From: Streptomyces sp. HB132
Lineage (GTDB): Bacteria > Actinomycetota > Actinomycetes > Streptomycetales > Streptomycetaceae
Direction: 5' to 3'
Assembly: GCF_016909575.1 (NCBI RefSeq)
Contig: NZ_JAFBGA010000004.1
Coordinates: 434,001-498,000 of the forward strand
Length of the DNA: 64,000 bases
Shown here: positions 1 through 64,000 of the stretch, piece by piece
How positions within the stretch are numbered: position 1 is the first letter of the stretch
Layout: each line of letters starts with the position of its first letter
Made by a program: the position numbers and the translations under genes
The notes under the pieces: generated by a model
The model's input: only the letters and a program-made list of their open reading frames with translations
Told to the model about the DNA's origin: nothing
Databases searched by the model: none

Positions 1-904
1 CACACGCACGCGCTGGGCGCCCGTGCTCGCCGAGGGTTCCGGCCTGACGCCGGGTGTGGACTTCCACCTCGTCTTCTCCCCGGAACGGGTGCTGACCGGC
101 CGTGTCTTCGCGGACCTGCGCCGCTATCCGAAGCTCGTCGGCGGCATCGACGAGGCGTCCTCACGGCGGGGGGCGGATTTCTACGAGGCCGTGCTCGACT
201 TCGACGACCGTGAGGACCTGCCACGTCCGAACGGAGTCTGGGACCTCGGTACGGCGGAGGCCGCCGAGCTGGCCAAGCTCGCCGAGACCACCTACCGCGA
301 CGTCAACATCGGTCTGGCCAACCAGTTCGCCCGGTTCGCCGACCGGAACGGCATCGACGTCAGGAAGGTCATCGAGGCCTGCAACAGCCAGCCCTACAGC
401 CACATCCACCAGCCCGGCATCGCCGTGGGCGGCCACTGCATCCCGGTCTACCCGCGGATGTACCTGTGGAACGACCCGGAGGCCACCGTCGTGCGCTCGG
501 CCCGTGAGACCAACGCCGCGATGCCCGGATACGCCGTGGACCTGCTGGCCGCCGCGTACGGCGACCTGGACGGTGCCGGGGTCCTGGTGCTCGGCGCCGC
601 CTACCGCGGGGGAGTGAAGGAGACCGCCTTCTCCGGCGTCTTCGGGGTCGTCGAGGCACTGAGGGCCCGCGGCGCGGTGCCGTTCGTCTCCGACCCGATG
701 TACACGGCCGGCGAACTGACCGCGCACGGCCTCGTGCCGCACGCGGGCCAGACCGTCACCGCCGCGATCCTCCAGGCCGACCACGCCGAGTACCGGGAGC
801 TGGCCGCTGCCGACCTGCCTGACGTCCGCGTCCTGGTCGACGGCCGCCGTACGACGGACCCGGCCAACTGGGAGGGGGTCCGTCGCGTCGTCATCGGCGG
901 CTGA
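1..904 (+). CDS. UDP-N-acetylhexosamine dehydrogenase (WbpA/WecC-like), 5' partial
   Basis: C-terminal 300 residues of a nucleotide-sugar 6-dehydrogenase, which oxidises UDP-GlcNAc or UDP-ManNAc to the uronic acid with NAD+ in the cytoplasm. The frame is open from base 2, so the gene begins outside the window; the GTG at 23 is internal. Visible family motifs are FSPERVLTG, the GTAEAAELAKLAETTYRDVN helix that carries the catalytic Lys/Asn region, and VGGHCIPVYPRMYL, which contains the active-site Cys. The C-terminal UDP-binding domain (GVLVLGAAYRGGVKET) is complete. It ends 19 bp from the convergent glycosyltransferase gene, with no clear terminator between them. The neighbouring WbpI- and WbpD-like genes suggest UDP-GlcNAc as substrate in a diacetamido-uronate pathway. 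UDP-ManNAc dehydrogenase is the alternative, because the N-terminal half is missing. Confidence 0.88.
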   Translation, partial: TRTRWAPVLAEGSGLTPGVDFHLVFSPERVLTGRVFADLRRYPKLVGGIDEASSRRGADFYEAVLDFDDREDLPRPNGVWDLGTAEAAELAKLAETTYRDVNIGLANQFARFADRNGIDVRKVIEACNSQPYSHIHQPGIAVGGHCIPVYPRMYLWNDPEATVVRSARETNAAMPGYAVDLLAAAYGDLDGAGVLVLGAAYRGGVKETAFSGVFGVVEALRARGAVPFVSDPMYTAGELTAHGLVPHAGQTVTAAILQADHAEYRELAAADLPDVRVLVDGRRTTDPANWEGVRRVVIGG

Positions 905-923
905 CCGGACGGCCCGCGCCGGA

Positions 924-3056
924 TCAGCCCTCGCCGAGGAGGAACCGGTCGAACCGCTTGCCCACGACGCTCCAGTCCCAGGCCGAGAGAGCGTGCTCCG
1001 AAGCCGGCCCGCCCGCCGCCCGCCAGGACTCCTCGGTCGAGGTGGTGTCCAGGATGCGCCTGGCGGCCTCCTCCGGAGAGCCGACGACCCAGCCCTCGGG
1101 GTACAGGGTCCGCGCGCTGTTCGCCCGCCCGGCGTAGAAGGGCCAGTCGCGGACGACCGGCAGGGCGGCGCTCGCTGCACCCTCCATCAGGCCCACATGG
1201 CATCCTTCGCGCAAGGACGAACTGAGGATCACGCCGATGTCGCTCAGCACACCGGGAACGTCGTCGGTCGGGCCCAGCCGTACCACCGCGCCGGAGGCGA
1301 CGAGAGGTCTCAGCACCCGCTCGAGGCGCCTGCGGTAGTCACCGGTCGCCCTACTGGTCCTCGGGTCCATGTCACCACCCACCAGAAGCAGCCGGTAGCG
1401 CTCGTCGTGCTCACGCACGCGCTTGAGCACGTCCACCGCCCACAGCGGATCCTTGGCGACCTGACTGACGCCGATCAGACCGAGGTTGAACCGGGCTTCG
1501 GCCGGCTTGGGCCGGACGAAACGGGAGAGCTCCATCGCGTTGTCGAGCAGATGGGTCCGCGGTGCGCCGGCGCCGCGCAGATGCGGTACCAGCGACGTGA
1601 CCAGGTCCTTCACGTGCGGTGCCACGAAGACGAGGTCGTCGACGCGGGAGAAGTCCGTCATGTGGGGCCATCTGGTGAACGCCTCGTAGCTGTGCAACCG
1701 CACCACGATGCGGGTGTCGCCGGGATCGATGGTGGTGAGCATCGAGGCGGGGCCGACGGACCAGTCGAGGAACACCGTGTCCGCCCAGTCCAGGTGGGGA
1801 CGCATCAGCCGCTCGACCTCCGCCTGGTAGCCGGTCGTGCCACCGGCCAGCCGGTCCTCCAGCATGAGCCGCGCGGCCCACGAGATGCGGTTGAGCGCCC
1901 TCTGGGCAGCCAGGTCCAGGTAGCGGAGCTCGACCCGCGGATGGTTCTCGTACCGCGAGAGGACGTGGTGGAGGAAGTTGGCGTTGGCGCTGGTGGTGAC
2001 GAGCAGGCGCAGCGGACGGCCGGCGGGAGGGCTCGCAGCGGGGGTCTGCCTGCCCCGGGGCCGGGAGACCGCCCGGAACGCGGTGGAGACCTGGAGGCTC
2101 GCGGTGTGGTCCCGCGCGTTCTCGACGAGCGGCGAGCTCAGCCCGTCCACGTGCAGCATGCGGTGGAAGCAGAGGAACATTGCCCGGTTCAGAGCCTCGG
2201 ACGCGACCTCGTGGTTGCCCTCGGCGTACTGCTCGTCGGCCTGGGCGAGCCGGGCGCCGACCGCCCTGTGGAGGTCGCGGGGGCTGATGCCCTCGGCGAT
2301 CTCCGTCATGACCCCCTCGTCGAGCAGCTTCGCCCGGAGCGAGAGGTCGGGGATCCTGGAGGCCGCCGTCGTGAGCGCCATGGCGGCCCCGCTGGTACGG
2401 CCGGCCCACCGCATGCCTTCCGCGACGTAGCGGGCCGCCGCCACGCGGGCTCTGACCGGCACACCCGGAGCGCTCACCGCCGAACGCCAGAGCCGGGCCC
2501 CGAGGGCGGACCGCATGACGGGACGCGCGGTCGCCGCGCGCATCACGGCGGCCGGGACGGCGTCGACGGAGCGGCGTACGTCCTGCGCGACCGCGCCCGG
2601 AGCCGGAAACACGACCCGGCGCGGGACCGTTTCCCGCTGCCCGCGCCTGTCGAACGCGGTGAGTGCGGCCACGACGCCGAAGTGGGCCTCCGCCGTCGGG
2701 TTGTACCGCGCGAGCCGCCACACGGTGTAGACGGCGCCCGGGTCCAGGGCCACGATGACCTGAGCCCGCAGAGCACGCCGCCGGAACCCCCGGTCCCGCT
2801 GCGACTGCAGCCACACCCGCATGCCGACGGGGGAGGCCTTGGCTCTGCGCCGCACCGAACCGCTCCTGCGGGAGAGCCCCCGGGGCAGCTGATGCACCCC
2901 GTCCAGCGCGATGAGGGACAACTCCTGTGCGACCCGGGCCACGTGGAAGGTGCCGGCCAGGTGGACCCGGGCACCGCGATCACGGAACCGGCCCACCGAA
3001 TCCGCGAGGATGCCGAGCTCAGGCCGCTTGGTGGCGACGAACAGAACCTCCGTCAC
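924..3056 (-). CDS. Large glycosyltransferase, GT-B type (710 aa)
   Basis: Glycosyltransferase, probably acting on a cell-envelope polysaccharide at the cytoplasmic face. The GTG start at 3056 is chosen because it overlaps the stop of the upstream glycosyltransferase by four bases (GTGA), which implies translational coupling; the open frame further upstream is only a shadow of that gene. The C-terminal third has a GT4-like donor domain: NLGLIGVSQVAKDPLWAVDV, a RLLLVGGD strand and a REGCHVGLMEGAASAALPVV segment with the Glu that contacts the sugar nucleotide. The N-terminal part starts with a Rossmann-like strand (TEVLFVATKRPELGILADS) and is followed by about 200 residues I cannot assign. Family members are usually 350-450 aa, so this is a long, probably two-domain protein. 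Acceptor and donor are unknown. Confidence 0.8.
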   Translation of the reverse strand: MTEVLFVATKRPELGILADSVGRFRDRGARVHLAGTFHVARVAQELSLIALDGVHQLPRGLSRRSGSVRRRAKASPVGMRVWLQSQRDRGFRRRALRAQVIVALDPGAVYTVWRLARYNPTAEAHFGVVAALTAFDRRGQRETVPRRVVFPAPGAVAQDVRRSVDAVPAAVMRAATARPVMRSALGARLWRSAVSAPGVPVRARVAAARYVAEGMRWAGRTSGAAMALTTAASRIPDLSLRAKLLDEGVMTEIAEGISPRDLHRAVGARLAQADEQYAEGNHEVASEALNRAMFLCFHRMLHVDGLSSPLVENARDHTASLQVSTAFRAVSRPRGRQTPAASPPAGRPLRLLVTTSANANFLHHVLSRYENHPRVELRYLDLAAQRALNRISWAARLMLEDRLAGGTTGYQAEVERLMRPHLDWADTVFLDWSVGPASMLTTIDPGDTRIVVRLHSYEAFTRWPHMTDFSRVDDLVFVAPHVKDLVTSLVPHLRGAGAPRTHLLDNAMELSRFVRPKPAEARFNLGLIGVSQVAKDPLWAVDVLKRVREHDERYRLLLVGGDMDPRTSRATGDYRRRLERVLRPLVASGAVVRLGPTDDVPGVLSDIGVILSSSLREGCHVGLMEGAASAALPVVRDWPFYAGRANSARTLYPEGWVVGSPEEAARRILDTTSTEESWRAAGGPASEHALSAWDWSVVGKRFDRFLLGEG

Positions 3057-4498
3057 GATGCGGTCCCTCCCGCGACGATGGGCTTCTCCGCGAGGACCGC
3101 CGTGTCCGTTGCGCCTCTGCCCGATGCGCGGTCCGCGGCGAGCTGATCGATCAGCTCCCGTACGGCGGCGCTCATCAGCGCCCTCCGGGTGAACCGGTCC
3201 GCGTGTGCCATCGCCTCCGCGTGGACGGCGTCGCTGGTCCCGACGGCCATGTGCGCCGCGCGGACGAACGAACGGGTCAGGGCCTCCTCGTCCATACCGG
3301 CGGAGCCGGTCCACAGCGGATGGCCGCGGAGGACGTTCGACGCGTCGTGCTCGACCACGTGCGCGGAGACGATGGGCAGTCCCGTCGCCATGTACTCGTA
3401 CACCTTGCCCGAGGTGACGTAACGGCCGCCGATGAGGATGAGGACCAGGGCGTCCCAGCCGGCGTAGACCGAGGCGACCTCCGCCTTCGCGGCGGGACCG
3501 CCGAAGCGGACACCGTCGTCCTCGGCCTGCTTCAGGATCTCGGCGTGGCGGTTGGCCTCGCGCCCGGCGCCGTTGCCGATGTGACCGCGTACCTCGAAGC
3601 GCGCGTTGGCCAGCAGCGGCTCCTGCTCGCGGGCCGCGCGCCAGGCGCTGAGGACCGTTTCGAGCTGCTGGGCGGTGAAGTTCACCGTGCCCAGGTAACC
3701 GAAGACGAGACCGGACCCGGGGTCGGGGCGGTGCGCACGGCCGGGTGAGCTGTCCGCGTCGTAACCGTTGCGTACGACCCGGACCCGGTCGGCGAAATCC
3801 GGGTAGCGCTCGCGGTAGTGCGCGGCGATCGGGTCGTTGACCACCCAGAGGGAGACCGCGTGGTCCAGCATCCTCTGCTCCCAGCGCCCGGGTTCGGAGT
3901 CGCGGGAGAAGGCTTCCACGCCCTCGATCACGTCGATGGACCAGCCGTCGCGGAAGTCCATCGCGTAGGGAACTCGTGCGTCCTCCCACAACCTCCACAC
4001 CGCGGCGAGGTTGACGTAGGGGACGCAGCTCGCCAGGAGGAGGTCCGCACGGTGTTCACGGTGGATGTCCAGCACGGCCTGCTCCAGCGCACCGCGCCAT
4101 TCGCCGAAGTTCGGCTCCGGGAAGGTGCTGGTCTGCCGGACCCGGAGCCGGGCGACCCATTCGTTCGGCCTGAGAGCACGGTCCTCGTCGTAGAGACGGA
4201 TGTCCGTCTCCAGGTCCTCACGTGCCAAGGGCAGTTCGACGACGCGCACCAGCGGGTCGACCTGGTCCAGGAGAGTGAGGTCGACGCCGGAGTCCCGCTG
4301 CCAGGAGTCCCGCGCGATCGTGACGACGGTGACGTCCCAGCCCGCCTCGACGAACTGGTTCGCCGTCTCACGCATGCGGTAGGCGCAGCTCTTCGCAGCC
4401 GGCGGGAAACCGATGGCGAGGTAGATCACGTGGGGCCGTGCGTCTTTCGTGGGCGGCCCGGACCTGGAGGACGCTGACATGACAGATGACGCTAGCAT
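3053..4498 (-). CDS. Glycosyltransferase family 4-type protein
   Basis: GT-B fold glycosyltransferase of 481 aa. The N-terminal acceptor domain begins HVIYLAIGFPPAAKSCAYRM, the usual glycine/proline loop of GT4 enzymes that act on lipid-linked or wall glycans. The second domain has GLVFGYLGTVNFTAQQLETV, and KVYEYMATGLPIVSAHVVEH is the conserved nucleotide-sugar Glu region. An alternative ATG start lies at 4480. Both candidates lack a strong ribosome binding site, so the N-terminal six residues are uncertain. The gene sits 42 bp downstream of the epimerase and overlaps the next glycosyltransferase, so the three are likely one transcript. The sugar transferred is not evident from sequence. Confidence 0.85.
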   Translation of the reverse strand: MLASSVMSASSRSGPPTKDARPHVIYLAIGFPPAAKSCAYRMRETANQFVEAGWDVTVVTIARDSWQRDSGVDLTLLDQVDPLVRVVELPLAREDLETDIRLYDEDRALRPNEWVARLRVRQTSTFPEPNFGEWRGALEQAVLDIHREHRADLLLASCVPYVNLAAVWRLWEDARVPYAMDFRDGWSIDVIEGVEAFSRDSEPGRWEQRMLDHAVSLWVVNDPIAAHYRERYPDFADRVRVVRNGYDADSSPGRAHRPDPGSGLVFGYLGTVNFTAQQLETVLSAWRAAREQEPLLANARFEVRGHIGNGAGREANRHAEILKQAEDDGVRFGGPAAKAEVASVYAGWDALVLILIGGRYVTSGKVYEYMATGLPIVSAHVVEHDASNVLRGHPLWTGSAGMDEEALTRSFVRAAHMAVGTSDAVHAEAMAHADRFTRRALMSAAVRELIDQLAADRASGRGATDTAVLAEKPIVAGGTAS

Positions 4499-4540
4499 GG
4501 TGACATATGCCTATTTGTGATGTTCGTGGTACTCCGCACG

Positions 4541-5644
4541 TCACGCGCGTCGGCCTTTCGCGTCCCGGCCCTCGATGATGCGGACGACGTTCTTCGCCGC
4601 GTGGCCGTCGCCGTAGGGCGTGCCGGGGTCGGCCGTCGGTGCGGCCCGGGTCACCGTGCCGGCCCAGGCGTCCGGGTCCATCGCGTGCGGATCGGGCACC
4701 AGGACGTTCCAGCCGGTGTCCACCGTCTCCACCCACTCCGTTTCGGGGCGGACGGTCGTGGTGGTCCTCCTCAGGAGGAACGCCTCCTTCTGGAGGCCTC
4801 CGGAGTCGGTGACGACGCCGGAGGACGCCAGCACGGCAGCGACGAGGTCCGCGTACGGGAGCGGACGGCCGACGTGGACGGAACCCCGGTCCAGCTCGAG
4901 GCCGTGCTCCTCGGCGCGGGCGACCAGGCGTGGGTGGGCGAGCAGCGCGACCGGAACGGGCAGGCTGGCCAGGGACTCCAGGAGCGCCGCCAGGCGGCCG
5001 GGATCGTCGGTGTTGTCCGGACGGTGCAGCGTGGCGAGCAGGAACGGCCGGGCGGGGTCGATGCCCCCGGGCAGCACGGGCGCGGGGAGCCCTTCCGCGA
5101 GCACCGCGTCCCGGATCCGCAGGCAGATGTCGACCATGACGTCACCGGCCAGCTCCGAGCGGTCGGAGAGCCCCTCCGCCGCGAGGTGGCGCATCGCCTC
5201 CTCGGTCGGCGCGAGGAGGAGGTCCGCGCAGTGGTCGGTCAGTACCCGGTTGTGTTCCTCCGGCATGCGCCGGTTGAAGGAGCGCAGTCCCGCTTCCAGG
5301 TGGGCGACCGGGATGTGCATCTTCACCGCGGACAGCGCGCCGGCGATGGTGGAGTTGGTGTCTCCGTAGACCAGGACCCAGTCCGGCTTCTCCCGTTCGA
5401 GGACCGGGTCGAGTGCCAGGAGCACGGATCCGGTCTGCGCTCCGTGACTTCCGGAGCCGACGCCCAGGTGGACATCGGGGTCCGGGATGCCGAGTCCGTC
5501 GAAGAACACATCCGACAGATCGGCGTCGTAGTGCTGTCCCGTGTGCACGATGAGGTGTTCGTGTTCCGTGTCCGCGAAGGCGGCCGATACGGGTGCCAGT
5601 TTCACCAATTGCGGGCGGGCGCCGACGATGCTGATGACTTTCAC
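4541..5644 (-). CDS. Non-hydrolysing UDP-sugar 2-epimerase, WbpI/WecB family
   Basis: Epimerase inverting C2 of a UDP-N-acetylhexosamine(uronate), 367 aa. The start MKVISIVGARPQLVKLAPV, the VHTGQHYDADLSDVFFDGLG segment and EAGLRSFNRRMPEEHNRVL resemble WbpI, the UDP-2,3-diacetamido-2,3-dideoxyglucuronate 2-epimerase. The WecB/MnaA versions usually read GTRPEAIKMAP. VYGDTNST and the VTDSGGLQKEAFLLRRTT loop that holds the UDP are present. The GTG start at 5644 is preceded by GAAGGG with good spacing. It lies between the acetyltransferase gene (199 bp upstream) and the glycosyltransferases. The WbpI reading fits the WbpD-like neighbour. Plain UDP-GlcNAc 2-epimerase (wecB) remains possible. Confidence 0.88.
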   Translation of the reverse strand: MKVISIVGARPQLVKLAPVSAAFADTEHEHLIVHTGQHYDADLSDVFFDGLGIPDPDVHLGVGSGSHGAQTGSVLLALDPVLEREKPDWVLVYGDTNSTIAGALSAVKMHIPVAHLEAGLRSFNRRMPEEHNRVLTDHCADLLLAPTEEAMRHLAAEGLSDRSELAGDVMVDICLRIRDAVLAEGLPAPVLPGGIDPARPFLLATLHRPDNTDDPGRLAALLESLASLPVPVALLAHPRLVARAEEHGLELDRGSVHVGRPLPYADLVAAVLASSGVVTDSGGLQKEAFLLRRTTTTVRPETEWVETVDTGWNVLVPDPHAMDPDAWAGTVTRAAPTADPGTPYGDGHAAKNVVRIIEGRDAKGRRA

Positions 5645-5843
5645 TGAGCACCCTTCTGCCGGGACAGGTCGATTCCGGGATATCGGGGCAATCGTAGGTA
5701 ATTACGGTGATGGCCGGGTGTGATCCGGCGGTGTCGAGGGCGCGTCGTTGCGCTGCCGTCCGCGTCGGGGACCCATGGGGGAGTGCGTCGCGTCAATCCG
5801 GTAAGGGCTGTGACCCGTTGCGGCCGGACGGCGGGCCTCCCGC

Positions 5844-6440
5844 TCAGCGCTCGGACAGGATGCCGTCCTCCTCGACGTACGCCGCGCCGGACCGTGGGCA
5901 GTCCCAGACCCCGGGCTCGCCCTCGCGCTCCACCAGGCGCACGCCGCTGCGGCCGACCCAGCCGGCCCACCGGGCCGGGACGCCGACCACGAGTGCGAAG
6001 TCCGCCACGTCCTTGGTGACCACAGCCCCGGCCGCGACCATGGCCCAGCGGCCGATCCGCACCGGTGCCACGCAGACCGAACGTGCGCCGAGGGACGCGC
6101 CCTCGGCGATCCTCACGCCGACGGCCTCCCACTCCCCGCCATGCTTCCGGCGGCCCTCGGCGTCGACCGACCGCGGGTTGTGGTCGTTGGTGAGGACCAC
6201 CGCGGGGCCGATGAAGACCCCGTCGCCGAGTTCGGCGGGCTCGTACACGAGCGCGTAGTTCTGGATCTTGACGTTGTCGCCGATGCGCACGCCGGCGCCC
6301 ACGTACGCGCCACGACCGATCACGCATCCCTCGCCGAGCCTGGCTCCCTCGCGGATCTGCGCCAGTTCCCAGATGCTGCTGCCCGCGCCGATCGCGGCAC
6401 TTCCGTCGACCTGGGCGGTGGGCTGGACTCGGTAGTTCAC
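5844..6440 (-). CDS. Left-handed beta-helix N-acetyltransferase, WbpD-like
   Basis: Hexapeptide-repeat acetyltransferase of 198 aa. It is expected to transfer acetyl from acetyl-CoA to the 3-amino group of a UDP-2-acetamido-3-amino-uronate. Repeats such as IGAGSSIWELAQIREGARLG, VGAGVRIGDNVKIQN and LGARSVCVAPVRIGRW build the beta-helix. The NDHNPRS loop and the VGVPARWAGWVG end match WbpD-type enzymes. The GTG at 6440 follows AAGGTGG with suitable spacing; longer upstream readings lose the family start. The last 25 residues after the helix are an extra tail. It probably heads the minus-strand run acetyltransferase-epimerase-glycosyltransferases and is divergent from rplU. No clear promoter was seen on this strand. 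Confidence 0.85.
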   Translation of the reverse strand: MNYRVQPTAQVDGSAAIGAGSSIWELAQIREGARLGEGCVIGRGAYVGAGVRIGDNVKIQNYALVYEPAELGDGVFIGPAVVLTNDHNPRSVDAEGRRKHGGEWEAVGVRIAEGASLGARSVCVAPVRIGRWAMVAAGAVVTKDVADFALVVGVPARWAGWVGRSGVRLVEREGEPGVWDCPRSGAAYVEEDGILSER

Positions 6441-6561
6441 GGGACCACCTTCTGCGGCACGGGTCTTCCGGGAAGCATACGATCTCTGGACAAAAAGCCT
6501 GCCCGTGCGGCGTGTCCCCGGCCGGCCGCGAGGTCTTCCGTCGCTCCGGCCGACGGCCGGT

Positions 6562-6590
6562 TTGACCCCCCGCACCCCTCCCCGTAATCT
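6562..6590 (+). promoter_or_regulatory. Vegetative promoter of rplU-rpmA
   Basis: TTGACC (6562-6567) and TAATCT (6585-6590) are separated by 17 bp, a near-consensus principal-sigma (HrdB) promoter. Transcription would start near 6597, leaving a leader of about 150 nt before the rplU GTG. The remaining 6441-6561 stretch between the divergent genes shows no other clear signal. Confidence 0.75.
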
Positions 6591-6748
6591 TGACCCTCGG
6601 CGTGTTTCTGTGCGCCTAACCCCTGAGCACATCCCTCCCGGTGATTCGTCCCCGGGGGAGGCCGCTCATCCTTCCGGACTGTCGTGGGCCCCGGCCCGTG
6701 CGGGCGGCTGGCATCAGGGGATCCGTTCCGAGTGAGAGAGAGATCCGC

Positions 6749-7069
6749 GTGTACGCCATCGTGCGCAGCGGTGGTCGCCAGCACAAGGTTGCTGTCGGCG
6801 ACATCGTTGAGGTTGACAAGATTTCCACCGCCAAGGTTGGCGACACGGTCGAGCTCTCGACCCTGCTCGTTGTCGACGGCGACGCCGTGACCAGCGACCC
6901 CTGGGTTCTGGACGGCATCAAGGTCCAGGCCGAGATCGTGGACCACCACAAGGGCGCGAAGATCGACATCCTTCGCTACAAGAACAAGACGGGTTACCGC
7001 CGTCGCCAGGGTCACCGTCAGCAGTACACGGCGATCAAGGTCACCGGTATCCCCGCGGCTGCGAAGTAA
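6749..7069 (+). CDS. rplU: 50S ribosomal protein L21
   Basis: L21 binds 23S rRNA in the large subunit. The 106-residue product [20 protein letters not shown] through [19 protein letters not shown] is full length for the family. Translation starts at GTG 6749, the only start that gives the conserved N-terminus. The gene is preceded by a strong promoter and is followed 14 bp later by rpmA, so the two are cotranscribed. In most Streptomyces the RNase E/G gene lies just upstream; here the neighbour is a divergent sugar acetyltransferase. Confidence 0.98.
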
Positions 7070-7083
7070 GGGACTGAGGAGAC

Positions 7084-7341
7084 ATGGCACACAAGAAGGG
7101 CGCATCGTCCACTCGGAACGGGCGCGATTCCAATGCTCAGCGGCTCGGCGTGAAGCGCTTCGGCGGTCAGGCCGTCAACGCCGGTGAGATCCTGGTCCGC
7201 CAGCGCGGCACCCACTTCCACCCGGGCACGGGCGTCGGCCGTGGCGGCGACGACACGCTGTTCGCGCTGACCGCCGGTGCGGTGGAGTTCGGTACGCACC
7301 GTGGCCGCAAGGTCGTGAACATCGTTCCCGTCGCTGCCTGA
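7084..7341 (+). CDS. rpmA: 50S ribosomal protein L27
   Basis: L27 lies at the peptidyl-transferase centre and stabilises tRNA binding. The 85 aa product [20 protein letters not shown] is the canonical bacterial form. There is no Firmicutes-type N-terminal extension that needs cleavage, since the mature MAHKKG start is encoded directly. The ATG is preceded by a GAGGAGAC ribosome binding site. It is cotranscribed with rplU, and a strong hairpin follows before obg. Confidence 0.98.
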
Positions 7342-7372
7342 TCCAGGCAACGGCTGAACGTCACAGCACCTT

Positions 7373-7425
7373 CCGAGGGCGGATCCCAGCTTTCCCGGTA
7401 ATCGGGGAAGCGGGTCCGCCCTCGG
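7373..7425 (+). terminator. Long hairpin between rpmA and obg
   Basis: CCGAGGGCGGATCCC pairs with GGGTCCGCCCTCGG around an inner GCTTTCCC / GGGGAAGC stem, giving about 22 bp of pairing with one bulge. There is no T-run, which is typical of Streptomyces. It may act as a partial terminator that lowers obg expression relative to the ribosomal genes, or as an mRNA 3' stabiliser. Confidence 0.7.
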
Positions 7426-7481
7426 CGCGTTACGTCAAGAGACATCCCCGTATTTTTCCGCAGTACCTGGAGGCACCCACC

Positions 7482-8918
7482 ATGACCACCTTCGTGGACC
7501 GCGTCGAGCTGCATGCCGCCGCGGGTAACGGAGGCCACGGCGTGGCCTCCGTACACCGTGAGAAGTTCAAGCCGCTGGGAGGCCCCGACGGGGGCAACGG
7601 CGGGCGCGGCGGCGATGTGATCCTCGTCGTCGAGCAGTCCGTCACCACGCTGCTGGACTACCACCACCACCCCCACCGCAAGGCGACGAACGGCCAGCCC
7701 GGCGCGGGTGACAACCGTTCCGGCAAGGACGGCCAGGACCTCGTGCTGCCCGTCCCGGACGGCACCGTCGTCCTCGACAAGGCCGGCAACGTCCTCGCGG
7801 ACCTGGTCGGCCAGGGGACCACCTTCGTCGCCGGTCAGGGCGGCCGCGGCGGCCTCGGCAACGCCGCGCTGGCCTCGGCCCGCCGCAAGGCTCCCGGCTT
7901 CGCGCTGCTCGGCGAGCCGGGGGAGAGCCGGGACATCGTCCTGGAGCTCAAGACCGTCGCCGACGTCGCCCTCGTGGGATACCCGAGCGCGGGCAAGTCC
8001 TCGCTCATCTCGGTGCTCTCCGCGGCGAAGCCGAAGATCGCGGACTACCCGTTCACGACCCTCGTCCCCAACCTGGGGGTCGTCACCGCGGGCTCGACCG
8101 TCTACACCATCGCCGACGTCCCGGGGCTCATCCCTGGGGCCAGCCAGGGCAAGGGCCTCGGCCTGGAGTTCCTGCGGCACGTCGAGCGCTGCTCCGTCCT
8201 CGTGCACGTCCTGGACACCGCGACGCTGGAGTCGGACCGCGACCCCGTCTCGGACCTGGACATGATCGAGGAGGAACTGCGGCTGTACGGCGGCCTCGAG
8301 AACCGCCCGCGCATCGTCGCCCTCAACAAGGTCGACATCCCGGACGGCCAGGACCTCGCCGACATGATCCGCCCCGACCTGGAGGCGCGCGGCTACCGCG
8401 TGTTCGAGGTCTCGGCCATCGCGCACAAGGGCCTCAACGAGCTCAGCTACGCCCTCGCCGGGATCATCGCCGAGGCGCGGGCCACGCGGCCGAAGGAGGA
8501 GTCGACCCGGATCGTCATCCGTCCCAAGGCCGTCGACGACGCCGGCTTCACGGTGACCGTGGAGGACGACGGCATCTACCGCGTGCGGGGCGAGAAGCCC
8601 GAGCGCTGGATCCGCCAGACCGACTTCAACAACGACGAGGCCGTCGGTTACCTCGCCGACCGGCTCAACCGCCTCGGTGTCGAGGACGCACTCCGCAAGG
8701 CGGGTGCCCAGGCCGGTGACGGCGTGGCCATCGGTGCCGAGGACAACGCGGTCGTCTTCGACTGGGAGCCGACCATGGCCGCCGGTGCGGAGATGCTCGG
8801 CCGCCGTGGCGAGGACCACCGCATGGAGGCTCCGCGCCCGGCCGCGCAGCGCCGCCGCGAGCGCGAGTCCGAACGTGACGTCGCCCAGCGCGAGTACGAC
8901 GAGTTCGACCCCTTCTAG
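7482..8918 (+). CDS. obg: Obg family GTPase
   Basis: Essential GTPase bound to the 50S subunit. In Streptomyces it was linked to the onset of differentiation through GTP levels. The 478 aa product has the glycine-rich Obg domain (about residues 1-158), then the G domain with [11 protein letters not shown] (from residue 166), [16 protein letters not shown] (G3), NKVDIPDG (G4) and the [11 protein letters not shown] region (G5). An OCT domain follows at about residues 345-420, and the C-tail is acidic and arginine-rich. The ATG at 7482 gives the standard start [20 protein letters not shown]. It is normally followed by proB; here about 7 kb of wall-polymer genes separates them. Confidence 0.98.
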
Positions 8919-8926
8919 CCGTCGCG

Positions 8927-8957
8927 CCGGGTGCCCCCGCCACGCGTGGGCACCCGG
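8927..8957 (+). terminator. Terminator after obg
   Basis: Perfect 10 bp stem CCGGGTGCCC / GGGCACCCGG starting nine bases after the obg stop codon. Confidence 0.7.
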
Positions 8958-9022
8958 GCTCGGCCGGCGAACAGCCAGGTAGGGGCCGGTGCGGCGGCCT
9001 GGTGATGTGCGGATTGCGTAAA

Positions 9023-9187
9023 CGTCTGTGGGGTCCGTCACCCCGGGCGGGGTCACGCGGGGGACAATCTGCCTGGCCAGGCGGTGAACTGCGGGTTTCC
9101 CACAGACGAGTGCTGGTAAACGTCCACCTTGCGAGATGGTCACGGAGAGTGCGACCATCACACTGTTCCCCCCTGTCATCGCAAGGT
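9023..9187 (+). promoter_or_regulatory. Structured leader that would bury the ribosome binding site of the CDP-ribitol synthase gene
   Basis: Two inverted repeats lie in the 278 bp gap before the 9197 gene. The first pairs CGTCTGTGGG (9023-9032) with CCCACAGACG (9099-9108). The second pairs ACCTTGCGA (9126-9134) with TCGCAAGGT (9179-9187). Inside the second, GATGGTC (9135-9141) pairs with GACCATC (9153-9159), so the stem is continuous on its 5' side. The 3' arm of the second stem contains the AAGGT of the AAGGTAGG ribosome binding site. A translational switch, an RNA-binding protein site or a transcription-factor operator are all possible. No promoter boxes are clear. Confidence 0.5.
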
Positions 9188-9196
9188 AGGTCGTCT

Positions 9197-10696
9197 GTGT
9201 CTGTGCCGCATGTAGCCAAGCCCCGGACCACAGCGGTCGTTCTCGCCGGTGGGACCGGTCAGCGCGTGGGACTGTCGATCCCCAAGCAGTTGCTGAAGAT
9301 CGCCGGTAAGGCAGTCATCGAGCACACGCTGAGCATCTTCGAGAACGCCGAGGGCATCGACGACGTCATCGTGCTGATGGCGCCCGGCTTCGTCCCCGAC
9401 GTCGAGAAGATCGTCGCCAAGGCCGGGCTGACCAAGGTCATCAAGGTCATCGAGGGTGGCAGCACCCGGAACGAGACCACCGAGCGCGCCATCTCGGCCC
9501 TCGGCGAGGGGCTCGCGGAGGGCGAGGACCGCAACGTCCTCTTCCACGACGCGGTCCGGCCGCTGCTGTCCCAGCGCGTCATCAAGGACTGTGTGGACGC
9601 ACTCGACCGCTACCAGGCCGTCGACGTCGCCATCCCGTCCGCCGACACGATCATCGTGACCCGCACCCACGGTGAGGACGGCGAGTTCATCACCGACGTC
9701 CCGGACCGGTCCCGCCTGCGCCGCGGTCAGACCCCGCAGGCGTTCAAGCTGTCCACGATCCGCAGGGCTTACGAGGTCGCGGCCGGCGACCCGAACTTCC
9801 AGGCCACCGACGACTGTTCGGTGGTCCTGCGGTACCTCCCCGACGTGCCGATCTACGTGGTCGCGGGCGACGAGTACAACATGAAGGTGACCCAGCCGGT
9901 CGACGTCTTCATCACCGACAAGCTCTTCCAGCTGGCCTCCACCGCAGCCCCGCGCCCGGCCGACGAGGCCGCCTACCGCGAGCTGCTCTCGGGCAAGACC
10001 CTGGTCGTCTTCGGCGGTTCGTACGGCATCGGGGCCGACATCGCGACGCTGGCCGAGCAGTACGGCGCCAGTGTGTACGCGCTGGGCCGCTCCACCACGG
10101 GTACGCACGTCGAGAACCCGGAGCACATCGACGACGCGCTGTCCAAGGCGTACGCCGAGACCGGCCGCATCGACTACGTGATCAACACCGCGGGCGTGCT
10201 GCGCATCGGCAAGCTGGCGGAGACGGACAACACGACGATCCAGGAAGCGCTGAACGTCAACTACCTGGCGCCGGTGCAGATCGCGCGCGCCTCGTACAAG
10301 TACCTCGCGGAGACGCAGGGGCAGTTGCTGCTGTACACCTCCAGCAGCTACACCCGGGGCCGCGCCGAGTACAGCCTCTACTCCTCCACCAAGGCCGCCA
10401 TGGTGAACCTCACGCAGGCGCTGGCCGACGAGTGGGCGGGCGAGGGCGTCAGGGTCAACTGTGTGAACCCGGAGCGCACCGCGACCCCCATGCGCACGAA
10501 GGCGTTCGGCGCGGAGCCGGAGGGCTCGCTCCTCTCGTCCGAGGCCGTGGCGCGCACCTCGCTGGACGTACTCCTGTCCGCGATGACGGGCCACGTGATC
10601 GACGTGAGGCAGCAGGACCCGACCCGCGATGTCACGGAAGCCTCGGGATTCGAGCAGGCGTTGGCCTCGGTTCTTGATCGTCAAGAAGATGTGTAA
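9197..10696 (+). CDS. Bifunctional cytidylyltransferase / short-chain dehydrogenase (CDP-ribitol synthase-like)
   Basis: A 499 aa fusion. Residues 1-235 form an IspD/TarI-type cytidylyltransferase (VVLAGGTGQRVGLSIPKQLL; FHDAVRPLLS). Residues about 265-495 form a short-chain dehydrogenase with the GGSYGIGADIATLAEQYGA nucleotide-binding loop, an NTAGVL segment and the YSLYSSTKAA catalytic Tyr/Lys. This order matches Haemophilus Bcs1/Acs1, which reduce ribulose-5-phosphate and form CDP-ribitol. The inferred role is therefore to supply CDP-ribitol or a similar CDP-polyol to the downstream TagF-like polymerase. The GTG at 9197 is chosen because AAGGTAGG lies six bases upstream; GTG 9203 is also possible. 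Substrate specificity is inferred from domain architecture only. Confidence 0.88.
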   Translation: MSVPHVAKPRTTAVVLAGGTGQRVGLSIPKQLLKIAGKAVIEHTLSIFENAEGIDDVIVLMAPGFVPDVEKIVAKAGLTKVIKVIEGGSTRNETTERAISALGEGLAEGEDRNVLFHDAVRPLLSQRVIKDCVDALDRYQAVDVAIPSADTIIVTRTHGEDGEFITDVPDRSRLRRGQTPQAFKLSTIRRAYEVAAGDPNFQATDDCSVVLRYLPDVPIYVVAGDEYNMKVTQPVDVFITDKLFQLASTAAPRPADEAAYRELLSGKTLVVFGGSYGIGADIATLAEQYGASVYALGRSTTGTHVENPEHIDDALSKAYAETGRIDYVINTAGVLRIGKLAETDNTTIQEALNVNYLAPVQIARASYKYLAETQGQLLLYTSSSYTRGRAEYSLYSSTKAAMVNLTQALADEWAGEGVRVNCVNPERTATPMRTKAFGAEPEGSLLSSEAVARTSLDVLLSAMTGHVIDVRQQDPTRDVTEASGFEQALASVLDRQEDV

Positions 10697-10720
10697 TAAT
10701 TCTTGACAAATGTACTTTTA

Positions 10721-10760
10721 CGGGCCTCTGGGCTCACCGAAAGGTGAATCCAGAGGCCCG
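10721..10760 (+). terminator. Hairpin after the bifunctional CDP-polyol gene
   Basis: CGGGCCTCTGG pairs with CCAGAGGCCCG over a loop that itself holds TCACC/GGTGA. It stands 24 bp after the stop codon, in a short AT-rich stretch. Confidence 0.65.
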
Positions 10761-10832
10761 AGTGCGTGAATCCGAGTCTTCACATTTCCCTCTATACGTG
10801 AATCAACCGGCACCCCCTGGAGCAGGTTCTAC

Positions 10833-13022
10833 GTGATTTCGACAGCCATCCGACTGGCCCGTGTGGGCAGCCGGTCAGAACTGTTGGCAGCGGTATTGAT
10901 GACGCTGGGATACCCCTGCGTCATGGTTGCCGCTCTTGTCCCCAATATCTGGTTCTTCGCGGCGGCCACCGCTGTCACGTACATCGCGGACTGGTATCTG
11001 CACCAGCGGGGCAGCTATCTGGTCAACCGGCTCGGCAAGGTCCGGGCGGGTCTGTCCATCCGCTTCCTGCTCCGCCAGTTGATGATCATCCTGCTGCTGG
11101 CCCGGCTGGACCTTGCCGAGGAGCCGCTCTTCTACGCGGCCGTCGCGTGCTTCCTCCTCTTCTACGGCCTGCAGGCCCCGCAGGGCGCTCTCACGACCCT
11201 GATCAGGCTGCGCCGCAGTCTGCCGATCGTCACCCGGAACGTGGACCTGCACGCGGTCCGCATCCCGGACGCCCCGCCGCGCGCGCTGCTGCACCGCGCC
11301 AGCGAGAAGATGCTCCACCTGGACCTCCCCGCAGTGGTGGGCGTCCTCCTCGCCGCCGGCACGGGCGAGGACTTCCTCGGCTACATCGGCGCGGCCCTGA
11401 CCCTGCTGCTCGCCGTCGGTTACAACGCCCTGCTCGTCCCGTACCTCCGCCGGAACCGGCGGGCGCCGTCGGCCCCGGTCGTACTGAAGGCCCTGGACAC
11501 CTGGCTGGGCGAGTACCAGCCGACCGTCGTGCTCTACTTCTCCGGCTCCAGCGAGTCGGCCTACCAGGGCAACATGTGGCTCGACACCATGGCCGCCGTC
11601 GAGGGGCGCCCTCTGATCGTCATGCGTGAGCGCAACCTCGTCCCGCAGCTCGCGGACACCTCCGTGCCCGTGATCTGCGTGCCCGCCGGCACCCACCTGA
11701 TGAACCTGAACCTCTCCACCGTCCGCGTGTGCCTCTATCCGGCGAACGTGGGCAAGAACATCCACATGCTGCGCGTCCCGACCATGAAGCACGTCTTCAT
11801 CGGTCACGGTGACAGCGACAAGCTGGCCAGCGTCAACCCGTACTCCAAGGTGTACGACGAGGTCTGGACGGCAGGCCGCGCCGGCCGGGACCGCTACGCC
11901 CTGGCGGACGTCGGTGTCCGCGACGAGGACATCGTCGAGGTCGGGCGGCCGCAGCTGGCCCCCATCCAGAGCTGGACCGGCACCACGAGGAACCCCATCC
12001 CGACGGTGCTGTACGCCCCCACCTGGGAGGGCTGGGACGACAACCCCGGCAACACCTCGCTGCTGCTGGCGGGTGAGAACATCGTCCGCCGGCTGCTGGA
12101 GGCGGACACCCCGGTCCGGGTCATCTACAAGCCGCACCCGTTCACCGGTATCCGCAGCCCCGAGGCCAAGGCCGTCAACGCCCGGATCAAGGCACTCCTG
12201 GCCACGTCGGCGCAGGAGCGCGCCGCGGACCCGCGATGGGCGAAGGAGGCCTCGGCCGCAGCTGCCGGGCAGGCCTCGGCCGCCGCGGAACTGGTCCGCA
12301 TCGAGGCGCGTCTGGCCGAGCTCGCGAAGCCCGGCCGGTCCGGGGGCGACGAGTCGGAGGAGTCGCGGGTCGCGCTCGCCGATCCGGCCCGCCAGACCGA
12401 GATCGCCACCCTCCGTGCGGAGTGGAACGACGCCTACTGGCGTTCCTTCGGCTGGTGGGAGCACCGGACGGTCGTCGGTGCGCAGCCCAAGCTGTACGAC
12501 TGCTTCAACCAGTCCGACGCCATGGTTTCGGACATCTCCAGTGTGGTGTCCGACTTCATCGCGAGTGGCAAGCCGTACGCGGTCACGGACTCCGCGGAGC
12601 TCGGCGCGGAGGAGTTCAAGCGCCAGAACACCGCGGTGCGGGCGTCCGTCGTCCTCTCCAACGACGCGCAGGAGATCGACGAACTGCTCCGTGCCGTGGC
12701 CGACCCGGCCACGGACCCGCTGGCCGAAGCGCGCCACGAGCTGAAGGCCTACCTGCTGGGCCCGGACGAGCCGACCTCGATGGAGCAGTTCAACGCCGCC
12801 GTACTGGCCCTCACCGTCAAGGCGGAGGCCCGCAACGCGGGTGTCGCGCAGCGCGTCGGCGGTCAGCCGCCGGCCCCGCTGCCGGACCTCGAGGCCGAGG
12901 ACAGCGGTGCCGGGGACGGAGCGGCGGAGATCGTCGCCGAGGCCGAGGCCGCGGTCGATCCCGACGACCCCGCCCCGGACACCGACGCGGAGATCGGCGC
13001 CGACCCTTCGGCCCTGCGCTGA
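10833..13022 (+). CDS. Membrane-anchored TagF/TarL-like polyol-phosphate transferase
   Basis: A 729 aa protein. An N-terminal half with several hydrophobic segments (about residues 20-210) is joined to a CDP-glycerol glycerophosphotransferase-type GT-B domain. Diagnostic motifs are FIGHGDSDK (His at residue 325), VLYAPTWEGW and DISSVVSDFIASGKP (from residue 567), equivalent to the HG, YAPTWR and SDxSS motifs of TagF. It is expected to polymerise polyol-phosphate units from CDP-ribitol or CDP-glycerol onto a lipid-linked wall teichoic acid primer. An alanine/glutamate-rich insertion at about residues 450-520 and an acidic C-terminal tail are unusual. The GTG at 10833 follows GGAGCAGG. It lies directly after the CDP-polyol synthase, which supports the pairing. 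Confidence 0.85.
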   Translation: MISTAIRLARVGSRSELLAAVLMTLGYPCVMVAALVPNIWFFAAATAVTYIADWYLHQRGSYLVNRLGKVRAGLSIRFLLRQLMIILLLARLDLAEEPLFYAAVACFLLFYGLQAPQGALTTLIRLRRSLPIVTRNVDLHAVRIPDAPPRALLHRASEKMLHLDLPAVVGVLLAAGTGEDFLGYIGAALTLLLAVGYNALLVPYLRRNRRAPSAPVVLKALDTWLGEYQPTVVLYFSGSSESAYQGNMWLDTMAAVEGRPLIVMRERNLVPQLADTSVPVICVPAGTHLMNLNLSTVRVCLYPANVGKNIHMLRVPTMKHVFIGHGDSDKLASVNPYSKVYDEVWTAGRAGRDRYALADVGVRDEDIVEVGRPQLAPIQSWTGTTRNPIPTVLYAPTWEGWDDNPGNTSLLLAGENIVRRLLEADTPVRVIYKPHPFTGIRSPEAKAVNARIKALLATSAQERAADPRWAKEASAAAAGQASAAAELVRIEARLAELAKPGRSGGDESEESRVALADPARQTEIATLRAEWNDAYWRSFGWWEHRTVVGAQPKLYDCFNQSDAMVSDISSVVSDFIASGKPYAVTDSAELGAEEFKRQNTAVRASVVLSNDAQEIDELLRAVADPATDPLAEARHELKAYLLGPDEPTSMEQFNAAVLALTVKAEARNAGVAQRVGGQPPAPLPDLEAEDSGAGDGAAEIVAEAEAAVDPDDPAPDTDAEIGADPSALR

Positions 13023-13148
13023 CCGCCCCGGGTCCGGCCGACGGCGGGAAGTGACGCCGCAGGCCGGACCCGGACGCAGACCGCTCGGTGTGATCCGGTT
13101 GCCATCGAGTTGTCGGAAATACGTCTGGATTGCGACGCAACCTACGCA

Positions 13149-13193
13149 ACGGCCCGTCCGTCTTCTCCTCGGGGAGGGGAACGTACGGGCCGT
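13149..13193 (+). terminator. Hairpin after the TagF-like gene
   Basis: ACGGCCCGT (13149-13157) pairs with ACGGGCCGT (13185-13193). An inner near-complementary CTTCTCCTC/GGGGAGGGG stem makes one extended hairpin about 127 bp after the stop. The rest of 13023-13278 shows no further signal. Confidence 0.6.
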
Positions 13194-13278
13194 TCGGCGT
13201 GTCCGTGCTGGAACAGGGCATGTCCCGTCGTTCCATCGGTTCTCCTGATAGATACGTTTATGCGTGAACCGGGGAGAG

Positions 13279-14508
13279 ATGAGCAACACCGCACCAGATG
13301 TGACCGTCATCATCGGCGCCTACGAAGCGATGCCGTACCTGATCCGATGCCTGGATTCCGTCGAAGCACAGACGCTTCCGGCCCAGCGCATCGAGATCGT
13401 TGCCGTCGACGACGGCTCCACCGACGGCACGGGGGAGTACCTTGAGGAGTTCGCGGCCCGGACCGCCATCGACATGCGTGTCGTGCGTCAGAAGAACTCC
13501 GGCGGTCCGAGCGGGCCGCGCAACGTCGGGCTCGGCCTCGCCCGGGGCAGGTACGTCTTCTTCCTCGACGCCGATGACTACTTCGGCGAGGAGGCCCTGG
13601 AGCGGATGGTCGCCATGGGCGACCGGGCCGGCACGGACGTGGTGCTCGGGAAGGTCGTCGGCGTCAACCGCGGTGCGGCGAAGTCGATGTGGAAGCAGAC
13701 GGTCGAGCGGGCCGATCTCTACTCGTCCAACATCAAGTTCACCCTGAGCGCCCAGAAGCTGTTCCGCCGGGACCTTCTGGTGCGGCTCGGGATGAGGTTC
13801 GACGAGGAGCTGAAGACGGGCGAGGACGCGCTCTTCACCATGGAGGCGTACCTGCGTGGCAACGGCGTCTCCGTCGTGGCCGACTACACCTGCTACTACC
13901 TGGTGGGCCGGGACGACGGCAAGCACGTGACGAAGAGCGGCAGTTACCTGCTCCGCTTCGACTCGGCCCGGGCGCTGATGGGCCTCATCGCCACGCATGT
14001 GCCGCCGGGGCCGAAGCGGGACGTCCTGATGGTCCGGCCGTTCGTCATCACGCTGCTCCCACAGTTCGGACCCGCTCTGCTGCGGCAGTCCGACGAGGTG
14101 CGGAAGAAGAAGATGGAGCTGGCGGCGCCGCTGCTGGAGGCCTACTGGTCATCGGGACTGGCCCGGCGCCTCAAGGTCAACGAACGACTCAGGCTGATCT
14201 GCCTCGCGAACGGCCGGCTCGACCTGCTTCTGGACATTCTGCAGTTCATGAAGGACAACAAGAAGCCCCGTGTGGTCCGTAAGGGGCTCCGTGGCCGACT
14301 CTATCTGGTCTACCCGCACTTCGGCGAGGATGCGGCACTGCCTCTGTCCGCGTACGAGGTGAGCGTGCCCGAATGGATCGGCCGGAAGCGGGTCGACGTG
14401 CCGGGGAGACAGTCCCCCGCCGTCTTCCTGCGGCGGCTGTCGGGCAAGGCGCGCAGGACGGTCCGGTCCTCCCGTCTGCACACGCCGCGCCGCGCCCACA
14501 AGGTCTGA
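13279..14508 (+). CDS. Family 2 glycosyltransferase
   Basis: GT-A fold transferase of 409 aa. MSNTAPDVTVIIGAYEA leads into EIVAVDDGSTDGTGEYLEEF (nucleotide-binding Asp), and YVFFLDADDYFGEEALERM holds the metal-binding DxD. KTGEDALFTMEAYLRG is the family catalytic-base (ED) region. The C-terminal 120 residues are basic and lack membrane segments. The ATG at 13279 is chosen because GGGGAG lies just before it, although the spacing is short; a GTG at 13264 would add five residues. It follows the TagF-like gene and is convergent with the pyruvyltransferase. It probably decorates or primes the same wall polymer. Confidence 0.85.
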   Translation: MSNTAPDVTVIIGAYEAMPYLIRCLDSVEAQTLPAQRIEIVAVDDGSTDGTGEYLEEFAARTAIDMRVVRQKNSGGPSGPRNVGLGLARGRYVFFLDADDYFGEEALERMVAMGDRAGTDVVLGKVVGVNRGAAKSMWKQTVERADLYSSNIKFTLSAQKLFRRDLLVRLGMRFDEELKTGEDALFTMEAYLRGNGVSVVADYTCYYLVGRDDGKHVTKSGSYLLRFDSARALMGLIATHVPPGPKRDVLMVRPFVITLLPQFGPALLRQSDEVRKKKMELAAPLLEAYWSSGLARRLKVNERLRLICLANGRLDLLLDILQFMKDNKKPRVVRKGLRGRLYLVYPHFGEDAALPLSAYEVSVPEWIGRKRVDVPGRQSPAVFLRRLSGKARRTVRSSRLHTPRRAHKV

Positions 14509-14536
14509 GGCGGGCGCGGCGGCAGGGACGTCGTCC

Positions 14537-15964
14537 CTACTGTTCGGGGCGAAGCAACCTGCGGACCGGGCGCCCCACCACGCGTCGGGCGCGCCGGTAG
14601 GCGGACGGCCACGCGGCCGCTCCCGCGCCCGTCTGCACCCTGACCTTGACCGGGCCGGCGCCCTTCTTCTCGAGCTGGCCGCGCAGCTCCGCGTTCTGGG
14701 CGGCCAGCTCCTCCATCCGGCTCTGCATCCAGCTGAAACGGCTGCTCAGGGAGTCGGGGTCGGACTCGGTCCACGGGCGGACGGCGGGCGGAAGGGCGAG
14801 CTTGGACATCTGCGCGTCGAACGCCTTGCCGCTGTCGCCGTGGTGGAAGGTGTTCTCCAGCCCGTTGCGCTCCATGAAGCCGGTGAAGCGCAGGAAGCGC
14901 TCCTTGTGGCCGTTCACCAGCTCACCGAAGTCCGCCGCCTCGTACAGCTCGGCGGGGTCGATGTTCTTGGGCGTCTCGGAGATCTTGCGGTGCGGAATGC
15001 CGAAGTACCGGCAGAGTTCCAGGGTCCGCGAGTCGCTGCAGAGCACCGTGCTCGGGACACCGGCCAGCAGCGCCGCGATGTTTCCGTGGATGCGCGAGCC
15101 GAACGAGAAGTCGAACGCGCGTAGTTCCTCGATCCAGGTGGCCGGGTCGACGTAGAGCCTGACCTTGCCCTCGCGGTACATGGGGTGGGACGGGTGGGTC
15201 GGCATCGAGGTCTGGGCGCCGATCGGGTTCGCCGTCTCCCGCCAGTGGAGCAGCTGGGCCTCGAGCAGGTTCTGCCCGATGAACCGCAGGTGGGGATAGC
15301 GCTCGTGGGCCTGACGGATTATGGCGTCGAGGCCGTGCGAACGTACGGCGCTGTGCGATCCGTTCACCGAGATGCGCGATTCAGGGGTGAGCGACTCGGT
15401 CTTCTTCTCGAGCCTGAACGTTTCGCCGTTCATGAACATGGAGGGGCAGCCGATGACCTCGACGTCCCGGAACCCCATGCTCTTGAGGTACTGCTCGGTG
15501 AACTCTCCGCGCACTCCGATGGAGGCGCTGCGGTTGAGCACCTGGGTGACGAATTCCTTGACCGTCGCCTCCATCGGCTTCAGCCGGGACGCGTTGTACT
15601 TGAGGTCCGCCTGTGCGCCGACGCCCAGGACGACCACGGGGATGCGCAGCTTCTTGATCAGCTGTGTCATCCGCTGCAAGGGCCGCTCGAAGGTCGGGCG
15701 GAAGGCGTTCGCCAGGGGCACGACGAAGACGTCGAACTCCTCGTTTATGCGAGCGGCCGCCGATGGATCCGTACGAATACCGTTCGAGAAGACCGCTGCC
15801 CGCGGAGTCGTCAGAATCTTGTGGGCAGCGTCACTGAAGATCAGGTTGCCCGCGTTGGTCGCGAAGACATCTCTGTCGAGGGACTGTTCGAGCGAAGCCA
15901 CATCGAAGGGGCTTTTGCCTGATCTGAGGAGAATGCGCCTCTGGCGGGTCGGTTCATCTGTCAC
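14537..15964 (-). CDS. Polysaccharide pyruvyl transferase family protein
   Basis: A 475 aa protein of the CsaB/WcaK-type family, which transfers enolpyruvate from PEP to a sugar of a surface glycan to form a ketal. Recognisable elements are RIPVVVLGVGAQ, SIGVRGEFTEQYLKSMGF, EVIGCPSMFM and the FGSRIHGNIAALLAGVPSTV segment with the conserved Arg/His. The last 70 residues add a short coiled coil (SRFSWMQSRMEELAAQNAEL) and a very basic tail. The GTG at 15964 has no ribosome binding site; a TACTCT box seven bases upstream suggests a leaderless mRNA. Pyruvylation of an actinomycete wall polymer is the likely role, but a non-catalytic or different ketal-forming role cannot be excluded. Confidence 0.82.
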   Translation of the reverse strand: MTDEPTRQRRILLRSGKSPFDVASLEQSLDRDVFATNAGNLIFSDAAHKILTTPRAAVFSNGIRTDPSAAARINEEFDVFVVPLANAFRPTFERPLQRMTQLIKKLRIPVVVLGVGAQADLKYNASRLKPMEATVKEFVTQVLNRSASIGVRGEFTEQYLKSMGFRDVEVIGCPSMFMNGETFRLEKKTESLTPESRISVNGSHSAVRSHGLDAIIRQAHERYPHLRFIGQNLLEAQLLHWRETANPIGAQTSMPTHPSHPMYREGKVRLYVDPATWIEELRAFDFSFGSRIHGNIAALLAGVPSTVLCSDSRTLELCRYFGIPHRKISETPKNIDPAELYEAADFGELVNGHKERFLRFTGFMERNGLENTFHHGDSGKAFDAQMSKLALPPAVRPWTESDPDSLSSRFSWMQSRMEELAAQNAELRGQLEKKGAGPVKVRVQTGAGAAAWPSAYRRARRVVGRPVRRLLRPEQ

Positions 15965-15971
15965 GTAATAG

Positions 15972-15977
15972 AGAGTA
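15972..15977 (-). promoter_or_regulatory. Possible -10 box for leaderless transcription of the pyruvyltransferase gene
   Basis: TACTCT on the minus strand ends seven bases before the GTG start. That would place the transcription start on the start codon itself. No good -35 box is seen. TTACGTAA at 16001-16008 is a perfect palindrome just upstream and could be an operator. Confidence 0.4.
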
Positions 15978-16260
15978 GCCCGATGAACGACCGGTGGAGA
16001 TTACGTAAATGACTCCATTCGTGGGCATGTCGGAAGGTGACGCGGAGTAGTCCGTCTGCGTAGGAGTGTCCACGCGGTGACAGCAGCTGAGACGGCGGGG
16101 TGGCGGCCCGGCCCCTCGCGTAGATTGAGGAGAACCGAGCAGGACGACGTGATGGGGACGGGCGTACGTGTCAGGGGCAAGGGAATCCGAAGGCGCGGCG
16201 GGGGAGACCGAAGGCGAGCTCCGCACACCCTCCGGGGAGAGCGGGGGGCGTAGGCCGGGA

Positions 16261-17379
16261 GTGACCGACGCCCGCAGGATCGTCGTCAAGGTCGGATCCT
16301 CCTCCCTCACCACCGCGGCGGGAGGGCTCGACGCCGACCGGGTCGACGCGCTCGTCGACGTGCTCGCCAAGGTCAGGAGCGGCGGGGAGCGCGAGATCGT
16401 CCTCGTCTCCAGCGGAGCCATCGCAGCGGGCCTCGCGCCCCTCGGGCTCGTCCGCAGGCCCAAGGACCTTGCCCGGCAGCAGGCCGCGGCCAGTGTCGGT
16501 CAAGGACTGCTCGTCGCCCGCTACACCGCGTCCTTCGCCCGCTACGGCGTACGGGTCGGTCAGGTGCTCCTCACCTCCGACGACATCAGCCGGCGCGCCC
16601 ACTACCGCAACGCCTACAGCACGCTCGACCAGCTCCTGGAGATGGGCGCCTTCCCCGTCGTCAACGAGAACGACACGGTCGCCACCGACGAGATCCGCTT
16701 CGGGGACAACGACCGGCTCGCCGCGCTCGTCGCCCACCTGGTCCACGCCGACCTCCTCGTGCTCCTGTCCGACGTCGACGGCCTCTACGACGGGGACCCG
16801 AGCACGCCTGGGACCTCCCGCATCGCGGAGGTTCGCGGCCCCGCCGACCTGGCGGGCGTCACCATCGGCAGCGCGGGCAAGGCGGGCGTCGGCACCGGCG
16901 GCATGGTCACCAAGGTCGAGGCGGCCAGGATCGCCACCGCCGCGGGGATCCCGGTCGTCCTCACCTCGTCGAGCCACGTCGCGGACGCCCTCGCGGGGCG
17001 CGACACCGGCACCTACTTCCACCGCACGGGGCGCCGTTCGGCCGACCGGCTGCTGTGGCTGGCCCACGCCTCGACCCCGCGGGGCGCCCTCATGCTCGAC
17101 GACGGAGCGGTGCGCGCCGTCGTCGAACGCCGTACGTCCCTGCTGCCCGCAGGGATCTCCGCGGTCGAGGGCGAGTTCTCCGCCGGGGACCCGGTCGAAC
17201 TGCGCGACCCCGCCGGCCGGGCCGTGGCCCGCGGGCTCGTCAACTTCGACGCGAAAGAGATCCCCCAGCTGCTCGGCAGATCCACCCGCGACCTCGCGCG
17301 TGAACTGGGCCCCGCCTACGAGCGGGAAGTCGTACACAGGGACGATCTCGTCGTCCTCACACCCCGTCCGGCCCCCTGA
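16261..17379 (+). CDS. proB: Glutamate 5-kinase
   Basis: Catalyses ATP-dependent phosphorylation of glutamate, the first step of proline synthesis. The amino-acid kinase domain shows RRIVVKVGSSSLT, LVSSGAIAAGL and FPVVNENDTV. A C-terminal PUA domain (about residues 280-365) is present. With the GTG at 16261 the product is 372 aa, the usual length. A GTG at 16168 has a better ribosome binding site (GGGGACGGG) but adds 31 residues of weakly biased codons, so the start is uncertain. proA follows after one small gene, so the pathway genes are nearly contiguous. Feedback inhibition by proline is a family property and is not visible here. Confidence 0.96.
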   Translation: MTDARRIVVKVGSSSLTTAAGGLDADRVDALVDVLAKVRSGGEREIVLVSSGAIAAGLAPLGLVRRPKDLARQQAAASVGQGLLVARYTASFARYGVRVGQVLLTSDDISRRAHYRNAYSTLDQLLEMGAFPVVNENDTVATDEIRFGDNDRLAALVAHLVHADLLVLLSDVDGLYDGDPSTPGTSRIAEVRGPADLAGVTIGSAGKAGVGTGGMVTKVEAARIATAAGIPVVLTSSSHVADALAGRDTGTYFHRTGRRSADRLLWLAHASTPRGALMLDDGAVRAVVERRTSLLPAGISAVEGEFSAGDPVELRDPAGRAVARGLVNFDAKEIPQLLGRSTRDLARELGPAYEREVVHRDDLVVLTPRPAP

Positions 17380-17509
17380 AACGGCTGAAAGTCCGGCCTC
17401 AGGGCGGAGACCTTCACGAAAACCCCCCCACGCCCGGCCCCGGGCTGGTCAACTTTGTCACGGGGATACAAAGGGGTCGGTACAGCTACGCATTCACAGG
17501 AGGCCGCCG

Positions 17510-17995
17510 GTGAGACGAGCACGCCCGGGGGCGCTGCCCCGCGGAACGGGCAGTCGTGCCCTGACCAGCGTCGGGGCGGGAGCCGACTTCGTCGGCACGC
17601 CCACCGACGAGAGCCTGGAGCAGGAACCGGTGGTGACGAACGAGGAACTGACCCGCTCCAAGCTGTGGCACATCACCCTCAGTGTCTCCGGCGGCGAGAC
17701 GCCGCTGAAGGAGGTCAGGCGCGGGCTGGAGCAGCTGGCGAACGACCATCCCTTCCTGCTGACCAGCCGTTATGCCAACGACCACGCGGAGATCCGCTAC
17801 TGGGAAGAGGCCAGGGACCTTCACGACGCCGCCGCGGTGGCACTGCGGCTGTGGGGGGAGCACCGCTCGAGCGCGAAGCTCCCGCCGTGGGAGATCGTCG
17901 GCCTGGAGGTCATCGACCGGGAGACGTACCACCTGCGTATCGCGGAGGGCTACGGCCCGCCGCCCGCGGCGCCCGTCGGTGTGCACCCGTACTGA
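17510..17995 (+). CDS. Conserved hypothetical protein between proB and proA
   Basis: A 161 aa protein without a recognised domain name. The GTG at 17510 is chosen for the perfect AGGAGG six bases upstream. A second in-frame GTG at 17633 would give a 120 aa protein starting at the more structured part. Residues about 42-161 look like a small globular alpha/beta domain, with a HITLSVSGGETPLKEVRRGL start and an EIRYWEEARDLHDAAAVALR helix. It is soluble, with no signal or membrane segment. Its place between the two proline genes suggests only cotranscription. I do not assign a function. Confidence 0.75.
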   Translation: MRRARPGALPRGTGSRALTSVGAGADFVGTPTDESLEQEPVVTNEELTRSKLWHITLSVSGGETPLKEVRRGLEQLANDHPFLLTSRYANDHAEIRYWEEARDLHDAAAVALRLWGEHRSSAKLPPWEIVGLEVIDRETYHLRIAEGYGPPPAAPVGVHPY

Positions 17996-18066
17996 CGGCG
18001 GAGCGGTTCGGCGGCCCGCACCACGGGGCCGCCGTCGGGACGGGGCGCGGTGTACCCGTGCGGATC

Positions 18067-18174
18067 GGACGGGTGCACCGACAGCGGCGTGGCGGACGGG
18101 TGCACCGACAGCGACGGGGCGGGCCCGTGTACCAGCAGCGACGGGTCGGGCCCGTGCATCGGCACCGGTAGTGC
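18067..18174 (+). repeat. 27 bp imperfect tandem repeat upstream of proA
   Basis: Four head-to-tail copies begin at 18067, 18094, 18121 and 18148. The first two read GGACGGGTGCACCGACAGCG plus seven more bases; the next two diverge (GGGCCCGTG start). They fill the 270 bp gap between the hypothetical gene and proA and have no obvious coding role. Confidence 0.8.
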
Positions 18175-18265
18175 GGGCCGGACCGGGTGCGGGGGCAACT
18201 GTACGGCTGTCTCGCATCACGGGATACGTGACGTTCGTCCGCAGTGTGCGCACTACCCTGCGGGC

Positions 18266-19549
18266 ATGACCACGCTTTCGCCGTACGACAACATGTCCCC
18301 GGTCGCCCAGGCCGCCTACCGGGCACGCGCAGCCGCCGACGACATCGCGCCACTCCCGCGCGCGGCGAAGGACGACGCCCTCCTGGCGATCGCGGACGCG
18401 CTCGAGGTGCGCGCCGGCGAGATCGTCGAGGCGAACGCCGAGGACGTCGCCAAGGCCACGGAGGCAGGGACGAGCGAGTCGATCGTCGACCGGCTCACGC
18501 TCACCCCGGAGCGGATCCGCGCCATCGCCGCGGATGCACGCGACGTGGCGGCGCTCCCCGACCCGGTCGGCGAAGTGGTCCGGGGATCCACCCTCCCCAA
18601 CGGCATCGACCTTCGCCAGGTGCGGGTGCCGCTCGGGGTGGTCGGCATCATCTACGAGGCCCGGCCCAACGTCACGGTCGACGCCGCCGCGCTCTGCCTG
18701 AAGTCGGGCAACGCCGTGCTGCTGCGTGGTTCGTCCTCGGCGTACGCCTCCAACGCCGCACTCGTGCGGGTGCTCCGTGACGCGGTGGGCGGCTCCGGTC
18801 TGCCGGCGGACGCGGTGCAGCTGGTCCCGGGCGAGAACCGCGATTCGGTACGCGAACTGATGCGGGCCCGCGGCCTCGTCGACGTGCTGATCCCGCGCGG
18901 CGGCGCCTCGCTGATCCGCACGGTCGTGGAGGAGTCGACGGTCCCCGTCATCGAGACCGGCACCGGCAACTGCCACGTCTACGTCGACGCGCAGACCGAC
19001 CTCCGCATGGCCGTCGAGATCCTGGTCAACTCCAAGGCGCAGCGACCGAGCGTGTGCAACGCCGCCGAGACCCTCCTGGTCCACAAGGACATCGCGCCGG
19101 AGTTCCTGCCCCTTGCCCTGGACGCGCTGGCCGAGGCAGGGGTGACCGTGCACGGGGACGAGCGGGTGCTCACCTACGCCGAGGGTTCCAAGGCCACCGT
19201 CGTGGCGGCGACGGCTGAGGACTGGGAGACCGAATACCTCTCCTACGACATCGCGGCCGCGGTCGTGGAGTCCCTGGAGTCGGCCGTGGCGCACATCCGG
19301 CTCTGGTCCTCCGGCCACACCGAGGCGATCGTCACCACCTCGCAGGCGGCGGCCCGCCGCTTCACCCAGTTGGTGGATTCCACGACCGTCGCCGTGAACG
19401 CGTCCACGCGCTTCACGGACGGCGGCCAGTTCGGCTTCGGCGCCGAGATCGGCATCTCCACGCAGAAGCTGCACGCCCGTGGGCCCATGGGGCTGCCGGA
19501 GCTGACGTCGACGAAGTACATCGTCACCGGCGACGGCCACATCCGTTAG
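18266..19549 (+). CDS. proA: Gamma-glutamyl phosphate reductase
   Basis: NADPH-dependent reduction of glutamyl-5-phosphate to glutamate semialdehyde, the second step of proline synthesis. The 427 aa product is the normal length. It has the aldehyde dehydrogenase fold: [31 protein letters not shown] and the catalytic Cys264 in [12 protein letters not shown]. The C-terminal [20 protein letters not shown] segment is conserved. The ATG at 18266 gives [20 protein letters not shown]; in-frame sequence upstream is low-complexity repeat. Together with proB it completes the route to proline apart from proC. Confidence 0.97.
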
Positions 19550-19662
19550 CGGGGGATCCGTAGCGGCATCCGTACCGGCATCCGCCCGAGGGCGCTTCCG
19601 GCGGGGGCGGCGAGTTCGCGGGCTCCCTGCCGAAAACGCCCCGCCGGGGCTACGCTGAAGCT

Positions 19663-20259
19663 GTGCCGGACGACGTGGGGGGCAGGCCGTTCCCGGACGG
19701 CTGGGAGCCCGACGACGACCGCGGGGGTGCGGACGAGGACTTCGCCTCCGTGGTGTTCGACGAGGACTTCGTCCGGTCCGCCGAGATCCACGAGCCCACC
19801 GCGGTCGAGCGTCTGCTCGCAGCTGCCGAGGCCCGCGCCGAAGCCGAGGCCGGCAGGGCGCGTCGGGGCGGCGGCTCCCTCGACGACGACCTCCACGACG
19901 GCTACGGGCCGGACGGCGTGTACGGCCGTGAGCGGGCCTTCGGTGGCCTTTACGATCCCGATGACCCTGACGGTGCCGACGAGGACGACAACAGCCCCTA
20001 CGGACGCCACGGCGGCTCCCTGCGCCCCTACCGGAGTACAGCTCGCTGGCACCGCCCGGTCGCCTGGCTGCTCGCCCTGCTGATGGGGATCGGCATGGTG
20101 GCGCTGGCGTTCAGCGCCGTGTTCCGAGGCGCTGCGGGCAACCGGCAGGACCAGGTGCCACCACCTGCGACCAGTGGCGTCGACAAGCCGGGCGCCGCCC
20201 CCTCCACCTCGGCCGAGTACTCCCTCCCCGCGGTACCAGCCCTCCCCCGCACGCCCTGA
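19663..20259 (+). CDS. Single-pass membrane protein with a VFDEDFVRSA motif (paralogue 1)
   Basis: A 198 aa protein of unknown function. A highly acidic N-terminal region contains FASVVFDEDFVRSAEIHEPT and an Ala/Glu-rich helix (AVERLLAAAEARAEAEA). One transmembrane segment follows at about residues 133-152 (VAWLLALLMGIGMVALAFSA) and then a short Pro/Ser-rich extracytoplasmic tail, so the N-terminus is probably cytoplasmic. The same motif recurs in the next gene, which argues for a family. From memory, the S. coelicolor gene in this position has been linked to the spore-wall complex with Mre proteins; I could not verify that. The GTG start at 19663 gives the only complete frame. Confidence 0.8.
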   Translation: MPDDVGGRPFPDGWEPDDDRGGADEDFASVVFDEDFVRSAEIHEPTAVERLLAAAEARAEAEAGRARRGGGSLDDDLHDGYGPDGVYGRERAFGGLYDPDDPDGADEDDNSPYGRHGGSLRPYRSTARWHRPVAWLLALLMGIGMVALAFSAVFRGAAGNRQDQVPPPATSGVDKPGAAPSTSAEYSLPAVPALPRTP

Positions 20260-20652
20260 CGGCTCTCCCGGCGGTCCGACACCCCCTGTGATCCGCCGCC
20301 GAAGGTATGGCGGGCCGGTCGCGGGCAGGTGCGGTGGGCGGCGTTCCGCGGGGCCTTTCGACGGGACCGCGGACCGTCCCGGAAGGCTGGTGAGCCCGGT
20401 GGCGGGACCGCGGGCCCCGAGACGCCCACCCGGCCGCGCTCCACCTGCGCTCCCACCTGCGGGGCGTTTACCGTGATGACGATCGACCCAATCTGAAGGT
20501 ATGACCCTGTGACCCCTCCACCCGTTCCCGGGGGAGGGCCGGCCACGAGTCGATGCGTCGAACCCGTGACGTACAGGTCCGCCCGGTGCCAGGTGGCTGA
20601 GGCGGGCTCCAGCGCCGGCCCCCGGCCGGTGGCGCGGAGATCGGGAGAAGTC
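20260..20652 (+). other. 393 bp gap between the two motif-sharing membrane protein genes
   Basis: No convincing gene. An open frame from GTG 20509 runs into the next gene but lacks the conserved start. A possible weak promoter (TTTACC, 17 bp, AATCTG) lies near 20469-20497. No terminator with good pairing is evident. Confidence 0.5.
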
Positions 20653-21780
20653 ATGACAGGCCGCGGAGAACCGCCCGAAGGGCCGCCCGAGAACCCCGCG
20701 GGTGGAGAGGACGAGTACCGCTCACTCGTCTTCGACGAATCGTTCGTCCGCGCTGCCCGGCTGCAGGAGTTCTCCGCCAAGGAGCGCATGGCTGATCACG
20801 CGCACGCCGTACGCTCCCTCCCCGGCCGGGGCACCCGCAGGCGACGCCCCAGAACCGGTGTCGCACTCGTCCTGCTGATCGCGCTGGCCTTCGCCGCCGC
20901 CGTCTACATCGGCTTCCGCAACCCCTACCCGGCGCCCAACGGCAGGCGCGCGGAACCGCTTCGCACCACGGTGGTCCCGCTGGCACCGCAGGGCCCCGTG
21001 CCCGGAGGAACCGCCGAGGTCCTCCTCGCCGACGGCCCGGCCGGGGTGTACCGCACCGGCGCGTCAGGCATCAACTTCCCCCCGGTCCGGCGGACGAAGA
21101 ACTTCTCGGACAACCAGGTGACCATCGCCCTGGCCACGGTCAAGGACTACCTGGTGGGTTCGTCCCTGGACCCCGACGTACTCACCGGCGGAGTCGTCCG
21201 GCCGGTCGGGCGGCTGATCGACCCCGACCAGACGGCGCAGTTCGACCGGAGCATGGACTCACCCGCTGACGACGGTGAGCACAGCGCGACCGGCTGGCTG
21301 GTGCGCTTCGACCCGGCGGAGGTGGAGTTGGCCGACCCCGACATCCGGGTCCACGGCACCCTCTCCTACACGGAGGCGGGGGCGGACACCCTGGAGGTGG
21401 TGTCCGACCACACCTTCACCTACGCACTGCGGCCCGCGCTCTCAGGCCCCCACCGGGCCGACGGGGCCTCGCTGTTCACCGTGCGCCGAGTCCTGACCTT
21501 CCTGCTCGACCAGGAAGACATCCGCCTGCACCGGCTGGAGGTCCGCCGCGCCTACGTCCAGGCCGGACCGCAGTCGTGCTCCGCCGCGACGGCGGGGGCC
21601 CTGCGCCCGCTGCTCGCAGGCCGTCAGGGGGACACCCGGGGCCCCGCCGGCACCGACCCGTACGCCACGGGCGTGCCGACGGCGGCACTCTGCGGCACTC
21701 TGGCCGTCAGCTCCCCGACCCCGGCCCAGAGCCCTCCTCGGGGTCCGGACGCCTCCAAGTCCCCTCCGAGCCGTCCGTAG
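20653..21780 (+). CDS. Single-pass membrane protein with a VFDESFVRAA motif (paralogue 2)
   Basis: A 375 aa protein. The cytoplasmic N-terminus has YRSLVFDESFVRAARLQEFS, which matches the motif in the preceding gene. A basic stretch (GTRRRRPRTG) and one membrane helix at about residues 74-92 follow. The large extracytoplasmic domain has no family I recognise; it includes a NFPPVRRTKNFSDNQVTIAL segment and two cysteines (QSCSAA, AALCGT) that could form a disulphide. The tail is Pro/Ser-rich. The ATG at 20653 follows GGGAGAAG. The 3' end overlaps the convergent M48 protease gene by 74 bp. The topology suggests it links a cytoplasmic partner to the wall side; the function is not assigned. Confidence 0.82.
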   Translation: MTGRGEPPEGPPENPAGGEDEYRSLVFDESFVRAARLQEFSAKERMADHAHAVRSLPGRGTRRRRPRTGVALVLLIALAFAAAVYIGFRNPYPAPNGRRAEPLRTTVVPLAPQGPVPGGTAEVLLADGPAGVYRTGASGINFPPVRRTKNFSDNQVTIALATVKDYLVGSSLDPDVLTGGVVRPVGRLIDPDQTAQFDRSMDSPADDGEHSATGWLVRFDPAEVELADPDIRVHGTLSYTEAGADTLEVVSDHTFTYALRPALSGPHRADGASLFTVRRVLTFLLDQEDIRLHRLEVRRAYVQAGPQSCSAATAGALRPLLAGRQGDTRGPAGTDPYATGVPTAALCGTLAVSSPTPAQSPPRGPDASKSPPSRP

Positions 21781-22858
21781 CGTCCGACGCCGACGCGCCG
21801 CCCTTGTTCGCTCCACCTGCGCCGGTGCTTCCGCCGCCCGCGCCGGTGAACTTGTCCCGGAGCTTGCCTCCCAGATCGCCCGCGCCGCCCGCGATGTCCC
21901 CGACCAGCTTCATCAGCGGGTCCTTGCTGGTGCGCACCGTGTCGGCGTAATGAGCCGCGGACTCACGGAACGAGTCCGTGACCGACGTGTCCTTGTCCTC
22001 GTCCCGCTTGGGATAGTGGCCGTCCATGATGCGCTGGAAGTCCCGGCTCTCCGACCACTTCTTCAGCTCGGCCGCCCTGACCGTCGTGAACGGGTGCGTC
22101 CGCGGCAGCACGTTGAGGATCTTGAGCACGGAGTCGCGGAGGTCGCCGCTCTTCTCGTACTCGTCGGCCTGGGCGAGGAACGCGTCGACGTTCATCTCGT
22201 GGAGATGATTGCCGCCCGCGATCTTCATCAGCCCGCGCATCGAGGAGCGCAGATCCTGTCCCACCAGCAGCCCGGCCCGGTCGGCGGACAGCTCCGACTT
22301 ACGGAACCACTCCCGCAGCGCGGCCACGATCGCCATGATCGCGACGTTGCCGAGCGGGATCCACGCCACCTTGAGCGCGAGGTTGGTCAGGAACAGCAAT
22401 ATCGTGCGGTACACCGCGTGACCGGAGAGGGCGTGGCCCACCTCGTGGCCGACGACGGCTCGCATCTCCTCCTCGTCGAGCAGCTCCACCAGCCCGGTCG
22501 TCACCACGATGATCGGCTCGTCGAGACCGATGCACATGGCGTTCGGCTGCGGGTTCTGCGTCACGTACATCGGCGGGACCTTCTTGAGGTCCAGGATGTA
22601 ACAGGCGTCCCGCAGCATGTCGTTGAGATGCGCGAACTGGGCGTCGCTCACCCGGACGGAGTCCGACAGGAAGAGCAGCCTCAGACTCCGCTCGGGAAGC
22701 AGGCCGCTCAGCGCCTTGAACGCGGTGTCGAAACCGCTCAGCTTGCGCAGGGCCACCAGGGCCGAGCGGTCCGCAGGGTGCTCGTAGGCACGCGAGGAGA
22801 TGTCCGGGAATCGCCTTCGGCGCCTGCTCGGCACGCTCTCGTGACTGGTGTCGGTCAT
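21707..22858 (-). CDS. M48 family zinc metallopeptidase (HtpX-like)
   Basis: Membrane-associated metallopeptidase of 383 aa. The zinc site HEVGH is at residues 138-142 and is followed by SGHAVYRTILLFLTNLALKV, a probable membrane hairpin. The third ligand is the Glu in KSELSADRAGL. RTHPFTTVRAAELKKW is also typical of M48 enzymes. The C-terminal 60 residues are a Gly/Ala/Ser-rich low-complexity tail. Family members act in membrane-protein quality control, but the substrate here is unknown. The ATG at 22858 gives MTDTSHESVPSRRRRRFPDI. Its 3' end overlaps the convergent gene by 74 bp, so the two mRNAs share complementary ends. Confidence 0.92.
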   Translation of the reverse strand: MTDTSHESVPSRRRRRFPDISSRAYEHPADRSALVALRKLSGFDTAFKALSGLLPERSLRLLFLSDSVRVSDAQFAHLNDMLRDACYILDLKKVPPMYVTQNPQPNAMCIGLDEPIIVVTTGLVELLDEEEMRAVVGHEVGHALSGHAVYRTILLFLTNLALKVAWIPLGNVAIMAIVAALREWFRKSELSADRAGLLVGQDLRSSMRGLMKIAGGNHLHEMNVDAFLAQADEYEKSGDLRDSVLKILNVLPRTHPFTTVRAAELKKWSESRDFQRIMDGHYPKRDEDKDTSVTDSFRESAAHYADTVRTSKDPLMKLVGDIAGGAGDLGGKLRDKFTGAGGGSTGAGGANKGGASASDATDGSEGTWRRPDPEEGSGPGSGS

Positions 22859-22968
22859 GTATGCCCCCTGTTCGTACGAGACGTTGCTCGTCCCCCTGAC
22901 AAAAGCCAGCGTATGTGCTGGCGCTACGGTGTGCGGGGGGCTGTGGATAACTTTGAGGAGCGCCCGGA

Positions 22969-23121
22969 ATGCCGCATACCGCCGTCATGCTCGCCGCCGT
23001 GTCCGAGGACCAGGGACCGGGCGACACCCTCCGAGTCGTGCTGCTCGTCGCGCTCGTCGGTGCCGCCCTGCTCGCCTGGTTCCTGCTGCGCGGATACGGC
23101 AACGACGACAACAACGACTGA
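22969..23121 (+). CDS. Small single-pass membrane protein (50 aa)
   Basis: The ATG at 22969 is preceded by GAGGAG and opens a 50 aa reading frame that begins MPHTAVMLAAVSEDQGPGDT. A hydrophobic helix (VVLLVALVGAALLAWFLL) and a polar Asp/Asn tail follow. Codon bias is strongly GC3, which supports real coding. The gene is divergent from the M48 protease and is followed by another tiny membrane gene before nadD. No function is assigned. Confidence 0.72.
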   Translation: MPHTAVMLAAVSEDQGPGDTLRVVLLVALVGAALLAWFLLRGYGNDDNND

Positions 23122-23205
23122 GTCGGCGTGAGCGTGCCCGTGGCGCCCGCATACGATGTGCGCGACGTCTCCCTCCTGATTCCCGATGGATAGGTCCTGC
23201 AGAAG

Positions 23206-23367
23206 ATGAGCCTCTCGAGCACCGCGCACCAGCTGGTCACCCTCGCCTCCGAAGGCGAGCAGGGTGGTAACCACGAAAGCCTCAGCCCCTACCTCACCGG
23301 CGCAGGCGCGTTCGTCGCGTTGATGATCCTGCTGTGGATCACCACTCGTTTCAACCGAGACCGCTGA
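23206..23367 (+). CDS. Small membrane protein upstream of nadD (53 aa)
   Basis: The 53 aa frame from ATG 23206 encodes [20 protein letters not shown], a polar linker, and one hydrophobic helix ([15 protein letters not shown]) that ends in a basic FNRDR. Tiny membrane genes in this position before nadD are, as I recall, conserved in Streptomyces. The ribosome binding site is weak (GCAGAAG). It is probably cotranscribed with nadD, whose start lies 38 bp downstream. Function unknown. Confidence 0.7.
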
Positions 23368-23405
23368 GGCAGAGGCGAACGGCTGTGCCAGTAGGGTCTG
23401 CACGC

Positions 23406-24023
23406 ATGGGAGAGCAGGAAGTGCCCACCGGCCGGGGCAAGCGCCGACTCGGCGTGATGGGCGGGACTTTTGACCCGATCCACCACGGCCACCTGGTGGC
23501 GGCCAGCGAAGTGGCCGCCCACTTCCACCTCGACGAGGTCGTCTTCGTCCCCACGGGGCAGCCTTGGCAGAAGAGCCACAAGCAGGTGTCCCCGGCCGAG
23601 GACCGCTATCTGATGACGGTCATCGCGACGGCGTCCAACCCGCAGTTCTCGGTCAGCCGCAGCGACATCGACCGCGGCGGGCCGACGTACACGATCGACA
23701 CGCTGCGGGACCTGCGCACGGTGCACGGCGACGCCGACCTCTTCTTCATCACCGGCGCCGACGCCCTGTCCCAGATCCTGACCTGGCGGGACGCCGACGA
23801 GCTGTTCTCGCTCTCCCACTTCATCGGTGTGACCCGGCCGGGTCACGTACTGACGGACGACGGGCTGCCCGAGGGCGGCGTCTCGCTGGTGGAGGTGCCC
23901 GCACTGGCGATCTCGTCCACAGACTGCCGTGCCAGGGTCGCGCAGGGCGAGCCGGTCTGGTACCTGGTGCCGGACGGTGTCGTCCGCTACATCGACAAGC
24001 GCCAGCTGTACCGCGGCGAATGA
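23406..24023 (+). CDS. nadD: Nicotinate-nucleotide adenylyltransferase
   Basis: Transfers AMP to nicotinate mononucleotide in NAD synthesis. The 205 aa product has [17 protein letters not shown] with the nucleotidyltransferase (H/T)xGH signature, [14 protein letters not shown] and the C-terminal [10 protein letters not shown], equivalent to the ISST/SSTxxR motif. The ATG at 23406 is chosen over an upstream ATG at 23334 because it fits the family start. The order nadD, LCP protein, rsfS is the standard actinobacterial arrangement, and the next gene starts 19 bp later. Confidence 0.96.
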
Positions 24024-24042
24024 GCCACGCAGAGGGGCACCT

Positions 24043-25788
24043 GTGAACGACCGACACGACCCGTACGACCCGTACCGGCAACAGCCGCAGATCATCGGCT
24101 ACGACGAGTACGGGCAGCCGGTCCATCAGCAGCAGGGGCAGCAGCACTACGACCCGTATGCCCAGCAGCAGCCCCAGCAGTCCCAGCACGACGGGCAGTC
24201 CCAGCACGAGGGGCAGCCGCATCAGGGCTACGGCTACGACCCGTACGCCGGTGCGCAGCAGGGTTACGACCCGTACGCCGCCCAGCACACCCAGCAGCAG
24301 GCGCAGCCGACGCAGCAGGGATACGGGTACGGCGACGGCTACGGTGCGTACGGCTACGACACGGGCGGGCAGCCCGCCGTGGACGACTCCGCCCAGCAGT
24401 GGCAAGCGCCTCAGCCCCCCGCCGCGCCCGTGGCCGAGCCTCCACCGCCTCTGCCGGAACAGCGGCGTGAACCCGAACCGGCGGCCGACGCCACCGTGCC
24501 CGGGCAGCGCCGCGCCGACCGCGACTACGGCACCGAGCAGTTCTCCTTCATCGAGGAGCCCGACGAGGACTCCGAAGACGTCATCGACTGGCTGAAGTTC
24601 ACCGAAAGCCGCAGCGAGCGCCGCGAGGAGGCACGCCGACGCGGGCACAACCGGATGGTCGCGCTCATAGTCGTCGTGGCCCTCGTGATCGTCGGCGGAG
24701 CGGGCTACCTGTGGTTCGCCGGAAAGATCCCGGGAGTCGCCGGCGAGGACGGACAGAACACCACGGCGACGGGCCCGCAGAAGCGGGACGTCATCGTCGT
24801 CCATCTGCACAACACCAAGAAGGGCGGCACCTCCACGGCGCTGCTCGTCGACAACGTCACCACCGAGCAGGGCACCACCGTCCTGCTCCCCAACTCGGTT
24901 GCCCTGGCCGGGGAGGACGGGACCACCACCACGCTCGCCAAGTCCGTCGACGACGACGGCTCGACCGGCACCCGTGAGGCGATCGACACCCTGCTCGGCA
25001 CCAGCATCAGCGGAACCTGGCGGCTCGACACCCCGTACCTCGAGAACCTCGTCGAGCTCGTCGGCAACATCGAGGTCGACACCGACACGGCTGTGCCCGA
25101 CACCAAGAAGGGCGCCTCGCCACTCGTCAACAAGGGAGAGGGCCAGACCCTGAGCGGCCCGATGGCCGTCGCGTACGCCACCTACCAGGGCGCGGGCGAG
25201 CCGGAGGCCAAGCAGCTGATGCGCTTCGGCCAGGTCATGCGGGGCGTGCTGCGCAAGCTGTCGGAGGACCCCAAGGCCGCGGCCGTCACCATCGAGACCC
25301 TCGCGCAGATCCTCGACCCGTCGCTGCCGGAGCAGGACCTCGCCGCATCGCTGGCGAAGCTTGCCGGGCACGCCAAGGTGGGCGACTACAAGACGGAGCT
25401 GCTCCCCGTCCAGGGGGACGGGACCCTCACCGAGGAGGCCACGGAGCGCGTCGTCAAGGACGTCCTCGGAGGCAAGGTGAAGGCGTCGGAGCAGGGCGCG
25501 GCGGTACGCGTGGGGATCAAGAACGCAACGGGGAACACGCAGGGCACCGAGTTCGCCCGGGTCCAGCTCGTCAACGGCGGCTACGCCTTCGTCGACAGCG
25601 GCAGGGCGAGCACCGCGGCGTCGTCCGAGGTGGTCTACGGGGCAGCGGAGGAGAAGGCGAAGGCGGTCGAGGTCGCCAAGACCCTCGGCCTGCCGGAGAG
25701 CGCGGTGGAGAAGGGCGATCCCGCCGCGAACGCCGATGTGTCCGTCGTACTCGGACAGGACTACAAGATCTCCGATCAGACGTCGTAA
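24043..25788 (+). CDS. Divergent LytR-CpsA-Psr protein with a Gln/Tyr-rich cytoplasmic arm
   Basis: A 581 aa protein. Residues 1-140 are low complexity, with repeated QQGYDPYA-type units rich in Gln, Tyr, Gly and Pro. An acidic stretch follows, then one membrane helix (about residues 206-227, MVALIVVVALVIVGGAGYLW). The outer part is LCP-like (about residues 245-420; RDVIVVHLHNTKKGG, VTTEQGTTVLLPNSVAL) and ends in a LytR C-terminal domain (VRVGIKNATGNTQGTEFARV). Classical LCP enzymes attach teichoic acids or arabinogalactan to peptidoglycan. Their IPRD motif reads LPNS here, so the catalytic Arg is missing and ligase activity is doubtful. The GTG at 24043 follows AGAGGGG. The gene sits between nadD and rsfS. 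Confidence 0.85.
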   Translation: MNDRHDPYDPYRQQPQIIGYDEYGQPVHQQQGQQHYDPYAQQQPQQSQHDGQSQHEGQPHQGYGYDPYAGAQQGYDPYAAQHTQQQAQPTQQGYGYGDGYGAYGYDTGGQPAVDDSAQQWQAPQPPAAPVAEPPPPLPEQRREPEPAADATVPGQRRADRDYGTEQFSFIEEPDEDSEDVIDWLKFTESRSERREEARRRGHNRMVALIVVVALVIVGGAGYLWFAGKIPGVAGEDGQNTTATGPQKRDVIVVHLHNTKKGGTSTALLVDNVTTEQGTTVLLPNSVALAGEDGTTTTLAKSVDDDGSTGTREAIDTLLGTSISGTWRLDTPYLENLVELVGNIEVDTDTAVPDTKKGASPLVNKGEGQTLSGPMAVAYATYQGAGEPEAKQLMRFGQVMRGVLRKLSEDPKAAAVTIETLAQILDPSLPEQDLAASLAKLAGHAKVGDYKTELLPVQGDGTLTEEATERVVKDVLGGKVKASEQGAAVRVGIKNATGNTQGTEFARVQLVNGGYAFVDSGRASTAASSEVVYGAAEEKAKAVEVAKTLGLPESAVEKGDPAANADVSVVLGQDYKISDQTS

Positions 25789-25793
25789 GGGCT

Positions 25794-25836
25794 GTCGGCG
25801 GTCCGTGAGACCCTAGAGGTCGATCTGACCGCCGAC
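25794..25836 (+). terminator. Hairpin between the LCP-like gene and rsfS
   Basis: GTCGGCGGTC pairs perfectly with GACCGCCGAC, and an inner GACC/GGTC pair sits around CTAGA. It starts six bases after the LCP-like stop codon and ends 12 bp before the rsfS start, so it may be an attenuator or processing site rather than a full stop. Confidence 0.5.
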
Positions 25837-25848
25837 GAAAGCCTGCAT

Positions 25849-26280
25849 GTGACCGCCACGGACCGCTCCATCGAGCTCATTACCGCCGCCGCCCAGGCTG
25901 CGGCCGACCGGCTCGCGCACGACATCATCGCCTACGACGTCAGCGATGTGCTGTCGATCACCGACGCCTTCCTGCTCGCCTCGGCCCCCAACGACCGCCA
26001 GGTCAAGTCGATCGTCGACGAGATCGAGGAGCGGCTGCAGAAGGAGCTCGGCGCCAAGCCGGTACGCCGCGAGGGCGACCGCGACGCCCGCTGGATCCTC
26101 CTCGACTACGTCGACATCGTGATCCACGTCCAGCACAGCGAGGAGCGCGTGTTCTACGCGCTCGAGCGCCTGTGGAAGGACTGTCCCGAGATCGCCCTCC
26201 CCGAGGACGCGCTCAAGACCCGGGGCAAGGCCGAGGAGCACGCCCAGCTCAACGGCGGCACGGAAGGTGACCAGAGCTGA
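25849..26280 (+). CDS. rsfS: Ribosome silencing factor RsfS
   Basis: RsfS binds L14 and blocks subunit joining when nutrients are short. The 143 aa product has the nucleotidyltransferase-like fold (DIIAYDVSDVLSITDAFLLA, RWILLDYVDIVIHVQHSEER). The GTG at 25849 overlaps an out-of-frame ATG; the GTG frame gives the conserved N-terminal helix. The C-terminal 25 residues are a variable tail. The stop codon overlaps the presumed CTG start of the next gene, so the two are translationally coupled. Confidence 0.95.
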   Translation: MTATDRSIELITAAAQAAADRLAHDIIAYDVSDVLSITDAFLLASAPNDRQVKSIVDEIEERLQKELGAKPVRREGDRDARWILLDYVDIVIHVQHSEERVFYALERLWKDCPEIALPEDALKTRGKAEEHAQLNGGTEGDQS

Positions 26281-26930
26281 ACGGCAGCGGCAGCGGCAGG
26301 GGCCGCAAGATCGTCCTCTGGCGGCACGGCCAGACGGCGTGGAACCTGGAGCGCCGTTTCCAGGGCTCGACGGACATCGAGCTGACCGGGACGGGTGTCG
26401 AGCAGGCACGTCGCGCCGCCCGGCTGCTCGCCTCGCTGCAGCCGCACGCGATCGTGGCGTCCGACCTGCGGAGGGCGGCGGCCACGGCTGCCGAGCTCGC
26501 CTCGGTCACCGGCCTGGCCGTCGCGCACGATGCCGCGCTGCGCGAGACGTACGCGGGCGCCTGGCAGGGCCTCACGCACGAGGAGATCGTCGGCCGGTAC
26601 GCCGAGCAGTACACGGCGTGGAAGCGCGGTGAGCCCGTCCGCAGGGGCGGTGGCGAACTGGAGACCGAGGTCGCCGACCGGGCGGCCCCCGTCGTCCTGG
26701 AGCATGCCGACAAACTGCCCGACGCCGGCACGCTCGTCGTGGTGAGCCACGGTGGCACGATCCGGACGACCATCGGCCGACTGCTCGGGCTCGAGTCCCA
26801 CCACTGGGAGGGGCTCGGCGGGCTTTCCAACTGCTGCTGGTCCGTCCTGGGCGAAGGCGCGCGCGGCTGGCGTCTGCTCGAGCACAACGCCGGGACGCTC
26901 CCCGAACCGGTGCTCGGGGACGACGACTAG
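26277..26930 (+). CDS. Histidine phosphatase (phosphoglycerate-mutase-like), apparent CTG start
   Basis: A 217 aa member of the histidine phosphatase superfamily. It has KIVLWRHGQTAWNLERRFQG with the catalytic His at residue 17 and VVVSHGGTIRTTIGRLLGLE with the second His. The reading frame is closed by a stop at 26268-26270. Between there and the active site there is no ATG, GTG or TTG. The only sensible start is CTG 26277, which overlaps the rsfS stop (CTGA) and has GGAAGG nine bases upstream. A start at GTG 26454 would delete the catalytic motif. The substrate is unknown; family members include broad phosphatases and glycerate phosphate enzymes. Confidence 0.88.
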   Translation: MNGSGSGRGRKIVLWRHGQTAWNLERRFQGSTDIELTGTGVEQARRAARLLASLQPHAIVASDLRRAAATAAELASVTGLAVAHDAALRETYAGAWQGLTHEEIVGRYAEQYTAWKRGEPVRRGGGELETEVADRAAPVVLEHADKLPDAGTLVVVSHGGTIRTTIGRLLGLESHHWEGLGGLSNCCWSVLGEGARGWRLLEHNAGTLPEPVLGDDD

Positions 26931-26970
26931 CAGGTGCCCGGAGGCTTCCTCCGGGCTGCTGGGGCCGGAT

Positions 26971-27000
26971 TTCACTTTCCGGGTCGTCGCAGGCTAAAGT
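26971..27000 (+). promoter_or_regulatory. Promoter of the first tRNA-Ala gene
   Basis: TTCACT (26971-26976) and TAAAGT (26995-27000) are separated by 18 bp. The tRNA begins 47 bp after the -10 box. Confidence 0.5.
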
Positions 27001-27047
27001 TCTTCTTGTTCGCAGCGCGGAAACGTGGAGAATCACAGCGGACAGCG

Positions 27048-27120
27048 GGGCTATAGCTCAGTTGGTAGAGCGCCTGCATGGCATGCAGGAGGTCAGGAGT
27101 TCAATTCTCCTTAGCTCCAC
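27048..27120 (+). tRNA. tRNA-Ala (anticodon GGC), copy 1
   Basis: A 73 nt cloverleaf. The acceptor stem GGGGCTA / TAGCTCC has the G3:U70 wobble pair that marks alanine tRNAs. The D arm holds GCTCAGTTGGTAGAGC. The anticodon stem CCTGC/GCAGG encloses ATGGCAT, giving anticodon GGC. The T loop is TTCAATT and the discriminator is A. The 3' CCA is not encoded. It is identical to the copy at 27952. Confidence 0.97.
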
Positions 27121-27125
27121 AGTCA

Positions 27126-27162
27126 AGATCCCGTCCCCGGCAGGGGGCGGGATCTTTTTTTG
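27126..27162 (+). terminator. Rho-independent terminator after tRNA-Ala copy 1
   Basis: AAGATCCCGTCCCC pairs with GGGGGCGGGATCTT over a GGCA loop, followed by seven T residues. An intrinsic terminator with a real T-run is uncommon in this genome. Confidence 0.9.
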
Positions 27163-27330
27163 CCGAATGTGCGGCACCGGTGACGTCACTCGTGCCGGTC
27201 ACGTCTCAACTGCCCCGGCCCGCCTGGGACAAGGGCCGCCAGGGTGCTCGGGCGGCGTTGTCGCAGGTGCACCGGCCGGACAGGCGCCCTGCCCTTCGGG
27301 GCAAAGGCGCGCAGCTGGGCGCTCTTCGGG

Positions 27331-27359
27331 CTGACCCCCTTGCGGGGTCATGGCAGAAT
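27331..27359 (+). promoter_or_regulatory. Possible promoter before the small Cys-pair gene
   Basis: CTGACC (27331-27336) and CAGAAT (27354-27359) are 17 bp apart. A perfect TGACCCC/GGGGTCA hairpin overlaps the spacer. Apart from a doubtful 51-codon frame, this is the only signal seen in 27163-27562. Confidence 0.35.
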
Positions 27360-27402
27360 CGGAGCGCCGGAGGGGGCGACGGACCGATCGGGAGGGAGCG
27401 CG

Positions 27403-27558
27403 ATGCCTGCGAGCCGCGTACGGGCCCCGGGCCCGCCCCTTACCCCCGCCGCGCTCCACCGCTCGACCCGCACCCACCGTCCCACCGTGACCCCCTCCCT
27501 CTGCGCCTCGCCGCAGCGCTCCGTCACGTGCACGGCCTGCGGCCGCCCTCGGAGCTGA
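27403..27558 (+). CDS. Possible 51 aa peptide, doubtful
   Basis: The ATG at 27403 has GGAGGG six bases upstream and opens 51 codons (MPASRVRAPG start, SVTCTACGRPRS end). The composition is Pro/Arg/Thr-rich without a clear fold, and the frame ends four bases before the next gene. It could be a translated leader or simply chance in GC-rich DNA. Confidence 0.25.
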   Translation: MPASRVRAPGPPLTPAALHRSTRTHRPTVTPSLCASPQRSVTCTACGRPRS

Positions 27559-27562
27559 CCGG

Positions 27563-27796
27563 ATGGGTGCACACAGGCGGAAGTGCGACTGGTGCGGCAG
27601 CGGTACGCCCATCGTGAGGGACATGGATCCCGTCAACGCCGAGTTCCAGTACTGGTGCGAGGAGTGCGCGCAGGCGCTGATCATAAAAGGCGACCCCATC
27701 GAGACCTACCGGGAGCTCGAGGGGGAGCCCATCTACGGCCGGCTCCTGGAGGAGCACTGCACCCTCAAGCGCTTCTACTCCTTCGCCACGGCCTGA
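27563..27796 (+). CDS. Conserved hypothetical protein with two Cys pairs (77 aa)
   Basis: Small soluble protein MGAHRRKCDWCGSGTPIVRD with CDWC and a second pair in QYWCEECAQALII. This spacing would suit a zinc ribbon. No catalytic motif is seen. The ATG at 27563 has GGAG eight bases upstream. The gene lies alone between two identical tRNA-Ala genes and may have its own promoter at 27331-27359. I cannot assign a function; binding to RNA or protein through a structural zinc is a reasonable guess only. Confidence 0.82.
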   Translation: MGAHRRKCDWCGSGTPIVRDMDPVNAEFQYWCEECAQALIIKGDPIETYRELEGEPIYGRLLEEHCTLKRFYSFATA

Positions 27797-27885
27797 CACG
27801 GCCCTCCGGCCCACCTGCCCACCCGCGCGGGGCCGCTGGTCAGTGCGTTGGCCACCGGTCCCACCGGGGTCGGGTGGAACGATTT

Positions 27886-27913
27886 TTGATGGGCCGGTGG
27901 GAGCGTGTAATGT
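27886..27913 (+). promoter_or_regulatory. Promoter of the second tRNA-Ala gene
   Basis: TTGATG (27886-27891), 16 bp, TAATGT (27908-27913). It lies 38 bp before the tRNA 5' end and differs from the promoter of copy 1. Confidence 0.5.
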
Positions 27914-27951
27914 TCTCGATGTCGCCAGGGAAACCAGGTGGCAAACAGCAC

Positions 27952-28024
27952 GGGGCTATAGCTCAGTTGGTAGAGCGCCTGCATGGCATGCAGGAGGTCA
28001 GGAGTTCAATTCTCCTTAGCTCCA
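27952..28024 (+). tRNA. tRNA-Ala (anticodon GGC), copy 2
   Basis: Identical over all 73 nt to the gene at 27048, including the CAGT that follows. The flanking promoter and terminator sequences differ, so only the mature tRNA is conserved. The two genes are 904 bp apart in direct orientation. Confidence 0.97.
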
Positions 28025-28031
28025 CAGTGAG

Positions 28032-28067
28032 GAAGCGGGTCATCCGAATCGGATGACCCGCTTCTTT
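28032..28067 (+). terminator. Terminator after tRNA-Ala copy 2
   Basis: Perfect 15 bp stem GAAGCGGGTCATCCG / CGGATGACCCGCTTC over AAT, followed by TTT. Confidence 0.88.
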
Positions 28068-28108
28068 GTCGTGTCCGTCGTCTCTTTCGTCTCCCGGTGG
28101 TGTGCGGG

Positions 28109-29073
28109 TCAGCCCCGTCCGTTGTTGAGCGCCCCGCGCGGGGCGCTCGACAACGAGGGGCGTTCGGTGGCCTGCTCGATACGGAGGGCCGCCGGCGCCG
28201 GGCATCGGCGTGCGGCATGCTGGGCCGGTGCCCCGCAGGTGGACCGGAACCACGGCGTCGGCGAGCGCCGGACAGCCGTCGGGGCCGAGCCTGACCAGCT
28301 CCGGAACGACGTCCGCGCACAGGCCGTGGCCCTGGCGCAGCGTCCAGTTCACCGCCAGCTTCTCGCCGCTGGGGACGGACTCCTCCGGATGCTCGTAGTC
28401 GGGAGAGGGCAACGGCAGCCACCCCGAGTGCTTCCCGTCCGCAGCCACCGTCCAGCACGTGGGCCGAGAGGTCGTCCGTGAACGCCGAGAGGGTGGACGA
28501 GAGGGAGCGGGCCGATCCGTCCGGATGCGTCTGCACGCCCTGCGGCCCTTCACCGCCCGGGTCACCTCGCGAAGCGCTTCCGGGGCGGCGGGTCCACCGC
28601 CGTTCGTGACGTCGACGAGGCCGCCCGCGGCGGCGGGCAGCCCCAGCTCGCACCGGCCGCACCGGCCCGCCGTCTCGGCCGCCGGCCAGTTCGTAAACCT
28701 CGGCGACTCGCCGATCGGGCAGGTCTCCGGCCCGATCCGCAGGATGGCGCCGGCGCCGAGCGTGCCGCCCGCAGCGGCCGGTGAGGCCCTGGAGGCCATG
28801 GCGTCGTGCGAGGCGGCAGCGTCGATCCAGGTGCTGTGACAGCCGCCGGCGAGCACGCCCTGCGGGACCGGTGGCGCGCCGGCCAGTTGCAGGACGTAGC
28901 GCAGGGCCTCCGGTGGGAACCTCGACCACCATCGGGCGCTCCACGGAGCCCGGTCTCCTGCCGGTGTGTGCCAGGGCTCTCCAGCCGGCGCCGTATACCG
29001 GCCGGTACGAGGTTTGCGCTGTTGCCCCGACAGCGGGCAGTACGCGGAGAAACCTCCGGAGTGTGCGGGTCAC
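28109..29073 (-). pseudogene. Frameshifted NuoF-like / ferredoxin fusion remnant
   Basis: Recognisable protein segments follow one another on the minus strand but in changing frames. ERPMVVEVPTGGPALR (an SLBB-like edge) is followed by YVLQLAGAPPVPQGVLAGG and ETAGRCGRCELGLPAAAGG (NuoF-type Fe-S region). After a shift comes HPDGSARSLSSTLSAFTDDL. After another comes a ferredoxin-like part, LAVNWTLRQGHGLCADVVPE. A last shift gives RRCPAPAALRIEQ. At least four frameshifts are needed, and the FMN/NADH-binding N-terminal domain is absent, so the gene is dead. A strong hairpin (GAGCGCCCC / GGGGCGCTC, 28127-28148) lies near its 3' end. Intact relatives are annotated in actinomycetes as NADH-ubiquinone oxidoreductase F-like proteins. 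Confidence 0.75.
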
Positions 29074-29187
29074 GTGGAAGATTCGTGCTGATTGCGTGCC
29101 CGTCGACCTCGGGTGTCGAGATGCGCACGGCTTCCCGAGCGGATATACGCAGGGCCGGGCGCCGGGCCCGTGCGGTACCCTGACGCC

Positions 29188-29226
29188 ATGCGTGCCGTAG
29201 GCCTTCTGCTTAGCGAGCCGCGCTGA
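29188..29226 (+). CDS. leuS leader peptide MRAVGLLLSEPR
   Basis: A 12-residue open frame with three consecutive leucine codons (CTT CTG CTT). CTT is a rarely used codon in this DNA. It stands just upstream of a terminator and the leucyl-tRNA synthetase gene, as expected for a ribosome-sensing leader. The preceding ribosome binding site is weak, so translation is inferred. Confidence 0.75.
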   Translation: MRAVGLLLSEPR

Positions 29227-29295
29227 CCATTCCCGACCGGTGAGAATGCCTGGTCGGACTCGGCGCGGCGTCCCCTCCTGTGCGAGGGGATTTTT
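29217..29295 (+). promoter_or_regulatory. Transcription attenuator of leuS
   Basis: Three stems are visible. GCCGCGC (29217-29223) can pair with GCGCGGC (29263-29269). CCGACC (29233-29238) pairs with GGTCGG (29252-29257) inside it. TCCCCTC (29271-29277) pairs with GAGGGGA (29284-29290) and is followed by TTTTT, an intrinsic terminator. The first arm overlaps the end of the leader peptide, so ribosome position on the Leu codons would change the fold. The exact antiterminator pairing is not resolved. Confidence 0.75.
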
Positions 29296-29378
29296 CGTTT
29301 CCGTAGACGTGTGTCCGTAAGACGTGTGTCCGTGGACGTGGGTGCCGGCAGATGACGATCGATGGAGCTTTGAGGATC

Positions 29379-32252
29379 ATGAGCGAGACGAACACCGCGG
29401 CCGAGGTGGCCGCGCCGCACCGCTATACGGCAGCGATGGCCGCCGACATCGAGGCACGCTGGCAGGACTTCTGGGACGCCGAGGGGACGTACGAGGCACC
29501 CAACCCGACCGGCGACCTGGCGGACGATCCCGAGCTGGCCGCCAAGCCGAAGCGCTTCGTCATGGACATGTTCCCGTATCCGTCGGGGTCGGGTCTGCAC
29601 GTCGGGCACCCGCTGGGCTACATCGCCACGGACGTCTACGCCCGCCACCAGCGGATGACCGGGCACAACGTCCTGCACACCCTGGGCTTCGACGCGTTCG
29701 GCCTGCCGGCCGAGCAGTACGCCGTGCAGACGGGCACACACCCGCGGGCCTCCACCGAGGCCAACATGGAGAACATGAAGGTCCAGCTGCGCCGGCTGGG
29801 ACTGGGACACGACAAGCGCCGCTCCTTCGCGACGATCGACTCGGACTACTACAGGTGGACCCAGTGGATCTTCGTGCAGATCTTCAACTCGTGGTACGAC
29901 ACCGAGGCCGACCGGGCCCGGCCGATCGCCGAGCTGGTCGCGCAGTTCGAGAGCGGTGAGCGCCCGCTGCCGGACGGCCGTGAGTGGGGTGCGCTGAGCG
30001 CCGCCGACCGCGCCGACGTCCTGGGGCAGTACCGCCTGGCATACGCCTCGGACGCGCCCGTCAACTGGTCGCCGGGGCTGGGGACCGTGCTGGCCAACGA
30101 AGAGGTGACGGCCGACGGCCGCTCCGAGCGCGGTAACTTCCCGGTCTTCAAGGCCAAGCTGCGCCAGTGGAACATGCGCATCACGGCCTACGCCGACCGG
30201 CTGCTGAACGACCTGGACGGGCTGGACTGGCCCGAGGCCATCAAGCTGCAGCAGCGCAACTGGATCGGTCGTTCCGAGGGCGCGCGGGTCGACTTCCCCG
30301 TCGACGGAGCGGGAGACATCACCGTCTTCACCACCCGTCAGGACACCTTGTTCGGCGCGACCTACATGGTGCTGGCGCCCGAACACGAGCTGGTCGAACG
30401 GATCATCCCCGCCGCCTGGCCCGAGGGCACCCACCCGGTCTGGACCGGAGGACACGCCAACCCGGCCGAGGCCGTCACGGCGTACCGCAAGCAGGCCGCG
30501 GCCAAGTCCGACGTCGAGCGGCAGGCCGAGGCCAAGGACAAGACGGGTGTCTTCACCGGCGCCTACGCGACCAACCCCGTCAGCGGCGAGAAGGTTCCCG
30601 TCTTCATCGCCGACTACGTCCTGATGGGCTACGGCACCGGCGCGATCATGGCCGTACCGGCGCACGACGCACGCGACTTCGCCTTCGCGCGCGCTTTCGA
30701 GCTGCCGATGCGCTGCGTCGTCGAGCCCTCGGACGACCGTGGCCTGGACACGTCGACGTGGGAGGACGCGTTCGCCTCGTACGAGGCGAAGCTGGTCAAC
30801 TCGGCCAACGACGAGGTCTCGCTGGACGGCCTGGGTGTCGTCGACGCCAAGGCGAAGATCACGGAGTGGCTGCAGACGCACGGAGTCGGTGAGGGCACGG
30901 TCAACTTCCGCCTGCGCGACTGGCTGTTCAGCCGTCAGCGCTACTGGGGTGAGCCCTTCCCGATCGTGTACGACGAGGAGGGCATCGCCCACCCGCTGCC
31001 CGAGTCGATGCTGCCGCTGGAACTGCCAGAGGTCGAGGACTACTCGCCGCGCACCTTCGACCCGGAGGACGCCGACACCCAGCCCGAGACCCCGCTGTCC
31101 CGGAACGCAGACTGGGTCAACGTCGTCCTGGACCTCGGCGACGGATCCGGCCCGCGGAATTACCGCCGCGAGACCAACACCATGCCGAACTGGGCGGGCT
31201 CCTGCTGGTACGAGCTGCGCTATCTGGACCCGAACAACGACCAGCGGCTGGTCGACCCGGCGATCGAGCAGTACTGGATGGGCCCGAGGGAGGGACAGCC
31301 CACCGGCGGTGTGGACCTGTACGTCGGCGGCGCGGAGCACGCCGTACTGCACCTGCTGTACGCCCGCTTCTGGTCGAAGGTGCTGCACGACCTGGGGCAC
31401 ATCTCGTCCGCCGAGCCGTTCCACAAGCTGTACAACCAGGGCATGATCCAGGCGTTCGTCTACCGTGACAGCCGCGGTATCGCGGTCCCGGCCACCGAGG
31501 TCGAGGAGCGCGACGGGGCGTATTACCACGCGGGTGAGAAGGTCAGCCGTGTCCTGGGCAAGATGGGCAAGTCCCTGAAGAACGCCGTGACGCCCGACGA
31601 GATCTGCGGCGAGTACGGCGCGGACACCCTGCGGCTGTACGAGATGGCCATGGGACCCCTGGACGTCTCCCGCCCGTGGGACACCCGCGCGGTGGTCGGC
31701 CAGTACCGGCTGCTGCAGCGGCTGTGGCGCAACGTCGTCGACGAGGAGACCGGTGAGGTCACCGTCGTGGACTCGGAGCCCGGCGAGGACACGCTGCGGG
31801 CGCTGCACAAGGCCATCGACGGAGTCAGCCAGGACATGGCGGGGATGCGTTTCAACACCGCCATCGCCAAGGTCACCGAGCTGAACAACCACCTGACGAA
31901 GGCGGGCGGTCCGCTGTCGCGGTCGGTCGCCGAGCGGCTGGTGCTGCTGATCGCACCGCTGGCGCCGCACGTGGCGGAGGAACTGTGGCGCCGACTGGGT
32001 CACACCCGGTCCGTCGTGCACCAGGACTTCCCGGTCGCCGACCCGGCGTACGTCGTGGACGAAACCGTGACCTGTGTGGTGCAGATCAAGGGCAAGGTGA
32101 AGGCGCGCCTGGAGATCTCCCCGTCGATCTCGGACGAGGAGCTGGAGGCACTGGCCCTGGCGGACGAGAACGTCGTCGCCGCGCTGGGCGGGAACGGAAT
32201 CCGCAAGGTGATCGTGCGGGCGCCGAAGCTGGTCAACATCGTCCCCGCGTAA
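29379..32252 (+). CDS. leuS: Leucyl-tRNA synthetase
   Basis: Class I synthetase of 957 aa that charges tRNA-Leu. The HIGH motif is HVGH in [11 protein letters not shown] (about residue 73). The KMSKS motif reads KMGKS in [12 protein letters not shown] (about residue 728). The CP1 editing domain spans about residues 230-430, with [20 protein letters not shown] and the [13 protein letters not shown] segment. [17 protein letters not shown] holds the conserved catalytic-domain Trp/Cys. The ATG at 29379 is chosen; ATG 29352 would add nine residues. Expression is likely controlled by the Leu-codon leader just upstream. Confidence 0.97.
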
Positions 32253-32348
32253 CGGCGCCGTGGGCCCTGCGTGACGGCGTTCGGGCAGTGCGCGTGCCTG
32301 CGGGACGACGCTGTACCAGCCGCGCGGGCGTGTCAGGGCTTTCCCTTA

Positions 32349-32389
32349 CGGGCAGGCTGGGGGTTCCGGTGGAACCCTCGGCCTGCCCG
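32349..32389 (+). terminator. Terminator after leuS
   Basis: CGGGCAGGC pairs with GCCTGCCCG, and inside it GGTTCC pairs with GGAACC. No T-run. Confidence 0.75.
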
Positions 32390-32453
32390 TTCCGTTTACC
32401 GTAGAAGGGGTGGCCGCACGCGGGTGGCCGATCCGACGACCGAGGGGGCCCTC

Positions 32454-33140
32454 ATGGAAGCCATGATCCTGATCCTGCTGTTGGTGGCGTTCATGGCCCT
32501 CGGGGTGTACGCCGGTGTGAAGGCGGTGCGCGCGGCCAAACGCGGCGTGGACCGGACGATCACGCAGGCGCGCCGCTCGGTGGAGGACACCGCGCTGCGT
32601 GCCAAGAGCTACGGCCAACCGGGCGTGCCGGGGGAGCTCGCACAGCTCAGGCTCACCTTGCGCACATCGATGCGGGCCACCCAGGACGCGCTGAGCGCCG
32701 GCGCGGCGGAGGACGACTCGCTCTCGGAGTCGCTGGGCCTCTTCCAGCGCCTGAGCGCGCACGGACGCGAGCTCGACAACGACCTCAAGCGGCTGGAGCG
32801 CGAGCCGGACCGGGCCACGGTGGCGACACTGCTGCCCGGCCTGCGGGAGCGAACGGAGCGCATCACACACTCGGCGGAATCGTTGCGCTGGGCGGCGCGT
32901 GACCGGGCCGTTCAGTTCGCCGACGACGATCTGGCGGCGCTCAACGCGCAGATCGGCCTGGAGGCCGGTGCCCTGCGCCACTGGACTACCGAGGAGCCGG
33001 CGCCCCGGAGCGAAACGGCCCGGCACGACTGGAGCGCGCCGGCGGATGAGGTGACGCCGCCGTCGCTCACCCCGCCGGACCCGCGGCTGCACACGGGCTA
33101 TCCGTGGCAGAAGTCGGCCAGACCCGAGACCACGAACTGA
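32454..33140 (+). CDS. Membrane-anchored hypothetical protein
   Basis: A 228 aa protein. It has an N-terminal membrane helix (AMILILLLVAFMALGVYAGV, residues 3-22), a basic segment, and a mostly helical body with probable coiled-coil character (residues 60-170, for example LGLFQRLSAHGRELDNDLKR). The tail is Pro-rich. The ATG at 32454 follows GAGGGGG with a five-base spacer. There are no catalytic motifs. It stands alone between leuS and degV, each with its own signals. The function is unknown; the topology suggests a cytoplasmic helical domain held at the membrane. Confidence 0.8.
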   Translation: MEAMILILLLVAFMALGVYAGVKAVRAAKRGVDRTITQARRSVEDTALRAKSYGQPGVPGELAQLRLTLRTSMRATQDALSAGAAEDDSLSESLGLFQRLSAHGRELDNDLKRLEREPDRATVATLLPGLRERTERITHSAESLRWAARDRAVQFADDDLAALNAQIGLEAGALRHWTTEEPAPRSETARHDWSAPADEVTPPSLTPPDPRLHTGYPWQKSARPETTN

Positions 33141-33321
33141 CCTCGTCGGGCTGCGAAGCAGCAGACCGTGGGCAGGACTGCCACGGTCATGTCCGTACGC
33201 GTGCTGAAGGGGTCCGGAATCTTCCGATGCGCGCCAGGGCCGGATAACGGCCGGACCGGAATTGATGAGCAGGCCGGTCCCGGGCTGCCGTGCACCCACC
33301 CCGGAAGGTAACCTCCGGCTC

Positions 33322-34167
33322 ATGTCCCGCCATGTCGCTATCGTCACCGATTCAACGGCCTACCTGCCGCCCCAGACGATGGAACGGCACGGCATCACCG
33401 CAGTGCCGTTGACCGTCGTCCTGGGTGATCAGGCCCTCGAGGAGGGCATGGAGATCTCGGCCCGCTCGCTCGCGCTGGCCCTGCAGAAGCGCCGCTCCGT
33501 GACCACGTCGCGGCCCAGCCCGGAAGTCTTCGCCGCCGCGTACCGTGCCGTGGCGGAGACGGGGGCCACCGGGATCGTCTCCCTGCACCTGTCGGCCGAA
33601 TTCTCCGGTACGTACGACGCGGCCGTGCTCGCCGCGAAGGACGCCCCTGTGCCTGTACGCGTGGTCGACACCGGCATGGTCGCCATGGCCCTCGGATTCT
33701 GTGCTCTCACCGCCGCCGAGGCCGCCGAGGCGGGCGAGGGCCTGGACGAGGCGGTCGCGGCGGCCGAGAAGCGCGCGGCGGGCACGTCGGCGTTCTTCTA
33801 CGTCGACACGCTGGACTACCTGCGTCGAGGTGGCCGCATCGGTGCCGCACAGGCACTGCTGGGATCGGCACTGGCCGTCAAACCACTGCTTCAACTCGAT
33901 GGCGGGCGGATCGAGATGCTCGAGAAGGTGCGGACGGCGTCCAAGGCGATCGCACGGCTCGAGGAGATCGTCGCGGAGCGGGCCGGCACGGGTGCGGTGG
34001 ACATCGCCGTACACCATCTGGCAGCTCCGGAGGGGGCGGAGCGTCTGGCGGAGCGGCTGCGGGGGCGGGTTCCGGGGCTTGTGGACCTGCACGTGAGCGA
34101 AGTGGGCGCGGTGATCGGGGCGCACACAGGGCCGGGTCTGCTGGGAGCTGTGGTCGCGCCGCGCTGA
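33322..34167 (+). CDS. DegV family fatty-acid binding protein
   Basis: A 281 aa DegV protein. MSRHVAIVTDSTAYLPPQTM holds the conserved DSTA, SRPSPEVFAAAYRAVAE carries the TSRPSP motif, and the second half contains FYVDTLDYLRRGGRIGAAQA and VGAVIGAHTGPGLLGAVV. In Firmicutes, DegV-type FakB proteins present exogenous fatty acids to the FakA kinase, but no fakA is in this window, so the partner is unknown. The ATG at 33322 has GGAAGG upstream with a long spacer. It lies just ahead of the comEA-comEC pair. Confidence 0.92.
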   Translation: MSRHVAIVTDSTAYLPPQTMERHGITAVPLTVVLGDQALEEGMEISARSLALALQKRRSVTTSRPSPEVFAAAYRAVAETGATGIVSLHLSAEFSGTYDAAVLAAKDAPVPVRVVDTGMVAMALGFCALTAAEAAEAGEGLDEAVAAAEKRAAGTSAFFYVDTLDYLRRGGRIGAAQALLGSALAVKPLLQLDGGRIEMLEKVRTASKAIARLEEIVAERAGTGAVDIAVHHLAAPEGAERLAERLRGRVPGLVDLHVSEVGAVIGAHTGPGLLGAVVAPR

Positions 34168-34393
34168 ATCTCCTTCCGGCCCTCGCCCCGGCCGCGACTC
34201 CGCTGTCGCCCTGGACGGGCTTGTGCCGTCACCTCGGCCGGGACTGCGCTGTCCACTTGGCCGTCCCTCTCCGAGGCGGTGCGCCTTCGCCCTTCATTCC
34301 GGCGGGTGATGAGGTTTTCCACAACTGATGGGTTATCCAATGTAATTGGGTCAGCTCGGCGGATTTCCGCAGACATGTCTAGCGTCGTGTGGC

Positions 34394-35710
34394 ATGACCT
34401 TCCGATCACCTCCCACCTCCATCGGTGCCACTGACGCGCTGAGCGCGACCGGCGGCGCGGCGAACCCGGCCGTGCATCAGTTCGCGGATCTCCCCGCGCC
34501 TGCGGCGATGGATCCGCCGACCCGCCCGCCGACGCGGCGGGCCACGCACCGCGCCGCACACCAGGTGTCCCGTGGGGCCGGTACGGCCGGGCGTGCCCGT
34601 CACAGGTCCGGTGTCCGTCCCGGCGGAGCCGCCGGCACCTCGCCGGGCACCACGTCCGGCGCCGCCCGGCCCGGCCGTCGACGGCGCACTGTGCGCGGGG
34701 CGGACGCGGCGATCAGCGCAGCTTCGCGGCTCCGCGCGGACGCACTCATGACCGTCGACCGGCCGGCGGCTGCCGCGTCGACGACGGCGTCCACGCCTGC
34801 TGGGGCGGCTCGGGCGTGCACGTCTGCGGCTACGACCGGCGAGCCGGGCCGTGCCCGTGCGGCACCCTCCTGGGCGGCGGATCCGCTGCCGTCCCCGACT
34901 CCCGATGCCGGCGCCACGGCAGCCCCTGCGGCCTGGGCGGCACTCCCGCCGCGCCACGGGGACCCCGACGGCTCCGTCGTGCGTCCCAGAGGGTGGCGGG
35001 AGTTCGGGCCCGCACTGCGGGACCGGTTGCCCCTGTGGGTGCGGTCGCGATGCGGCCTCGAGCCACGGGCGCTCGCCGCGCTCGCCGTCGTCCTGGTCGG
35101 GGCAGCGGTGCTCGCGTGCACCCACTTCTGGTCGGCCCGCCCTGAGCCCGTACGAGCTCCCGACCGGGTCACGGAGGCGGCCGCCGCTGTACAGGCGGGC
35201 GAGCCGGAGCCCTCGAACGCCCCGCCGCACGGCCCGTCCACCGGCTCGAAGGCCGGTGCCGCACCCGGCGGACAGATCGTCGTCGACGTGAGCGGGAAGG
35301 TGCGCCGGCCGGGGATCCAGTACCTGCCTTCCGGCTCCCGCGTCGCGGACGCCCTACGAGCCGCGGGAGGCGTCCGGGAGGGCACCGATGTCACCGTGCT
35401 CAACCGCGCACGCGTTCTGACGGATGGCGAGCAGGTAGCGGTGGGCATGCCGCCCGCGCCGCCGCCCGTGGGCGGCGCCGGGGCGGGCGGAAGCGCGGGG
35501 GGACAGGCCGGTCCGGCCGCGCCGCTGAGCCTCGGCACGGCCACCGTCGAGCAACTGGACACGCTGCCGGGCGTCGGACCGGTGCTCGCCCAGCACATCA
35601 TCGACTACCGGACGGAGCACGGGGGTTACCGCTCGGTCGACGAACTCCGCGAGGTCAACGGCATCGGGGACCGGCGGTTCGCGGACCTCCGGCCGCTGGT
35701 CAGGCCATGA
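34394..35710 (+). CDS. comEA: ComEA-like DNA-binding protein with a long disordered N-terminus
   Basis: A 438 aa protein. The first 220 residues are Ala/Pro/Arg/Thr-rich and probably disordered. One membrane helix (about residues 235-253, ALAALAVVLVGAAVLACTHF) anchors an outer part with an SLBB domain (IVVDVSGKVRRPGIQYLPSG) and a C-terminal helix-hairpin-helix pair (LDTLPGVGPVLAQHIIDY; LREVNGIGDRRFADLR). In competent bacteria ComEA binds incoming DNA. Streptomyces is not known to be naturally competent, so the role is open. The start at ATG 34394 is uncertain. Its stop overlaps the comEC start (ATGA). An AT-rich segment at 34315-34345 before it may contain the promoter. Confidence 0.88.
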   Translation: MTFRSPPTSIGATDALSATGGAANPAVHQFADLPAPAAMDPPTRPPTRRATHRAAHQVSRGAGTAGRARHRSGVRPGGAAGTSPGTTSGAARPGRRRRTVRGADAAISAASRLRADALMTVDRPAAAASTTASTPAGAARACTSAATTGEPGRARAAPSWAADPLPSPTPDAGATAAPAAWAALPPRHGDPDGSVVRPRGWREFGPALRDRLPLWVRSRCGLEPRALAALAVVLVGAAVLACTHFWSARPEPVRAPDRVTEAAAAVQAGEPEPSNAPPHGPSTGSKAGAAPGGQIVVDVSGKVRRPGIQYLPSGSRVADALRAAGGVREGTDVTVLNRARVLTDGEQVAVGMPPAPPPVGGAGAGGSAGGQAGPAAPLSLGTATVEQLDTLPGVGPVLAQHIIDYRTEHGGYRSVDELREVNGIGDRRFADLRPLVRP

Positions 35711-38334
35711 GCGTCCCTGAGGTCCACACGGACTCGGGGCGGCGGCTCGGCGACGCCGACCCGAGTCAGGAGGCTCCAGCCGATCTACGGCTGGTCCCTC
35801 CCGCTCTGGCGACCTGGGCAGCAGCCGCCCTGGCCCTGGGGGCGCAGGGCCGGTGGGTGGCGATCGGGGTGGTTCTCTGCGCATGCGCCGGTCTGGGCGT
35901 CCTCGCCCTACCGCGCGTGGCGGCGCGAGCACACCACAGGGAGGACACGGCCGATCCGGTTGACGGGGCCGCCCCGGAGCATCGGAGCCATCCGGGCGGA
36001 CGTACGGGGCCGGGGGCCGACCCGGGCGGACGTACGGGGCCGGTGGTCCGCCCGGAGCCGGCGAGGCGCTCCCGGCGCGCGGGGACACGTGCCACTGCCG
36101 TGGCCGGGGTGCTGCTCTGCGCAGCGGCCGGGGCGGCGGCGGCCGGGCTGCACGGCGCGGATGTGCGCAGCGGTCCCGTCCCCGGACTGGCCGAGTCATA
36201 CGCTCGCGTCGAAGCGGAGGTGACCGTCACCTCCGACCCCCGGCGGACCCGGCCCCGGGTACGCGGCGACCACAGCACTCCGGTGTCCCTGCTCCTCGAC
36301 GCCGAGGTGGACCGGCTGACCGCTCCCGACGGGACGGTCACCAAGCTCCGTACGCCGATCCTCGTCATGGTCGCACCGGGTGACGCGACGGAGCGGTGGC
36401 AGAGGCTGCTCCCCTCGACGGGCCTCCGGATCAGCGGGCGGCTCGTGCCACCCAGGCATGAGGGGGAGCGCTCAGCGGCCGTACTCGGCACAGACGCGGA
36501 TGATCCACCGCGGGTCAGCAGGCAGCCCAGCCTCCTCCAACGGGCAGCGGGACAGCTGAGGGCGGGCCTGCGGGAGGCCACCGAGGGACTCGACGCCGAT
36601 GCGCGGGCACTCCTGCCGGGGCTGGTCGTCGGAGACACCTCACGGGTTCCGCCCGATCTGCACGATGCATTCAAGGCCACCGACCTCACCCACCTGCTCG
36701 CCGTGTCGGGGGCCAACCTGTCGATTCTGCTCTTCCTCCTCATCGGACCGCCGGGGACGGCCTCGCGCAGCGAACGTCGCGGTCTGGCGCCCCGGCTGGG
36801 CATGTCCCTGCGCATGACAGCCCTGACCGGTGGCGGGGTCGCGCTCGCCTTCGTGATCGTCTGCCGCCCGGAGCCGAGTGTTCTGCGAGCGGCGGCCTGC
36901 GGTCTCATCACACTGCTCGCCATCGGGACGGGCAGGCGCAGATCGCTGATTCCCGCGCTGGCCGCGGCCGTTCTGCTGCTCGTGCTGTACGACCCTTGGC
37001 TGGCCCGAAGTTATGGCTTCCTGCTCTCCGTGCTCGCCACCGGGGCGCTCCTCACCCTCGCCCCGAGATGGAGCGGTGCTCTTCAGCAGTACGGGGTACC
37101 GGCGCGGCTCGCCGAGGTGGTGGCCGCGGCGGGAGCCGCCCAGGCGGTCTGCGCACCCGTCGTCGTGGTCCTCGCGTCGCGGGTCAGCCTGGTGGCGATT
37201 CCCTGCAATCTGCTGGCCGAGTTCGCGGTGGCGCCCGCGACGGTCCTGGGTTTCGCCGCGCTCGCCGCTGCCCCCGTGTCCATACCGGTCGCGGAGACGC
37301 TTGCCGAGGTCGCCGGCTGGCCGGTCGGATGGATCGCGTCCGTGGCCCGCACCGGTGCCGCACTCCCCGGGGCGGAGGTCGACTGGCCCGGCGGCTGGCG
37401 CGGTGCTGCTCTCCTCGCCGTCCTCACAGCCCTGCTGGTGCTCTCGGCCCGGCGCCTGGCCCGCCACCCCTGGGTCTGTTCCGCCGCCGCGCTGCTGCTG
37501 GTGCTCGCGGTGCTGAGGCCGGTGCCGATCACCCGCCTCATCTCGGGATGGCCGCCGCCGGGCTGGACCTTCGCGCTCTGTGACGTGGGGCAGGGGGACG
37601 CCATGGTCCTCGCCGCCGGGGACGGCACGGGAGTGGTCGTCGACACCGGTCCCGAACCCCGTCTCGTGGACCGGTGCCTGCGGGATCTCGGCATCACCCG
37701 GGTGCCTCTGCTTCTGCTCACCCACTTCCACGCCGACCATGTGCGCGGCCTGCCCGGGGTGCTGGAGGGCCGCGAGGTCGGCACGATCCAGACGACGACT
37801 CTCGACGAACCGCCGGAGCAGGCCGCATTCGTGAAGAGAACGGCCGCGGCGGCGCACGTCCCGATGGCCCGGGCCGTTCCGGGGGAGCGCCGCAGGACGG
37901 GACCGCTCGACTGGCAGGTGCTCTGGCCCGCGGCCGGCGTGCCGGGGGCGGCACCGGCCCCCGTGACCGAGGAACCCAACGATTCCAGCGTCACACTCCT
38001 CGTCAGGTCCGGCGGACTGACTCTGCTGCTCCTCGGCGATCTCGAGCCTCCGGCTCAGCAAGGGGTGCTGCGGAGCCATCCGGCGCTGCCCCGCGTGGAC
38101 GTGCTCAAGGTCGCGCACCACGGCTCCGCCCACCAGAACACCGCGCTTCTGAGCAGTGCACGCCCGAGACTCGCGCTCATCAGCTGCGGCAGGGACAACC
38201 CGTACGGCCATCCGGCGGCCCGTACGGTCGAAGCACTCCGATCGGTGGGAGCGAAGGTCCTGCGCACCGACACGCACGGCGCGATCGCGGTGACGGGTGC
38301 CGGTGCCGGGCTGCGGGCGGCAGGCCGGTCATGA
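35707..38334 (+). CDS. comEC: ComEC/Rec2-type DNA-uptake channel protein
   Basis: An 875 aa polytopic membrane protein. A variable N-terminus is followed by an outer OB-like domain, the Competence domain (LLPGLVVGDTSRVPPDLHDA, THLLAVSGANLSILLFLL) with many hydrophobic segments (about residues 330-620), and a C-terminal metallo-beta-lactamase domain (CDVGQGDAMVLAAGDGTGVV, LLTHFHADHVRGLPGV, KVAHHGSAHQN). All the zinc-binding elements are present. It is expected to carry single-stranded DNA across the membrane, with the lactamase domain as the nuclease. Start and comEA stop overlap by four bases. A short internal duplication (PGGRTGPGADPGGRTGP) lies near residue 100. Confidence 0.92.
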   Translation: MSVPEVHTDSGRRLGDADPSQEAPADLRLVPPALATWAAAALALGAQGRWVAIGVVLCACAGLGVLALPRVAARAHHREDTADPVDGAAPEHRSHPGGRTGPGADPGGRTGPVVRPEPARRSRRAGTRATAVAGVLLCAAAGAAAAGLHGADVRSGPVPGLAESYARVEAEVTVTSDPRRTRPRVRGDHSTPVSLLLDAEVDRLTAPDGTVTKLRTPILVMVAPGDATERWQRLLPSTGLRISGRLVPPRHEGERSAAVLGTDADDPPRVSRQPSLLQRAAGQLRAGLREATEGLDADARALLPGLVVGDTSRVPPDLHDAFKATDLTHLLAVSGANLSILLFLLIGPPGTASRSERRGLAPRLGMSLRMTALTGGGVALAFVIVCRPEPSVLRAAACGLITLLAIGTGRRRSLIPALAAAVLLLVLYDPWLARSYGFLLSVLATGALLTLAPRWSGALQQYGVPARLAEVVAAAGAAQAVCAPVVVVLASRVSLVAIPCNLLAEFAVAPATVLGFAALAAAPVSIPVAETLAEVAGWPVGWIASVARTGAALPGAEVDWPGGWRGAALLAVLTALLVLSARRLARHPWVCSAAALLLVLAVLRPVPITRLISGWPPPGWTFALCDVGQGDAMVLAAGDGTGVVVDTGPEPRLVDRCLRDLGITRVPLLLLTHFHADHVRGLPGVLEGREVGTIQTTTLDEPPEQAAFVKRTAAAAHVPMARAVPGERRRTGPLDWQVLWPAAGVPGAAPAPVTEEPNDSSVTLLVRSGGLTLLLLGDLEPPAQQGVLRSHPALPRVDVLKVAHHGSAHQNTALLSSARPRLALISCGRDNPYGHPAARTVEALRSVGAKVLRTDTHGAIAVTGAGAGLRAAGRS
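35992..36043 (+). repeat. 22 bp direct repeat within comEC
   Basis: Two copies of CCGGGCGGACGTACGGGGCC plus GG, starting at 35992 and 36022 (30 bp period). They encode the duplicated PGGRTGP unit in the variable region of the protein. Confidence 0.85.
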
Positions 38335-38604
38335 AGGCGGGATACGCCCGGTGCGGTGTTCCGCCGCCGCGCCGGCTCCCGCTGTCCTCGCGGCCCTGCC
38401 GCGGACCGGAGCCCCGCAGGACGTTCCGACCGCGCCTCCGGGGCGGGCGCCTTCTGCGCGCGCTGTTCCTGGCCGCGCGCCCGCTCTCACCCTCGCTCCG
38501 TCAGGGCGGACACACCAGCCATCGGCAGCCACCGGCTAATCCGTCGGCGGTCCTAGGTCCAGGACCTCATGGCGTCGGCCGACACACCGCGACAGACTTC
38601 CGGC

Positions 38605-39423
38605 ATGAGCGAGGAAGCGAAGCAGCAGGCCCGAGAGCCCGCCTGGGTGGACGCCTACCTGGAACGCATCGGTGCGTCCCGGCCCGCCCGCCCCGATGTC
38701 GCTGCACTGCGCGAGCTGCAGCTCCGGCACCTGGTGACCGTTCCCTTCGAGAACCTGTCGATCCATCTGGCCCAGGACATCGTCCTGGAGGAGGACAGGC
38801 TCGTCGAAAAGATCGTGACGGACCGCCGGGGTGGCTTCTGTTACGAGCTGAACGGTGCCTTCGCCGCGCTGCTGGGCGGACTCGGCTTCCGCGTAACCCT
38901 CCTCCAGGCGCGGGTGTTCGGCGACGACGGACGCCTCGGTATCCCGTACGACCACGTCGCACTGCGAGTGGAGACCGACGACGGGACGGGGCCGTGGCTC
39001 GCCGACGTCGGGTTCGGCGACCACGCTTTGCGCCCGCTCGAGCTGGAGGCCCGTGCCGAACAGGACGATCCCTGCGGCAGTTTCCGCTTCAAGGAGGCGC
39101 CGCAGGGAGACCTCGACCTGCTCCGCGACGGTTCGCAGCAGTTCCGCCTCGATCCTCGGCCGCGCGAGCTGGCGGACTTCCGGGCCGGGTCCTGGTACCA
39201 CCGGACCTCGCCGGATTCCCACTTCACCCGGTCACTCGTCTGCTCCCGGCGTACCGGGGAGGGCCGGGTGACGCTCCGCGGCCGCACCCTGATCACGACC
39301 GTGCGGGGCGAGCGGCACGAGACGGAGTTGCGCGACGACATCGAGGTGCTCGCCGCCTACCGCGACCACTTCGGCCTGGTCCTCACCGCCCCGCCCGAGG
39401 TACGCCCGCCCCGGACCGTGTGA
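38605..39423 (+). CDS. Arylamine N-acetyltransferase
   Basis: A 272 aa NAT family enzyme that acetylates arylamines or arylhydrazines from acyl-CoA. The catalytic triad is visible: Cys79 in RRGGFCYELNGAF, His in YDHVALRVE and Asp in WLADVGFGDH. The N-terminal helical bundle (WVDAYLERIGASRPARPDVA) and FENLSIHL are typical. The ATG at 38605 is chosen; ATG 38569 would add 12 residues, and neither has a strong ribosome binding site. The 270 bp before it (38335-38604) show no gene or clear promoter. It stands alone, so the substrate is not indicated by context. Confidence 0.93.
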   Translation: MSEEAKQQAREPAWVDAYLERIGASRPARPDVAALRELQLRHLVTVPFENLSIHLAQDIVLEEDRLVEKIVTDRRGGFCYELNGAFAALLGGLGFRVTLLQARVFGDDGRLGIPYDHVALRVETDDGTGPWLADVGFGDHALRPLELEARAEQDDPCGSFRFKEAPQGDLDLLRDGSQQFRLDPRPRELADFRAGSWYHRTSPDSHFTRSLVCSRRTGEGRVTLRGRTLITTVRGERHETELRDDIEVLAAYRDHFGLVLTAPPEVRPPRTV

Positions 39424-39652
39424 CACGTACGGCGCGGGCGCCGACGCCCTGCCCAATTCGGACCTTCGGTAGTACCTGCGTACAGGGGAGCACAGCTGGG
39501 TACAGCTCGGGGCAACCCCCTCTGAGCTGCTGCGTTTGCCCCGAACATCGCAACGGTGATCGAATGCGTATTCGTCGGCGGGCCGCTGATCCGACAACGA
39601 CGTCAGGCTGTCAGGGTCCGAGGTGAGAACCGCCCCTGGGGAGTACGTGCAC

Positions 39653-40537
39653 ATGTTCGGCCGTTGGCTAGGCAGCAGAGCGAAGTCCGGCAACGCACCG
39701 AGCAATGTCCTCCCAGGATTCCCGATGCCGCACAACGCGGGGATGCTGAGCTGCCGAGTGCTGGACCCCGTGTCCGAGCCCGTGCGGCAGGCCGATTTCG
39801 TCGTCACCGACAGTGCGGGCCGCAAGGTCGTCGGCGGAGAGACAGACCCGTTCGGAAACGTCGTCGCCACCGTGCCGGCGGGCGAGTACCGGCTGGGAGT
39901 CACGGCCGAGGGCTTCACCCCCTTCCACGGTCCGGTCACCGTGGACCAGGGGGCTCATGCCGGCCTCGGCGACGTCTCGCTCCAGGTGGCCCAGCCCCCG
40001 CAGCTCCCCGACCCGGGTGAGTGGGAGATCGAGCCGTCGCACACCCAGATCGGGTTCACGGCGCGGCATATCGGTATGGCCCGCATCCACGGCAGGTTCA
40101 ACACCTTCGCCGGTGCCGTGCGGATCGCCGACCGCATGGAGGACTCCGCCATGCACGTCGTCATCGACGCCTCGTCGATCGACACGAACGTCAAGATGCG
40201 CGACGACCACCTGCGGTCCGGCGACTTCCTCGACGTCGAGCGCTACCCGACCCTCGAGTTCTACAGCGAGCGCTTCGTGCACCGCGGCGGCACCCGCTGG
40301 GGGGTCACGGGCGCGCTCACCCTGCACGGGGTCAGCCGTACCGTCACCCTGGACACCCAGTACCTCGGCCTGGGCAGCGGTCTGGAGGGCGAGACCCGGG
40401 CCGCCTGCCGGGCGACCACCGAGCTGCACCGTGAGGACTTCACGCTCACCTGGCAGACGATGCTGGCGCGCGGCATCGCCGTGGTCGGCCCGAGTATCAA
40501 GATCGAGATGGACATCCAGATCATCCCCAAGGGCTGA
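39653..40537 (+). CDS. YceI family protein with an N-terminal carboxypeptidase-regulatory-like domain
   Basis: A 294 aa protein. Residues about 30-110 form a beta-sandwich of the carboxypeptidase-regulatory type (GMLSCRVLDPVSEPVRQADF to VPAGEYRLGVTAEGFTPF). Residues about 118-294 are a YceI lipocalin-like barrel (WEIEPSHTQIGFTARHIGMA, DFLDVERYPTLEFYSERF). YceI barrels bind isoprenoid or other amphiphilic chains. No signal peptide is seen, so it may be cytoplasmic or use another route. The ATG at 39653 follows GGGGAG with a nine-base spacer; GTG 39647 and 39623 are alternatives. The 229 bp upstream contain no clear promoter. Confidence 0.9.
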   Translation: MFGRWLGSRAKSGNAPSNVLPGFPMPHNAGMLSCRVLDPVSEPVRQADFVVTDSAGRKVVGGETDPFGNVVATVPAGEYRLGVTAEGFTPFHGPVTVDQGAHAGLGDVSLQVAQPPQLPDPGEWEIEPSHTQIGFTARHIGMARIHGRFNTFAGAVRIADRMEDSAMHVVIDASSIDTNVKMRDDHLRSGDFLDVERYPTLEFYSERFVHRGGTRWGVTGALTLHGVSRTVTLDTQYLGLGSGLEGETRAACRATTELHREDFTLTWQTMLARGIAVVGPSIKIEMDIQIIPKG

Positions 40538-40720
40538 CACCACTCGGACTGCCGACCACCGCGCGGCTGTGGCGCACCCTGCCGGCTGCGGCACCCCCTG
40601 CCGACGGTGTGCGGCTGCGGCACGCACCCCTGCCGGCACCGTGTACCGGCCGTGCGGCTGAGGCGCCTGGTAGCGGCCGTCGGGCCGTGCACCGCGTACA
40701 GGATCTGCGGTCGCGCGACC

Positions 40721-40819
40721 GTGTACCACCGGCGGTCGCGGGTGCCGCACCCCGTGTACCACCGGCGGTCGCGGGTGCCGCACCCCGTGTACCACCGGCG
40801 GTCGCGGGTGCCGCACCCT
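40721..40819 (+). repeat. 33 bp tandem repeat next to a convergent gene end
   Basis: Three near-perfect copies begin at 40721, 40754 and 40787, each starting GTGTACCACCGGCGGTCGCG. Degenerate copies with the same GTGTACC/TGCCG words extend back to about 40560. The last copy touches the stop codon of the 40820 minus-strand gene. Confidence 0.9.
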
Positions 40820-41065
40820 TCACGGGGCCTCCAGCCAGCCCTCGTACTCCCCGGCGAACGCGTCGAGCGCCGCCGAGTCCAGCCGTGAGGCCGGGTCCTC
40901 CACCACCACCAGCCACTGGGCGTCCTCGGCGTCGTCCTCGCCGGCCAGGGCATCTCGGACGATCTGCGGTTCCTCGGTGACCCCGAACCGGTCGGGCAGC
41001 TCACCGGCGACCTCCTCGGCCGCCTCCCGGTCGGGCAGCACCAGCACATGTCTCACATCGCTCAC
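40820..41065 (-). CDS. Small conserved hypothetical protein (81 aa)
   Basis: An 81 aa acidic protein starting VSDVRHVLVLPDREAAEEVA. The GTG at 41065 has GGAG upstream. A longer reading from 41119 adds 18 residues that fall in the promoter region of holA. The sequence looks like a small alpha/beta domain (WLVVVEDPASRLDSAALDAF) without catalytic residues. It is divergent from holA, and its stop codon touches the 33 bp tandem repeat. Function not assigned. Confidence 0.75.
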   Translation of the reverse strand: MSDVRHVLVLPDREAAEEVAGELPDRFGVTEEPQIVRDALAGEDDAEDAQWLVVVEDPASRLDSAALDAFAGEYEGWLEAP

Positions 41066-41154
41066 CCGGTCATTCTCCGGTACGCCCAGGCACGGTACGG
41101 CCGGGGTCGGCGCCCCCACGGCGTTGTCACAGAGGCGTGGGATGCTGGACCGCG

Positions 41155-42144
41155 ATGGCCACCAGACGCAGTTCCACCGACGACCCGCTCGCCCCCGTCA
41201 CGCTTGCCGTGGGCCAGGAGGACCTGCTCCTGGACCGTGCCGTGCAGCACGTGGTGGCTGCGGCCCGCGCCTCCGACGCCGACACGGACGTCCGCGACCT
41301 CACCCCGGACCAGTTGCAGCCCGGCACGCTCGCCGAGCTCACCAGCCCCTCGCTCTTCGCCGAGCGCAAGGTGGTGATCGTCCGCAACGCGCAGGACCTG
41401 TCCGCCGACACCGTCAAGGACGTCAAGGCCTATCTGGGTGCCCCGGCCGAGGAGATCACCCTGGTGCTCCTGCACGCGGGCGGGGCCAAGGGCAAGGGGC
41501 TGCTGGACGCGGTGCGGAAGTCGGGCGCGCGTGAGGTGGCGTGTCCCAAGACCACCAAACCGGCCGAGCGGCTGTCGTTCGTGCGGGCCGAGTTCCGGGC
41601 CCTCGGGCGCTCGGCGACCCCGGAGGCCTGCCAGGCGCTGGTGGACTCCATCGGCAGTGACCTGCGGGAGCTGGCGAGCGCGGTCTCGCAGCTCGCCGCG
41701 GATGTCGAAGGCACCATCGACGAAGCGGTCGTCGGCCGCTACTACACGGGCCGGGCGGAGGCCTCCTCCTTCACCGTCGCCGACCGCGCGGTCGAGGGCC
41801 GGGCGGCGGAAGCGCTGGAGGCCCTCCGGTGGTCGTTGTCCACCGGTGTCGCCCCCGTCCTGATCACCAGCGCCCTTGCCCAGGGTGTCCGGGCGATCGG
41901 CAAGCTGTCCTCGGCCCGGGGCGGCCGGCCGGCCGACCTGGCGCGGGAGCTGGGCATGCCGCCCTGGAAGATCGACCGGGTCCGTCAGCAGATGCGCGGA
42001 TGGACACCGGACGGAGTGGCGGCCGCGCTGATCGCGGTCGCGGCGGCGGACGCAGGCGTCAAGGGCGGCGGGGACGACCCCGAGTACGCCCTGGAGAAGG
42101 CAGTGGTCGCCGTGGCCCGGGCCGCACGCTCCGGCGGCCGCTGA
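41155..42144 (+). CDS. holA: DNA polymerase III subunit delta
   Basis: Clamp-loader delta subunit of 329 aa that opens the sliding clamp. Features are LAVGQEDLLLDRAVQHVVAA at the N-terminal AAA+-like domain, LFAERKVVIVRNAQDL and KTTKPAERLSFVRAEFRALG. The C-terminal collar includes LITSALAQGVRAIGKL and LGMPPWKIDRVRQQMRGW. As in other delta subunits the Walker motif is degenerate. The ATG at 41155 gives MATRRSSTDDPLAPVTLAVG. It is convergent with rpsT across a strong terminator, the usual holA-rpsT-lepA arrangement of actinobacteria. Confidence 0.95.
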   Translation: MATRRSSTDDPLAPVTLAVGQEDLLLDRAVQHVVAAARASDADTDVRDLTPDQLQPGTLAELTSPSLFAERKVVIVRNAQDLSADTVKDVKAYLGAPAEEITLVLLHAGGAKGKGLLDAVRKSGAREVACPKTTKPAERLSFVRAEFRALGRSATPEACQALVDSIGSDLRELASAVSQLAADVEGTIDEAVVGRYYTGRAEASSFTVADRAVEGRAAEALEALRWSLSTGVAPVLITSALAQGVRAIGKLSSARGGRPADLARELGMPPWKIDRVRQQMRGWTPDGVAAALIAVAAADAGVKGGGDDPEYALEKAVVAVARAARSGGR

Positions 42145-42274
42145 GCCCGAGAGTTCCCGGCGCCCCGTACCGACCACCGCACAGGGCCCTGCACCAGGTC
42201 ACCCTGCCGGCCCCGTCACAGGGCCCCACCGGCCGATGTGCCGGCCCCCGCCCTCGCCGGGAAAACACCAAGCA

Positions 42275-42321
42275 CGAAGGCCCCGGCCGTCGTCCTGGGG
42301 AGGACGCGGCCGGGGCCTTCG
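42275..42321. terminator. Bidirectional terminator between holA and rpsT
   Basis: CGAAGGCCCCGGCCG (42275-42289) pairs with CGGCCGGGGCCTTCG, with an inner CGTCCT/AGGACG stem over GGGG. It is nearly perfect over about 20 bp and serves both convergent genes. Confidence 0.85.
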
Positions 42322-42440
42322 GATCAGGCTGTGTGCGCCGCACCCGCGTGGCGAACGCAGGTTCGGTGTGCGGCGCGGAGTGCCGGTCAGGAGCGGGAGA
42401 GAGGGCCCGCTGAATCCGTTCCGGCGATCACATCAGTAGC

Positions 42441-42707
42441 TCAGCCCTGGAGGGCGGCAACCTTGAGAGCCAGCGCCGACTTCTTGTTGGCGGCGGCGTT
42501 CTTGTGGATGACACCCTTCGAGACAGCCTTGTCGAGCTGGCGGGAGGCGTCACGGACGGCCACAGTGGCCTTCTCGACGTCACCGGCAGCGGCAGCCTCA
42601 CGGGCCTTGCGGATCGAGGTCTTGAGCGAGGACTTGACGGCCTTGTTGCGCAGGCGCGCCTTCTCGTTCGTCTTGTTCCGCTTGATCTGGGACTTGATGT
42701 TCGCCAC
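42441..42707 (-). CDS. rpsT: 30S ribosomal protein S20
   Basis: The 88 aa product [20 protein letters not shown] is a canonical S20 that binds 16S rRNA early in 30S assembly. It is lysine/arginine-rich and all helical. The GTG start at 42707 has AAAAGG seven bases upstream. The gene is divergent from lepA and convergent with holA. A minus-strand promoter must lie in 42708-42800, but no consensus pair was found. Confidence 0.98.
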
Positions 42708-42922
42708 GAAAGAGCCTTTTCAGGTTCGTTGGATCTTCTATGTGCGCCACGCGGCTTCTGAGGGCCACGAGGCACAGCTGCCCACGGTAGCAGCCACCCT
42801 CGGACCGGCCCAAACCGGTCCCGGCCCCGCAGGCGTGGGACCATGGAGGCTACGTATCGATCCGTCCGACCCGACATCGACCCGAGACACGGCGTCCGGC
42901 GTCTCAAGAATCAGGACCCTGC

Positions 42923-44797
42923 GTGCCCGCGACTCCTACCAACGTGCCCGAGCCGAGCCGTACCGACCCGGCGCTGATCCGTAACTTCTGCATCATCGCG
43001 CACATCGACCACGGCAAGTCGACCCTTGCCGACCGGATGCTCCAGCTGACGGGAGTGGTCGACCAGCGGCAGATGCGCGCCCAGTATCTCGACCGGATGG
43101 ACATCGAGCGCGAGCGCGGCATCACCATCAAGTCCCAGGCCGTACGGCTGCCGTGGGCGCCCACCGAGGGTGAGGACAAGGGCGCGACCCACATCCTCAA
43201 CATGATCGACACCCCGGGCCACGTGGACTTCACCTACGAGGTCTCCCGTTCCCTGGCCGCGTGCGAGGGCACCGTCCTCCTGGTCGACGCGGCCCAGGGC
43301 ATCGAGGCGCAGACGCTCGCCAACCTCTACCTGGCGATGGAGAACGACCTCACCATCGTCCCGGTGCTCAACAAGATCGACCTGCCCGCGGCGCAGCCGG
43401 AGAAGTTCTCCGAGGAACTGGCCAACCTCATCGGCTGCCAGCCCGAGGACGTGCTCAAGGTCTCCGCGAAGACCGGTGTCGGCGTGGACGCGCTGCTCGA
43501 CCGGGTCGTCCGGGACGTTCCGCCCCCGGTGGGCCAAGCCGACGCCCCCGCCCGCGCGATGATCTTCGACTCCGTCTACGACGCGTACCGCGGTGTCGTC
43601 ACCTACGTCAGGGTCGTCGACGGGCAGCTCAACAAGCGTGAGCGCATCCGGATGATGTCGACGGGCGCCACCCACGAACTGCTGGAGATCGGTGTCTCCT
43701 CCCCGGAGATGACCCCGGCCGACGGCATCGGCGTGGGCGAGGTCGGCTACATCATCACCGGTGTGAAGGACGTCCGGCAGTCCAAGGTCGGTGACACCAT
43801 CACCTCCCTGAACAAGGGGGCGACCGAGGCGCTGGGCGGCTACAAGGACCCCAAGCCGATGGTGTTCTCCGGGCTCTACCCCCTGGACGGCTCCGACTAC
43901 CCGGACCTGCGCGAGGCGCTGGACAAGCTCCAGCTCAACGACGCCGCCCTGGTGTACGAGCCGGAGACCTCGGCCGCGCTCGGCTTCGGCTTCCGCGTCG
44001 GCTTCCTCGGCCTGCTGCACCTCGACGTGATCCGTGAGCGCCTCGAGCGCGAGTTCGGCCTCGAGCTCATCGCCACCGCCCCCAACGTGGTCTACCGCGT
44101 GGAGATGGAGGACGGCACGGAGCACATCGTCACCAACCCGAGCGAGTTCCCCGAGGGCAAGATCGACAAGGTGCACGAGCCGGTCGTGAGGGCCACGGTC
44201 CTGGCGCCCAGCGAGTTCATCGGCGCGATCATGGAGCTGTGCCAGAACCGGCGCGGCACCCTGCTCGGCATGGACTACCTCTCCGAGGACCGGGTGGAGA
44301 TCCGCTACACCCTGCCGCTCGCCGAGATCGTCTTCGACTTCTTCGACCAGTTGAAGTCGAAGACCCGCGGTTACGCCTCCCTCGACTACGAGCCCACGGG
44401 CGAGCAGTCGGCCCAGCTGGTCAAGGTCGACATCCTGCTGCACGGCGACAAGGTCGACGCCTTCTCGGCGGTCACGCACAAGGACAAGGCGTACGCGTAC
44501 GGCGTCCGGCTCGTCGCCAAGCTGCAGAAGCTCATCCCCCGGCAGAACTTCGAAGTGCCGATCCAGGCCGCCATCGGTTCCCGGGTCATCGCCCGTGAGA
44601 CCGTCCGAGCCATCCGCAAGGACGTCCTCGCCAAGTGCTACGGCGGTGACATCTCCCGTAAGCGGAAGCTGCTGGAGAAGCAGAAGGAAGGCAAGAAGCG
44701 GATGAAGATGGTCGGCAACGTGGAGGTGCCGCAGGACGCGTTCATCTCCGTCCTGTCGACCGACGAATCCGCCGGCGAAAGCAAGGCCAAGAAGTAG
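42923..44797 (+). CDS. lepA: Elongation factor 4 (LepA)
   Basis: Translational GTPase of 624 aa that helps ribosome assembly or back-translocation. The G domain has [17 protein letters not shown] (G1), [17 protein letters not shown] (G3) and [13 protein letters not shown] (G4). The EF-G-like domains II, III and V follow, and the LepA-specific C-terminal domain has [19 protein letters not shown] and [20 protein letters not shown]. The GTG at 42923 follows AGGA with a six-base spacer. Two hairpins follow the gene. Confidence 0.98.
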
Positions 44798-44824
44798 AGG
44801 GCGAGGCCGCGAAGTAGCGGCCGA

Positions 44825-44912
44825 CCCGTCCCGCCCGGGAGTACGCCTTCGGGCGCGTCCGGGACGGGGCCCACGTGCCCCTGTGCCGCGGACACTCGCG
44901 GCGCAGGGGCAC
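44825..44912 (+). terminator. Tandem terminators after lepA
   Basis: The first hairpin pairs CCCGTCCCG (44825-44833) with CGGGACGGG (44860-44868). The second pairs GTGCCCCTGTGCCGCG (44875-44890) with CGCGGCGCAGGGGCAC (44897-44912) perfectly. Confidence 0.8.
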
Positions 44913-44989
44913 GGTTCGTTATCAAGCGGCGGCCTGTTGCCCCTTACGCGACGGTGCCCCGCGCTCTACTCTGATCACCACCCCGTTAG

Positions 44990-45004
44990 TTACTCGCCAG
45001 TTAA
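44990..45004 (+). promoter_or_regulatory. Possible operator upstream of the acyl-CoA ligase gene
   Basis: TTACTCGCCAGTTAA is an imperfect palindrome (TTACT..AGTtAA) in an AT-rich stretch 92 bp before the start codon. Its form would suit a TetR-family regulator of lipid metabolism. The assignment is by shape only, and the rest of 44913-45096 shows no consensus promoter. Confidence 0.35.
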
Positions 45005-45096
45005 ACAAGCAGGCCGAGCGGGAACGAGAAGCAGGACAGACGAGCAGCAGCACCCATAAGACGGTCGTAGCAATGCCCGCATGCCCGGAGGACGTC

Positions 45097-46986
<1,890 letters not shown>

Positions 46987-47007
46987 CGGCCGAGGCGTGA
47001 CTCCGGA

Positions 47008-47045
47008 CCGGGGCCGGCGGGTGCGCGAGCACCCGCCGGCCCCGG
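47008..47045 (+). terminator. Terminator after the acyl-CoA ligase gene
   Basis: Perfect 17 bp stem: CCGGGGCCGGCGGGTGC pairs with GCACCCGCCGGCCCCGG over GCGA. Confidence 0.88.
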
Positions 47046-47088
47046 CCCGTTTCCGCCCGGCCCCGGGAAGTTCCGTCACTCGGCGCTT

Positions 47089-49119
47089 ATGGGAACGCCC
47101 GGTCTGTCACTCTGTCGAGATACGTCAGCGGCGTTTCGCGAGATCGTCAGGAGCCGCACCGTGGGGCCCATACCCTTGCAGCGGGACATCGTCCAGCGTC
47201 CCGGCGCCGTCGTCGCAGGTCAGGGCGACGACCGGCGTCCGGTCGCCCGCACGAGCCTGCCCGGCATCCCGCAGGCTTCGGCCGCGGCCCGCAGATTCGT
47301 CAGGGCCGCGCTTGCCGACTGGACCGGGCTCGGCCTGCCGACCGTCGGTGAGTTCGGCGAACGGCTCACCGACGACGCGCTGACCGTGGCCAGCGAACTG
47401 GTCACCAACGCGGTCGTGCACGCCGGGACGGCGGTCGAGCTGCTCCTCAGGCTGGAGGACTCCGCCGGACCCGAGCCCGCCGCGCTGGTGCTGGAGATCA
47501 CCGACCACCATCCCGCCCGGTCGGTGCGCGACGGCCGGGCCGAGCGCCCCGACCCAGCCGAGTACGGCCGGGGACTTCAGCTCGTCGCCACCCTCGCGGA
47601 ATCCTGGGGCATCACCTACCGCACCGGCCTCAAGACCGTCTGGGCCCGCCTGCCCGGTGACGACCGCTACGGACTGCCCGACACCCCGGCCGGCGACGAC
47701 GCCGCCCGCGGGCGTGACCCGCGCGCCAAAGGGCCCCTCACCCCGCCGGCCGGACACGCCGCGCGCGACGACGCGGGCTGGGCCGGCCGCGGCGGGCCCT
47801 CCTTCCTCGCCGAGGCGTCCGGCCTCCTCGCGGGCCAGCTCGACGAGGACCTGGTGGCATCCACGGCGGGGCCGCTCCTGGTGCCCAGGCTCGCCGACTG
47901 GTGCGCGATATGGCTGGAGAGCGAGGGCGGTGGACCGGCGGCCGCACCCAGGCTCGCGGGGGTCTGGCACCGCGACGAGGCGCGGGCCGAGCTGCTGCGC
48001 CCCGCGCTTCAGAAGGAGCCGGTCCGCTTACCCGGGAGCGTCGGTACCCGCCCCGTGCCCATCCCGTGGCCGGGAGGCGCCACGACGGAGCGCGGGGACG
48101 TCACGGGAGCCGCGCTCGCCCACCGCATCATCTCGGGCGGGCGTACGCTCGGCGCCGTCCTCGTGGGCCGCGAGGGCACCGACCACATCCCCGACGAGGT
48201 CGCCGCGCTCCTCGCGGACTTCGTACGCAGGGTCGGCCTCGCCGTGGGCGCCGCCCGCGCCTACACCCGTCAGGCCACCATCAGCCGCATCCTGCAGCGG
48301 GGACTGCTGCCGAGCAAGGTGGCCGAGATACCCGGGGTCACCAGCGCGCTGGTGTACGAGCCGGGGGACGACGGCGTGGTCGGCGGTGACTTCTACGACC
48401 TGTTCCCGTGCCCCGGCGGCCGCTGGTGCTTCGTGCTCGGCGACGTCCAGGGCAGCGGCCCGGAAGCCGCCGTCGTCACCGGCCTCGCGCGGCCCTGGCT
48501 GCGCCTGCTGTCCCGGGAGGGCTACCGCGTAGGCGAGGTCCTCGACCGGCTCAACCGGCTCCTCCTGGACGACGCCATGGAGGCGGCCGAGGCAGCCGCT
48601 CTCATGGTCGCCGCGGCGGGCGGCCAGCAGATCCAGGGCGGCGAGCAGATGCAGGACGGCTCCCAGTCCCGCTTCCTCTCCCTCCTGTACGGCGACCTCG
48701 TGCCACAGCCGGGCGGCGGCGTGCGCTGCACCGTGGCGAGCGCCGGCCATCCGCTCCCGCTGCTGCTGCGCCCCGACGGCTCCGTACACCCGGCCGCCGA
48801 GCCGCAGGTGCTTCTCGGAGTCGTCGAGGACGTGGCGTACGGGAGTCAGAGCTTCGACCTGGCTCCCGGCGACAGCCTGCTCTGCGTCACCGACGGAGTG
48901 ACGGAGCGGCGCTCGGGGCGGCTGATGTTCGACGACGACGACGGTCTCGCGCGGGTCCTCGCGGGCTGCGCGGGGCTCTCGGCAGCCGCGACGGCCGACC
49001 GGATCAAACAGGCCGTGCACGCCTTCGCCGAGCGCCCGCCCGACGACGACCTGGCCCTGCTCGTGATCCAGGTCGACGGGGACGCGGACGGGCCGGGCGC
49101 CGCCGCGGCAGCCAGGTGA
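47089..49119 (+). CDS. SpoIIE-type PP2C phosphatase with N-terminal histidine-kinase-like ATPase domain
   Basis: A 676 aa regulator. Residues about 55-195 form an RsbW/SpoIIAB-like ATPase domain (ALTVASELVTNAVVHAGTAV has the N-box; YGRGLQLVATLAESWG follows). Residues about 240-390 form a GAF-like sensor domain, and residues about 395-665 a SpoIIE/RsbU phosphatase (VVGGDFYDLFPCPGG, FVLGDVQGSGPEAAVVTGLA, LLCVTDGVTERRSG, ERPPDDDLALLVIQ). The metal-binding Asp residues are present. Such proteins control anti-anti-sigma factors in partner-switching systems, and having both domains suggests kinase and phosphatase roles in one chain. The ATG at 47089 lacks a strong ribosome binding site. No sigma or antagonist gene is adjacent. 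Confidence 0.9.
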   Translation: MGTPGLSLCRDTSAAFREIVRSRTVGPIPLQRDIVQRPGAVVAGQGDDRRPVARTSLPGIPQASAAARRFVRAALADWTGLGLPTVGEFGERLTDDALTVASELVTNAVVHAGTAVELLLRLEDSAGPEPAALVLEITDHHPARSVRDGRAERPDPAEYGRGLQLVATLAESWGITYRTGLKTVWARLPGDDRYGLPDTPAGDDAARGRDPRAKGPLTPPAGHAARDDAGWAGRGGPSFLAEASGLLAGQLDEDLVASTAGPLLVPRLADWCAIWLESEGGGPAAAPRLAGVWHRDEARAELLRPALQKEPVRLPGSVGTRPVPIPWPGGATTERGDVTGAALAHRIISGGRTLGAVLVGREGTDHIPDEVAALLADFVRRVGLAVGAARAYTRQATISRILQRGLLPSKVAEIPGVTSALVYEPGDDGVVGGDFYDLFPCPGGRWCFVLGDVQGSGPEAAVVTGLARPWLRLLSREGYRVGEVLDRLNRLLLDDAMEAAEAAALMVAAAGGQQIQGGEQMQDGSQSRFLSLLYGDLVPQPGGGVRCTVASAGHPLPLLLRPDGSVHPAAEPQVLLGVVEDVAYGSQSFDLAPGDSLLCVTDGVTERRSGRLMFDDDDGLARVLAGCAGLSAAATADRIKQAVHAFAERPPDDDLALLVIQVDGDADGPGAAAAAR

Positions 49120-49176
49120 CAGCCGTCGAGAGGCAGGCGTGCGGGGCAGCTCCGCCGACGAGTGACAATGGACGGT

Positions 49177-50409
49177 ATGCCTTCCGTACTGCCCGATGGT
49201 GAACCCGTGCCCGACGACGGGGCGCTGCCCCGCCATGCCCTGGAAGGCGCCGCCGGCCGGCCGCTCGGCTTCTACCTGCACGTTCCCTACTGCGCCACCC
49301 GCTGCGGCTACTGCGACTTCAACACCTACACCGCGACCGAGCTGCGCGGTTCCGGCGGCGCCCTGGCCTCCAGGGACAACTACGCGGCCCATCTGATCGA
49401 GGAGGTCCGCCAGGCCCGCAAGGTCCTCGGCGACGACCCCCGCCCCGTCCGCACGGTCTTCGTCGGCGGCGGTACGCCGACGCTGCTGCCCGCCGACGAC
49501 CTCGTCCGGATGCTCGCGGCGATCCGTGAGGAGTTCGGGCTGGCCGAGGACGCCGAGATCACCACGGAGGCCAATCCGGAGTCCGTCGATCCGGCGTATC
49601 TCACGGCGCTGCGGGAGGGGGGCTTCAACCGGGTCTCCTTCGGTATGCAGAGCGCCCGGCAGCACGTCCTGAAAGTCCTCGACCGCACCCATACGCCCGG
49701 CAGGCCCGAGGCATGCGTCGCCGAGGCCCGTGCGGCCGGTTTCGAGCACGTCAACCTGGACCTGATCTACGGGACCCCCGGCGAGTCCGACGACGACTGG
49801 CGGGCCTCCCTCGACGCCGCGATCGGCGCCGGGCCCGACCACGTGTCGGCGTACGCGCTGATCGTCGAGGAGGGGACCCAGCTCGCCCGCCGCATCCGCC
49901 GGGGCGAGGTCCCGATGACGGACGACGACGTCCACGCCGACCGCTACCTGATCGCCGACGAGGCGATGGCGGCTGCGGGCTTCTCCTGGTACGAGGTCTC
50001 GAACTGGTCCCGCACGCCCGAGGGCCGCTGCCTGCACAACGAGCTGTACTGGCGTGGTGCCGACTGGTGGGGTGCCGGCCCCGGGGCCCACAGCCACGTC
50101 GGCGGGGTCCGCTGGTGGAACGTCAAGCACCCCGGGGCCTACGCGCAGGCCCTGGCCGAGGGCCGCTCGCCCGGCGCCGGACGTGAGGTTCTCGGCGACG
50201 AGGACCGGCGGGTCGAGCGCATCCTGCTGGAACTGCGGCTCGTCGAGGGCTGCCCGCTGTCGCTGCTCGCCCCCGCGGGCCTGGCGGCGGCCGGCCGCGC
50301 GGTCGCGGACGGGCTGCTGGAGCCCGGACCGTACGGCGAGGGGCGCGCGGTCCTCACACTGCGGGGCCGGCTGCTGGCCGACGCCGTGGTGCGGGACCTG
50401 GTGGACTGA
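49177..50409 (+). CDS. hemW: Radical SAM heme chaperone HemW
   Basis: A 410 aa radical SAM protein, previously annotated as oxygen-independent coproporphyrinogen oxidase. LHVPYCATRCGYCDFNTYTA holds the CxxxCxxC cluster motif. VFVGGGTPTLL is followed by NPESVDPAYLTALREGGFNR and the HNELYWRGADWWGAGPGAHS motif typical of HemW. True HemN has an additional Cys after the cluster motif, so a heme chaperone role is favoured. The ATG at 49177 (MPSVLPDGEPVP) is chosen over 49168. A perfect hairpin follows the stop codon. Confidence 0.93.
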   Translation: MPSVLPDGEPVPDDGALPRHALEGAAGRPLGFYLHVPYCATRCGYCDFNTYTATELRGSGGALASRDNYAAHLIEEVRQARKVLGDDPRPVRTVFVGGGTPTLLPADDLVRMLAAIREEFGLAEDAEITTEANPESVDPAYLTALREGGFNRVSFGMQSARQHVLKVLDRTHTPGRPEACVAEARAAGFEHVNLDLIYGTPGESDDDWRASLDAAIGAGPDHVSAYALIVEEGTQLARRIRRGEVPMTDDDVHADRYLIADEAMAAAGFSWYEVSNWSRTPEGRCLHNELYWRGADWWGAGPGAHSHVGGVRWWNVKHPGAYAQALAEGRSPGAGREVLGDEDRRVERILLELRLVEGCPLSLLAPAGLAAAGRAVADGLLEPGPYGEGRAVLTLRGRLLADAVVRDLVD

Positions 50410-50410
50410 G

Positions 50411-50445
50411 GGCACGGGCCCGGTCGTCACGGCCGGGCCCGTGCC
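50411..50445. terminator. Bidirectional terminator after hemW
   Basis: Perfect 13 bp stem GGCACGGGCCCGG / CCGGGCCCGTGCC over nine bases, between convergent hemW and the DUF3097 gene. Confidence 0.88.
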
Positions 50446-50452
50446 GGGGGCG

Positions 50453-51271
50453 TCAGGAGGGAAGGGTGACGAAGTCGATCAATTCCTCGACACGGCCCAG
50501 CAGCTGCGGCTCCAGGTCCTTGTACGAGCCGACCCCGGAGAGAATGCGCTGCCATGCCGCACCCGTGTTCTCCGGCCAGCCCAGCGCACGGCACACGCCC
50601 GTCTTCCAGTCCTGACCGCGCGGCACCACCGGCCAGCCGGGGATACCCACGGACGAGGGCTTCACGGCCTCCCAGACATCGATGTACGGATGTCCCACCA
50701 CCAGCACGTGCGCGTCGGTGACCTGGGCGGCGATCCGGGACTCCTTCGAACCGGGAACCAGGTGGTCGACCAGGACACCGAGCCGGGCGTCCGGCCCGGG
50801 CGAGAACTCCCGCACGATCGCCGGGAGGTCGTCGACGCCCTCCAGGTACTCCACCACCACGCCCTCGATGCGCAGGTCGTCGCCCCAGACCCGCTCGACG
50901 AGCTCGGCGTCGTGCCGCCCCTCCACGTAGATGCGGCCCGCCCGCGCCACCCGTGCCCGCGCCCCGGGGACCGCCACCGAACCGGAGGCCGTACGTGAGG
51001 GGCGGACGGGGCCGCCGGCCGACGGGCGCACCAGGGTGACCACCCTGCCCTCCAGCAGGAAACCACGCGGCTCCATCGGGAAGACCCGGTGCTTGCCGAA
51101 GCGGTCCTCCAATGTGACCGTCGGCCCCTGAGCCGTCTTCTCGCAGTGGATCACCGCACCGCAGAAGCCGGTGGCGGCCTCCTCGACGACCAGATCGGGT
51201 TCTGCGGGGACCTCGGGGGCGGGAGCGGACTTCTTCCACGGCGGGGTCAGATCCGGCTGGTAGCTGCGCAT
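50453..51271 (-). CDS. DUF3097 family protein
   Basis: A 272 aa actinobacterial protein whose function I do not know. The N-terminus MRSYQPDLTPPWKKSAPAPE leads into beta-rich segments (GFCGAVIHCEKTAQGPTVTL). A Toprim-like central stretch has RIYVEGRHDAELVERVWGDD and VLVDHLVPGSKESRIAAQV, with Glu and Asp residues placed as in Toprim domains. DAHVLVVGHPYIDVWEAVKP and a helical C-terminus follow. A nucleic-acid or nucleotide role through the Toprim-like part is an inference. The ATG at 51271 is the natural start. It is followed, 25 bp away on the same strand, by the MBL hydrolase gene as upstream neighbour. Confidence 0.85.
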   Translation of the reverse strand: MRSYQPDLTPPWKKSAPAPEVPAEPDLVVEEAATGFCGAVIHCEKTAQGPTVTLEDRFGKHRVFPMEPRGFLLEGRVVTLVRPSAGGPVRPSRTASGSVAVPGARARVARAGRIYVEGRHDAELVERVWGDDLRIEGVVVEYLEGVDDLPAIVREFSPGPDARLGVLVDHLVPGSKESRIAAQVTDAHVLVVGHPYIDVWEAVKPSSVGIPGWPVVPRGQDWKTGVCRALGWPENTGAAWQRILSGVGSYKDLEPQLLGRVEELIDFVTLPS

Positions 51272-51296
51272 GGCACGACGATAAGCGGACGCCCTT

Positions 51297-52019
51297 TCAC
51301 GACACGCCGAAGCGGGCGGCCAGTCGGGCGCGCTGCGCCCGTACGAACGCCGCGTCCACCACCGCCCCGTGTCCCGGTACGTACAAGGCGTCCTCGCCGC
51401 CGAGCTCCAGCAGCCGGTCCAGCGCCGCAGGCCAGTGCGAGGGGACCGCGTCCCGGCCCGCCTGCGGTTCGCCGGACTCCTCGACCAGGTCGCCGCAGAG
51501 CACCACGACGGGTGAGCCCGGAACCAGCACCGCGAGGTCGTGACCGCTGTGCCCGGGGCCCACATTGGCCAGCAGCACCTGGAGCCCGCCACCGAGGTCG
51601 AGCGTCCACTCGCCGCTCACCTGATGCCGCGGGGCCACCAGCGCGTCCGTCGCCGCTGTGGCGTCGGCCTCACTCATGCCGTGCCGCAGCGCGTCCGCGC
51701 GCAGTTCCGCGGCGCCCCGCCCCAGTAGATCCGCTGTGCCGACCGCTCCGTAGACCTCCGCCCCGGAGAACGCGGCCGTGCCCAGCACGTGGTCGAAGTG
51801 CGGATGACTCAATGCGATATGCGTCACCCTCCGGCCCAGCATGCCCTCCGCCTGGGAGCGCAGCTCGACGCCCTCCCGGAGCGTCGAACCCGTGTCGTAG
51901 AGCAGCACACCGTCCGCCCCGGCCACCAGCGCGGCGGTCGCGTCCCAGACGGGAAGGCGTCGCCGCCCCGTACCGTTGCCCAACCGCTCCCAGCCGAACT
52001 CTTCCCAAGAGACGTCCAT
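51297..52019 (-). CDS. MBL-fold metallo-hydrolase
   Basis: A 240 aa metallo-beta-lactamase fold enzyme. LYDTGSTLREGVELRSQAEG is followed by the zinc motif ALSHPHFDHVLGTAAF (HxHxDH form). VGPGHSGHDLAVLVPG supplies the second His, CGDLVEESG the bridging Asp, and LYVPGHGAVVDAAF the last His. The substrate is unknown; members include glyoxalase II-like and quinone- or thioester-hydrolysing enzymes. The ATG at 52019 gives MDVSWEEFGWERLGNGTGRR. It lies upstream of the DUF3097 gene on the same strand and is divergent from hrcA. Confidence 0.88.
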   Translation of the reverse strand: MDVSWEEFGWERLGNGTGRRRLPVWDATAALVAGADGVLLYDTGSTLREGVELRSQAEGMLGRRVTHIALSHPHFDHVLGTAAFSGAEVYGAVGTADLLGRGAAELRADALRHGMSEADATAATDALVAPRHQVSGEWTLDLGGGLQVLLANVGPGHSGHDLAVLVPGSPVVVLCGDLVEESGEPQAGRDAVPSHWPAALDRLLELGGEDALYVPGHGAVVDAAFVRAQRARLAARFGVS

Positions 52020-52101
52020 ACGGCGACGCTATCGGCAACGACCTGCGCAGTCCCGCGAGGGCGTGGCCGGTCGGCCTTGCCCCGGGACCACCCTCCCCCC
52101 G

Positions 52102-52148
52102 TACACTGACCGGGGGGATTGCTGGCACTCGAACGCACAGAGTGCCAG
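52102..52148 (+). promoter_or_regulatory. CIRCE operator and -10 box of hrcA-dnaJ
   Basis: CTGGCACTC (52122-52130), nine bases, GAGTGCCAG (52140-52148) is a perfect inverted repeat matching the CIRCE element bound by HrcA. TACACT at 52102-52107 is a good -10 box, with TTGCCC at 52077-52082 as a possible -35 (19 bp spacer). HrcA would thus repress its own operon. Confidence 0.92.
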
Positions 52149-52184
52149 GCAGACGCCGGAGAACCACAGCTGGAGGTGTGCGCG

Positions 52185-53201
52185 GTGCTCAGTGAACGCA
52201 GACTCGAAGTGCTGCGCGCCATCGTCCAGGACTATGTCGGCACCGAGGAGCCCGTCGGCTCCAAGGCGCTCACGGAGCGGCACAGCCTCGGGGTCTCCCC
52301 GGCGACCGTCCGCAACGACATGGCGGTGCTGGAGGACGAGGGCTTCATCGCCCAGCCGCACACGAGTGCGGGGCGTATCCCGACGGACAAGGGCTACCGT
52401 CTCTTCGTCGACAGACTCGCGGGCGTCAAGCCCCTGTCGTCGCCGGAGCGCAAGGCCATCCAGAACTTCCTCGACGGCGCGGTCGACCTCGACGACGTCG
52501 TGGGCCGCACGGTCCGGCTGCTCGCGCAGCTGACCAGACAGGTCGCCGTCGTGCAGTACCCCTCGCTGACCCGGTCGACGGTCCGGCACGTGGAGTTGCT
52601 GTCGCTGGCTCCGGCCCGGCTGATGCTCGTGCTGATCACGGACACGGGCCGGGTCGAACAACGTATGATCGACTGCCCTGCTCCGTTCGGTGACATGTCG
52701 CTGGCCGATCTGCGGGCCCGGCTCAACAGCCGGGTCGTCGGACGACGCTTCGCGGACGTGCCCCGACTGGTGCAGGACCTTCCGGAGTCCTTCGAGACCG
52801 AGGACCGGGGAACCGTGTCGACGGTGCTCTCCGTCCTTCTCGAGACCCTGGTCGAAGAGACGGAGGAGCGGCTGATCATCGGCGGCACCTCCAACCTCAC
52901 CCGCTTCGGGCACGACTTCCCTGTGATGATCCGGCCGGTGCTGGAGGCACTGGAGGAGCAGGTCGTGCTGCTGAAGCTGCTGGGTGAGGCAACGGATTCG
53001 GGCATGACCGTACGGATCGGGCACGAGAACGCCCATGAGGGCCTCAACTCCACGTCCGTCGTCGCGGTCGGCTACGGTTCGGGCGACGAGGCAGTCGCCA
53101 AACTCGGCGTGGTCGGACCGACCCGCATGGACTACCCCGGAACGATGGGAGCGGTACGCGCAGTGGCACGTTACGTCGGACAGATCCTGGCGGAGTCGTA
53201 A
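52185..53201 (+). CDS. hrcA: Heat-inducible transcription repressor HrcA
   Basis: A 338 aa repressor that binds CIRCE and depends on GroEL for activity in the classical model. The winged helix has [20 protein letters not shown] and [20 protein letters not shown], and [20 protein letters not shown] follows. The GAF-like dimer domain includes [18 protein letters not shown]. The GTG at 52185 follows GGAGG with an eight-base spacer and gives the standard N-terminus. Its own promoter carries a CIRCE element. dnaJ starts directly after the stop codon. Confidence 0.96.
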
Positions 53202-54341
53202 GTGGCCACGGACTACTACGCCGTACTAGGCGTACGCCGCGACGCATCCCAGGACGAGATCAAGAAGGCATTCCGTCGGCTCGCCCGCGAGCTGCACCCG
53301 GATGTCAACCCGGATCCGAAGACCCAGGAGCGGTTCAAGGAGATCAACGCCGCTTACGAGGTGCTGTCGGACCCGCAGAAGAAGCAGGTCTACGACCTCG
53401 GCGGCGACCCGCTGTCCGCCTCTGGCGGCGGCGGTGGCGCGGGAGGGTTCGGAGCCGGCGGCTTCGGCAACTTCAGCGACATCATGGACGCGTTCTTCGG
53501 CACGGCGTCGCAGCGCGGACCCCGTTCGCGCACCCGGCGCGGCCAGGACGCGATGATCCGCCTGGAGATCGACCTCTCCGAGGCGGCCTTCGGCACGACC
53601 AAGGACATCCAGGTCGACACGGCGGTCGTCTGTACGACCTGCAGTGGCGAGGGCGCCGCACCCGGCACCTCCGCGCAGACCTGTGACATGTGCCGCGGCC
53701 GTGGTGAGGTGTCCCAGGTCACGAGGTCCTTCCTCGGCCAGGTCATGACCTCCCGGCCCTGCCCGCAGTGCCAGGGCTTCGGCACGGTCGTCCCGACCCC
53801 GTGCCCCGAGTGCGCCGGCGACGGCCGCATCCGGTCGAGGCGCACCCTGACCGTGAAGATCCCGGCCGGTGTCGACAACGGCACCCGGATCCAGCTCGCG
53901 GGCGAGGGCGAGGTCGGCCCCGGCGGCGGCCCCGCCGGCGACCTGTACGTCGAGATCCACGAGCTGCCCCACGCCGTGTTCCAGCGGCGTGGTGACGATC
54001 TGCACTGCACGGTCACCATCCCGATGACGGCGGCGGCCCTCGGCACCCAGGTGCCTCTGGAGACGCTGGACGGCCTGGAGGAGATCGACATCAGGCCGGG
54101 CACCCAGTCCGGGCAGTCGGTCCCGCTGCACGGGCGCGGCATCACGCATCTGCGTGGTGGCGGGCGCGGGGACCTGATCGTGCACGTCGAGGTGATGACC
54201 CCGACGAAGATGGACCCCGAGCAGGAGCGCCTCCTGCGGGAGCTGTCCAAGCTGCGTGGTGAGGAGCGGCCCACCGGGCAGTTCCAGCCGGGGCAGCAGG
54301 GGCTCTTCTCCCGCCTGAAGGACGCCTTCAACGGCCGCTGA
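53202..54341 (+). CDS. dnaJ: Chaperone DnaJ (second actinobacterial type)
   Basis: A 379 aa type I Hsp40. The J domain has the HPD triad in RELHPDVNPDPKTQ. A Gly/Phe-rich linker (SGGGGGAGGFGAGGFGNFSD) follows. The zinc domain has four CxxCxGxG repeats: CTTCSGEG, CDMCRGRG, CPQCQGFG and CPECAGDG. The C-terminal substrate-binding domains follow. The GTG at 53202 comes immediately after the hrcA stop codon, so the pair is cotranscribed under CIRCE control. Streptomyces has another dnaJ in the dnaK operon; this is the hrcA-linked copy. A perfect hairpin follows. Confidence 0.96.
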   Translation: MATDYYAVLGVRRDASQDEIKKAFRRLARELHPDVNPDPKTQERFKEINAAYEVLSDPQKKQVYDLGGDPLSASGGGGGAGGFGAGGFGNFSDIMDAFFGTASQRGPRSRTRRGQDAMIRLEIDLSEAAFGTTKDIQVDTAVVCTTCSGEGAAPGTSAQTCDMCRGRGEVSQVTRSFLGQVMTSRPCPQCQGFGTVVPTPCPECAGDGRIRSRRTLTVKIPAGVDNGTRIQLAGEGEVGPGGGPAGDLYVEIHELPHAVFQRRGDDLHCTVTIPMTAAALGTQVPLETLDGLEEIDIRPGTQSGQSVPLHGRGITHLRGGGRGDLIVHVEVMTPTKMDPEQERLLRELSKLRGEERPTGQFQPGQQGLFSRLKDAFNGR

Positions 54342-54353
54342 ACCCTGTCACCG

Positions 54354-54386
54354 CACCGCCCGCCGGTCTCCTGCCGGCGGGCGGTG
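54354..54386 (+). terminator. Terminator after dnaJ
   Basis: Perfect 13 bp stem CACCGCCCGCCGG / CCGGCGGGCGGTG over TCTCCTG. Confidence 0.88.
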
Positions 54387-54462
54387 CCGTGTGTCCGGGG
54401 CCCGTTCGCAGGGGTGTGACCGCTGATTCGGCACGATCCTCCGGACGTGGCACGATGCGCTC

Positions 54463-55536
54463 ATGTCCTTGGCGCTGACCGATCTCTGCCGGTACCCCAT
54501 CGTGCAGGCCCCGATGGCGGGCGGCGCCTCCCGGCCGGAGCTGGCCGCAGCCGTGGCCGAGGCCGGCGGGATCGGATTCCTCGCCGCCGGCTACAAGACG
54601 GCCGACGGGATGTACAACGAGGTCAAGCAGCTCCGGAGGCTGACCGGGCTCGCCTTCGGCGTCAACCTCTTCATGCCGCAGCCACCGGTCGCCGACCCCG
54701 GCGCCGTGGAGGTCTACCGCCACCAGCTCGCAGGCGAGGCCGCCTGGTACGAGACCCCCCTCGGTGACCCGGACTCCAGCGGGGACGACGCCTACGAGGC
54801 CAAGGTGGCGATCCTGCTGGAGGACCCCGTACCCGTGGTCTCCTTCACGTTCGGATGCCCCACCCGTGAGGTGCTCCAGGCGTTCGCCGACGCCGGGACG
54901 CTCACCGTCGTCACGGTCACCTCACCGCAGGAGGCGCGGAACGCGCAGTGGTCGGGGGCCGGCGCCCTCTGTGTCCAGGGTGTCGAAGCGGGCGGTCACC
55001 AGTCCACGCACCGCGACGACCCGCAGGCCGGCTCCACCGGAACCGGGCTGCTTTCCTTGATCTCCGAGGTCCGCGAGTCCGTGCGGCTGCCCGTCCTCGC
55101 GGCAGGCGGACTGATGCGCGGCTCGCAGATCACCGCCGTGCTGGCGGCCGGGGCCGACGCGGCCCAGCTCGGTACGGCGTTCCTGCCCTGCCCCGAGTCC
55201 GGGGCACACCCGCTGCACAAACAGGCCCTGACCAACCCGCTGTTCGTGACCACGGCCCTGACCCGTGCCTTCTCCGGGCGTCCCGCGCGCGGGCTGGTCA
55301 ACCGGTTCGTCCGGGAGCACGGCCCGTACGCCCCCGCCGCCTACCCGCAGGTGCACCAGCTGACCAGCGGGCTGCGCCGGGCCGCCGCCGAGGCAGGGGA
55401 CGCCCAGGGGATGGCCCTGTGGGCGGGCCAGGGACACCGGCTGGCACGCGAGCTGCCCGCCGGGGAGCTCGTGGGTCTGCTCGCCGCCGAAACGGAAGCC
55501 GCGCGTGCGGCAGTGAGTGTGAGGAGTGCCCAGTGA
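54463..55536 (+). CDS. Nitronate monooxygenase (2-nitropropane dioxygenase family)
   Basis: FMN-dependent TIM-barrel enzyme of 357 aa that oxidises alkyl nitronates. PIVQAPMAGGASRPELAAAV is the family start. FTFGCPTREVLQAFADAG is followed by LCVQGVEAGGHQSTH, which has the catalytic His and the flavin-binding Gly, and by LPVLAAGGLMRGSQITAVLA and ADAAQLGTAFLPCPES. The ATG at 54463 is chosen. The stop overlaps the rsmE start (GTGA), so the two are translationally coupled, although the functional link is unclear. Confidence 0.92.
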   Translation: MSLALTDLCRYPIVQAPMAGGASRPELAAAVAEAGGIGFLAAGYKTADGMYNEVKQLRRLTGLAFGVNLFMPQPPVADPGAVEVYRHQLAGEAAWYETPLGDPDSSGDDAYEAKVAILLEDPVPVVSFTFGCPTREVLQAFADAGTLTVVTVTSPQEARNAQWSGAGALCVQGVEAGGHQSTHRDDPQAGSTGTGLLSLISEVRESVRLPVLAAGGLMRGSQITAVLAAGADAAQLGTAFLPCPESGAHPLHKQALTNPLFVTTALTRAFSGRPARGLVNRFVREHGPYAPAAYPQVHQLTSGLRRAAAEAGDAQGMALWAGQGHRLARELPAGELVGLLAAETEAARAAVSVRSAQ

Positions 55537-56279
55537 CGGCACCGGTCTTCGTCGTCGAACAGCTGCCCGGGGGGCCGGAGTTCGTCCTGGACGGACCCGA
55601 GGGACGGCACGCCGTCTCCGTGAAGCGGCTGAACCCGGGGGAGGACGTGGTCCTGACCGACGGGCGGGGACGCTGGGCGGAAGGTGTCGTACGGGCGGCC
55701 GAGGGCAAGGACCGGCTCGTGGTCACCGGTCTCGAGAGCGTCCACGAGGAGCCCGCGCCCACCCCGTTCCTCACCGTCGTCCAGGCCCTGCCCAAGGGCG
55801 ACCGCGGCGAGGTCGCCGTGGAGACGATGACCGAGACGGGCGTCGACGCGATCGTGCCCTGGCAGGCCGCGCGCTGCATCACTCAGTGGAAGGGCGACCG
55901 GGGGCTCAAGTCCCTCGCCAAGTGGCGCAGCACCGCGCGTGAGGCGGGGAAGCAGTCGCGCCGGGTCCGCTTCCCCGAGGTGGCGGAGGTCATGACGACC
56001 AGACAGGTCACCGCCCTGCTGGCCGCCGCGGACTTCGCGGGCGTCCTGCACGAGGACCGGGCCGGCGACAGCGAGCCGCTCGCCACCGCCGGACTCCCCG
56101 CCCACGGCACCGTCGTGCTGGTCGTCGGCCCGGAGGGCGGGGTGTCCCCCCAGGAACTCGCCGCCTTCGCCGAGGCGGGGGCACCCGCCTACCGGCTCGG
56201 CCCCAGTGTCCTGCGCACCTCGACCGCCGGGACGGCCGCGGCGGCACTGCTGATGGGACGCACCGGGCGCTGGAGCTGA
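55533..56279 (+). CDS. rsmE: 16S rRNA (uracil-1498-N3)-methyltransferase
   Basis: A 248 aa SPOUT-class methyltransferase that modifies U1498 of 16S rRNA with S-adenosylmethionine. The N-terminal PUA-like part has GPEGRHAVSVKRLNPGEDVV. The catalytic knot has VVLVVGPEGGVSPQELAAFA and LGPSVLRTSTAGTAAAALLM, both diagnostic. The GTG at 55533 overlaps the upstream stop codon and follows GAGGAG. A HIT-family gene follows 81 bp later, a linkage common in actinobacteria. Confidence 0.95.
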   Translation: MTAPVFVVEQLPGGPEFVLDGPEGRHAVSVKRLNPGEDVVLTDGRGRWAEGVVRAAEGKDRLVVTGLESVHEEPAPTPFLTVVQALPKGDRGEVAVETMTETGVDAIVPWQAARCITQWKGDRGLKSLAKWRSTAREAGKQSRRVRFPEVAEVMTTRQVTALLAAADFAGVLHEDRAGDSEPLATAGLPAHGTVVLVVGPEGGVSPQELAAFAEAGAPAYRLGPSVLRTSTAGTAAAALLMGRTGRWS

Positions 56280-56360
56280 GAGCCGCCCCGTGCCCCGGCC
56301 CGGGCCGATAGCATGCCGGTGTACTGATCACGAGGACCGAACGACCGAGGAGGCCGGGCC

Positions 56361-56720
56361 ATGGCGGGAGAGCCGCAGACCGACTGCCTGTTCTGCAAGA
56401 TCGTTACCGGGGACATCCCGGCGACCATCGTCCGCGAGAGCGAGACGACCGTCGCCTTCCGCGACATAAACCCCCAGGCCCCGACACACGTCCTGGTCAT
56501 CCCCAAGGCGCACTACCCGGACGCCGCCGCGCTCGCCGCCGGCGACCCGCAGACCGCCGCCGACGTGCTGCGCGAGGCGGGACTGGTCGCCGCCGACGAG
56601 AAGATCACCGAGAGCGGATACCGCATCGTCCTCAACACCGGTGCGGGCGCAGGCCAGACCGTCTTCCACGCGCACGCCCACGTCCTGGGTGGCCGCGGGA
56701 TGCAGTGGCCCCCCGGTTAG
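56361..56720 (+). CDS. HIT family nucleotide-binding protein (HinT-like)
   Basis: A 119 aa HIT protein that hydrolyses purine nucleoside phosphoramidates or related adenylates. CLFCKIVTGDIPATIVRESE has two Cys residues that can bind zinc in this subfamily. INPQAPTHVLVIPK is followed by the catalytic HIT triad in TVFHAHAHVLGGRGMQWPPG. The ATG at 56361 follows GAGGAGG. It is cotranscribed with rsmE upstream and the RNase Z-like gene 12 bp downstream. Confidence 0.94.
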   Translation: MAGEPQTDCLFCKIVTGDIPATIVRESETTVAFRDINPQAPTHVLVIPKAHYPDAAALAAGDPQTAADVLREAGLVAADEKITESGYRIVLNTGAGAGQTVFHAHAHVLGGRGMQWPPG

Positions 56721-56732
56721 GGCCCCTCACCC

Positions 56733-57641
56733 GTGTCCGTACGAGAACTCGTGGTCCTCGGCACCGCCAGCCAGGTGCCGACCCGTCACCGCAACCACAA
56801 CGGCTATCTGCTGCGCTGGGACGGACAGGGCATCCTCTTCGATCCCGGTGAGGGAACTCAGCGGCAGATGCTGCGGGCGGGCGTCGCCGCGCACGACATC
56901 GACCGCATCTGCGTCACGCACTTCCACGGCGACCACTCGCTGGGTCTGGCGGGGGTGATCCAGCGGATCAACCTCGACCGGGTCCCGCACCCCGTCACCG
57001 CCCACTTCCCGGCGAGCGGACAGCGCTTCTTCGACCGGCTGCGGTACGCGACGGCCTACCGCGAGTCGGTCGAGCTGACCGAGGCCCCGGTTGCCGCGGA
57101 CGGCGTCCTCGCCACCACCGACGCGTACACCCTCGACGGCCACCGGCTCTCGCACCCCGTCGAGTCCTACGGCTACCGCCTCACCGAGCCCGACCGGCTG
57201 CGCATGCTGCCCGCGAAGCTGGCCGAGCACGGCATCACGGGGCCCGACGTCGGACGGATCCAGCGGGACGGAGTCCTGCGCGGCATCCCGCTGGACGAGG
57301 TCTCCGAGACCCGCCGCGGACAGCGCTTCGCGTTCGTCATGGACACCCGGCTCTGCGACGGCGCCTTCGCCCTCGCCGAGAGATGCGACATGCTGGTCAT
57401 CGAGTCGACGTTCCTCGACGAGGACGGCCGGCTCGCCGCCGACCACGGCCACCTCACCGCCGGCCAGGCGGCCCGGGTGGCGACGGAGTCCGGCGTACGG
57501 CACCTCGTGCTGACGCACTTCTCCCAGCGCTACACCGACCCCGACGCCTTCGAACGCCAGGCCAGGGCAGCCGGTTTCGAAGGCGAACTGACCATCGCCC
57601 AGGACCTGATCAGGGTCCCGGTACCCACCCGCCACACGTAA
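56733..57641 (+). CDS. rnz: Ribonuclease Z
   Basis: A 302 aa metallo-beta-lactamase-fold endonuclease of the short RNase Z type, which trims tRNA 3' ends. [36 protein letters not shown] and [19 protein letters not shown] are the family signatures. [37 protein letters not shown] and [10 protein letters not shown] complete the zinc ligands. The tRNA genes in this window do not encode CCA, so 3' trimming followed by CCA addition fits. The GTG at 56733 is 12 bp after the HIT stop codon. Confidence 0.93.
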
Positions 57642-57651
57642 CGAGAACCCC

Positions 57652-58644
57652 GTGCACCTCCCCAAAGCCGAACTCCACCTCCACATCGAAGGAACCCTCG
57701 AACCCGAGCTGGCCTTCGCACTCGCCGCGCGCAACGGCGTGGACCTGCCCTACGCGGACACCGAGGAGCTGCGCGAGGCGTACCTCTTCGACGACCTGCA
57801 GACCTTCCTCGACCTGTACTACGCGCTCATGGCGGTGCTGCGCACCGAGGACGACTTCGCCGAACTGGCCGACGCCTATCTCGCCCGCGCCGCCGCCCAG
57901 GGCGTCCGGCACGCGGAGATCTTCTTCGACCCGCAGGCCCACACCGACCGCGGCGTCCCGATCGGCACCGTCATCGAGGGTCTCGGCAGGGCGCTGGACC
58001 GCAGTGAGGAGACGCACGGCATCTCCACCCAGCTGATCATGTGCTTCCTGCGCGACAAGTCCGCGGAGTCGGCACTGGAGACCCTGGACGCCGCGAAGCC
58101 GTACCTGAACCGCATCAGCGCGGTGGGCCTGGACTCCGCGGAGGTCGGCCACCCGCCCGCGAAGTTCCGTGAGGTGTACGCGGCGGCCACGGCCCTCGGT
58201 CTGCGCAAGGTCGCCCACGCCGGGGAGGAGGGCCCGCCGGAGTACATCCGGGAGGCCCTCGACGTACTCGGCGTCGAGCGCATCGACCACGGCCTGCGCT
58301 GCATGGAGGACCCGGACCTGGTGGACAGGCTGGTCTCCGAGCGCATCCCGCTGACGCTCTGCCCGCTGTCCAACGTACGGCTGCGCGCCATCGACGTCCT
58401 GGAGCAGCACCCGCTGCGGTCCATGATGGACGCGGGGCTGCTCTGCACGGTGAACTCCGACGACCCCGCCTACTTCGGCGGATACGTCGGAGACACCTTC
58501 CGCGCCGTGCACGAGGCGCTCGGCCTGGACCGCGAGCAGCTGCGCACCCTGGCCCGCAACTCCTTCGAGGCGGCGTTCCTCGACCACGACGAGGAACGCA
58601 GGGCGCGCTACCTCTCCGAGGTCGAGGCGTACGCGTTCGACTGA
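57652..58644 (+). CDS. Adenosine/adenine deaminase family protein, probably adenine deaminase
   Basis: A 330 aa amidohydrolase. The zinc motif HLHIEG lies in LPKAELHLHIEGTLEPELAF. Further ligands are the His in VAHAGEEGPPEYI and the Asp in VNSDDPAYFGG, and the catalytic-site ERIDHGLR segment is present. True adenosine deaminases read HxHLDG(A); the EGTLEPE form and DDPAYF are typical of adenine (or N6-modified adenine) deaminases, so adenine is the likelier substrate. The GTG at 57652 is 10 bp after the RNase Z stop codon. The 3' end overlaps the convergent MFS gene by 37 bp. Confidence 0.88.
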   Translation: MHLPKAELHLHIEGTLEPELAFALAARNGVDLPYADTEELREAYLFDDLQTFLDLYYALMAVLRTEDDFAELADAYLARAAAQGVRHAEIFFDPQAHTDRGVPIGTVIEGLGRALDRSEETHGISTQLIMCFLRDKSAESALETLDAAKPYLNRISAVGLDSAEVGHPPAKFREVYAAATALGLRKVAHAGEEGPPEYIREALDVLGVERIDHGLRCMEDPDLVDRLVSERIPLTLCPLSNVRLRAIDVLEQHPLRSMMDAGLLCTVNSDDPAYFGGYVGDTFRAVHEALGLDREQLRTLARNSFEAAFLDHDEERRARYLSEVEAYAFD

Positions 58645-59966
58645 CCGGTCCCGCCGTCCGGTCCAGCCGTCCGGAAGGCGCTCCGCGCCAGCCGCCTGCG
58701 CCGCAGGGCGGGCATGCTGATCTCCGTGACCGCCTGCTCCGGTGCGCCGAGCTTGGGCACCGCGCCGGACAGGCTGTTGGTCGTGGCGGCGAGCAGTGCG
58801 GCGGGGGCTCCACCCCTGCGCCGTACGGAACCGGGCACCAGCGGCCTGCCGCCGGTGTGCAGGGCCACCGCGGTGACGGGGGCCGCGACCAGGAGGGTCG
58901 CGGCGCCCAGGATCAGCCCCATCACCGCGTAGCCCGCCTGCTGGGAGAGCACGCTGCCGAGGAGGGGGCCGCAGGCGGTGCCGACCGACGCCGCCGAACC
59001 CGCCAGGACCGCCCAGCGGCCGCGTACGTCCAGCGAGGCCGCCAGCCCGATCAGATACGACAGGACCACCGGATAGAAGGTGTTCCACGCGATCTCACCG
59101 GTCGCGAAGGAGCCCAGGTCCTCGGCCGAGGAGCTGAGCACGATGCTCCCCGCGATGATCATCGTTCCGAGCCCGATCGGCACCGCCCGTCCGAGCCGCG
59201 CCCCCAGTGCGCCCGCGCCCATCACGCCGAGCAGTCCCGCACCCAGGGCGGCCGCGAACACGGCGCCGATGGTCACCTCCGACAGCCCCACCTGGTCGGC
59301 GCCGATGCGGCTGCTCACGCCCCACAGGGCGTTCTGCGCCATGGACCAGACGAGCATCCCGCCCGCCAGTACCAGTCCCGACCGCCGGTGCGGCAGCCGT
59401 CCCCGCACCGAGGACGTCCCGCCCGCTGGAGTGGGGCCGCCCAGCCGGGAGGTGGCGGGCCAGACGAGCAGGGCGACCAGCGCGATGGAGGCGAAGGGAA
59501 GCCGGTGGCCGCCGCCCAGGTGGGGGACCGTCAGGTAGAGGGCTCCCGCCGTGGCGGAGACGCTGAGCAGCCCGAGCGACGAGGTCCGGTGCGGGTCGTG
59601 CTGCGCGGCGATGCCGGACGCCGCGACGGCGGTCGCCGTACCGGAGCCGAATCCACCGATCACGACGCCCAGGATCACCAGCGGCACCGACGTGGTCAGT
59701 GCCGCGCAGCCGTAGCCGAGCGCGGCGAGCAGCAGCCCCGCGCGCGCCGGTCTCCGCGACCCGTATCTCTCGACGCGTCCCGCAAGCGCGAAGCCGGCCG
59801 AGGCCGAGCTGAGCAGGAGGGCGCTGCCGACCAGACCGGCCTGGGCCGAACTCAGCCCCAGATAGGTGTTGAGCCGGCCGACGATGGTGGGGAGCAGGTA
59901 GGCGGCGAGGTAACCGGCGGTGAAGACGGCTACCAGGGGCCACGCGGCGCGGGGGCGCGAGGACAT
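58608..59966 (-). CDS. MFS transporter
   Basis: A 452 aa major facilitator protein with about 12 hydrophobic segments, beginning LVAVFTAGYLAAYLLPTIVG. The loop after helix 2 carries AGRVERYGSRRPARAG, a degenerate form of the family motif A. The second half includes IGLGTMIIAGSIVLSSSAED. A basic C-terminal tail of about 60 residues is cytoplasmic. The ATG at 59966 is chosen because AGGA precedes it by seven bases; ATG 59984 has none. It is divergent from the PfkB kinase gene across a region with a CRP-type site, so a sugar or nucleoside substrate is possible, but the substrate cannot be read from sequence. Confidence 0.85.
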   Translation of the reverse strand: MSSRPRAAWPLVAVFTAGYLAAYLLPTIVGRLNTYLGLSSAQAGLVGSALLLSSASAGFALAGRVERYGSRRPARAGLLLAALGYGCAALTTSVPLVILGVVIGGFGSGTATAVAASGIAAQHDPHRTSSLGLLSVSATAGALYLTVPHLGGGHRLPFASIALVALLVWPATSRLGGPTPAGGTSSVRGRLPHRRSGLVLAGGMLVWSMAQNALWGVSSRIGADQVGLSEVTIGAVFAAALGAGLLGVMGAGALGARLGRAVPIGLGTMIIAGSIVLSSSAEDLGSFATGEIAWNTFYPVVLSYLIGLAASLDVRGRWAVLAGSAASVGTACGPLLGSVLSQQAGYAVMGLILGAATLLVAAPVTAVALHTGGRPLVPGSVRRRGGAPAALLAATTNSLSGAVPKLGAPEQAVTEISMPALRRRRLARSAFRTAGPDGGTGQSNAYASTSER

Positions 59967-60002
59967 GGGCGTTCCTGAGGACATGCCAGAAGAGGCGGAA
60001 GA

Positions 60003-60075
60003 GGGCAGGGGAGGGTGGAGCGGGGCAAGGCAGGGGAGGGCAAGGCAGGGGTGGGGCAGGGGAGGGTGGAGCGGG
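60003..60075 (+). repeat. G-rich imperfect repeat tract upstream of the MFS gene
   Basis: GGCAGGGGAGGGTGGAGCGG occurs at about 60004 and again at 60055. Between the copies are further GGGG runs (GGCAAGGCAGGGG, repeated). The plus strand is almost pure purine with many G-runs and could form G-quadruplexes. It lies in the 379 bp between two divergent genes and would fall in the 5' region of the MFS mRNA as a C-rich strand. Confidence 0.8.
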
Positions 60076-60172
60076 AAACGCGGGAGAAGCGGCACTCGTC
60101 GTCGACCGTCCCGATCGGTGCTCGCGGGGCAATTTGTATCAAGCGCGCCCTGGCAGCGGAAAGTCGGCTCGT

Positions 60173-60206
60173 TGTGATCTGGGTCACATAAAGGTTTATG
60201 CATAAT
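60173..60206 (+). promoter_or_regulatory. CRP-type operator and promoter of the PfkB kinase gene
   Basis: TGTGATCTGGGTCACA (60173-60188) is a perfect TGTGA-N6-TCACA palindrome. It also fits the GTG-N6-GNCAC motif reported for Streptomyces Crp. Just downstream CATAAT (60201-60206) is a good -10 box, set within the palindrome TTATGCATAA (60196-60205). A related TTTATGCA recurs at 60228-60235. No -35 box is seen, as expected for an activated promoter. Confidence 0.65.
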
Positions 60207-60345
60207 CAGGCCGGGTAGCAGCGCATGTTTATGCAGGTGGGAGTGGAGATGCGCGGTGCGGCGCGGACCCTCCGGATGTGAAGGCGGATCCGGCACACTG
60301 GCCGGATTCGCACTGTTCAGATCTGCCACAGCCGGGGAGCGCACG

Positions 60346-61449
60346 GTGAGCACAACCAATCCAGGCATCGACCCGCTGCTCGGGCTGCGCGCCCCGCAGG
60401 ATCCGGCCTGTGACGTCTACCTGACCGGCACGGTCTTCCTGGACATCATCTTCACCGGACTGGACAGCGCACCGGTGCGCGGGACCGAGTCCTGGGCGCG
60501 GGGGATGGGATCCAGCCCCGGAGGCGTCGCCAACATGGCCACCGCGCTCGCCCGGCTCGGCCTGCACACCTCGCTGGCCGCCGCGTTCGGCGACGACCAC
60601 TACGGCGAGTACTGCTGGGACGCCCTCGAACAGGGCGAGGGCATCGACCTGTCCATGTCGCGCACGGTTCCCGGCTGGCACTCGCCCGTCACCGTCTCCA
60701 TGGCGTACGAGGGCGAGCGCACGATGGTCTCGCACGGTCATGAGGCCCCGGCCCCGGACGCCTCCGCGGTGCCCGGCCGTACGCTCCCGCACTGCCCGCC
60801 GCGCGCCCGTGCCGCCGTCGCCTCGCTGACCCCCGGCCGCAGTGAGCCCTGGGTGGCCGCAGCGGCCAGGAACGGCGCGATGGTCTTCGCCGACGTCGGC
60901 TGGGACGAGACCGGCCGCTGGGACCTGGACGCCCTGCCGGACCTCGGACACTGCCTGGCCTTCCTGCCCAACGCCGAGGAGGCCATGCGCTACACGCGCA
61001 CCGACTGCCCCCGCGCCGCCGCCCACGCCCTGACCGAGCGGGTGCCGCTCGCCGTGGTCACCCTCGGCGCGGAAGGGGCGTACGCGGTCGACCGGGTGGC
61101 CGGCACTGCCGCCGAGGTGCCCGCCATCGAGGTGGAGGCCCTGGACCCCACCGGAGCGGGCGACGTCTTCGTCGCCGGATTCGTCACCGGGACGCTGGCC
61201 GGCTGGCCGCTCGCCGACCGGCTCGCCTTCGCCGGACTGACGGCCGCCCTGTCCGTCCAGGAGTTCGGCGGATCACTGTCCGCGCCCGGATGGGCGGAGA
61301 TCGCCGGGTGGTGGCAGCAGGTACGCACCACCGCCGGTCAGGACCCGGCGGCACTGGAGCGCTATGCCTTCCTGGAGGAGCTGCTGCCCGCCACGAGCAG
61401 GGCATGGCCCCTGCGCCGCGCCGTCCCGACCATCGGCTTCCGTCAGTGA
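60346..61449 (+). CDS. PfkB family carbohydrate kinase
   Basis: A 367 aa sugar kinase of the ribokinase/PfkB family. SPGGVANMATALARLGLHTS (signature 1) gives the substrate site, and ALDPTGAGDVFVAGFVTGTL (signature 2) holds the catalytic Asp and the anion hole. The N-terminal VYLTGTVFLDIIFTGLDSAP is typical. The GTG at 60346 follows GGGGAG with a six-base spacer. The substrate (ribose, fructose, nucleoside or another sugar) is not evident. The upstream CRP-type site and the divergent MFS gene suggest carbon control of a small uptake-and-phosphorylation or export pair. Confidence 0.9.
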   Translation: MSTTNPGIDPLLGLRAPQDPACDVYLTGTVFLDIIFTGLDSAPVRGTESWARGMGSSPGGVANMATALARLGLHTSLAAAFGDDHYGEYCWDALEQGEGIDLSMSRTVPGWHSPVTVSMAYEGERTMVSHGHEAPAPDASAVPGRTLPHCPPRARAAVASLTPGRSEPWVAAAARNGAMVFADVGWDETGRWDLDALPDLGHCLAFLPNAEEAMRYTRTDCPRAAAHALTERVPLAVVTLGAEGAYAVDRVAGTAAEVPAIEVEALDPTGAGDVFVAGFVTGTLAGWPLADRLAFAGLTAALSVQEFGGSLSAPGWAEIAGWWQQVRTTAGQDPAALERYAFLEELLPATSRAWPLRRAVPTIGFRQ

Positions 61450-61576
61450 AGGGCTGATGATCACCGGGTAAAACCTCTCTGCGATGTCGGCGGTGAGTCG
61501 TACGCTGGTAGTCCAGAGGCGGTCGAGCAGCGACGGCCCTGCAACGGGAGGTATGCGCAGGCCCGAGGGCCGGCCC

Positions 61577-62599
61577 ATGACTCAGTCACCTACACAGCCG
61601 CAGGCGCGGGCCCAGATCAGCATTCCGGCCGCACACCCCATGGTGATGCTGCTGGGGTCGGGCGATTCGCTGCTGCGCGTGATCGAAACGGCGTTCCCGG
61701 CCGTCGACATCCATGTCCGGGGCAACGAGATAAACGCGACTGGAAGTGCGACGGACGTCGCCCTGATCCAGCGCCTGTTCGACGAGATGGTGCTGGTGCT
61801 CCGCACCGGACTGCCGATGACGGAGGACGCTGTGGAACGCTCGATCGCCATGCTCAGGGCGAGCGGGAACGGCAACGGGGAGGCCGCGGAGACCCCCGCG
61901 GAGGTGCTCACGCAGAACATCCTCTCCAGCCGCGGCCGCACGATCCGGCCCAAGACGCTCAACCAGAAGCGGTACGTCGACGCGATCGACAAGCACACCA
62001 TCGTCTTCGGCATCGGCCCCGCGGGTACCGGCAAGACCTATCTCGCCATGGCCAAGGCGGTCCAGGCCCTGCAGTCCAAGCAGGTCAGCCGGATCATCCT
62101 GACCAGGCCCGCCGTCGAGGCGGGGGAGCGGCTCGGCTTCCTGCCCGGCACGCTCTTCGACAAGATCGACCCGTATCTGCGCCCGCTCTACGACGCCCTG
62201 CACGACATGCTCGACCCCGACTCGATCCCACGGCTGATGGCCGCGGGCACGATCGAGGTCGCGCCGCTGGCATACATGCGTGGTCGCACCCTGAATGACG
62301 CCTTCATCATCCTGGACGAGGCGCAGAACACCAGCGCCGAGCAGATGAAGATGTTCCTCACCCGCCTCGGCTTCGACTCGAAGATCGTCGTCACCGGCGA
62401 CGTCACCCAGGTGGACCTGCCCACGGGCACCAAGAGCGGTCTCCGCCAGGTCCAGGAGATCCTGGAGGGTGTCGAGGACGTGCACTTCTCCAGGCTCACC
62501 TCCCAGGATGTCGTCCGGCACAAGCTCGTCGGCCGTATCGTCGACGCGTACGAGAAGTACGACAACGCAGAGGGCCCCAAGGGCCGCAACGGGAAGTAG
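61577..62599 (+). CDS. PhoH family ATPase
   Basis: A 340 aa PhoH-like NTPase. An N-terminal KH-like segment (VIETAFPAVDIHVRGNEINA) precedes the P-loop domain with VFGIGPAGTGKTYLAMAKAV (Walker A), FIILDEAQNTSAEQMKMFLT (Walker B) and IVVTGDVTQVDLPTG. PhoH proteins act with YbeY in RNA metabolism, and ybeY follows 12 bp later. The ATG at 61577 follows GAGGG; an ATG at 61553 lies one base after GGGAGG, too close to be used well. Confidence 0.95.
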   Translation: MTQSPTQPQARAQISIPAAHPMVMLLGSGDSLLRVIETAFPAVDIHVRGNEINATGSATDVALIQRLFDEMVLVLRTGLPMTEDAVERSIAMLRASGNGNGEAAETPAEVLTQNILSSRGRTIRPKTLNQKRYVDAIDKHTIVFGIGPAGTGKTYLAMAKAVQALQSKQVSRIILTRPAVEAGERLGFLPGTLFDKIDPYLRPLYDALHDMLDPDSIPRLMAAGTIEVAPLAYMRGRTLNDAFIILDEAQNTSAEQMKMFLTRLGFDSKIVVTGDVTQVDLPTGTKSGLRQVQEILEGVEDVHFSRLTSQDVVRHKLVGRIVDAYEKYDNAEGPKGRNGK

Positions 62600-62611
62600 T
62601 CGCAGCGCACC

Positions 62612-63109
62612 ATGTCGATCGACGTCAACAACGAGTCCGGAACCGAGGTCGACGAGCAGGCGATCCTCGACATCGCCCGCTACGCGCTCGCCCGGATGCG
62701 GATCCATCCGCTGTCCGAACTCTCGGTGATCGTGGTGGACACCGCCGCCATGGAGCAGCTCCACATCCAGTGGATGGACCTCCCGGGCCCCACGGATGTC
62801 ATGTCCTTCCCGATGGACGAACTCCGTCCCCCGGCCAAGGACGACGAGGAGCCCCCGCAGGGGCTCCTCGGTGACATCGTGCTGTGCCCGGAGGTCGCGA
62901 AGAAGCAGGGCGAGGACGCCGAGACGCAGCACTCGATGGACGAGGAGCTCCAGCTCCTCACCGTCCATGGGGTGCTGCACCTCCTCGGCTACGACCACGA
63001 GGAGCCCGGCGAGAAGGCCGAGATGTTCGGTCTCCAGGCGGCGATCGTCGACGGCTGGCGCGGTGAGCGCGGACTGACCGGTCCGTCCCCGGCCCCCACC
63101 GTCTCGTGA
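62612..63109 (+). CDS. ybeY: rRNA maturation endonuclease YbeY
   Basis: A 165 aa zinc-dependent RNase for 16S rRNA 3' processing and quality control. The zinc motif [11 protein letters not shown] is intact in [20 protein letters not shown], and the [13 protein letters not shown] segment is conserved. The C-terminal 20 residues are a variable tail. The ATG at 62612 gives [20 protein letters not shown]. It is cotranscribed with phoH, and its stop codon overlaps the start of the next gene (GTGA). Confidence 0.96.
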
Positions 63110-64000
63110 GCGTCCCCCTCATCTCCGGCGCCGTCCTGCTGATCGTCGTCGGCTGGCTCGCGGCCTGCGCCGAGGCGGGCATCGCGCGCACGTCGAGCTT
63201 CCGTGCGGCCGAGGCCGTGCGGGCGGGACGCCGGGGCAGCGCCAAGCTCGAACAGGTCGCCGCCGACCCCACCCGCTACCTCAACGTGGCTCTGCTCGTC
63301 CGGGTCGCCTGCGAGATGTCGGCCGGCGTGCTCGTCACCTATGCCTGCCTCCAGGAGTTCACCGAGACCTGGCAGGCCCTCGCCCTCGCCATGGGCGTGA
63401 TGGTCCTCGTCAGTTACGTCGCCATCGGGGTCTCGCCGCGCACCATCGGCCGCCAGCATCCGCTGAACACCGCCACGGCCGCGGCGTACGTGCTGTTGCC
63501 GGTGGCCAGGATCATGGGACCGATCCCGCAGCTGCTGATCCTCCTGGGCAACGCGCTGACCCCCGGCAAGGGCTTCCGCAAGGGTCCCTTCGCCAGCGAG
63601 GCGGAACTGCGCGCGATGGTCGACCTCGCCGAGCAGGAATCGCTCATCGAGGACGACGAACGCCGCATGGTGCACTCGGTCTTCGAGCTCGGCGACACCC
63701 TCGTGCGCGAGGTGATGGTGCCCCGCACCGACCTGGTCTGCATCGAGCGGTACAAGACGGTCCGTCAGGCGCTCACCCTGGCGTTGCGCTCCGGCTTCTC
63801 CCGTATTCCGGTGACCGGGGAGAACGAGGACGACATCGTCGGCATCGTCTACCTGAAGGACCTGGTCCGCAAGACGCACATCAACCGGGACGCGGAGGCG
63901 GACCTGGTCTCCACGGCGATGCGCCCCGCCGCATTCGTCCCCGACACGAAGAACGCCGGGGACCTGCTGCGTGAGATGCAGCAGGACCGCAGCCACGTGG
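63106..64000 (+). CDS. CNNM/CorC-type membrane protein (hemolysin-like), 3' partial
   Basis: The first 298 residues are seen; the gene runs off the right edge. The GTG at 63106 overlaps the ybeY stop codon. A DUF21 membrane domain with four hydrophobic segments ([40 protein letters not shown]) is followed by a cytoplasmic CBS pair that starts at [20 protein letters not shown] and includes [20 protein letters not shown]. Relatives take part in magnesium or cobalt efflux. The order phoH-ybeY-CNNM is standard in Gram-positive bacteria. Confidence 0.93.

What the first reader, a model, noticed from the sequence alone, without database searches (positions are those of the whole stretch)
1..6440. 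Partial pathway for a UDP-2,3-diacetamido-uronic acid in a Streptomyces-like genome
A WbpA/WecC-like dehydrogenase, a WbpD-like N-acetyltransferase and an epimerase with WbpI-type signatures (GARPQ, SFNRRMPEE) lie together with two glycosyltransferases. In Pseudomonas these enzymes, with WbpB and WbpE, make UDP-ManNAc(3NAc)A. In this context the sugar would enter a teichuronic-type wall polymer. The WbpB- and WbpE-like genes are not in the window and should lie just to its left.
Basis: partly seen in the sequence, partly recalled or inferred. Interest (0 to 1): 0.6.

Follow-up and report, generated by a model that had tools for sequence, protein, structure and literature searches.

The report
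Streptomyces wall-sugar (utr-type) gene cluster
This Streptomyces carries a complete gene set for an unusual acidic sugar in its cell-wall polymer, a cluster type described in 2025 as the docking site for rival Streptomyces toxins; one of its enzymes looks like that of a different, archaeal-like version of the pathway.

Summary
The window starts inside a convergent cluster. On the + strand, mostly left of the window, lie an aminotransferase, an oxidoreductase, a TarS-like glycosyltransferase and the nucleotide-sugar dehydrogenase (last 904 bases in the window). On the - strand lie two GT-B glycosyltransferases, the 2-epimerase and the acetyltransferase. The epimerase groups with the solved UDP-GlcNAc3NAcA 2-epimerase of Thermus, not with WecB, and is the only hit of its Pfam family in the genome.

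By gene content and position (beside rplU, TarIJ-like and TagF-like genes) this is a utr locus, published in December 2025 (Zhao et al., Cell): UDP-ManNAc3NAcA for a teichuronic acid attached to ribitol wall teichoic acid. It is therefore a new member of a known kind. Here utrE and utrI are missing from the locus and no umbA lies beside utrJ.

What may be new: the C3 oxidoreductase is not WbpB-like. The window protein and two distant actinobacterial relatives match the archaeal UDP-GlcNAc 3-dehydrogenase model best. The pathway works like Wbp but is a mosaic, and C3 may be aminated before C6 is oxidised. Chemistry is untested here.

The parts
1..904 (+). utrD-type nucleotide-sugar dehydrogenase, 3' part (whole gene L002:17621-18904, 427 aa). 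Upstream on the same strand, outside the window: utrA aminotransferase L002:13859-14977, utrB oxidoreductase L002:14974-15999, utrC TarS-like GT2 L002:15996-17624 (window base 1 = L002:18001)
   Evidence: ORFs and starts; Pfam UDPG_MGDP_dh, DegT, GFO_IDH_MocA, GT2 + TarS_linker; neighbouring genes overlap by 4 nt; GGHC in 78 of 78 homologues with over 85% coverage
924..3056 (-). glycosyltransferase of 710 aa, C-terminal GT-B domain, in the utrF/utrG position
   Evidence: Pfam Glyco_trans_1_4, 27.3 bits with cut-off 27; model pLDDT 88.7; Foldseek: OGT, GT4 and TarM GT-B folds
3053..4498 (-). glycosyltransferase of 458-481 aa (start at 4429 or 4498), GT4-like GT-B, in the utrF/utrG position
   Evidence: Pfam Glyco_trans_4_4 + Glyco_trans_1_4; model pLDDT 90.6; Foldseek best MshA 3c48, E 3e-16
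4541..5644 (-). utrH: WbpI-type UDP-GlcNAc3NAcA 2-epimerase (predicted)
   Evidence: best solved relative 8sxv, 331.8 bits, vs WecB 1vgv 119.4; pocket residues Q12, Y93, W304; tree; only PF02350 hit in the genome
5844..6440 (-). utrJ: WbpD-type N-acetyltransferase
   Evidence: 3mqg 153.5 bits; 44% identity over 194 aa to the WbpD-position protein of a Pseudomonas wbp set
6749..7069 (+). rplU (ribosomal protein L21; label recalled from sequence), locus anchor
   Evidence: gene call; same neighbour in related loci; L21 is an anchor of the published S. griseus locus
9266..10696 (+). TarIJ-like fusion (IspD-type cytidylyltransferase + SDR), ribitol teichoic acid precursor
   Evidence: Pfam IspD + adh_short; SGR_4956 TarIJ in the published locus
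10896..13022 (+). TagF-like polyol-phosphate polymerase (weak match)
   Evidence: Pfam Glyphos_transf 25.4 bits over the whole protein, cut-off 22.1; SGR_4957 TagF in the published locus
13264..14508 (+). second GT2 with TarS linker, wall teichoic acid section
   Evidence: Pfam; 42% to utrC

Best explanation
This is a utr locus: it makes UDP-GlcNAc3NAcA and, with UtrH, UDP-ManNAc3NAcA, and builds from them a teichuronic acid chain on ribitol-phosphate wall teichoic acid. UtrA/UtrB replace the C3 hydroxyl of the UDP-sugar by an amino group (oxidation to a 3-keto sugar, then transamination), UtrJ acetylates it, UtrD oxidises C6 to the uronate and UtrH inverts C2. UtrC puts the first GlcNAc3NAcA on ribitol phosphate, and the two GT-B enzymes extend the chain. 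In this strain the chain end is probably not O-acetylated (no utrI), and the partner sugar comes from UDP-GlcNAc or from a 4-epimerase encoded elsewhere. Shown here: gene set, order, strand, family, active-site signatures, neighbours. Inferred: substrates, step order, GT assignments, polymer structure. The polymer chemistry was shown in print for S. griseus and S. antibioticus; the enzyme steps are predictions there too.
For: Six of the ten published utr functions (A, B, C, D, H, J) are present, A-D on one strand and H, J with two GTs on the other, between rne and rplU and beside TarIJ/TagF-like genes. Epimerase: 331.8 bits to the solved UDP-GlcNAc3NAcA 2-epimerase, 119 to WecB; it groups with it (99/96) apart from WecB, 4neq and a second Streptomyces epimerase type; Gln, Tyr and Trp of its sugar pocket are shared by the window and 84 of 84 actinobacterial relatives, WecB has Glu, His, Arg. 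In 199 Streptomyces genomes 16 have this epimerase (70% identity or more, next best 46%) and all 16 are among the 33 that have utrB (71% or more); in 14 of 16 the two lie within 10 kb. The genome shows no other PF02350 hit, so no UDP-ManNAc maker is visible to feed a WecC-type dehydrogenase. In print: S. antibioticus, without utrH (and without utrE and utrF), has GlcNAc3NAcA only; S. griseus, with it, has ManNAc3NAcA in its repeats.
Against: Epimerase residue Leu16 is not the Ala of Thermus and of the Pseudomonas, Deinococcus and two haloarchaeal relatives; Leu or Met there was described for UDP-GlcNAc epimerases. The dehydrogenase is hardly closer to WbpA (33%) than to E. coli WecC (31%), and its best solved relative is annotated as a UDP-ManNAcA dehydrogenase. 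The oxidoreductase is not WbpB-like. utrE and utrI are absent from the locus and no utrI relative was found in the genome. I could not compare with the S. griseus proteins themselves.
Confidence: 0.87

Rival explanations
1. Same end product, other order: UtrB oxidises C3 of UDP-GlcNAc itself (GnnA/archaeal type), UtrA aminates, UtrJ acetylates, and only then UtrD oxidises C6, so the route is not the Wbp route. (This is a variant of the best explanation, not an alternative to it.)
For: UtrB scores 170.6 bits with the archaeal UDP-GlcNAc 3-dehydrogenase model NF040723 (a Kribbella UtrB 204.5, a Bifidobacteriaceae UtrB 205.6, two Haloferax proteins 230.2 and 211.5) while the Pseudomonas and Deinococcus WbpB-position proteins score 25.6 and 25.2; no real BLAST match to the Pseudomonas one (E 0.36), 31% over 329 aa to the Haloferax one; the profile of 35 UtrB proteins finds 7bvj first (109 bits), 3q2k at 78.
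Against: All are below the model's cut-off of 450 bits; substrate preference cannot be read from these scores; the profile also finds inositol dehydrogenases at 72-82 bits; Zhao et al. proposed a Pseudomonas-like route.
Confidence: 0.4
2. The product is the same, but the polymer is not attached to wall teichoic acid (a free capsule or a separately anchored teichuronic acid).
For: The chain-building GT pair is missing from loci such as L024 and L028 that share the other enzymes, and attachment was not tested in this strain.
Against: UtrC with its TarS linker is present, with an SDQPF motif whose Asp is residue 182 (S. griseus UtrC needs D181; that they correspond is inferred), and TarIJ- and TagF-like genes are near.
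Confidence: 0.08
3. The epimerase is a WecB and the dehydrogenase a WecC: the locus makes UDP-ManNAcA, and the aminotransferase, oxidoreductase and acetyltransferase make a second, unrelated sugar.
For: TIGR00236 wecB is passed (248.2 bits, cut-off 210.15); the dehydrogenase's best solved relative is annotated UDP-ManNAcA dehydrogenase; Leu16.
Against: Tree, pocket residues, nesting of the epimerase inside utrB carriers, and the published S. antibioticus / S. griseus contrast.
Confidence: 0.04

Closest known systems
utr (umbrella toxin resistance) teichuronic acid locus of Streptomyces griseus and relatives (Zhao et al. 2025, PMC13274773)
   Same: utrA, B, C, D types on one strand and utrH, J types plus two glycosyltransferases on the other, beside L21 with TarIJ and TagF beyond; utrH present as in S. 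griseus
   Different: no utrE or utrI in the locus (S. anulatus is described as lacking a predicted epimerase, not named in the text, and the O-acetyltransferase); no umbA beside utrJ (308 bases to rplU); own GT pair whose orthology to UtrF/UtrG could not be tested; polymer not analysed
Wbp pathway of Pseudomonas aeruginosa and its Thermus counterpart (WbpA, B, E, D, I)
   Same: same five reaction types; WbpE-, WbpD- and WbpI-type enzymes recognisable (38%, 44%, 45% to a Pseudomonas frederiksbergensis plasmid set)
   Different: oxidoreductase is from another branch of the Gfo/Idh/MocA family; dehydrogenase hardly nearer to WbpA than to WecC; used for a wall polymer, not LPS
Five-gene acetyltransferase-aminotransferase-oxidoreductase-dehydrogenase-epimerase set on Haloferax plasmids (L118, L119)
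   Same: four of five window enzymes are nearer to the L118 set than to the Pseudomonas set (A 44 vs 38%, B 31% vs no match, D 40 vs 33%, H 48 vs 45%)
   Different: acetyltransferase is nearer to the Pseudomonas one (44% over 194 aa vs 38% over 128 aa); other gene order and context; product there unknown to me

Membership tests
utr teichuronic acid locus | core utrA, utrB, utrC, utrD, utrJ genes together | tested here: met
   same layout in related Streptomyces. Assigned by family and place, not by comparison with S. griseus proteins
utr teichuronic acid locus | placement beside L21, linked TarIJ and TagF genes | tested here: met
   rne L002:9355-13518 and rplU window 6749-7069 (labels recalled), TarIJ-like and (weakly) TagF-like genes, published anchors
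utr teichuronic acid locus | utrH epimerase (variable in the published set) | tested here: met
utr teichuronic acid locus | utrE 4-epimerase and utrI O-acyltransferase (variable in the published set) | tested here: not met
   19 bases between utrD and the GT gene, 199 between utrH and utrJ; a 68% utrE-like protein lies elsewhere at G000:C19:21107-22033; no utrI relative (without a positive control)
utr teichuronic acid locus | GTs orthologous to UtrF and UtrG | tested here: inconclusive
   S. griseus is not among the fetched loci and the paper's supplement was not open to me; GT-B folds found
utr teichuronic acid locus | teichuronic acid chain on ribitol wall teichoic acid | not testable with these tools
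   needs NMR of the wall polymer
Wbp pathway (WbpA/B/E/D/I) | WbpI-type epimerase | tested here: met
   three of four pocket residues
Wbp pathway (WbpA/B/E/D/I) | WbpB-type C3 oxidoreductase | tested here: not met
   3o9z (named wbpB) 24 bits
Wbp pathway (WbpA/B/E/D/I) | WbpE-type 3-aminotransferase | tested here: inconclusive
   3nyu WbpE 231.6 bits, but five other solved sequences score higher, best 7b0d 296.7; 38% to the Pseudomonas WbpE-position protein
Wbp pathway (WbpA/B/E/D/I) | WbpD-type N-acetyltransferase | tested here: met
Wbp pathway (WbpA/B/E/D/I) | WbpA-type UDP-GlcNAc 6-dehydrogenase | tested here: inconclusive
   33% to WbpA, 31% to WecC, 40% to the Haloferax dehydrogenase
WecB (UDP-GlcNAc 2-epimerase) | grouping with WecB and its sugar-pocket residues | tested here: not met
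   passes the broad TIGR00236 model but 30-32% to WecB, other pocket residues, other clade

The most novel reading that the evidence does not exclude
The actinobacterial diacetamido-uronate pathway is not the Wbp pathway transplanted but an archaeal/GnnA-like route with a WbpD-type acetyltransferase: UtrB is a UDP-GlcNAc 3-dehydrogenase, amination and acetylation at C3 come first, and the dehydrogenase UtrD works on UDP-GlcNAc3NAc. The Pseudomonas-like route proposed in print for Streptomyces would then be wrong in its order, and the same would hold for the Kribbella, Micromonospora, Actinoplanes, Glycomyces, Nocardioides and Actinomadura loci.
Probability: 0.4. Interest if true: 0.45.

Novelty: new member of a known kind. 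Interest (0 to 1): 0.35.

Why it matters
Utr polymers are receptors by which umbrella toxin particles choose Streptomyces targets, so which sugars a strain can make bears on which toxins can dock on it. This locus adds a strain with its own GT pair, the C2 epimerase, and no O-acetyltransferase gene. The oxidoreductase result gives a concrete reason to test the unproven order of steps (the authors themselves call the pathway speculative), and it can be tested with purified enzymes.

Tried and rejected
Rejected: the WecB/WecC reading. Left open: which GT is UtrF and which UtrG. The 710-aa GT occurs at 62% or more in 7 of 199 genomes, all with utrH, and at 45-51% in 8 more, 5 of them without utrH. 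The 458-aa GT occurs at 79% or more in the same 7, at 58-66% in 5 more and at 37% in 2. That hints at GT pairs tuned to the sugar, but folds did not separate them: both look GT-B, and both also match TarM. A tree of oxidoreductases had long branches, 4 starred forks of 22, and put 6nor inside the UtrB group, which I do not believe; I use only its fork that sets the two WbpB-position proteins and an inositol dehydrogenase apart from UtrB, 7bvj and Haloferax (98/93), and with caution.

Led nowhere: a search for papers joining GnnA and WbpB, one on GlcNAc3NAcA and 3-dehydrogenases (listing, one review looked into), that review of archaeal glycans (passages), a search of general actinomycete wall papers (listing only), an umbrella toxin in this genome (the only ALF-repeat protein found has 240 aa), plasmid neighbours that have the epimerase but no complete set.

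Names recalled, from no call: rne, rplU and obg labels, GnnA for 7bvj and that GnnA acts on UDP-GlcNAc, WlbA for 3q2k and 3q2i, WlbB for 3mqg.

Full report
What is there. The window is G000:C4:434001-498000 of a 7.75 Mb genome; the 27 best of 80 loci with a related epimerase are all Streptomyces. I fetched the DNA to its left (L002, window base 1 = L002:18001). Each of these genes overlaps the next by four bases. They meet, tail to tail with 19 bases between the stops, the - strand genes of the window: GT of 710 aa (924-3056), GT of 458-481 aa (3053-4498), 2-epimerase (4541-5644), acetyltransferase (5844-6440). rne lies to the left and rplU, obg, a TarIJ-like fusion and a weakly matching TagF-like polymerase to the right (rne, rplU and obg are recalled labels).

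The epimerase. Its closest solved relative is the Thermus thermophilus UDP-GlcNAc3NAcA 2-epimerase (331.8 bits; 49% identity), far ahead of E. coli WecB (119 bits; 30-32%). A tree of 27 rows (the window, 21 of 86 related loci chosen by me, two loci of a second Streptomyces type and three references) puts Thermus and the actinobacteria together with support 99/96, apart from WecB, the Methanocaldococcus enzyme and the second Streptomyces type (WecB is a long branch). Thoden et al. (PMC10622841, passages read) list Gln14 and Trp307 among the sugar contacts and name Ala18 and Tyr96 as positions that differ from UDP-GlcNAc epimerases. The window enzyme and 84 of 84 actinobacterial relatives have Gln, Trp and Tyr at three of the four; WecB has Glu, Arg and His. 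At the fourth all 84 have Leu, whereas Pseudomonas, Deinococcus and two haloarchaeal relatives have Ala. That is a result against a simple reading. The genome gives a single hit of Pfam family Epimerase_2.

The other enzymes. The acetyltransferase's best solved relative is 3mqg (153.5 bits, next 84.7). The aminotransferase matches WbpE (231.6 bits), but five other solved DegT-type sequences score higher (best 296.7), so sequence alone says 'sugar aminotransferase'. The dehydrogenase is a nucleotide-sugar dehydrogenase (TIGR03026 281 bits, cut-off 189.8), about equally far from WbpA and WecC. Signature motifs are present: PTKN in 67 of 67 aminotransferases, GGHC in 78 of 78 dehydrogenases, EKP in 75 of 75 oxidoreductases, SDQPF in 41 of 45 UtrC-like GTs (homologues with over 85% coverage).

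Co-occurrence. Of 80 named actinobacterial loci that encode a close epimerase, 66 hold 19 kb or more; of these 66, 54 contain all five enzyme genes, 63 the oxidoreductase and 60 the aminotransferase (40% identity, half coverage). With a 50% threshold it is 48 of 66, because six of the 54 have an acetyltransferase of only 42-46%. Of the 12 loci that lack something, 9 lack the acetyltransferase, 6 the aminotransferase and 3 the oxidoreductase; two Demequina loci (L068, L076) lack all four partners. Genera include Streptomyces, Actinoplanes, Micromonospora, Actinomadura, Glycomyces, Nocardioides, Pimelobacter and Kribbella. In a sample of 199 Streptomyces genomes (own one included), 16 have the epimerase at 70% or more (next best 46%) and 33 the oxidoreductase at 71% or more; all 16 are within the 33. 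In 14 of the 16 the two genes lie within 10 kb, in one (G061) on different contigs, in one (G109) 2.5 Mb apart. Relatedness of the genomes was not corrected for. UtrC at 65% or more is in 28.

What is known. Zhao et al., Cell 2025 (PMC13274773; I read the abstract, sections 10, 14, 45, 46, the first two of four parts of the results, and passages; not the figures or supplement) describe the utr locus of S. griseus: utrA-E and, on the other strand, utrF-J, with umbA, L21, L27, TarIJ and TagF near. Its polymer has GalNAc-alpha(1-4)-ManNAc3NAcA-beta(1-3) repeats joined through GlcNAc3NAcA to ribitol teichoic acid, the receptor of an S. coelicolor umbrella toxin. S. antibioticus lacks utrE, F and H and makes GlcNAc3NAcA only; S. 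anulatus lacks a predicted epimerase (not named in the text) and the O-acetyltransferase. They write that the route is similar to that of P. aeruginosa and that their pathway remains speculative. The window locus fits this description in the genes it has. Of my searches, Streptomyces with teichuronic acid and diacetamido and ManNAc3NAcA with Actinobacteria listed only this paper; diacetamido with teichuronic listed three more, which I judged by title alone (an S-layer protein, an NMR review, a surfaceome review).

What differs here. utrE and utrI are not in the locus. A 68% relative of the protein in the utrE position of L004 lies on another contig; no relative of L005's acyltransferase in the utrI position was found (no positive control). 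No umbA fits in the 308 bases between utrJ and rplU, and the only ALF-repeat protein found in the genome has 240 aa, unlike the 1077-aa one in L005. The two GTs have homologues in many of the Streptomyces loci but not in L024, L025, L028, L029 or L036. AlphaFold models (pLDDT 88.7 and 90.6) give GT-B folds. The 710-aa one carries about 340 residues before its GT-B half without a Pfam name.

The oxidoreductase. It has no real BLAST match to the WbpB-position protein of a complete wbpA-B-D-E-I set on a Pseudomonas frederiksbergensis plasmid (E 0.36), but 31% identity over 329 aa to the one in a five-gene Haloferax set. The NCBIfam model for archaeal UDP-GlcNAc 3-dehydrogenase gives 170.6 bits for the window protein, 204.5 and 205.6 for two distant actinobacterial ones, 230.2 and 211.5 for two Haloferax ones, and about 25 for the Pseudomonas and Deinococcus proteins; none reaches the cut-off of 450. 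A profile of 35 UtrB proteins ranks 7bvj first (109 bits), then 6nor (87), with 3q2k at 78 among inositol dehydrogenases at 72-82; 3o9z, named wbpB, is not among the 60 best shown. The 70 UtrB-like proteins placed in the named loci are at least 54% identical to the window's, so I take what holds for it to hold for them. The likeliest account is that WbpB's place is taken by an enzyme of another branch, whose best-known member works on UDP-GlcNAc (recalled). This makes the order C3 first, C6 later a serious option. It does not change the product.

Verdict. I found no statement of the mosaic make-up of the pathway in print, but the supplement of Zhao et al. was not open to me. It is easy to test.

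Noticed in passing
L095:7058-12211 and L096:7538-12992 (G188, G012): A second Streptomyces cluster type: a UtrJ-like acetyltransferase (73-78%) beside a 40% epimerase, a 33% dehydrogenase and a 256-aa protein that looks TagA/WecG-like (recalled), with no utrA- or utrB-like gene found in the 20 kb. In 15 further genomes of the sample the same two hits lie within 5 kb of each other.
   Followed up: partly
L097:9784-10884 and L098 (G109): A utrH-type gene (70%) lies 2.5 Mb from a utr cluster in whose 20 kb no utrH was found.
   Followed up: no
L005:2366-5599 and L026:14512-16101: Umbrella-type genes in utr loci: a 1077-aa protein with seven ALF repeats between rplU and utrJ, and a trypsin-like plus FG-GAP protein.
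   Followed up: no
G000:C9:169798-170520 (L101:9798-10520, -): A 240-aa protein with three ALF repeats, the only ALF protein found in this genome; much shorter than the 1077-aa one of L005.
   Followed up: partly
window 14537-15964 (-): A polysaccharide pyruvyl transferase family protein in the wall teichoic acid section, on the strand opposite to its neighbours.
   Followed up: no
L114 (Pseudomonas frederiksbergensis plasmid) and L118, L119 (Haloferax plasmids): Complete five-gene diacetamido-uronate-type sets on plasmids, the first typed mobilizable; the epimerases are annotated as wecB, although those of L114 and L118 carry the WbpI-type pocket residues.
   Followed up: partly
window 924-3056 (-): 710-aa glycosyltransferase with about 340 N-terminal residues without a Pfam name, partly helical in the model, with homologues in Streptomyces, Glycomyces and Micromonospora loci.
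   Followed up: partly
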